The position numbers and the translations under genes are program-made. Shown here in pieces: positions 1 to 25,011 of a DNA stretch of 25,011 nucleotides. This DNA is from a virus, in the IMG/VR virus record IMGVR_UViG_3300046006_000649, positions 1-25,011 of that record; one strand, 5' to 3'. How positions within the stretch are numbered: the stretch's first letter is position 1; every line of letters starts with the position of its first letter. Below the pieces are notes generated by a model. That model did no database searches. It saw nothing but the letters and a program-made list of their open reading frames with translations, and was not told the DNA's origin.

Positions 1-2
1 AA

Positions 3-29
3 GATTCACGACCAATCGAGGTACAATGA
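3..29 (+). CDS. 3' end of an upstream gene (partial)
   Basis: An open frame enters from the left edge, reads DSRPIEVQ and stops at a TGA that overlaps the uvsW start as ATGA. The same 4-nt overlap joins many genes in this window, which is the main reason to think it is a real gene end. Eight codons are too few to identify a product, and it could be chance. Confidence 0.3.
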   Translation, partial: DSRPIEVQ

Positions 30-1480
30 ACGAAGTAAAGATCATAATCAAAGACGAAGTTAATGTAAAAATCGAGGGTCTTGAAGTAGGTGACCGCCGA
101 GCATTGATGAAGATGTTCGAGTTTGAAAAGCCGGGGGCGAGATATCTCCCGGCAGTTCGTCTCGGTCGATGGAACGGCAAGATTAGCTATTTTAGTCTTG
201 GTGGAAGTACCTATGTAAATCTGTTAGAGCAAATCATTACCTATCTGTATGATAAAGGATATGACATTGAACTTGTAGATTTGCGGCAATCACATGAGGA
301 ACTTAAGTTCGAGCGCATCAAAGAAGATTCGTTCGCTGGTACAGTGTGGCCAAAAGGTCATGAACGAGAAGGCCAGCCTATCGTACTGCGTGACTATCAG
401 GTTGAGATTGTTAACAACTTCTTAGAGAATCCTCAATGCCTACAGGAAGTTGCAACAGGCGCTGGCAAAACGCTGATGACTGCTGCTCTATCTAAGTCTG
501 TAGAGCACCTAGGACGCTCCCTAGTGATTGTCCCCAACAAGAGTCTTGTTACACAAACAGAAGCAGACTACATCAACTTAGGATTGGATGTCGGCGTCTA
601 CTTTGGTGACCGTAAGGATTACGGCAAAACGCACACTATCTGCACATGGCAAAGCTTGAACAATCTATTCAAGAACACAGACAAGGGTGAAGAAACTCTT
701 GATGAATTCTTCTTTGAAGACATTGCTTGTGTCATTGTTGACGAAGTTCACATGGCTAAGGCTGATGTACTCAAGACGATGCTTACAGGAGTATTCAGCA
801 ACATTCCTATTCGTTGGGGACTGACAGGAACCATTCCTAAAGACAAGATGGATCAAGTATCGTTGCTTGTGTCATTGGGTCCTGTCATCGGTAAGCTATC
901 AGCAAAAGAACTACAAGACAGAGGCGTACTCGCACAATGTCACGTAAACATTGTTCAGCTTAAGGATAAGGTAGAGTTTACTAACTATCAATCAGAACTG
1001 AAACATCTACTAGAAGACTCAAATCGCCTAGACACTATTGCAGAATTGATTGAAAAGGTGAATCTGACTGGTAATACACTAGTCTTGGTTGACCGAGTGA
1101 ATGCAGGCAAAGAAATTGTAAGTAGATTAGGAACCAACGCTGTCTTTGTAAACGGCGGTACTAGTCTATCAGATAGAAAGGATGAGTATGATGAGGTTGC
1201 CACAAGTGACGATAAAATTATTGTCGCAACGTACGGCGTTGCGGCTGTCGGTATTAATATTCCTAGGATCTTTAATTTGGTTCTTATTGAGCCTGGCAAA
1301 TCGTTTGTACGAGTTATTCAGTCAATAGGCAGAGGTATTCGTAAAGCAGAAGATAAGGACCATGTACAGATTTGGGATATCACATCCTCATGTAAGTTTG
1401 CAAAGCGTCACTTGACACAGCGTAAGCAGTTCTACAAAGAAGCCAACTATCCTTTCAGTATAGAAAAATTGGACTATTAA
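26..1480 (+). CDS. uvsW: UvsW-like superfamily 2 DNA/RNA helicase
   Basis: 484 residues, close to T4 UvsW (about 500). The family unwinds branched DNA and R-loops, drives branch migration in recombination-dependent replication and helps shut off origin-primed replication. Visible motifs in order: Walker A ATGAGKT (143-149), DEVH Walker B (239-242), LTGT motif III (266-269), and QSIGRGIR arginine-finger motif VI (432-439). The roughly 110 residues before the helicase core fit the small N-terminal domain of UvsW. A GAGG ribosome-binding site lies 4 nt before the ATG. Family-level identification is secure; the gene symbol is by analogy with T4. Confidence 0.92.
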   Translation: MNEVKIIIKDEVNVKIEGLEVGDRRALMKMFEFEKPGARYLPAVRLGRWNGKISYFSLGGSTYVNLLEQIITYLYDKGYDIELVDLRQSHEELKFERIKEDSFAGTVWPKGHEREGQPIVLRDYQVEIVNNFLENPQCLQEVATGAGKTLMTAALSKSVEHLGRSLVIVPNKSLVTQTEADYINLGLDVGVYFGDRKDYGKTHTICTWQSLNNLFKNTDKGEETLDEFFFEDIACVIVDEVHMAKADVLKTMLTGVFSNIPIRWGLTGTIPKDKMDQVSLLVSLGPVIGKLSAKELQDRGVLAQCHVNIVQLKDKVEFTNYQSELKHLLEDSNRLDTIAELIEKVNLTGNTLVLVDRVNAGKEIVSRLGTNAVFVNGGTSLSDRKDEYDEVATSDDKIIVATYGVAAVGINIPRIFNLVLIEPGKSFVRVIQSIGRGIRKAEDKDHVQIWDITSSCKFAKRHLTQRKQFYKEANYPFSIEKLDY

Positions 1481-1484
1481 TAAC

Positions 1485-1513
1485 TTGACATACACAGTAA
1501 AGGTTGATATACT
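1485..1513 (+). promoter_or_regulatory. sigma70-like promoter with leaderless geometry
   Basis: A perfect -35 box TTGACA (1485-1490), a 17-bp spacer and a near-consensus -10 box TATACT (1508-1513) fill the short gap after uvsW. The next ATG (1520) begins 6 nt after the -10 box, which puts the expected transcription start on the A of the start codon. There is therefore no room for a Shine-Dalgarno sequence on this transcript. Confidence 0.8.
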
Positions 1514-1519
1514 AATATT

Positions 1520-2020
1520 ATGAGAATACTTACTTTAGAAAACGAAAGTTATAATTTGGAAACTCTTCCAGAGGAAATCGATGATTTGCTGTTTGCAATT
1601 CTAGATAATTCTACCCCAGCAAATGTTGATTACCACTTCATTCCGTTGATCTTTTTAGAATCATTCAATAGTCCTGCATTAGTAATCAAGGTTGCTGATA
1701 AGGTTATTAAGATGCCAATAGATTGGCAGATATTGATTGGAGAGCAAGAACATGGTGACTTAGAAACTTTACCGCTATCTAGTCTCAACGATAGAGGATT
1801 CAACGCTTTTCAGTTTAATCCGCGGACTTCATTCTCCCCCTCATTTCTTCCTATTGAAATCTTAGATATCTACCCTGATGTTACTTGGTATGCACCTAGA
1901 CTCAGAAATGGTCAGTTTTTGTGTGTACCGATTGACGAAGGGGAGCAACCGCGTTGTATCTATTTTGTCAAGGAGATTAGTAGGAACTGTGAAGTAGTAG
2001 ATTATAGTCAAGTATTTTAA
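1520..2020 (+). CDS. conserved-type hypothetical protein, probably leaderless
   Basis: 166 residues, acidic, without signal peptide or membrane segment. I recognise no domain. The C-terminal half (DIYPDVTWYAPRLRNGQFL, then CIYFVKEIS) looks like a compact beta-rich fold and resembles, from memory, hypothetical proteins of other marine T4-like phages. The start at 1520 is set by the promoter just upstream: the predicted mRNA 5' end coincides with the ATG and no Shine-Dalgarno is present. It is the first gene after uvsW and may open a transcription unit running through the small genes to about 3.9 kb. Confidence 0.75.
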   Translation: MRILTLENESYNLETLPEEIDDLLFAILDNSTPANVDYHFIPLIFLESFNSPALVIKVADKVIKMPIDWQILIGEQEHGDLETLPLSSLNDRGFNAFQFNPRTSFSPSFLPIEILDIYPDVTWYAPRLRNGQFLCVPIDEGEQPRCIYFVKEISRNCEVVDYSQVF

Positions 2021-2022
2021 CA

Positions 2023-2187
2023 ATGAACAAATTAATTGCATTTTTAGTAGTAGTGTTAGCATGGCTTGTTATGCCCATCGTCATAGTAGGACTCACTATC
2101 GGTCTTATACTTAGTATTTTTTGGGCAGGGAGTCATGTACTCTATGCTTATATTCTTAGCGAACTCAACCAAAGGAAGAAATCATGA
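2023..2187 (+). CDS. small membrane protein (54 aa)
   Basis: The ORF starts 2 nt after the previous stop. It encodes a short basic N-terminus (MNK) and about 35 strongly hydrophobic residues, enough for one long or two short membrane helices, followed by a polar tail ending in QRKKS. Its TGA overlaps the next ATG (ATGA). No ribosome-binding site is obvious, so translation may be coupled to the preceding gene. Function unknown. Confidence 0.6.
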   Translation: MNKLIAFLVVVLAWLVMPIVIVGLTIGLILSIFWAGSHVLYAYILSELNQRKKS

Positions 2188-2309
2188 TTACTGAAACAAT
2201 TATTAAGACTTTTCAAAAGAAGCATAAGCAGTCAGACGTTATGGGTGTAATTCGCACTCTCTATCCAAACGTTGAAATTTCTATTTTAAAGAAGAAAGGT
2301 AACAAGTAA
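2184..2309 (+). CDS. small basic protein (41 aa)
   Basis: A 41-residue lysine-rich protein (FQKKHKQ near residues 10-16, ILKKKGNK at the C-terminus). It has a good Shine-Dalgarno, AAGGAAG, a few nt before the ATG. It is joined to its neighbours by ATGA at the start and TAATG at the end, the arrangement used by the certain genes around it. Too short to assign; the charge would be compatible with nucleic-acid binding but nothing proves it. Confidence 0.55.
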   Translation: MITETIIKTFQKKHKQSDVMGVIRTLYPNVEISILKKKGNK

Positions 2310-2908
2310 TGAAATATAAGATTGAAATCGGTGGACGCGGCGGCGAAGTTGTTATCGGCTCCGTCAAGCGTGAATTCTATGACATTGTTGAAGAACATGA
2401 AATTGATTTTGAGGACTATGCTTGGAATGATGATTTCTTTGAGGAAAACGATGTAGAAATTGACGAAGATATCCGTCCGTTTCATCCCGGTGAATGGCAT
2501 GAATGCGATAACCTTGCACACCACACTGGTCCTTCACTAGAAGATTGTTATATTAGTGTATTAGATGAAAACGATACAGTCATCTATGATGCACTAACTG
2601 CTAATGCTTTCTTTGATATGGGCGCTGACACAGAACAAACCGAAGAGATTTTCCCTCAAGAAACTCTTGAAGACGGTGACGTTTACTTCCTTGGACAAAG
2701 CATTGAGAAAGGTCACTTCCTCTCGTTTGAATGTGAAGATGAAGCGTTTGACCCTAAGAAGCTTGTAATTACTACGGGTGATTATGACGGTTGGGAACTT
2801 GTTACTGGCTTAACCTACAACGGAGAATCACTTGATGATTTGGGTGACAGTTCAACTGACGGAAAAGGTTCTGAATTCCAGCTTATCCTAGTAGAGAAAG
2901 ATTATTAA
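2309..2908 (+). CDS. acidic hypothetical protein (199 aa)
   Basis: Strongly acidic soluble protein: residues 25-60 are dominated by Asp and Glu (for example FFEENDVEIDEDI) and acidic stretches recur to the end. There is no signal peptide, membrane segment or catalytic motif that I recognise. The start is supported by AAAGG upstream and the TAATG junction, and the end forms another TAATG with the next gene. Such acidity could mean DNA mimicry or metal binding, but that is only a thought from composition. Confidence 0.75.
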   Translation: MKYKIEIGGRGGEVVIGSVKREFYDIVEEHEIDFEDYAWNDDFFEENDVEIDEDIRPFHPGEWHECDNLAHHTGPSLEDCYISVLDENDTVIYDALTANAFFDMGADTEQTEEIFPQETLEDGDVYFLGQSIEKGHFLSFECEDEAFDPKKLVITTGDYDGWELVTGLTYNGESLDDLGDSSTDGKGSEFQLILVEKDY

Positions 2909-3333
2909 TGTCATCGGGTAATGGTAGCTTATCGTTAGGTCAGGCAAAGTACAACAGAACGATAGCAGGCACTCTACCCAGCCAAACTGTATTTAGGCTT
3001 GATTCTGCTAGAAATCGCAAGGTACAAAAAGAGAAGGAAAAGAAGATGGGTTGGTTTAAGAGAAAGTTTGCACAGTGGTCCCGTGAAGCATGGGAAAGCG
3101 GACAGAAAGCAGAAGTATATGCTACTGATTCGGTAAGACCTTACGACGGTATTAGCGGCAAGACCAGCATTCGCTTCACGATCTATCCGGCATCAGGCGG
3201 GTACGTGATTGAACATTACAAGAATGATCGTATGCGAGATAGTGATGGGCCGACATTGACTATTGTTAACAACGGTGACAGCATTGGTCAAGCTATTGAA
3301 CACGCTATTGCGATTGAGACACTAAAAGCATAA
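2908..3333 (+). CDS. hypothetical protein with MGWFKRKF core (141 aa, possible internal start)
   Basis: The frame opens at a TAATG junction (2908) and runs 141 codons. The first 46 residues are low in structure and end in a charged KEKEKK stretch. The conserved-looking part begins at Met47, MGWFKRKFAQW, followed by a beta-rich segment (SIRFTIYPASGGYVIEHY) and a helix at the C-terminus. An AAGGAA Shine-Dalgarno sits 6 nt before the internal ATG at 3046, better than anything before 2908. The 95-residue form from 3046 may be the main or a second product. Function unknown. Its TAA overlaps the next ATG (TAATG). Confidence 0.7.
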   Translation: MSSGNGSLSLGQAKYNRTIAGTLPSQTVFRLDSARNRKVQKEKEKKMGWFKRKFAQWSREAWESGQKAEVYATDSVRPYDGISGKTSIRFTIYPASGGYVIEHYKNDRMRDSDGPTLTIVNNGDSIGQAIEHAIAIETLKA

Positions 3334-3920
3334 TGGCTAAAGAGAAACTATCAGCAGACGAAAAGTTTGAAAAGATTGAATTTGATCTTTTCGACGCAAT
3401 CGCGGCTATCGACCGCAAAGACTATTCGTATTATGATAGGTTGACTCCTGAACAGCAAAAGAAGTTTGTGCCATTCATGATGATACATTGGATTAGTGCA
3501 GTTAAAGGTAGTAAGGATATTCAATCTTATTATCTGCAAAGCACTGAATATCATGCTAACAAGTATATGTTCAACGAGAATGTACAGAAGCATCCTAAGC
3601 TACAATGGTTGATGTTGTGTGCTGCAAGCCCGGGTATTGGCAAACAGTTTCATCAATGGATTCCGCACATCCGTGACCGTGTTAGTAAGTTAAAAGAGTC
3701 TCCTAAGACTACGGAGATTAAAGACTACTTTAAAAAGGTATATCCTAAATCAAGTGACAGTGACTTAAACATCATATCCGAAGTTTTTGTTGACAATCAC
3801 AAGAAAAAGATGTATCTTGCTAATAGATTCCCCGAATTAAAATTTGATGAGATTGAGTTATTAAGTGAGCTTGTTACAGATAAAGAAATCGAAGAATACG
3901 AAAGAAAGCTCGGTAACTAA
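3333..3920 (+). CDS. 62: probable sliding-clamp loader small subunit (gp62-like)
   Basis: 195 residues; T4 gp62 has 187. In T4, gp62 joins four gp44 ATPases to load the gp45 clamp on DNA. There is no ATPase motif, as expected for gp62. The central segment PKLQWLMLCAASP followed by GKQFHQWI matches the pattern NYLMAAVP...GKRYGKWA of T4 gp62 in spacing and character, preceded by a similar helical region (KKFVPFMMIHWIS). This is distant similarity judged by eye, so the assignment is tentative. The gene ends inside a terminator hairpin and overlaps the zinc-finger gene by 56 nt. Confidence 0.55.
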   Translation: MAKEKLSADEKFEKIEFDLFDAIAAIDRKDYSYYDRLTPEQQKKFVPFMMIHWISAVKGSKDIQSYYLQSTEYHANKYMFNENVQKHPKLQWLMLCAASPGIGKQFHQWIPHIRDRVSKLKESPKTTEIKDYFKKVYPKSSDSDLNIISEVFVDNHKKKMYLANRFPELKFDEIELLSELVTDKEIEEYERKLGN

Positions 3921-4596
3921 AACCGAGTTTTCTTGTGAGTTTTGCAAACGGAGTTTCCAGCGAGAGACTACGATGATGAAACACCTATGTGAAAATAAAC
4001 GTAGATGGCAAGACAAAGACCAGCCAGGTAATCGTATTGGATTTCAAGCTTGGGTAGAATTCTACAAAAAGAATACTGCATCTAAAAAACCTAGAACATA
4101 TGTAGACTTCACGAAAAGTGCATACTACATTGCCTTTGTCAAGTTCGGTCACTATTGCGTTGATATCAAGTGTATCAATGTAGTTAGGTATGCTGATTGG
4201 CTGTTGAAGAATCAGATAAAGATTGATAGTTGGTGCAGCGATACTAACTACACTAAATTTCTTATTGAGTACTTAAAGACAGAAGACCCGCTGGATGCTA
4301 TCGCTCGTAGTATCGAAGCTACGATGGTTATCTCTACGGATTCAGGTATCGAAACCAAAGATTGTCTACGATATGCTAATAGAAACAAATTAGCGTATGC
4401 TGTAACTACTGGCAAGATTAGTCCTTGGATGCTTTATCAGAGCGAGAGCGGTGTCAAGTTTCTAGAAGAACTTGATGAAAGCCAGCAAAAGATGATTATC
4501 GACTACATCAATCCAGAACAATGGGCTATCAAGTTTAGACGTAACAACGAAATGGTGACACAGGTCAAGGAACTGTTGAATGCCGCAGGCTATTGA
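3865..4596 (+). CDS. zinc-finger protein of unknown function
   Basis: The conserved-looking protein begins FSCEFCKRSF and continues with an H-x-C pair (KHLCENKRRW), giving a C-x2-C...H-x-C zinc knuckle, then about 200 mostly helical residues with no catalytic motif I know. No ATG, GTG or TTG lies in frame between the stop of the preceding gene (3920) and the first zinc cysteine. The nearest in-frame starts are GTG 3865 and TTG 3871, inside the preceding gene. Either translation starts there and passes through the terminator hairpin, or ribosomes reach the frame another way. Its end overlaps the next gene by 17 nt. Confidence 0.7.
   Translation: MSLLQIKKSKNTKESSVTKTEFSCEFCKRSFQRETTMMKHLCENKRRWQDKDQPGNRIGFQAWVEFYKKNTASKKPRTYVDFTKSAYYIAFVKFGHYCVDIKCINVVRYADWLLKNQIKIDSWCSDTNYTKFLIEYLKTEDPLDAIARSIEATMVISTDSGIETKDCLRYANRNKLAYAVTTGKISPWMLYQSESGVKFLEELDESQQKMIIDYINPEQWAIKFRRNNEMVTQVKELLNAAGY
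3905..3934 (+). terminator. hairpin with T-rich tail at gene junction
   Basis: CTCGGT (3909-3914) pairs with ACCGAG (3922-3927) across a 7-nt loop, the flanking A/T bases extend the stem through one G-T wobble, and TTTTCTT follows. This has the form of an intrinsic terminator. The stop codon of the gp62-like gene lies in the hairpin and the downstream zinc-finger frame passes through it, so it may attenuate rather than fully end transcription. Confidence 0.6.
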
Positions 4597-4831
4597 TACT
4601 TACAAAGTAGTTCGTCGCGGTCAGAAATACTGCGTGAGAGTTCGTGGGGTACTTAACACTACTGATTCATTTAACTGGTGTAAAGAACGTAACATGAGTT
4701 ACTATATCAAACGGCGGTTTAATGTAGGATATATTTGGGATAGTGAAGGACTCTATAGAAGCCGCTGGGACTATGACTTCATCTTTGACGAAAAGAAAGA
4801 AGCACTGACCTTTATCCTGGGGTATCTATGA
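4580..4831 (+). CDS. small array paralogue 1 (83 aa)
   Basis: First member of a run of small genes whose products end in a common pattern, aromatic-x-acidic...F-x-L-x-aromatic; here YDFIFDEKKEALTFILGYL. It also has the W-C pair (NWCKER) seen in members 5 and 7. A clear AAGGAA Shine-Dalgarno lies 7 nt before the ATG, and the start overlaps the zinc-finger gene by 17 nt. Its stop overlaps the next ATG (ATGA). No function known to me. Confidence 0.7.
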   Translation: MPQAIDTYKVVRRGQKYCVRVRGVLNTTDSFNWCKERNMSYYIKRRFNVGYIWDSEGLYRSRWDYDFIFDEKKEALTFILGYL

Positions 4832-5046
4832 ACAAGTACTTTCATATGGATGCTAAACTATTTGATTCGTGGACTGACCTATTGATTGATAAGTCTTACG
4901 ACTACCGGCAGATTGGCATTTCAAATGAACACTGTAATCAAATATCCGAACCGGAGTACGGTCTACGATTGGTTAACTGGCCCGATAAAGCATTTGAAGT
5001 TGTTGACGAACACAAGTATACGATTTTCTTGTTGAGATACCGATGA
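4828..5046 (+). CDS. small array paralogue 2 (72 aa)
   Basis: A 72-residue protein ending in FEVVDEHKYTIFLLRYR, matching the family tail with Tyr in place of the final Trp. The N-terminal part is weakly similar to the others, so it is one of the more diverged copies. Joined by ATGA overlaps on both sides, suggesting coupled translation. Function unknown. Confidence 0.65.
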   Translation: MNKYFHMDAKLFDSWTDLLIDKSYDYRQIGISNEHCNQISEPEYGLRLVNWPDKAFEVVDEHKYTIFLLRYR

Positions 5047-5234
5047 AATTCATATGCAACCCTGATTTTATGACACCGTTCTTGATCGTCAAGGATTTTA
5101 CGTATTATATTGAAAATGAGCAAGACATCAATGAGTGGGCTGATAAATGTGTTCCAGGATGGCAGCTTACAGGAATGATATTAGAGTTTAAGAATGAGCA
5201 AGACAGACTGGCATTTTTATTACGGTGGAACTGA
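5043..5234 (+). CDS. small array paralogue 3 (63 aa)
   Basis: The shortest array member (63 residues). It carries the family elements in a compact form: an EWADKCVPGWQ segment, then the tail ILEFKNEQDRLAFLLRWN. The start overlaps the previous stop as ATGA. The codons for the final Arg-Trp-Asn-stop contain both the GTG (5225) and the TGATG (5234) that can start the next gene. Confidence 0.65.
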   Translation: MKFICNPDFMTPFLIVKDFTYYIENEQDINEWADKCVPGWQLTGMILEFKNEQDRLAFLLRWN

Positions 5235-5437
5235 TGTATACTCTGTGCATAAACGATAAGAACAACCAAACTCAACCATGGTGGTTTAATTTTTTGTTTA
5301 GCCTCAATGACATTGATGTGAAAACAGGATTAAAAAAGTGGGGAGGGAGAGTTGAGTATGATAGAAGCGGATACAGCGATACTCTTATATTTGACAGAGA
5401 AGAAGATTTAGCATGGTTTCTATTAAAATGGACATGA
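5234..5437 (+). CDS. small array paralogue 4 (67 aa)
   Basis: Begins at ATG 5234, which overlaps the previous stop (TGATG); a GTG at 5225 would add three residues. The product has a W-rich middle (QPWWFNF, LKKWGGR) and the family tail TLIFDREEDLAWFLLKWT. Its last codons, TGG ACA TGA, contain an ATG (5428) that opened the next array gene before the oxygenase gene was inserted, as judged from the repeat described at 5425-5441. Confidence 0.65.
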   Translation: MYTLCINDKNNQTQPWWFNFLFSLNDIDVKTGLKKWGGRVEYDRSGYSDTLIFDREEDLAWFLLKWT

Positions 5438-5441
5438 TTAA
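5425..5441 (+). repeat. direct repeat, left copy (17 bp)
   Basis: AAAATGGACATGATTAA is identical to 6117-6133, 692 bp away, and both copies are followed after a small gap by GAACGCT. The two copies bracket the oxygenase gene at 5453-6094. In the left copy the repeat holds the end of array gene 4 and a start codon in the position expected for array gene 5. Confidence 0.85.
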
Positions 5442-5466
5442 GGAACGCTATAATGAATATATGTGA
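5428..5466 (+). pseudogene. remnant of the start of array gene 5
   Basis: From ATG 5428 the frame reads MDMIKERYNEYM and then stops. The intact gene at 6120 starts MDMIKQLKERWKGYKE, so the remnant matches its first residues with a three-codon gap. It overlaps the stop of array gene 4 by 10 nt, the kind of junction used elsewhere in the array. I read it as the original start of the 6120 gene, left behind when the oxygenase gene was inserted. Confidence 0.6.
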
Positions 5467-6094
5467 TATTGCATTGGTTATAAAAAACCATCTAAATGAT
5501 GATGAATGCCAGCAACTAATAACAGAATACGAACGTAAAAAATTTACTGCTAGGCAAGAACAGTCGCTTCATGCGTATGAGGAAAACACTAAGGTAAGTA
5601 CCTTTAAAAGGGTAACTATAAAAGAGACTAGTCAACATTATGATTTGATAAAAAACAAGACAGAAAATGCATTGAAACTTTGGCTAGACTACTTGCAGAG
5701 TAAAAATATGTTTAGTGTTGCTTTGCTGCGTAATAATTTGCAATATACGACTCATGATTTCAGAATATTAAAATATGATGTTGGTAACTTTATACATCCG
5801 CACACAGATTGGGATCACTTCACCCATGCTAGTGTTTCATTAAATCTAAACGATGAATACACTGGTGGTGACTTTGTTTTTATGAATGGGGAACGTATAA
5901 TATCTCTAGAAAAGGGAGACGCATTAGTATTTCCAGCTAACTTTTATTGGGTTCACGAAACGAAACCTATTCTAACCGGCACCAGATACACTGTAAATTC
6001 ATTTATATCAACCGTTCATTCATCCTCACAAAAAAAATTATTTGGAGAAATACACGAAGCCCAACAAGAGCATGAGAGAATATTTAAACTGTAG
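5453..6094 (+). CDS. 2OG-Fe(II) oxygenase, prolyl-4-hydroxylase-like
   Basis: 213 residues with the double-stranded beta-helix signature: H-x-D iron ligands His117/Asp119 (IHPHTDW), distal His168 (WVHET) and the 2-oxoglutarate-binding Arg178 ten residues later (GTRYTVNSF). TGGDFVF precedes the distal histidine as in the P4H family. These enzymes hydroxylate proteins or small molecules using Fe(II), O2 and 2-oxoglutarate; the substrate is unknown. Hand-counted GC over 5461-5880 is about 33%, against about 44% in 6181-6360. With the flanking direct repeat this supports recent acquisition. TATAATG at the start mimics a -10 box but has no -35. Confidence 0.85.
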   Translation: MNICDIALVIKNHLNDDECQQLITEYERKKFTARQEQSLHAYEENTKVSTFKRVTIKETSQHYDLIKNKTENALKLWLDYLQSKNMFSVALLRNNLQYTTHDFRILKYDVGNFIHPHTDWDHFTHASVSLNLNDEYTGGDFVFMNGERIISLEKGDALVFPANFYWVHETKPILTGTRYTVNSFISTVHSSSQKKLFGEIHEAQQEHERIFKL

Positions 6095-6116
6095 GGCATG
6101 ATGTGCAGGAACATGA

Positions 6117-6133
6117 AAAATGGACATGATTAA
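6117..6133 (+). repeat. direct repeat, right copy (17 bp)
   Basis: Identical to 5425-5441. Here it carries the functional start of the intact array gene 5 (ATG 6120). Confidence 0.85.
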
Positions 6134-6548
6134 ACAACTCAAAGAACGCTGGAAAGGTTACAAAGAAAACCGCTTCCTAGAAAACTATGGCTGCAAGTCT
6201 TGGCGTGAATACGAACTTAAATACGATCCTGATGTTGGGTTCAGAGCAAGATGGGCCCATACCTTTTACCATGGCTATCCTCATATACTTCCAGTAGAAC
6301 CGCAAGGTCTTCGTAATAGTAGTCCAGGAACGGTTTGGGTTAACTACCATGTTGACATAGAAAAGATGGTTGACTGGTGCGAACAGAACTGTCAGGGTAA
6401 ATGGCGCAATGATTGGCACCGTGGTTTCTGGGACCATCATGGAAACTACGAGGTATACGAAATCAATGGTATCAGTGGGGGCGACACTATGTTCTTTGCA
6501 TTCAAAGAAGAATCAGATTATGTTTGGTTTACGCTCACCTGGCAATGA
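6120..6548 (+). CDS. array paralogue 5 (142 aa)
   Basis: The longest array member. The first roughly 65 residues (basic MDMIKQLKERWKGYK, then NYGCKSWREYE) are an extension absent from the other copies. The rest follows the family plan: VDWCEQNCQGKWRNDW, then the tail FFAFKEESDYVWFTLTWQ. AGGA lies about 9 nt upstream of the ATG. Its stop overlaps the next start as ATGA. It lost its original upstream junction through insertion of the oxygenase gene. Function unknown. Confidence 0.7.
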   Translation: MDMIKQLKERWKGYKENRFLENYGCKSWREYELKYDPDVGFRARWAHTFYHGYPHILPVEPQGLRNSSPGTVWVNYHVDIEKMVDWCEQNCQGKWRNDWHRGFWDHHGNYEVYEINGISGGDTMFFAFKEESDYVWFTLTWQ

Positions 6549-6784
6549 ATTACTATGATGAAAAAAATGGTTGGGAACTCACTAAGCCGGGCTGGTACGA
6601 AGTAGTTATTACTGTATATCAAATTCAAGAGGCACACCATAAACACACTGAAATGTTAACCTGGATATACGATAACATAGGGAAATGTGAACATCATTGT
6701 AGATGGCAGTTCGATTTAGGTAGCTTAAAATTTAAGTTTAGATATGAGAGAGATTATGTATGGTTCAAACTAACATGGGGCTAA
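6545..6784 (+). CDS. array paralogue 6 (79 aa)
   Basis: Start chosen at ATG 6545 because it overlaps the previous stop (ATGA); the open frame further upstream only reads through gene 5 in another frame. The tail FKFRYERDYVWFKLTWG is close to that of gene 5 (DYVWF-x-LTW in both), so these two are the most similar pair. The middle contains the expected aromatic pattern (MLTWIYDNIGKCEHHCRWQF). Confidence 0.68.
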   Translation: MNYYDEKNGWELTKPGWYEVVITVYQIQEAHHKHTEMLTWIYDNIGKCEHHCRWQFDLGSLKFKFRYERDYVWFKLTWG

Positions 6785-7041
6785 GACCCGTAGCAGAAGA
6801 AATTATTGATGTAGTCCCGCAGACTCAGAAGATCAAGAAGAAGATTGCAGTGGATGGAGTCTGGGAAGATAGAACTTTCATTCGCATCCCTATCGGTCCA
6901 GAAAGAATGGGACCAAGCGAATTAGAAGTATGGTGCCGCAAAAGACTAGGAGGCCCTAAGTATTTAGGCGAGTGGTTCAAGGTATCGGGATATATAGTGC
7001 TTGACGAAAAAACATATGTGCATTGGAAATTATGTGAATAA
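6775..7041 (+). CDS. array paralogue 7 (88 aa)
   Basis: Start taken at ATG 6775, which uses the TGG codon of gene 6's final Trp and overlaps it by 10 nt; ATG 6760 would add five residues. The product has a basic linker (KIKKK), then LEVWCRKRLGGPKYLGEW and the degraded tail YIVLDEKTYVHWKLCE, the family plan with changed ends. It overlaps the following oxygenase frame. Confidence 0.62.
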   Translation: MGLRPVAEEIIDVVPQTQKIKKKIAVDGVWEDRTFIRIPIGPERMGPSELEVWCRKRLGGPKYLGEWFKVSGYIVLDEKTYVHWKLCE

Positions 7042-7726
7042 CGAACTTACTGAAGGCGACGGCTATCTATTCTTAGAGAATGCTATACCCCATAATTTAA
7101 TTGATAGTATTAATAGTAAACTTAATACGTTACGTCCAGTGCGGGCAGTAGATTCAGACAGAAACTATGCAGAGCGCGGAGATATCTACGACCTAGAAGA
7201 AATTTGGGTTTGGTGGAGTCAAATGGTTATGGATTGGCCAGAAGTACAAGCTATCAACGAACTTCTTATCTCTAAAATCAAGCTGGAACTTAATGATGCA
7301 GTGTTTTATGCTAGTGATTTTGTAACTATCAACGGTGACAGTAAATGGATAAATCCACACGTTGATACTCCTCATAGATTTAAACAATGGAATGAAGATG
7401 AAAGGTTATTAGGAGTACAGTGTATCGTTGCATTACAAGACACTATTCCTGAACAAGGCTCAACTGGATTCGTTCCTAGAAGTCAGATACAAGATTGGGA
7501 TATTGATATGTGCTATAGCGGTGCATATAACAAATATTTCTACAGTTTGTCCGAACAGCGACATATGACTAAAGGAAGTGTCTTGATGTACAACTGTAGA
7601 TTGTTGCATAGTAGTATGCCAAATTATTTACCCGAACCAAGACCTATGCTATTGCTTAATTACCTAAACGGTGCTATAGTAGAAGATGTAAAGAAGATAG
7701 ACAACATTTGGAGTTCTAATGGCTAA
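7016..7726 (+). CDS. 2OG-Fe(II) oxygenase, phytanoyl-CoA dioxygenase-like
   Basis: About 236 residues from ATG 7016. GTG 7034, with GGA 6 nt upstream, is an equally good start (VNNELTEGDGYLF). Iron ligands His115/Asp117 (NPHVDTPHRF), distal His198 (LLHSSMPN) and 2OG-binding Arg209 (EPRPMLLLNY) fit the PhyH family, as do VQCIVALQD and GSTGFVP between them. The substrate is unknown. The gene overlaps array gene 7 at the 5' end and the exonuclease gene by 8 nt at the 3' end. Sampled GC is about 40%, nearer to its neighbours than the other two oxygenases. Confidence 0.85.
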   Translation: MCIGNYVNNELTEGDGYLFLENAIPHNLIDSINSKLNTLRPVRAVDSDRNYAERGDIYDLEEIWVWWSQMVMDWPEVQAINELLISKIKLELNDAVFYASDFVTINGDSKWINPHVDTPHRFKQWNEDERLLGVQCIVALQDTIPEQGSTGFVPRSQIQDWDIDMCYSGAYNKYFYSLSEQRHMTKGSVLMYNCRLLHSSMPNYLPEPRPMLLLNYLNGAIVEDVKKIDNIWSSNG

Positions 7727-8273
7727 TCATATTATGATCGATATGGAAACACTCAGTACCGACGTTTCCACAGTAATACTTACAATTGGTGCTGTGCGTT
7801 TTGATCCTCGTGGAGTCGGCGTAATGGAGAAACTTGAGCTTCGTCCAACTATGGATGAACAAACTGAGGTATTTAATCGCACTATCAGTGACGATACCCT
7901 TCGTTGGTGGGGAGAGCAAAGTCCCGAAGCAATTGAAGAAGCTATGGGCGACCGTGACCGCATTTCTTATAAGGAAGCGATGGAAAAGCTCTATCAATTC
8001 TGCTGGAATCGTGCTGACAAAGTTTGGTCTAACGGTTCTGGCTTTGATATCGTGATTGCAGAAAGCGCATTCCGTGACCTTGACATGAAGTATCCATGGC
8101 AGTTTTGGAATGTGCGTGATTGTCGGACTATCTATGACCTTGCAGGCGTGTCGCTGAAAGACGGCGGACATGTCACAACTCACAAAGCAGTAGAAGATGC
8201 AGAGCGTCAGGCTATCATTGTGCAGAAAGCTTATCAGAAGCTTATTCAAGCGGGCATGACTCACATTCGATGA
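7719..8273 (+). CDS. dexA: DEDDh 3'-5' exonuclease (DexA-like)
   Basis: 184 residues. All five residues of the DEDDh active site are visible: Asp8 and Glu10 (IMIDMET), Asp110 (GSGFDIVI), and His155 with Asp160 (THKAVEDAERQA). The fold and the opening HIMIDMETLSTDVS resemble the Rv2179c-like/DexA exonuclease group; T4 DexA (227 aa) degrades DNA 3' to 5'. A role in DNA or RNA turnover is likely, and the gene symbol is by analogy. A GGAG site lies upstream of the ATG. The stop overlaps the next gene, the DnaE-palm-like protein, by ATGA. Confidence 0.85.
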   Translation: MANHIMIDMETLSTDVSTVILTIGAVRFDPRGVGVMEKLELRPTMDEQTEVFNRTISDDTLRWWGEQSPEAIEEAMGDRDRISYKEAMEKLYQFCWNRADKVWSNGSGFDIVIAESAFRDLDMKYPWQFWNVRDCRTIYDLAGVSLKDGGHVTTHKAVEDAERQAIIVQKAYQKLIQAGMTHIR

Positions 8274-8836
8274 GAATTGACTCCGACATTGACATTGATT
8301 TGGGTGACCGCGAAAAACTACTAGCGGTCATCAAGCATATTCCTGCGTCAATGCGCAATGTTGATCCTGTGCGGAAACATCCTACGGGAGTCTATATTAC
8401 TGAAATTCCATATGATCCGGTACATGATATGGCTGCATTGCATTATGTGGATGCAGAAAAAAGAGGATACTTTAAGCTCGATTTGCTTAACGTACATGTC
8501 TACAATCAAGTACAGAGTGAGGAACATCTTATTGAATTGATGAACGAGCCTGATTGGACTGTACTGAAAGAACGGGCTACGGTAGAAAAATTGATTCACT
8601 TGGGCAATTCTTATGATCTTATTCAGAGAATGCCTGAACCCATTGATAGTATTCCTAGACTAGCGATGTTTCTTGCTGCAATCCGCCCTGCAAAGAGACA
8701 TCTTATCGGTAAAACTTGGAAAGATGTAAACGAAACTGTTTGGGATAAAGATAATACTGGATACAGTTTTAAACGTAGTCACGCAGTTGCATACGCTCAA
8801 CTAGTGGTAGTGCATATGAATTTACTGAAAGAATAA
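8270..8836 (+). CDS. minimal DnaE-palm-like protein (family C polymerase relative)
   Basis: 188 residues in which motifs of bacterial replicative polymerase DnaE appear in the correct order. Residues 5-11 SDIDIDL match PDFDVDF (catalytic pair Asp6/Asp8). RKHPTGVYIT matches the HAAGVVI segment. RGYFKLDLLNVHV matches GLVKFDFLGLRTL (third catalytic Asp, here Asp71). IPRLAMFLAAIRPA matches the ALYRPGP segment. GYSFKRSHAVAYA matches GYGFNKSHAAAYA. DnaE itself is about 1,100 residues, so PHP, most of the fingers, beta-binding and OB domains are absent. Homology is inferred from motif order; polymerase activity is not shown. Coupled by ATGA to a proofreading-type exonuclease gene. Confidence 0.7.
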   Translation: MRIDSDIDIDLGDREKLLAVIKHIPASMRNVDPVRKHPTGVYITEIPYDPVHDMAALHYVDAEKRGYFKLDLLNVHVYNQVQSEEHLIELMNEPDWTVLKERATVEKLIHLGNSYDLIQRMPEPIDSIPRLAMFLAAIRPAKRHLIGKTWKDVNETVWDKDNTGYSFKRSHAVAYAQLVVVHMNLLKE

Positions 8837-8837
8837 T

Positions 8838-9458
8838 ATGAGTAATGAACCAGTCATTGTTGATAATTTTTTACATATAATCAATCAAAGAAAAATAGTT
8901 AATCTTTTTGAATCTTCAGAAATTCATTGGACTTTAGCCATGTTTCCTAGTTATGGAAATAGATTGGCTCATCTTGCTTTTGATAAATCAGACAAGCAAG
9001 TATGGGAAGATAGTCCAACTTTACGGCATCTCTTGTATATAAAAGATAAAGAAACCGCTATTTCAGAACAAGAAAAATATGTAATAAATTTATTTCAGCA
9101 GGGAATAGAAAAACAAATAAATTCTAAAATAGAAATTATTAGATGTATGGCTATTGCGGTTATCCCCAATCCTAATTTTACTGCGCAATGCATGATGCCA
9201 CATACAGATTGGATTATTCCACATGAAACTTGTATCTACTACTTAAATTCCACTGACGGAGATACGGTGTTGTTTGACCAAACATATGATGCTTCGTTAT
9301 CTGAAAATGATAACGATAATAAGAAGAAAAAAGTGCTTACTAAAATTAGTCCAGCACAAGGAAAAGCAGTTTTGTTTGATGGGCTACAATATCATGCTTC
9401 AAATCCTAGTAAAACTGATTTGAGATTTGTTTTAAACATCAATTATGTAAGGGTATAA
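8838..9458 (+). CDS. 2OG-Fe(II) oxygenase, AT-rich
   Basis: 206 residues with His122/Asp124 (MMPHTDW), distal His186 (LQYHASNP) and 2OG-binding Arg196 (DLRFVLNINY), ten residues apart as in prolyl-hydroxylase-like enzymes. The segment SENDNDNKKKK (about 155-165) is a hydrophilic loop inserted in the beta-helix. The substrate is unknown. Hand-counted GC for 8881-9420 is 32%, against about 46% for 7741-7980 in the exonuclease gene, so this is another likely recent acquisition. It begins 1 nt after the previous stop and ends 1 nt before APRT. Confidence 0.83.
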   Translation: MSNEPVIVDNFLHIINQRKIVNLFESSEIHWTLAMFPSYGNRLAHLAFDKSDKQVWEDSPTLRHLLYIKDKETAISEQEKYVINLFQQGIEKQINSKIEIIRCMAIAVIPNPNFTAQCMMPHTDWIIPHETCIYYLNSTDGDTVLFDQTYDASLSENDNDNKKKKVLTKISPAQGKAVLFDGLQYHASNPSKTDLRFVLNINYVRV

Positions 9459-9459
9459 A

Positions 9460-9993
9460 ATGATTAAGAATTCTATTACTGAAATTAAAGATTGGCCTAC
9501 AGTAGGTGTAAACTTCAAAGACCTTAGCACTGTACTGACTAAGCCCGGCGATTTCCGTTGGGCCCTAGATCGTCTCAAGATGTTTATGTTGATTAATGAC
9601 GTAACTTGTATTGCGTCCCCTGATGCTCGTGGATTCATTTGGGGCGCACCTGTTGCTGCTGAACTTGAATTGCCATTTCATATGATTCGTAAGCCGGGCA
9701 AGTTGCCGCCACCGATTATCAGTCAGTCATATGAATATGAATATGATAGCGGAACACTAGAAATTAAAGGTAATACTGACATTGGTGAAGGTACTAAGGT
9801 TGGTATAATCGATGACGTTAATGCTACCGGCGGGACAGCATTAGCAACTATTCAACTACTAAGCAGAATTGGCGTAAAACCGGAGGATATTTTTTATGCA
9901 AGCGTTATTGACCTCACGTATCTCAACGGGAGCAACAAGATTCGTGAAACAGGTGCAACAGTTTTATCACTTGTATCATATGAATCTGATTAA
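9460..9993 (+). CDS. apt: adenine phosphoribosyltransferase
   Basis: 177 residues, the usual APRT length. APRT makes AMP from adenine and PRPP. The PRPP-binding loop VGIIDDVNATGGTA (114-127) is of the type I phosphoribosyltransferase form. SPDARGFIWGAPVAAEL (53-69), RKPGKLP (77-83) and SYEYEYDSGTLEI (90-102) match the APRT dimer and adenine-side segments. AAGGG lies 7 nt before the ATG. It lies close to a nucleosidase gene (10180) that would release adenine, with one small membrane gene between, which suggests a joint salvage role. Confidence 0.88.
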   Translation: MIKNSITEIKDWPTVGVNFKDLSTVLTKPGDFRWALDRLKMFMLINDVTCIASPDARGFIWGAPVAAELELPFHMIRKPGKLPPPIISQSYEYEYDSGTLEIKGNTDIGEGTKVGIIDDVNATGGTALATIQLLSRIGVKPEDIFYASVIDLTYLNGSNKIRETGATVLSLVSYESD

Positions 9994-10183
9994 ATGGTTA
10001 GGTACAACAGGCGTAATTGTAGCAACAATTCTTAGAGCCTTTGGTTACCATACAGAAGATATGATTGTTGGGTTTATGGGAACTGCATTGTGGGCGTATG
10101 CTTCTTATGTAGACCGTGACCGCGCACTATTAACTTGTAATATCTTTATTCTTACTGTGTTATTATATGGAATTTTTACATGA
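9980..10183 (+). CDS. small membrane protein (67 aa)
   Basis: ATG 9980 is preferred over upstream starts that lie deep in apt. The protein MNLIKWLGTTGVIVATILRA... has two or three hydrophobic helices (about residues 8-20, 28-42 and 49-66) separated by a YVDRDRA loop. It resembles single-repeat small transporter-like membrane proteins in pattern only. It overlaps apt by 14 nt and the nucleosidase gene by ATGA. Function unknown. Confidence 0.62.
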   Translation: MNLIKWLGTTGVIVATILRAFGYHTEDMIVGFMGTALWAYASYVDRDRALLTCNIFILTVLLYGIFT

Positions 10184-10716
10184 ATGATATTATTTTATTA
10201 GCAATGCCCGAGGAAGCTCCCTCATTTATAGGCAAGAGTAACGTATTCTATACTGGTGTTGGCAAAGTAAATGCAGCTATTGTTGCTGCTACACTAATTG
10301 AACGGTATAAGCCCGCTCGGGTATTCAACTTCGGTACTGCTGGCGGTATAACTGCAACTCACGGTGGCATCTACAAGTGTACTACATTTAATCAACGTGA
10401 CGTTATCCTAGGTGGGGTGATTGTTGGACCACAAGCAGAAGCGTTACATGCACCTATTATCATCGGCGATGATGGATGGTCACTGAGTACAGGTGACAAC
10501 TTTGTAACTGACACCTATAATATCAATGCTGATCTAGTTGACATGGAAGCATATGCTATTGCTAAAGCGTGTCAAGTAGCAAATGTAGAATTTATCTGCC
10601 ACAAGTATATCAGCGATATGGCTAACGATGAAGCGCCTGACCATTTTGTTGAGCATGTCCATAAGGGCGAAGACTACTACATTGAGATTCTGGAAGAATA
10701 CGGAGTAGAATTATGA
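10180..10716 (+). CDS. MTA/SAH nucleosidase-like protein (PNP/UDP family)
   Basis: 178 residues, shorter than the roughly 230 of E. coli MTAN. Matches in order: AMPEEA with Glu12 (E. coli AMEEEV, Glu12), TGVGKVNAA (25-33), FNFGTAGG (50-57), STGDNFV (103-109), VDMEAYAIAKAC with Glu123 (E. coli VEMEATAIA, Glu174), and YISDMAND with the general-acid Asp146 (E. coli Asp197). The catalytic set therefore looks intact, and the shortening is in the middle. Expected reaction: release of adenine from methylthioadenosine or S-adenosylhomocysteine; a different purine nucleoside is possible. Joined by ATGA overlaps to both neighbours. Confidence 0.8.
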   Translation: MNDIILLAMPEEAPSFIGKSNVFYTGVGKVNAAIVAATLIERYKPARVFNFGTAGGITATHGGIYKCTTFNQRDVILGGVIVGPQAEALHAPIIIGDDGWSLSTGDNFVTDTYNINADLVDMEAYAIAKACQVANVEFICHKYISDMANDEAPDHFVEHVHKGEDYYIEILEEYGVEL

Positions 10717-11219
10717 ATCTTGAATTACTACCTGAAAATCATGCTCAGTTACTTGAAGTCTCAGAAGAATGGGACTTTAGAATTGACGGTAGCCCCGAAG
10801 AACTTGTTAGAGCTATGTCAAAGTTCATGGCTGACAACGGCGGAGTTGGTCTTGCTGCCCCGCAGTTAGGAATTAAGAAGCGCATCTTTATCATGGGTAA
10901 CTTCACTAAGCTTGTTGCGTGTATCAATCCTAAGATTGTCTCACTCTCGGAAGACCGCGGTATCGATTTAGAAGGCTGCTTGAGCTTCCCGGACTTGTTT
11001 ATGAAGGTTAAGCGACCTACGAGCGCAGTAGTACAGTACAACACTGCATCGGGTGAATTAGTTGAGCGTGAATTGACTGGTCTTGAGTGCAGAGTATTCC
11101 TACACGAGTATGACCACTTAATCGGAGTCACGTTTGACCAGCGAGTAGGTAATTTGTCATTTAAGATGGCCAAAGATAAGCGCAAAAAAGAACTAAAGAA
11201 ATTGAGTAGAAAGGATTAA
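10713..11219 (+). CDS. def: peptide deformylase
   Basis: 168 residues with all three deformylase motifs: GVGLAAPQLG (44-53), EGCLSFP (87-93, metal-ligand Cys89) and HEYDHL (131-136, ligands His131/His135, catalytic Glu132). It removes the formyl group from the N-terminal fMet of new proteins. Phage-borne deformylases are known from marine T4-like cyanophages, where they are thought to help synthesis of proteins made in bulk during infection. A lysine-rich C-terminus (KDKRKKELKKLSRK) follows the core. Start overlaps the nucleosidase stop (ATGA). Confidence 0.93.
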   Translation: MNLELLPENHAQLLEVSEEWDFRIDGSPEELVRAMSKFMADNGGVGLAAPQLGIKKRIFIMGNFTKLVACINPKIVSLSEDRGIDLEGCLSFPDLFMKVKRPTSAVVQYNTASGELVERELTGLECRVFLHEYDHLIGVTFDQRVGNLSFKMAKDKRKKELKKLSRKD

Positions 11220-11221
11220 AG

Positions 11222-11350
11222 ATGACTAGTAATACATGGCTATTCTTATTCATCATAGGCTTGGTTGCTTATACCGGTTGGGCTATTGCTACTAACAAGA
11301 CAACACCGGAAGAACGAGATGAAATGCTAAACGAAAAGGAATGGTTTTAA
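11222..11350 (+). CDS. small single-pass membrane protein (42 aa)
   Basis: ATG 11222 follows an AAAGGA site. The protein has one hydrophobic helix (WLFLFIIGLVAYTGWAIA, residues 6-23) and a charged tail EERDEMLNEKEWF. Its TAA overlaps the next ATG (TAATG). The pattern suits a small inner-membrane protein; function unknown. Confidence 0.6.
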   Translation: MTSNTWLFLFIIGLVAYTGWAIATNKTTPEERDEMLNEKEWF

Positions 11351-11628
11351 TGTCAACACTTGACACAAATATGCAACTAAAAAGCATTACTGACCACGAT
11401 GCCGGTCAAAAGATAAAGAGCATTATCGGAAAATACATCACTCACGATATTTCTGAGGAGCTATGCGATAAAATTATGAAAGACCTCAAAGAGGCTTTTG
11501 GAGAGAACCATCCAGCTCAAGTAAATCTTGATGACGAAACGCACGATATAGAAGTTATTGTGCGTGATAGTAATGGAAGATTTATTAAGTGTTCTTCACG
11601 TACACTGTTCCCGGAAGAATATTTCTAA
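11350..11628 (+). CDS. hypothetical protein (92 aa)
   Basis: Start taken at ATG 11350 because of the TAATG junction; ATG 11341 would add three residues inside the previous gene. A helical first half (KSIIGKYITHDISEEL...) is followed by a beta-rich second half (HDIEVIVRDSNGRFIKCSSRTLF). No recognised domain. Its stop overlaps the stop of the minus-strand gene by 4 nt. Confidence 0.68.
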   Translation: MSTLDTNMQLKSITDHDAGQKIKSIIGKYITHDISEELCDKIMKDLKEAFGENHPAQVNLDDETHDIEVIVRDSNGRFIKCSSRTLFPEEYF

Positions 11629-12014
11629 GGCATCCGCTTAACAAGTGTGATGCTTCTACGTTTAGAACGTTTTTTGATGAACTCATTCATGCTGACTATT
11701 GGCCCATGAACGATGTCTAGACTTTTGTTGTTGAATGTTTTGATGTATGGTTTGAAGATTGACCATTCTTCTTTTAAGAAAAGGTTGATAGGAATCGTTC
11801 TATTCGATTCCCACCACCATATATCTCCCAATTCTAAATACTTAGCACGTAAAATAGGGAGAACTATGGCTCCATAATCATATATGGATGTCACGGTATC
11901 GTCCCTATTTTGTATTATACCTACATAGTCTTGACCAGCGTAGGAACAAATAGAAATATAGGGATGATTCTCGCTCAGCTTCTTGAAAAAGTCTTCGTTC
12001 ATACTCACATACAT
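11625..12014 (-). CDS. conserved-type hypothetical protein, the only minus-strand gene
   Basis: 129 residues. Features: IWWWESNRTIPINLFL in the middle and a strongly basic C-terminus KKRSKRRSITLVKR. On its own strand an AGGTG site lies 5 nt before the ATG. The convergent stops share CTAA with the plus-strand gene. The low-complexity-free, aromatic-rich composition argues that it is real rather than an antisense shadow, and no plus-strand gene covers it. I recall similar proteins in marine T4-like phages but no function. Confidence 0.75.
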   Translation of the reverse strand: MYVSMNEDFFKKLSENHPYISICSYAGQDYVGIIQNRDDTVTSIYDYGAIVLPILRAKYLELGDIWWWESNRTIPINLFLKEEWSIFKPYIKTFNNKSLDIVHGPIVSMNEFIKKRSKRRSITLVKRMP

Positions 12015-12051
12015 ATTTACACCTTTTTGCCCAAAGTAATATTTTAATGAA

Positions 12052-12058
12052 TAAATAC
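12052..12058 (+). promoter_or_regulatory. T4-type late promoter motif
   Basis: TAAATAC (context GAATAAATACTT) resembles T4's late box TATAAATA. It lies in the 62-bp divergent gap, with a GAGGAG Shine-Dalgarno at 12065-12070 and the GTG start at 12077, as expected for a late virion gene. Confidence 0.75.
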
Positions 12059-12076
12059 TTTACTGAGGAGATTTAA

Positions 12077-12844
12077 GTGTACGCAACATCTGTATTCGTT
12101 TATACACAACGGCAAACTGTTGTACTCCTCATTGGAAACTCACCGAGGAAGTATATGCCTGTATATGCAAAACCATTAACACTCAACAAGGGTGTAGACA
12201 ACCGAATTCAGTTTCAGTTCCTAAATCAGGAACAGAAGCCAGTAGACATCACAGGTAAAAGTATTACTTGTAGAATCCTTAACTACACCGGAACCGAAGT
12301 CCTGCTTCGAAAAGCATTGGATTTAGATTTCGCACTTACCGGTATTGCCTCACTTAAAGTTAATGCTGCTGACATTGAAGGCATCGATGCTCAAAGAGCA
12401 TATTATTCACTAGAGATTCCGGTAGGCGAGTTTGACTATCCTGTATTTGTAGATGCAAATGCCGGTGCTCGTGGCGACATGAACATTGTTAACAGTGTGT
12501 TGCCGTCATTTGTTCCTTCACAGACAGTAACTATTCCAACTGGTCAGGCTTTCCCCAACATTAGTAATAGCAGCGGCAATACTAATCTTGTATACGATAC
12601 AAGTATTATTAACACACAATCTAATCCAGTCCTAACTATTCAAACACGATATGACGAATATTACGGAAATGTTGCTATATTAGGTTCCAGTATCGTAGAC
12701 GGAGACTTCTATGTGATTCAAGCTGATGATGACTTAGCTAATGTGACTGAAACTAGAGGATATACCATTCATGGATATCATCCATTCGTTAAGGTAGAAT
12801 TTACAAGTAATTCAGGTGCGGTAACCAATATACTTGCACGATAA
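12077..12844 (+). CDS. virion structural protein, baseplate/tail type
   Basis: 255 residues from GTG 12077 (GAGGAG 6 nt upstream); ATG 12155 with GAGGAA is a possible shorter start. After a short N-terminus, residues 34-125 (NKGVDNRIQFQFLNQEQKPV, DITGKSITCRI, SLEIPVG) form the beta-sandwich pattern seen at the N-terminus of many phage baseplate or tail-attachment proteins (BppU-like: a Q-F-x-x-L/D-x-x-x-x-P-V-D-I-T-G core). The C-terminal part is beta-rich with many Asn/Thr. The late promoter upstream supports virion function; the exact position in the particle is unknown. Confidence 0.72.
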   Translation: MYATSVFVYTQRQTVVLLIGNSPRKYMPVYAKPLTLNKGVDNRIQFQFLNQEQKPVDITGKSITCRILNYTGTEVLLRKALDLDFALTGIASLKVNAADIEGIDAQRAYYSLEIPVGEFDYPVFVDANAGARGDMNIVNSVLPSFVPSQTVTIPTGQAFPNISNSSGNTNLVYDTSIINTQSNPVLTIQTRYDEYYGNVAILGSSIVDGDFYVIQADDDLANVTETRGYTIHGYHPFVKVEFTSNSGAVTNILAR

Positions 12845-12862
12845 CGAATTTAGTGTTATAGT
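12834..12862 (+). promoter_or_regulatory. sigma70-like promoter with leaderless geometry
   Basis: TTGCAC (12834-12839), 17-bp spacer, TATAGT (12857-12862) with an extended -10 TG at 12854-12855. The primase ATG (12869) starts 6 nt after the -10 box, so the expected transcription start is the A of the ATG. The -35 lies in the last codons of the preceding gene. Confidence 0.72.
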
Positions 12863-12868
12863 AAATTA

Positions 12869-13840
12869 ATGTTTGATATCCTGACAATTATTCCGGGAAA
12901 GAAGAAGCTTACCCAAAGCGGCTGGACTAGCTTCAATGCGGTCTGCTGTCATCACCGCGGGCACAAAGCTGACAAGAGAAGCAGAGCAGGCATTAGATTT
13001 GATGGCGACAACTGGAGCTATCACTGCTTCAATTGTGATTTCAAAGCTGGGTTTCAGTTAGGAAAGAGTATCAGTCGCAACACAAGACAGTTACTTGAAT
13101 GGTGCGGCATTGAACAGAATCAGATTGCTAAGTGGAATCTAGAGAGTCTACAACAAAAAGACTTGCTTGATTTTATCAAGGTAAGAAAAGAAAAGAAGAA
13201 AGTAAAGTTCAAAGAACTATCGCTGCCGGATGCTGAATTGCTTGATACTACTAATGAAAAACATAAGGTCTTCATTGAATATTTGAGCAGCCGAGCTATA
13301 AAGCATGATGAGTATCCTTTTATGGTTACTCCTGATGAGCAAGGCAGAAATAGTAACAGAATCATTATCCCTTATACGTTTGAGGGCAAGATAGTAGGGC
13401 ATACTAGTAGGTATCTTGATGACAGAACACCAAAGTTCATCAAAGAACAGCAGACTGGGTACGTGTTTGGATATGATTTTCAGAAGCCTAATTGGGAAAT
13501 TTGCTTAGTAGTTGAGGGTATCTTTGACGCCCTTTCTCTTAACGCCTGTGCGCTAACCCATGATACAATTAGTGATGAGCAAGCAGAGATATTACGAAGG
13601 CTTAATCGCAAAGTGATTGTCGTTCCAGACTTAGATAAGACTGGACTAGCAATTTGCGATAGAGCATTAGAGCTAGGGTTTCATGTCGCCATTCCCGAAT
13701 GGAGTGATGAGATAAAAGATGCTAATGATGCAGTAGTAAAATATGGCAAATTGCCGACACTGCTAAGTATACTGAAAAGTGCAACTAACAGTAAGATCAA
13801 ATTACAGATGATAAGGACAAAACTTGCTAAAAGAATATAA
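12869..13840 (+). CDS. 61: DNA primase (gp61-like)
   Basis: 323 residues, near T4 gp61 (342). It makes RNA primers for lagging-strand synthesis with the gp41 helicase. The N-terminal zinc-binding module has Cys26, Cys27, nearby histidines (CCHHRGH) and Cys53/Cys56 (HCFNCDF). The TOPRIM domain has VVEGIFDAL (catalytic Glu216) and VVPDLDKTG (252-259). The start at the promoter-proximal ATG gives the expected family N-terminus (MFDILTIIPGKKK). No Shine-Dalgarno. The 3' end overlaps the helicase gene by 17 nt. Confidence 0.92.
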   Translation: MFDILTIIPGKKKLTQSGWTSFNAVCCHHRGHKADKRSRAGIRFDGDNWSYHCFNCDFKAGFQLGKSISRNTRQLLEWCGIEQNQIAKWNLESLQQKDLLDFIKVRKEKKKVKFKELSLPDAELLDTTNEKHKVFIEYLSSRAIKHDEYPFMVTPDEQGRNSNRIIIPYTFEGKIVGHTSRYLDDRTPKFIKEQQTGYVFGYDFQKPNWEICLVVEGIFDALSLNACALTHDTISDEQAEILRRLNRKVIVVPDLDKTGLAICDRALELGFHVAIPEWSDEIKDANDAVVKYGKLPTLLSILKSATNSKIKLQMIRTKLAKRI

Positions 13841-15230
13841 CACTGATATACAACGTCTATTCCTTCAGATGATGGTCACTAATTCCGAGTTGTATACTCG
13901 TGTCATGAACATCATGAATCCAGAAAACTTTGATCGTAGTCTAAGAAACGTTGCGGAATTTATCGTAGAGCATACTGCCAAATATAGCATTATGCCTGAT
14001 ATAACGCAGATTAAAGCAACCACAGGTGAAGCAATTGACCATATCGAAGACTTGTCTGATGGACATTACGAATGGTTTTTGGAAGAATTTGAGTCGTTCA
14101 CTAAGCGTCAGGAGCTTGAAAGAGCTATTCTTAAAGCAGCCGATATGCTTGAGAAGGGGGAGTTTGACCCGGTCGAACAACTAATCAAAGATGCAGTGCA
14201 AATCAGTCTACAGCGTGACATGGGTACAGATTATTTCGCTGACCCTAAGGAACGATTGAACAAGTATTTCAATGCAGGTGGTCAGGTATCTACTGGTTGG
14301 CCCCAGCTTGACAGAGTTATGTATGGTGGAATGAGTCGTGGCGAGTTGAACATCTTTGCAGGCGGCTCTGGTTCTGGTAAGTCACTTGTCATGATGAACA
14401 TTGCACTTAACTGGCTCAGTCAGGGACTTAGTGGGGTCTATATCACTCTCGAACTTTCAGAGGAATTGACATCGCTTCGTACTGATGCTATGTTGACTAA
14501 TATGAGTACTAGAGACATTCGAAAGAATTTGGATGATACTGAATTGCGAGTCAAGATGGCTGGTAAGAAGTTCGGTAAGTATCGTGTTAAAGCACTTCCG
14601 GCACAGAGTAACGTCAACGCTATTCGTTCTTATATTAAAGAAGTGCAGATTCAGACTGGTATCAAGGTTGATTTCGTAATGATTGACTATCTTGATTTGG
14701 TCATGCCTGTGTCTGTCAAAGTCAATCCTAACGACCAGTTCATCAAGGACAAGTATGTATCAGAAGAACTTCGCAATCTAGCGAAAGAACTTGGTGTTCT
14801 TCTCATCACTGCATCACAGTTAAATCGTAGTGCAGTTGAAGAAATCGAATTCGATCACAGTCACATTGCAGGCGGTATTTCTAAGATTAATACTGCTGAC
14901 TATGTGTTCGGTATCTTTACGTCACGTTCTATGAAAGAGCGCGGCAAGTATCAGATTCAGTGTATGAAGTCTCGTAGTTCCACTGGGGTAGGTCAGAAGA
15001 TTGATTTGGAATACAACATTGAAACTATGCGTATTACTGATGACGATCCAGAAGAGGGTAGACAGCAACAGCCTACTCCTAATCAAATACTAAGTCAAAT
15101 TAAAACTACGAGTCAAGTAGGTTCTACTAACGATGCAGTGCATAATACAATTGAACAAAAGGAAACTAAAGGTGTAGGGGACGCACAATCCGCTAAATTA
15201 AAGTCACTATTGAACTCACTTAAGAAATGA
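13824..15230 (+). CDS. 41: replicative DNA helicase (gp41, DnaB-like)
   Basis: 468 residues (T4 gp41: 475). Hexameric 5'-3' helicase of the replication fork, partner of the primase just upstream. RecA-like core: Walker A GGSGSGKS (180-187), Walker B FVMIDYLDL (284-292), TASQLNR (329-335). Start is TTG 13824: AAGGA at 13813-13817 lies 6 nt before it, and no in-frame ATG gives a full N-terminal domain (LKEYNTDIQRLFLQMM). The C-terminus (from about residue 405) is polar, Gln/Thr/Ser-rich and likely disordered. Confidence 0.93.
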   Translation: MLKEYNTDIQRLFLQMMVTNSELYTRVMNIMNPENFDRSLRNVAEFIVEHTAKYSIMPDITQIKATTGEAIDHIEDLSDGHYEWFLEEFESFTKRQELERAILKAADMLEKGEFDPVEQLIKDAVQISLQRDMGTDYFADPKERLNKYFNAGGQVSTGWPQLDRVMYGGMSRGELNIFAGGSGSGKSLVMMNIALNWLSQGLSGVYITLELSEELTSLRTDAMLTNMSTRDIRKNLDDTELRVKMAGKKFGKYRVKALPAQSNVNAIRSYIKEVQIQTGIKVDFVMIDYLDLVMPVSVKVNPNDQFIKDKYVSEELRNLAKELGVLLITASQLNRSAVEEIEFDHSHIAGGISKINTADYVFGIFTSRSMKERGKYQIQCMKSRSSTGVGQKIDLEYNIETMRITDDDPEEGRQQQPTPNQILSQIKTTSQVGSTNDAVHNTIEQKETKGVGDAQSAKLKSLLNSLKK

Positions 15231-15246
15231 TTTTCAGACTTAAGAA

Positions 15247-15253
15247 TAAATAC
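15247..15253 (+). promoter_or_regulatory. T4-type late promoter motif
   Basis: TAAATAC (context AGAATAAATACA) in the gap after the helicase gene, 24 nt before the ATG of the 82-residue gene. AGGA lies at 15261-15264. It marks the switch from replication genes to late genes. Confidence 0.72.
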
Positions 15254-15277
15254 ATTCAGTAGGATCTTTACACTATT

Positions 15278-15526
15278 ATGCAAAAAAAGACTCGTAGCCT
15301 TTTAGAAGAACTCCAATCGTTCGGGGATACCCGTGATATTAATAATATCATTGAAAACCGTGCGTCCAACATTATTACTAGTGCTATCAATTTGATTGAA
15401 TTGATGCAAAAACACTATCCTTCCGATAAGGCAGAACTGCTTGAGAAGAAATTGTTGAGCGCAATTAAGGGTAAAGATCAAGCAAGATTTGCAAAGTCCT
15501 TAAGGAAGAAACATGAAAATAAGTGA
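15278..15526 (+). CDS. small helical protein, late (82 aa)
   Basis: Almost entirely helical and charged: KTRSLLEELQSF, ASNIITSAINLIELMQKHY, then a basic end AKSLRKKHENK. No catalytic motif. It is the first gene after a late promoter and overlaps the next gene by 14 nt. Short helical basic proteins at this position could be head-core or virion-internal proteins, but I have no direct evidence. Confidence 0.68.
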   Translation: MQKKTRSLLEELQSFGDTRDINNIIENRASNIITSAINLIELMQKHYPSDKAELLEKKLLSAIKGKDQARFAKSLRKKHENK

Positions 15527-16877
15527 ATTCAAAAAGCTTGAAGAACAAATAGAAAAGCAGAAATTAGATGAGCTTAGTCTAAGCAGTTTTATCGGAGATT
15601 TCGGATCAGCCGCAGTAAAAAGTGCGTTTTCTGGTAAAGGGCTCAAGCAACAGATGATTCAAGACATGTTCTTGAAAGATTTTTACGATGACGCTTACAC
15701 TTCACTTGATAATGCAATTAAAGGTCGAGTAGTAAACCCTAAAGTAAAAGGAACTCTTTCACCCACAGCCGTTGAAAAGAATCCTGCTGATGTCAAGCCC
15801 GAACCGGGAGAACCGGGAGCTAAACCTACTCCCACAGCTCCAACTGCTTCAGGAACACCCGCAGTTCCAGGAACACCTTCGGCAGCTCCAGCTACCCCCG
15901 GAGCACCCGCAGCCAAGACAAGTGCTACAGCACCCGCAGTTGCAGCTAATAAGTCACAGCAGCAAACAACGCAGAATATCAATAACTACGTTAAGCAGGC
16001 TGCACAATCAATTAATCAAGCTACTGATAAAAATCAAAAAATTGCACTTACAAAAGAACTTGTAAACTCTATGGCTGACCGTCAAGGAACGCCCGAATGG
16101 AATAACGCTGTTAAAGGCGTTGAAGGTATTATTAAACGAGCAGGAACTGATCCTGCTTTTGCCAATCAAGCGGTTAATAATCTTCGTTCAGGTAAAACTA
16201 TGTCAGAAGCTTGGCGAATCTATTTCGCTAACAAGTTGGTAGAAGCAGTAGGACTTACTTGGAAAGACTTAGGTCTTTCTGTACTGAAAGAGGGTAAGAA
16301 CTACTATATTGCTGAAACTCGCTACGTTAAACTAAACCAATTATTCGAAAGCATTATGGAAGTTACGACGGGCGGTGTTGGTTTCGGAGCTACACCTGCT
16401 GGAACTACTGCAACAGTCGGTAAAGCAGGGTCAACTCCTGCCCCACAAAACATCAATCTTCCGCCTAATGCTACTCTAAATACTCCTACAGTTCCTGCAA
16501 CTCAACAAGCGCAATCACGCGGCGGACCGCAAAGCGTTGGTCAGTATATACTAGCTTGGTTTAATCAGTATATGAATGGTGTAGACTGGAAAGCTAGTGA
16601 AGATACGGTTTTGCCTCTGATTCAGGCAATCGAAGATTCTTATCCTTCAGGATATAAGAATGCAATCAAAACACTAGCAAGAACTGCATTTGCGATTTCT
16701 AAAGCTTCACCTTCATTACCTGCTGGCATCAAAGATGAAACTGATAAACTTGATAAACCTGATGAAGAAGAACCAAAATCCGGTAGTGTTTGGGACGGGG
16801 TATTTAAAAAGCCCGGTGCAGATGCAGAAAATCCCGATGCTAAAAAAACTACAACAGAGTCAAGACGCAGAAGATGA
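15513..16877 (+). CDS. late protein with Pro/Ala/Thr-rich linker (454 aa)
   Basis: Three parts are visible: an N-terminal helical segment (1-75), a low-complexity Pro-Ala-Thr-Gly linker (about 92-150, with repeated APxxPG-type units), and a helical middle (about 155-290: NINNYVKQAAQSINQATDK, ELVNSMADRQGTPEWNNAV, VKLNQLFESIMEV). A second Gly/Thr/Pro linker and another globular stretch (340-400, VGQYILAWFNQYMNGVDW) follow, with a basic end ESRRRR. This suggests a virion-associated scaffold or linker protein; no enzyme motif. ATGA overlap with the nucleotidyltransferase-like gene suggests joint expression. Confidence 0.68.
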   Translation: MKISEFKKLEEQIEKQKLDELSLSSFIGDFGSAAVKSAFSGKGLKQQMIQDMFLKDFYDDAYTSLDNAIKGRVVNPKVKGTLSPTAVEKNPADVKPEPGEPGAKPTPTAPTASGTPAVPGTPSAAPATPGAPAAKTSATAPAVAANKSQQQTTQNINNYVKQAAQSINQATDKNQKIALTKELVNSMADRQGTPEWNNAVKGVEGIIKRAGTDPAFANQAVNNLRSGKTMSEAWRIYFANKLVEAVGLTWKDLGLSVLKEGKNYYIAETRYVKLNQLFESIMEVTTGGVGFGATPAGTTATVGKAGSTPAPQNINLPPNATLNTPTVPATQQAQSRGGPQSVGQYILAWFNQYMNGVDWKASEDTVLPLIQAIEDSYPSGYKNAIKTLARTAFAISKASPSLPAGIKDETDKLDKPDEEEPKSGSVWDGVFKKPGADAENPDAKKTTTESRRRR

Positions 16878-17740
16878 GCATCTTAACTGAAGGTGGGGCA
16901 ATGCCCGGTGTTGGTGCAATCCATATCGATGAGATTGAACCCACGTTGGATAGTCTAGAAAAGATTTTAGGCATTGACCTCAAGAACAACACTTTAGGTA
17001 GCGTAGGCAAGAAAGAATTTTCTGGCGATATCGATGTTGCTCTTGAAATAGACCCAGAGGATATTCCTGCATTCGTAGAGAAATTACAGAATATTCCAGA
17101 AGTGCTAGACCTTGCAAAAAGTTCAGTAATCATGACTAAGGTTAAGATTGCTAACTATGATCCAAACAAACAAGTACAAGGTAAACCAAGAACAGGGTAT
17201 GTTCAATTAGACTTCATGCCCGGCGAACCGGGCTGGCTCAAGACTTACTATCACGCACCCCAGGAGAAAGATAGCAAGTACAAGGGAGTGTATAGAAATC
17301 TTTTACTAGCATCAATTGTTGCCCGCGTAAATCGTAAGGACTCAGAACAAAAACTACCCGATGGCAGAGCTATGCAATCAGAACGATATATGTGGAGCCC
17401 AACTGACGGGCTGGTAAAAGTATTAAGAACTCCTGAACCTAACAAGAAGGGCGATGGCTACACTAAGAAAAATAATAACAAGATTATCGACGGTCCATAT
17501 AAAGACCCAAATGAAATTGCCAAAGTGTTGAAACTTGGTACTGCTGATAGTTTATATTCATATGAAACATTACGTAAGGCAATGGACGAAAATTATCCAT
17601 CTGAATTAGTAAACCTTATGCTTAAAGATTTCTCAGAAAATCCTACAGTACGTGACATCGGTGTTCCTACTGATATCAAGCTTAGCGAGAGCGTAGGTAC
17701 ATCTGACTGGTTCAGAACATTGCTGGACATCGTAAAATGA
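16874..17740 (+). CDS. nucleotidyltransferase-fold protein
   Basis: 288 residues. LGSVGKKEFSGDIDVALEI (41-59) fits the G-S-x(n)-G-D-x-D signature of the polymerase-beta nucleotidyltransferase superfamily (Gly42-Ser43, Asp52, Asp54). A third carboxylate, Asp113 in GYVQLDFM, comes at a sensible distance, so the metal-binding triad appears intact. The C-terminal half (MWSPTDGLVKVL and later helices) is unassigned. The substrate is unknown: members transfer NMP to RNA, proteins or small molecules. It is coupled by ATGA to genes on both sides, including a ligase-like gene, which suggests the two act together. Confidence 0.68.
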   Translation: MSILTEGGAMPGVGAIHIDEIEPTLDSLEKILGIDLKNNTLGSVGKKEFSGDIDVALEIDPEDIPAFVEKLQNIPEVLDLAKSSVIMTKVKIANYDPNKQVQGKPRTGYVQLDFMPGEPGWLKTYYHAPQEKDSKYKGVYRNLLLASIVARVNRKDSEQKLPDGRAMQSERYMWSPTDGLVKVLRTPEPNKKGDGYTKKNNNKIIDGPYKDPNEIAKVLKLGTADSLYSYETLRKAMDENYPSELVNLMLKDFSENPTVRDIGVPTDIKLSESVGTSDWFRTLLDIVK

Positions 17741-18825
17741 GAATAGTTGAACTACTAAACGAATCACGGTTGCTTGAAGCAGATGCTAGAACTCCCCATC
17801 CTGAGGATTCAGTACTCAGCGGAGTGTCCTCTGCTCGTGATGCTGTTGATTCAATGTATCATGTAATTGATAATCCAGAAACACTCACTATCAAGTGGGA
17901 CGGTTTCCCAGCTCTTATCTTTGGATACAATGACAAAGGACAATTCACTGTATCAGACAAATATATGTTTGATAAAGGTACTGAGTACTTAGGAACAAGC
18001 CCTAAGTTTTGGCAAGAGTATGATGCTAGTAGAGGCAAGAGTCGCCCAGATTTGTACGGTAGACTCAATTCTATTTGGAATGGATTGAAAGACGCGGTAG
18101 GCGCTAACAAAGGCTTCTTTTGGGGAGACTTGATGTGGGGCGAACAACTAAACCCGGTCGACGGCAAGTTCGTATTCAAGCCCAATACTGTAACTTATGC
18201 AGTTCCTGTAAAGAGTGAGCTAGGTAATATCATTGCTGGAACCAGCGGAGGTGTTGCAGTTCATCAGTATTTTGCTGATATTAGTTCACCTCCCGTGCCA
18301 TGGAACGGCAAAGGTCTACAGAGTAACAGTCAGGTTGCTATTCTCACTCCGAATATGGGCATTGATTTTGCATTAGAAGCTCCTAAGAATGAAGTTTCGA
18401 ATGTCAATCAAGCACTTGCTAAGAATGGTAAACTGGATGACTTCTTGAATGGCATGGATGGTGTGGCAAGAAACGCTCTAATGAAATACTTAGGACACAC
18501 AGCAACTAGACAAACTAACTTGCCACTAGAGCAATGGCTACAAAACAATGTCAGTGGTAAGCAATATCGATTCTTGGTCGGGGAAAACGACGGTTATCTT
18601 TTCCAAAACAAGGAAGCATTAGATAATCTTATTGAATTGTACTTCGCTATCGCTGAACTTAAAAATAGTCTTTCCGATCAACTTGAACAGCAGGTTAAAG
18701 GACTAGAACAATCAATCAATGATAGACCGGGCGGCGAAGGATTTGTCTTCAATACTCCTAAGGGACTAGTCAAGCTAGTCAATCGCGGTGGGTTTAGTGC
18801 CGCCCACTTTGGTAAGAAAAAGTAA
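17737..18825 (+). CDS. KxDG ligase-like protein (covalent nucleotidyltransferase fold, DUF6267-type)
   Basis: 362 residues. Motif I TIKWDGFPALI gives K-x-D-G with candidate nucleotidylated Lys53. A motif III-like GFFWGDLMWG lies at 126-135. Motif IV EGFVF is at 334-338 and motif V LVKLVNR at 344-350, close to the C-terminus. This order is that of ATP-dependent DNA and RNA ligases and capping enzymes, but motif IV lies unusually far from motif III and no extra OB or C-terminal domain follows. From memory it corresponds to the phage family DUF6267, whose function is not established. Coupled to the nucleotidyltransferase-fold gene by ATGA. Confidence 0.68.
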   Translation: MRIVELLNESRLLEADARTPHPEDSVLSGVSSARDAVDSMYHVIDNPETLTIKWDGFPALIFGYNDKGQFTVSDKYMFDKGTEYLGTSPKFWQEYDASRGKSRPDLYGRLNSIWNGLKDAVGANKGFFWGDLMWGEQLNPVDGKFVFKPNTVTYAVPVKSELGNIIAGTSGGVAVHQYFADISSPPVPWNGKGLQSNSQVAILTPNMGIDFALEAPKNEVSNVNQALAKNGKLDDFLNGMDGVARNALMKYLGHTATRQTNLPLEQWLQNNVSGKQYRFLVGENDGYLFQNKEALDNLIELYFAIAELKNSLSDQLEQQVKGLEQSINDRPGGEGFVFNTPKGLVKLVNRGGFSAAHFGKKK

Positions 18826-18854
18826 CCCAAAACCGAGTTTTTTTCTGTCCGGCA

Positions 18855-18861
18855 TAAATAC
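18855..18861 (+). promoter_or_regulatory. T4-type late promoter motif
   Basis: TAAATAC (context GGCATAAATACTT). By T4 geometry transcription would start at about 18866, immediately before the UUCG hairpin at 18867-18880. The controlled gene starts at 18902. Confidence 0.75.
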
Positions 18862-18890
18862 TTATATGAGCTTCGGCTCACTTTTATAAG
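18861..18890 (+). promoter_or_regulatory. leader hairpin with UUCG tetraloop
   Basis: TGAGC-TTCG-GCTCA (18867-18880) forms a 5-bp stem closed by a C-UUCG-G tetraloop. CTTATA (18861-18866) and TATAAG (18885-18890) can add an outer 6-bp stem that reaches into the AAGGAA Shine-Dalgarno (18888-18893). RNA made from the late promoter would lack the outer left arm but keep the inner hairpin at its extreme 5' end. Confidence 0.65.
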
Positions 18891-18901
18891 GAAATAATAC
18901 A

Positions 18902-19276
18902 ATGGCACAATTTACAAGAGTTAATGGTGACTTCCAGCAAGTTCTAAACTTAGACACCGGTGCGTACACCAACGAAGGTTCAACTTCAGCGATCGATTCG
19001 GCTGTAACTGTACAACCTCAGGGTCCTAAGCTTGACTTCTTCACCATCACTGGTAACGGTTCACAGGTAGCTGACAACATCAATGCAGTATTCCAGACTG
19101 TTCAGCAGCTTGCAACTGTATACATCTATGAGTATACTAACGCAACTGACGATACACTAGCTGTTGCTGTATATCCAGTAGCTGCATGGACTACAACTAC
19201 ACTTGACAACGCTTTGTCAAATGCATGGACTTCAGCAAACGTTGCTGTAACTGCAACTGCAACTTTCACTAACTAA
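18902..19276 (+). CDS. probable small virion protein (124 aa), highly expressed unit
   Basis: 124 residues, Thr/Ala/Asn-rich, few charges, no cysteine: MAQFTRVNGDFQQVLNLD... and a C-terminus of TSANVAVTATATFTN. This composition is typical of beta-rich capsid- or tail-decorating proteins. It has its own late promoter, an AAGGAA Shine-Dalgarno 8 nt before the ATG, a 5' hairpin and a strong terminator just after it, so it forms a monocistronic unit built for abundant expression. The specific virion role is unknown. Confidence 0.7.
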   Translation: MAQFTRVNGDFQQVLNLDTGAYTNEGSTSAIDSAVTVQPQGPKLDFFTITGNGSQVADNINAVFQTVQQLATVYIYEYTNATDDTLAVAVYPVAAWTTTTLDNALSNAWTSANVAVTATATFTN

Positions 19277-19300
19277 TAGTTAGTAAAACTACTACAACAA

Positions 19301-19334
19301 AGACCCGGAGGATTTTAAATTCTCCGGGTTTTTT
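19301..19334 (+). terminator. strong intrinsic terminator
   Basis: ACCCGGAG (19303-19310) pairs perfectly with CTCCGGGT (19322-19329), and the stem can extend inward through A/T pairs. Six T residues (19329-19334) follow. It closes the 124-residue gene unit and lies just before the next late promoter. Confidence 0.9.
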
Positions 19335-19341
19335 ATTACTC

Positions 19342-19348
19342 TAAATAC
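19342..19348 (+). promoter_or_regulatory. T4-type late promoter motif with leaderless geometry
   Basis: TAAATAC (context CTCTAAATACGT) lies 7 nt after the terminator's T tract and 4 nt before ATG 19353. T4 late transcription starts about 6 nt after the final A of TATAAATA, which here is the A of the ATG. Confidence 0.7.
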
Positions 19349-19352
19349 GTGT

Positions 19353-19790
19353 ATGTATCGCATATGTTGTTACACGCTGTTTGATATCACAAAGACCGGT
19401 GTACACAACCGTTCTAAGCCGATAGATGATTCAGTTGATGATTGGCTAAAGCGAAGAAATACACAATGCAATTTTGATACTGTGCTACAGGTAATTTCTC
19501 TCAGGTCACAGCCTGAAGTAACTAAAATCCCTGTCATGTGTCAAATGGATATACAAGATTTTGATAAGTTTGGATTCCTCTACAACACAGAAGAACCTTG
19601 CTACTATTGGAAATTCGAGTTTGAAATACAACACCCTAGTGTTTTTGAAAATGGTATTAAGCCATTAGGAGCACTATACAACGATTGTGAGGGTGTACCG
19701 ATGATTAGTATAGAAGGACAGCATTCGGCTTGTCCTAAATTTCTAAACGTTTCTGTAGAATTACAGAATATTTATTTTGAGGTAGTATGA
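19353..19790 (+). CDS. conserved-type hypothetical late protein (145 aa)
   Basis: MYRICCYTLFDITKTGV, DDWLKRRNTQCNFDTVLQVIS and IQHPSVFENGI look well constrained and recall hypothetical proteins found in many marine T4-like phages. No known enzymatic motif or membrane segment. There is no Shine-Dalgarno, and the late promoter places the mRNA 5' end on the start codon. Its stop overlaps the next gene (ATGA). Confidence 0.75.
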   Translation: MYRICCYTLFDITKTGVHNRSKPIDDSVDDWLKRRNTQCNFDTVLQVISLRSQPEVTKIPVMCQMDIQDFDKFGFLYNTEEPCYYWKFEFEIQHPSVFENGIKPLGALYNDCEGVPMISIEGQHSACPKFLNVSVELQNIYFEVV

Positions 19791-20272
19791 CTAACGCAAT
19801 TAAATTAGCTAACTTTATCGATTCGGGTCTTGACTCCAATATCTCAGAGATATTGGTTACTAAAGAACATGCCGGTCGATATACCTTGTTCAATAAGTAT
19901 TCAATTGTACTTAATAAGCGCGGATTCTATACTGTGTTTTCATCCAAAACGATGTCATTGAGTGAGTTTTCTAGTCTTAAGATTGCTATGTCATGGTGTG
20001 TATTTGATCATCTTGGTAAATACAGCGAAGGCCGTAGATTAGAGCATTTAGATTTAAAACTGTGTAGTATTGCGATTGACATTGCGGTGCATAAAAAGAA
20101 AATCAAATCTTCAAATGATGTGGCTAGTAAGTTGATCTATACTATCAAGCTACAAGAGGACAATTTTTGTCGTAGACAAACCCTACAAGAAATCAAAAAT
20201 TACATAAATAATTCTAGAGCATTGCAGGAACAAAAGTTTAGGGCAAAAGCTCCTAAAATTAATTACGTGTGA
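19787..20272 (+). CDS. hypothetical late protein (161 aa)
   Basis: 161 residues. The first 60 look beta-rich (GRYTLFNKYSIVLNKRGFYTVF); the rest is helical and basic (KLQEDNFCRRQTLQEIKNYI) with a basic end FRAKAPKINYV. No recognised motif. Its start is coupled to the preceding gene by ATGA, and the next late promoter begins 1 nt after its stop. Confidence 0.72.
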   Translation: MTNAIKLANFIDSGLDSNISEILVTKEHAGRYTLFNKYSIVLNKRGFYTVFSSKTMSLSEFSSLKIAMSWCVFDHLGKYSEGRRLEHLDLKLCSIAIDIAVHKKKIKSSNDVASKLIYTIKLQEDNFCRRQTLQEIKNYINNSRALQEQKFRAKAPKINYV

Positions 20273-20279
20273 TAAATAC
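20273..20279 (+). promoter_or_regulatory. T4-type late promoter motif
   Basis: TAAATAC (context GTGATAAATACTA) directly after the preceding stop codon. GGA lies at 20294-20296 and the ATG at 20307. Confidence 0.75.
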
Positions 20280-20306
20280 TACACAATCAATATGGAAAAC
20301 TAACCT

Positions 20307-21026
20307 ATGAAACTCACTGATTTAGATAAAAATAATGTTGCAGCAAAGGCACTTAAAGAAAGCTTTGCAGTTGACTTTGACATTTCAGGTCTAGACAGAC
20401 CAAAGACTTTAACAATGTTAAAGAAAGTCAAAGGGCTTATCGCTGAAACTAGACAATCACCTACTCAGCATCGTTCGGAAACTAACCCGACCTATATGAA
20501 GATGTTGTTTATGGAACAGGCACTGTCTGCTCATCTTAAGGTTGCTAAGACTCCTCGCATCGTTTTTGAAAACGAAGAAGTAGATAAGTCACAGGTAATT
20601 CTTGCTGCTCAAGACATGATTGATTCTGTACAAAAAATGTATGAAGATGTTAATGATATGCTTGTCAAAGAACTTCCAGCACTCACTGATTCAATTCAGA
20701 GTGAAATCGGTGTTAATGAAAGTGATGCATTCAACACTGCTGCTACTGAGGCACTCAATACATTAAACACTGCACTACAAGCAGCACAGACTGGTCTCAG
20801 AGGCGCTCTAGGCGGTCTAACAGGACAAGCTGGCGCAGGATTCGATGCTGGCGCAGAAATGCCAGCTGGAGATGAAATGCCAGTCGGAGATGAAGAAGTA
20901 GACCTCAACGTAGATATTGATGCTGAAATGCCAGCAGAAGAACCTGGCGTAGAACTTCCTCCTATTCCAGATATGGATGATGAAGAAGACCTCCCAACTG
21001 GCGGTGCAGGCCGAGCAAAGCGATAA
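20307..21026 (+). CDS. helical protein with acidic Pro/Met-rich tail, scaffold-like
   Basis: 239 residues in two parts. Residues 1-165 are helical (LKKVKGLIAETRQ, YMKMLFMEQALSAHLKVA, ILAAQDMIDSVQKMYEDV). The tail from about 170 is Gly/Ala-rich and then very acidic (repeats of AEMPAGDEMPVG type, then VDIDAEMPAEEPG), ending GRAKR. Long helices plus an acidic low-complexity tail are typical of phage head scaffolding or core proteins, but this is inference from composition. It is driven by its own late promoter. Confidence 0.7.
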   Translation: MKLTDLDKNNVAAKALKESFAVDFDISGLDRPKTLTMLKKVKGLIAETRQSPTQHRSETNPTYMKMLFMEQALSAHLKVAKTPRIVFENEEVDKSQVILAAQDMIDSVQKMYEDVNDMLVKELPALTDSIQSEIGVNESDAFNTAATEALNTLNTALQAAQTGLRGALGGLTGQAGAGFDAGAEMPAGDEMPVGDEEVDLNVDIDAEMPAEEPGVELPPIPDMDDEEDLPTGGAGRAKR

Positions 21027-21032
21027 CATATA

Positions 21033-21374
21033 ATGTTATTGCGTGAGTTTGATAGAGATCAGGATAGTGCGATGGTTAGCCAAATCGTCGCACTAACCAA
21101 TCAACTCCAGCAAGATGTTGACTCCGGTGAAGTAGATGCTGATAACTATACTGTTGACCAGCTTTTAGATTATTTTCAACAATATGACGTTATACTAGAC
21201 GTTAATGACTTGTACAACATGGTACGAGTTCCTCCCTTAAAAGGTATTATTACTAATATTCAGGGTGATAAGGTTGTCTTTAAAGGCCATCAAGAGGACA
21301 CTGCTGACAAGCCAGAGGGCGGTGATAGTGACAAGACTGTTCAGCAAATGGCTAAACGAGCAATGAAAATTTAA
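21033..21374 (+). CDS. hypothetical late protein (113 aa)
   Basis: A helical first half (SQIVALTNQLQQDV, YTVDQLLDYFQQYDV, VNDLYNMVRVPPLKGII) is followed by a short beta unit (GDKVVFKG), a polar linker and a basic end KRAMKI. It starts 6 nt after the preceding stop with no clear Shine-Dalgarno, so it is probably translated together with the scaffold-like protein. Function unknown. Confidence 0.7.
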   Translation: MLLREFDRDQDSAMVSQIVALTNQLQQDVDSGEVDADNYTVDQLLDYFQQYDVILDVNDLYNMVRVPPLKGIITNIQGDKVVFKGHQEDTADKPEGGDSDKTVQQMAKRAMKI

Positions 21375-21383
21375 CCATAATAG

Positions 21384-21411
21384 TTGCTTTTTTGTAACAA
21401 TATGCTATTAT
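21384..21411 (+). promoter_or_regulatory. sigma70-like promoter with leaderless geometry
   Basis: TTGCTT (21384-21389), 16-bp spacer, TATTAT (21406-21411) with an extended -10 TG (21403-21404). The nuclease ATG (21417) begins 5 nt after the -10 box. The region has no Shine-Dalgarno. Confidence 0.7.
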
Positions 21412-21416
21412 GATAT

Positions 21417-22103
21417 ATGACATTAATTAACAAATTCCCCTATAAAGAAATGAAGCGTGAAACGACTACAGAAGGTCGTAAGTATGTTGCACCAGACGGT
21501 GAGAAGCTTCCAAGTGTCACTACTATCCTTGACGCAACAAAACCAATTGAAGCAAAGAAAGCGTTGATTGAATGGCGCCGCAGAGTAGGCGAACAAAAAG
21601 CTAAGGAAATCACCACAGAAGCTGCCGGAAGAGGCACCAGAATGCATAAGTATCTTGAGAACTATGTTCTTACAGGAGAAACAGGTGAGCCCGGAAGCAA
21701 TCCGTATAGCAAGCAATCACATACGATGGCGCATACAATCATATCTCAAGGCTTATCCAACTGTCCCGAGTTCTGGGGCACGGAAGTATCTTTATATTTT
21801 CCTAAAGTTTATGCTGGGACCACAGACTTAGTTGGCTTACATAGTGGCGATGAAGCTATCCTAGACTTCAAGCAAACAAACAAGCCAAAGAAGCGTGAAT
21901 GGATTGAAGACTATTTCCTACAGTTGACTGCCTACGCAAACGCACACAATGAAATATACGGAACTAAGATACGCAAGGGCGTGATCCTCATGTGCAGTGC
22001 TGATAATCAATATCAGGAGTTTATCGTAGAAGGCAACGAGTTTGATGAATGGTCAGATCGCTGGTGGAAACGAGTAGAGGAATACTACACCAAGTTCATT
22101 TAA
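21417..22103 (+). CDS. PD-(D/E)XK nuclease, RecB/Cas4-type
   Basis: 228 residues with the full RecB-type nuclease pattern: G-T-x-x-H (His77 in RGTRMHKYLE), Glu123 (GTEVSLY), Asp137 (GTTDLVG), D-F-K (Asp150/Lys152 in ILDFKQT) and Q-x3-Y (Gln169, Tyr173 in LQLTAYA). It is probably a DNA exonuclease for recombination, repair or host DNA degradation. It sits among late genes but has its own sigma70-like promoter, suggesting earlier expression than its neighbours. The N-terminus (PSVTTIL) is typical of the family. Confidence 0.88.
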   Translation: MTLINKFPYKEMKRETTTEGRKYVAPDGEKLPSVTTILDATKPIEAKKALIEWRRRVGEQKAKEITTEAAGRGTRMHKYLENYVLTGETGEPGSNPYSKQSHTMAHTIISQGLSNCPEFWGTEVSLYFPKVYAGTTDLVGLHSGDEAILDFKQTNKPKKREWIEDYFLQLTAYANAHNEIYGTKIRKGVILMCSADNQYQEFIVEGNEFDEWSDRWWKRVEEYYTKFI

Positions 22104-22114
22104 ACCTGTAAAGA

Positions 22115-22121
22115 TAAATAA
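22115..22121 (+). promoter_or_regulatory. T4-type late promoter motif in a hairpin arm
   Basis: TAAATAA (context AGATAAATAAGT) with predicted start near 22126. It overlaps the left arm of an 11-bp inverted repeat, so RNA from this promoter would lack most of that arm. Confidence 0.68.
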
Positions 22122-22151
22122 GTGTAATTAACGGACAAAGATTACACTTAT
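22118..22151 (+). promoter_or_regulatory. 11-bp inverted repeat covering the tail-fibre start codon
   Basis: ATAAGTGTAAT (22118-22128) and ATTACACTTAT (22141-22151) are perfect inverted repeats around a 12-nt loop TAACGGACAAAG. The right arm includes the A and T of the ATG at 22150. In read-through RNA the start codon would be paired; in RNA starting at the late promoter the left arm is mostly missing. Confidence 0.7.
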
Positions 22152-24966
22152 GGCAATTTTACAGATTTCTAAAATTCAACAACGTTCGGGTAATTTAGTA
22201 GACTTACCACAACTGGACGATGCAGAGTTTGGTTGGGCGACTGATGCCAAACGACTTTTCATTGGTAAATCTACCCCTAACGAGAACATTGAAGTTCTTA
22301 CTTCATACTCGCAGATTAATTTTAGTCAAATTAACGGTTCAGTTGGCAATTTAAATATCAGCAATGTCACTTTGGTTGACGGTCAAGTACTAGCCTATGA
22401 TGGCAGTGAGTGGGTCAATAAGGGCGGGGATGCAGGTGGATTAATAACATTGGGCGATGTTTCTAATGTTAAGATCGACGGCGGCGCAATTGGATATGTT
22501 CTTGAAACTGATGGAGTAGGTAATCTATCTTGGACACCTAAATCCAGTATTACTTCGTTTTTTGAAAACGTCACCAAAGCTGATCCAGCAGTAGTAACTA
22601 CTACTCAGGATAACTTTTTCACTCAGGGTGCATCAATCACTGTAACAAATGTTACTGGAATGACGCAACTTAATGGTAATGTATATTATGTAGATGTTCT
22701 CACTTCTAATACTTTTGCACTTTATCATGATTCTGGCTTAGCAAATACAGTAGACTCTACTGGTTATGGTACTTTCCCCTATGCTACAGTTTCGGCAACC
22801 GACACTTTAACAGATCAAATTACAGTATCCGATGCAACACCTTTTACTGTCAATGACCCTGTTGTATTTACCGGTGATTTAGGCAACAGTACAATTGTTG
22901 TTGGTCAAACATACTACGTTAAGACTAAAGACACATCAGCCCCAAATACTTGGATTACTATTTCAACGATTGCTGGTGGCAATACCTTTGATCCAGGTAC
23001 AGAAGCAAGTCCGACTGGCGCGGCAGTGTATGTTCCGGGCGGTCGCGCCGTATCATTAGTATCAGGTGGAACATCTTCACTTGCAGCCGCAGGTACGCCT
23101 ACTCAAATTCAATATAATGATACCAATCTCTTGCAGGGCAATGCAGATTTTACATACAACAATTCAACAAAATTACTAACGCTAAATGGCAACGCTAATG
23201 TTGGCAATTTAAATGCAACTGGTGTATCAACTGCTACCCGATTTATATCTAATATAGCTAACGGAACTCCTCCGCTACAAGTAACATCTGTCACCCGAGT
23301 AGCTAACTTAAGCGTAGCATACTCTAACGTTTCAGATTTCGGTGTAGTAACTACGCAAACAACAGGTACATTCTATCCTGTTATGGTAAGTGCTAACACT
23401 AGTGCAAACTATGCACTAGCATCTAACGCTAATATTTCATTCAACGCAGCAACCGGAAATCTTTCAGTAACTCTTTTGAATGCTTCTAGCAATGCGAACG
23501 TTGGTAACTTAGGAACTGCTGGATTAATCGTTGCAACTGGTAATGTTACTGGTGGTAATTTGGTAACAGGCGGCGCATTGAGTGTAACAGGTAATGCGAA
23601 CGTCGGTAACTTAGGCACAGCCAGAGTTATTGCTACTGGAAATATTAGCGGTACGCAGTTGATTAGCAACATTGCAACCGGAACCGCACCGCTGGTCGTT
23701 ACATCAACTACTACTGTTGCTAACCTTGCTGCTGCAACAGCCACTACTGCTGGCACCGTGACAACAGCAGCACAACCCAATATCACTAGTGTTGGTACAC
23801 TAACTTCATTAGCAGTTACAGGTAATATTAGTGCAGGTAACGTAAGTGCTACAACATTCACCGGTGCACTAAGCGGCGCGGCGACAAGTGCAACTACTGC
23901 TGGTACAGTAACAACTGCGGCTCAGCCAAATATCACATCAGTTGGTACATTAACCGGGTTAACAATTTCTACTGCTACTGGGCGATTAGGATTCGGTACA
24001 GATAGCGGAGGAGCCCTATCAATGGGGCTAGTAGATGGAAACTCATCTAGTCCTTATATTGATTTCAACACAAGCAATACCGCAGTAGATTTTAATGTTA
24101 GATTGGCAGCAACCGGTCCTTCAGCAGGCGTCGGTGCCGGCAATTTGTATGCCAATGCTGCTATAGTTGCAATTGGCAATGCACTTACGGTAGGAACAAC
24201 TGCTAATATAACTGGTAATGTAACTGCGGGTAATGTAAGTGCAACAACATTTACAGGCGCATTGACTGGAGCAGCAAGTACAGCCGGTACTGTTACTACA
24301 GCGGCACAGCCTAATATTACATCAACTGGCACATTAACATCACTGGCAGTAACAGGTAACATTAGTGCAGGTAATGTAAGTGCAACAACATTTACGGGTG
24401 CATTGACCGGAGCTGCAACTACTGCTGGTACTGTAACAACTGCGGCGCAGCCAAATATCACATCAGTTGGTACATTAACATCATTAGGTGTAAGTGGAGC
24501 GTTAACTACTACGCAAATTACAGCAGGCGCAAACACTACAGCAGGTAACATAACCGGCAACTGGACATTAACAACAGGTTCAAGTTTAACTGCTACTTAC
24601 GCTGACCTTGCAGAATACTACGAAGCTGATGTAAAATATCTGCCTGGTACGGTGTTGATGTTCGGCGGAGAGAAAGAAGTTACCCTCGCTGATGACGGCA
24701 CAAATAAAGTTGCAGGTGTAGTTTCTACGAACCCAGCATATGTTATGAACTCTACATGCCCCGGTCTATTGACCGCAGTTGCGCTACAAGGTCGTGTACC
24801 ATGTAAAGTTCGTGGTAAAATTAGTAAAGGCGACATGCTCATTTCAGGTGGCAACGGATTTGCAAGACCAAATCAGTTCCCTTCTATGGGTACAGTAATA
24901 GGTAAAGCACTGCAAGACTTTGATGGTTATGAAGGCGTCATTGAAGTTGCAGTTGGAAGACTATAA
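22150..24966 (+). CDS. tail fibre / receptor-binding-type virion protein
   Basis: 938 residues. The N-terminus ISKIQQRSGNLVDLPQLDDA, followed by EFGWATDAKRLFIG (residues 6-39), is the short attachment module found at the start of many phage fibres (Mtd-N-like). The middle is Gly/Asn/Thr/Ser/Val-rich beta-repeat (units such as NITSVGTLTSLAVTGNISAG), typical of trimeric fibres. The last roughly 125 residues (DLAEYYEADVKYLPGTVLMF, VAGVVSTNPAYVM, GRVPCKVRGKISKGD, VIGKALQDF) form a separate conserved-looking end domain that may trimerise or bind receptor. Late promoter and start-codon hairpin upstream. Confidence 0.85.
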   Translation: MAILQISKIQQRSGNLVDLPQLDDAEFGWATDAKRLFIGKSTPNENIEVLTSYSQINFSQINGSVGNLNISNVTLVDGQVLAYDGSEWVNKGGDAGGLITLGDVSNVKIDGGAIGYVLETDGVGNLSWTPKSSITSFFENVTKADPAVVTTTQDNFFTQGASITVTNVTGMTQLNGNVYYVDVLTSNTFALYHDSGLANTVDSTGYGTFPYATVSATDTLTDQITVSDATPFTVNDPVVFTGDLGNSTIVVGQTYYVKTKDTSAPNTWITISTIAGGNTFDPGTEASPTGAAVYVPGGRAVSLVSGGTSSLAAAGTPTQIQYNDTNLLQGNADFTYNNSTKLLTLNGNANVGNLNATGVSTATRFISNIANGTPPLQVTSVTRVANLSVAYSNVSDFGVVTTQTTGTFYPVMVSANTSANYALASNANISFNAATGNLSVTLLNASSNANVGNLGTAGLIVATGNVTGGNLVTGGALSVTGNANVGNLGTARVIATGNISGTQLISNIATGTAPLVVTSTTTVANLAAATATTAGTVTTAAQPNITSVGTLTSLAVTGNISAGNVSATTFTGALSGAATSATTAGTVTTAAQPNITSVGTLTGLTISTATGRLGFGTDSGGALSMGLVDGNSSSPYIDFNTSNTAVDFNVRLAATGPSAGVGAGNLYANAAIVAIGNALTVGTTANITGNVTAGNVSATTFTGALTGAASTAGTVTTAAQPNITSTGTLTSLAVTGNISAGNVSATTFTGALTGAATTAGTVTTAAQPNITSVGTLTSLGVSGALTTTQITAGANTTAGNITGNWTLTTGSSLTATYADLAEYYEADVKYLPGTVLMFGGEKEVTLADDGTNKVAGVVSTNPAYVMNSTCPGLLTAVALQGRVPCKVRGKISKGDMLISGGNGFARPNQFPSMGTVIGKALQDFDGYEGVIEVAVGRL
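23743..24498 (+). repeat. imperfect intragenic repeats in the tail fibre
   Basis: Four copies of a unit beginning AC(T/A)(A/G)C(T/C)GC(T/C)GG and encoding AGTVTTAAQPNITS(V/T)GTLT start near 23743, 23893, 24280 and 24418. Copies 1 and 3 continue into a shared SLAVTGNISAGNVSATTFTG segment, and a partial extra copy of that segment lies at about 24214-24270. Synonymous differences between copies show they are not brand new. They could support recombination that changes fibre length. Confidence 0.8.
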
Positions 24967-24976
24967 GGATAATAAA

Positions 24977-25011
24977 ATGGCATCATATGTATATACAGGT
25001 AATTTAGTATC
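24977..25011 (+). CDS. next virion-type gene (partial, 5' end only)
   Basis: ATG 24977 follows AAGGAT at 24965-24970 and reads MASYVYTGNLV before the window ends. Placed right after the tail fibre and read in the same direction, it is probably another structural gene; too little is present to say more. Confidence 0.55.
   Translation, partial: MASYVYTGNLV

Follow-up and report, generated by a model that had tools for sequence, protein, structure and literature searches.

A Pol-beta-type nucleotidyltransferase and a DUF6267 ligase-fold protein as probable head-packaged cargo of T4-like phages

Two overlapping late genes of a viral contig encode a Pol-beta-type nucleotidyltransferase (NT) and a ligase-fold protein of the family DUF6267 (LIG), and the N-termini of both, in this contig and in its relatives, make it very probable that the two proteins are packaged into the phage head as virion cargo. 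On balance, we think that they form a head-packaged, injected two-enzyme module of T4-like phages that repairs or joins nucleic-acid ends, RNA being the most likely substrate. The window, by which we mean the whole stretch of DNA analysed, is 25,011 nt long (positions 1 to 25,011 of IMGVR_UViG_3300046006_000649), and the features considered here are the following, with a slash in a peptide marking a predicted or known cut.

15246..15252, + strand: late-promoter-like core ATAAATA (AAGAATAAATACATTC), 32 bases 5' of gene 15278, heading the S82-LNK-NT-LIG unit
15278..15526, + strand: S82, small virion structural protein and conserved neighbour (phrog_11854 'virion structural protein', E 1e-15)
15513..16877, + strand: LNK, linker-rich protein of 454 aa
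16874..17740, + strand: NT, Pol-beta-superfamily nucleotidyltransferase, 288 aa
16874..16891, + strand: NT propeptide MSILTE, with a predicted prohead-protease cut after E6 (LTE/GG)
16997..17035, + strand: NT catalytic G42-S43 ... G51-D52-I-D54, invariant save S43 (S/T)
17210..17212, + strand: third catalytic Asp of NT, D113 (VQLDFM), invariant in 50/50 aligned
17737..18825, + strand: LIG, DUF6267, ligase-fold covalent nucleotidyltransferase, 362 aa
17737..17778, + strand: LIG propeptide MRIVELLNE/SRLLE/, with two predicted prohead-protease cuts in tandem, one after E9 and one after E14
17893..17904, + strand: LIG motif I, K53-W-D-G56, predicted lysyl-nucleotide site; K, D and G invariant in 60/60
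18124..18132, + strand: LIG motif III-like G130-D131-L132; D131 in 60/60
18736..18786, + strand: LIG motif IV E334-GFVF and motif V K346-LVNR; E334 in 60/61, K346 in 61/61
18854..18860, + strand: next late-promoter-like core ATAAATA, preceding gene 18902

The three overlapping open reading frames of the initial annotation were found as described, at 15513-16877 (454 aa), 16874-17740 (288 aa) and 17737-18825 (362 aa), with ATGA overlaps at both the LNK/NT junction (16874) and the NT/LIG junction (17737). The late promoter that had been proposed for them stood in part: the exact T4 late-promoter consensus TATAAATA does not occur in the window, but the core ATAAATA is present at 15246, and 23 of 33 relatives carry it 5' of the gene corresponding to 15278, against 3.3 expected from shuffling. 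Because this core recurs in relatives and the next such motif comes only at 18854, positions 15278-18825 are likely to form one transcription unit. S82 lies near the NT-LIG pair in most relatives. LNK gave no family match above curated cut-off in Pfam, PHROGs or NCBIfam; its N-terminus (MKISEF...) resembles a capsid-targeting sequence, with a clean site in just one of five LNK proteins, and in two loci (L207 and L212) the gene at the LNK position is fused to NT. No gene for a prohead protease or for a capsid protein was recognised in the 25-kb window record.

The case for head packaging comes from the N-termini. NT, LIG and most of their relatives begin with a short peptide of variable length whose last residues are a conserved L/I-x-E, with G, A or S coming next; L/I-x-E is the motif after which the T4 protease gp21 cleaves (PMC9026906). 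Such a site was present in 32 of 39 distinct LIG N-termini and in 15 of 20 NT N-termini, where shuffled sequences gave expectations of 6.1 and 2.2, and E6 of NT was retained in 44 of 47 aligned relatives. The same segments are disordered in the structural models (residues 1-7 of NT, 1-17 of LIG). Among neighbouring families no site was seen in DnaB (0/15), S145 (0/16), S161 (0/11), S113 (0/8) or S228 (0/7), and replication and other late neighbours were mostly without it or almost so, the exceptions being the virion proteins S82 and S239. The [LI]xE found near the N-terminus of S82 (7/13) was not counted as a propeptide, as it falls within a conserved segment.

The wording of these peptides is close to that of known T4 head proteins. 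N-termini of LIG relatives such as MKTYTEYLVE/A, MKTYREFLTE/A and MKRFVEYLAE/A match the T4 record, in which IPII and IPIII both begin MKTYQEFIAE/A; those of NT relatives (MNLTE/GG, MIRLYE/GG, MSILTE/GG) are similar to that of Alt, which begins MELITE/L. The first ten residues of IPIII are enough for head targeting (PMC9026906), and Alt is shortened by six residues, at ITE-6 (PMC5694885). The late, virion-type placement of NT and LIG would then be understandable, because the N-terminal sites point to virion cargo. What weighs against this reading is that the NT homologues of jumbo phages have no propeptide, not even EST35_0231 of PA5oct, whose annotation as a structural/virion protein by ESI-MS/MS speaks for it; the KxDG protein of PA5oct carries no such annotation, and DUF6267 proteins of cyanophages are also without a propeptide.

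Longer related contigs served as internal controls. A T4-type prohead protease (S77) is encoded in three of them, G001, G002 and G005. In G001, which is 179 kb long, the major head protein itself bears the site (MSKLLTE/SR), and the 17 of its 195 genes that carry one include the whole unbroken run of four genes that starts with NT and ends with LIG. A G005 protein that begins MKTFQQYLTE/S matches 'internal head protein'. In relatives the pair sits among effector-like genes with the same site, namely possible ADP-ribosyltransferase-like proteins, GNAT proteins and HIGH-type nucleotidyltransferases, and a polynucleotide-kinase-like P-loop protein of G001 bears it as well. This kinase-like protein would fit end repair, and the ADP-ribosyltransferase-like neighbours would fit host takeover.

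NT had been read as a Pol-beta-type enzyme from its GS/DxD residues and a third Asp, and homologues bear this out. Across 49-50 aligned non-redundant relatives, G42, G51, D52, D54 and D113 are invariant and S43 is S or T; loss of the GS/DxD residues, which would have spoken against the assignment, was not seen. The AlphaFold2 models of NT and LIG were built from alignments of the window proteins with their viral-contig relatives. That of NT (pLDDT 83) had TUT7 as its best VIA match (Z 8.8, 88 aa, 2.1 A) and also matched Pol lambda (Z 8.2, 181 aa, 4.2 A); all VIA matches listed were to Pol-beta/TUT-type members of the Pol-beta superfamily, and Foldseek returned 40 matches at E <= 0.001, those listed being Pol beta. 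The model thus supports placing NT in the Pol-beta nucleotidyltransferase superfamily. Sequence searches found no family match for NT in Pfam, PHROGs or NCBIfam; among 27 NT members the sole relevant Pfam match was to Polbeta, in one member at E 0.12, and none of the 27 matched RlaP (PF10127) at E <= 1. A search of 84,980 bacterial and archaeal genomes gave three NT matches, and since all three lie on contigs titled metagenome-assembled, we found no cellular NT family. Profiles of NT and LIG against PDB sequences gave chance matches only.

LIG belongs to DUF6267 (PF19782; E 5e-32, 112.1 bits against a curated cut-off of 27), a Pfam family without known function. Its ligase-like motif set is conserved, as the initial annotation would predict: motifs I, III, IV and V occur in the expected order, motif V being atypical (K-L-V-x-R and not K-x-K), and K53, D55, G56, K75, D131 and K309 are invariant among 60 aligned non-redundant relatives, so that Lys53, whose variation would have counted against a ligase, is kept in 60/60. 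The LIG model (pLDDT 88.5) had the RNA ligase NgrRnl as its best VIA match (Z 8.5, 188 aa, 4.1 A), followed by TbREL1 (7.4), T4 Rnl1 (7.3), and Rnl2 and human LIG1 (both 7.1), and every one of the 50 VIA matches listed was a ligase. These Z scores, 8.5 and below, are modest, with RNA and DNA ligases ranking nearly together, and Foldseek found no match to the PDB at E <= 0.001. Because the match lists are consistent and the motifs invariant, the fold assignments of both proteins are nevertheless safe, and the predicted folds are not the unrelated ones that would have spoken against the original reading; the model supports LIG as a ligase-fold covalent nucleotidyltransferase.

Full ligation by LIG is not assured, because the protein has no OB-fold domain, stops about 12 residues past motif V and carries K-L-V-x-R; in the model, motifs III and IV are also separated by a long helical insert. 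The Pfam scan of LIG yielded DUF6267 and a chance CNOT1 match only, with neither Rnl1 (PF09511) nor Rnl2 (PF09414), and hhalign against small Rnl1, Rnl2 and RlaP sets was uninformative, given that Rnl1 and Rnl2 themselves aligned at only E 0.19.

The partnership of the two genes is frequent but not strict. Of 80 DUF6267 loci collected with the LIG profile, 62 contain NT, mostly directly upstream of LIG, and several of the 18 without it end at a contig edge. In six loci (L163, L165, L172, L194, L199 and L206) NT and LIG form one ORF of 610-625 codons. In the jumbo phages PA5oct, Phosso (a Sinorhizobium phage) and Atu_ph07, an NT homologue (hhalign E 5e-23 between the PA5oct protein and NT) stands beside a KxDG protein of a different family, to which LIG aligned at E 0.0034, or 0.075 with two sequences only. 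Strict co-occurrence, which the initial annotation had proposed to look for, was rejected by the genome survey: in marine contigs L076-L099 NT follows a HIGH-type CTP_transf_like protein, and those contigs of the group that were searched yielded no DUF6267. Conversely, DUF6267 occurs unaccompanied by NT in cyanophages, in a pelagiphage and in the Methylophilales phage Melnitz, the cyanophage protein adjoining or being fused to CTP_transf_like proteins. At least 593 DUF6267 relatives were found in viral contigs.

The mechanism that we propose would run as follows. NT and LIG would be synthesised late, and the N-terminal capsid-targeting sequence would carry them into the prohead core, where a T4-type prohead protease would remove it after L/I-x-E. 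The mature proteins would remain in the head and, by analogy with T4, may be injected, entering the next host along with the DNA. In the host, LIG would form a lysyl-nucleotide on Lys53, NT would add the missing nucleotide or nucleotides and LIG would seal. RNA would be the most likely substrate, one example being tRNA that defence nucleases of the host have cleaved. Delivery would thus be with the virion, as opposed to the synthesis of RlaP and RNA ligase after infection. As to the target, the initial annotation had left RNA, DNA ends and a virion component side by side; the N-terminal sites now point to virion cargo, which answers the question in part. The virion-component option had been listed there, but not derived. 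Whether the pair acts in nucleic-acid repair, with RNA favoured over DNA, seems to us evenly poised; among possible roles we favour RNA-end repair, with DNA-end repair and protein modification next.

Ligase-fold enzymes form the lysyl-nucleotide on themselves as an intermediate, and ATP-dependent DNA ligases use an OB domain. Both points bear on alternatives that accept head packaging. The pair might modify host proteins, by nucleotidylation or nucleic-acid attachment, in a host takeover of the T4 Alt style and not in repair; the injected-effector-like genes with the same N-terminal site around it in relatives, and the known strategy of head-packaging ADP-ribosyltransferases (PMC9503650), agree with this, but the formation of the lysyl-nucleotide on the enzyme itself counts against it, and co-occurrence of Pol-beta and ligase proteins is typical of RNA repair (PMC7824862), so we regard such a role as not likely. 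Repair or protection of the incoming phage DNA, with Pol-X-type gap filling and nick sealing at damaged, nicked or linear genome ends as in a minimal base-excision/end-joining kit, is a rather unlikely reading. It would account for the alignment of NT to both palm and thumb of Pol lambda (181 residues, Z 8.2), for a Z of 7.1 to DNA ligase 1, within 1.5 of the best RNA ligase, and for kinase-like proteins in G001 (with the head-targeting site) and near DUF6267 in HTVC008M; yet LIG lacks the OB domain, no helix-hairpin-helix or lyase domain was seen, and RNA ligases head the list of structural matches to LIG.

Two further readings would dispense with an enzyme acting from the head. That NT and LIG are conventional intracellular RNA-repair enzymes of RlaP/Rnl type, late by chance and with incidental L/I-x-E N-termini, is improbable in view of a propeptide enrichment far above both shuffles and neighbours, and NT has no match to PF10127. 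A similar enzyme combination is known in phages (PMC7824862), and the pair could fill that role in PA5oct and in G001 and G002 (both of which may be incomplete), where no RlaP, Rnl1 or Rnl2 was found. However, Atu_ph07 has Rnl1, Rnl2 and RlaP elsewhere in its genome, and Phosso its own Rnl1 and Rnl2, in each case besides the NT-KxDG pair, and because of this the cargo pair is not simply RlaP, Rnl1 or Rnl2 under another name. Head structural or assembly proteins retaining a dead enzyme fold would suit the virion-type gene neighbourhood, but the catalytic residues of both families are invariant across very divergent sequences, and this explanation we consider highly implausible.

If the head-packaged module of our preferred reading is confirmed, T4-style injected head proteins, so far inhibitors and ADP-ribosyltransferases, would come to include the chemistry of nucleic-acid ends, and L/I-x-E near the N-terminus would provide a simple sequence rule for finding further injected cargo beside DUF6267. 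For DUF6267, a family common in phages, the analysis supplies a predicted fold with a likely active site, and also a partner enzyme and a probable place of action. More tentatively, many large T4-like phages may carry a virion-borne end-repair kit of a Pol-beta transferase and a DUF6267 ligase that acts at DNA entry, before any phage expression, with DUF6267 as a new minimal ligase family; were this so, the kit would sometimes be a single fused protein and would sometimes be joined by kinase-like proteins or HIGH-type nucleotidyltransferases. Taken singly, internal head proteins and RNA-repair pairs of the Pol-beta/ligase kind are already known, and ADP-ribosyltransferases and Nudix proteins have been described as packaged in the head (PMC9503650). 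Nowhere in the literature searched did we find a Pol-beta/ligase pair described as head-packaged, or a ligase fold ascribed to DUF6267, nor the name DUF6267 itself, and its cyanophage cluster T4-GC 71 is not discussed in the main text of the cyanophage comparative paper.

Among known systems, the pair is like RlaP with an ATP-grasp RNA ligase (Rnl1/Rnl2) of jumbo phages and T4 in joining a phage-encoded Pol-beta-superfamily transferase to a KxDG ligase, a combination proposed to refill and then seal cleaved tRNAs (PMC7824862). NT is linked, and in some loci fused, to a ligase-fold protein with putative ligase activity, which may correspond to the gene linkage of RlaP to an RNA ligase. Unlike the RlaP system, NT has no PF10127 match and LIG no Rnl1/Rnl2 Pfam match, and the two are encoded within a late virion unit, with propeptides for head targeting. 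LIG shares the ligase nucleotidyltransferase fold, motifs I, III and IV and part of V with NgrRnl, T. brucei REL1 and T4 Rnl1/Rnl2, and differs from them in the long III-IV helical insert, in K-L-V-x-R and in having no OB or C-terminal domain. It is a member of the same family (DUF6267, PF19782) as T4-GC 71 of cyanophages, and a conserved position after a gp41-type helicase is common to both; the cyanophage proteins, unlike LIG, have no propeptide and are partnered not by NT but by a HIGH-type cytidylyltransferase-like protein, fused in S-PM2. The likeness to T4 IPI-III and Alt lies in the short N-terminal capsid-targeting sequence ending in L/I-x-E, with a gp21-type cut and variable cargo. 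The cargo itself sets the pair apart from them, as it would be a nucleotidyltransferase and a ligase-fold enzyme, and not a restriction inhibitor or an ADP-ribosyltransferase.

In the window encoding the Pol-beta-superfamily nucleotidyltransferase (NT) and the DUF6267 ligase-fold protein (LIG), the following genes were also found (↓, predicted prohead-protease cut):

9460-11219, consecutive genes for a phosphoribosyltransferase, a PNP/UDP-phosphorylase-type nucleosidase and a peptide deformylase
20307-21026, virion structural protein (phrog_14154) carrying MKLTDLDKNNVAAKALKE↓S; 8 of 14 relatives
22150-24966, late protein of 938 aa, weakly matched by E1_FCCH and by the autoproteolytic Peptidase_G2

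The structural protein is a candidate additional prohead-protease substrate, and the late protein is probably a fibre or tail protein. Together, the three consecutive genes resemble a nucleobase-salvage set, which this phage carries in addition to NT and LIG.

Loci of relatives contained these features:

L030:4482-6001, L108:6671-12505 and L114:2196-5912 (minus strand), arrays of ~250-aa proteins of unknown function (phrog_12810/11975)
L037:3993-5998, two genes between NT and LIG, one protein-kinase-like (start VKVQDILSE↓A), the other encoding a GNAT joined in one protein with a second GS...GDID nucleotidyltransferase (start MKIRDIIIE↓N)
L114:5977-6636 and L127:6733-7392, P-loop kinases, polynucleotide-kinase-like (phrog_505); Zeta_toxin PF06414, E 3e-13 (L127)
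L127:3938-4996, L128:3872-4957 and L129:4034-4951, genes preceding DUF6267 in HTVC008M and Melnitz (start LSE↓A)
L045:3977-7008, DUF6267 protein with an extra N-terminal domain
L076:3522-5948, similar in L077-L093, large protein with an N-terminal HIGH-type nucleotidyltransferase (CTP_transf_like)
L109:5974-7746, S-PM2 DUF6267 protein with a fused C-terminal CTP_transf_like domain

The array proteins, two of which sit between NT and LIG in L030, have N-termini such as MKMKELLE↓A and MKWHQLTE↓A, and their YRG, S-T-S-like and E motifs are suggestive of ADP-ribosyltransferases. The P-loop kinases begin with ITE↓G and LKE↓G; in Pelagibacter phage HTVC008M the kinase lies close to DUF6267.

The genes preceding DUF6267 in L127, L128 and L129 show a possible PD-(D/E)xK pattern (PKTD...SLK), for which Pfam gave no confirmation; in the DLP_6 neighbour a comparable stretch, PKSD, occurs, but the LSE↓A-type start is missing. 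The extra domain in L045 itself shows KVDG...EGLVLN, and a divergent NT (phrog_19290, start MRAREFLIE↓GG) lies upstream of this gene.

In the marine group lacking DUF6267 on the contigs searched, NT is immediately downstream of the HIGH-type large protein, which has a head-targeting-like start (MNLKDILE↓AESK). DUF6267 and CTP_transf_like are fused in S-PM2 and are adjoining separate genes in P-HM1.
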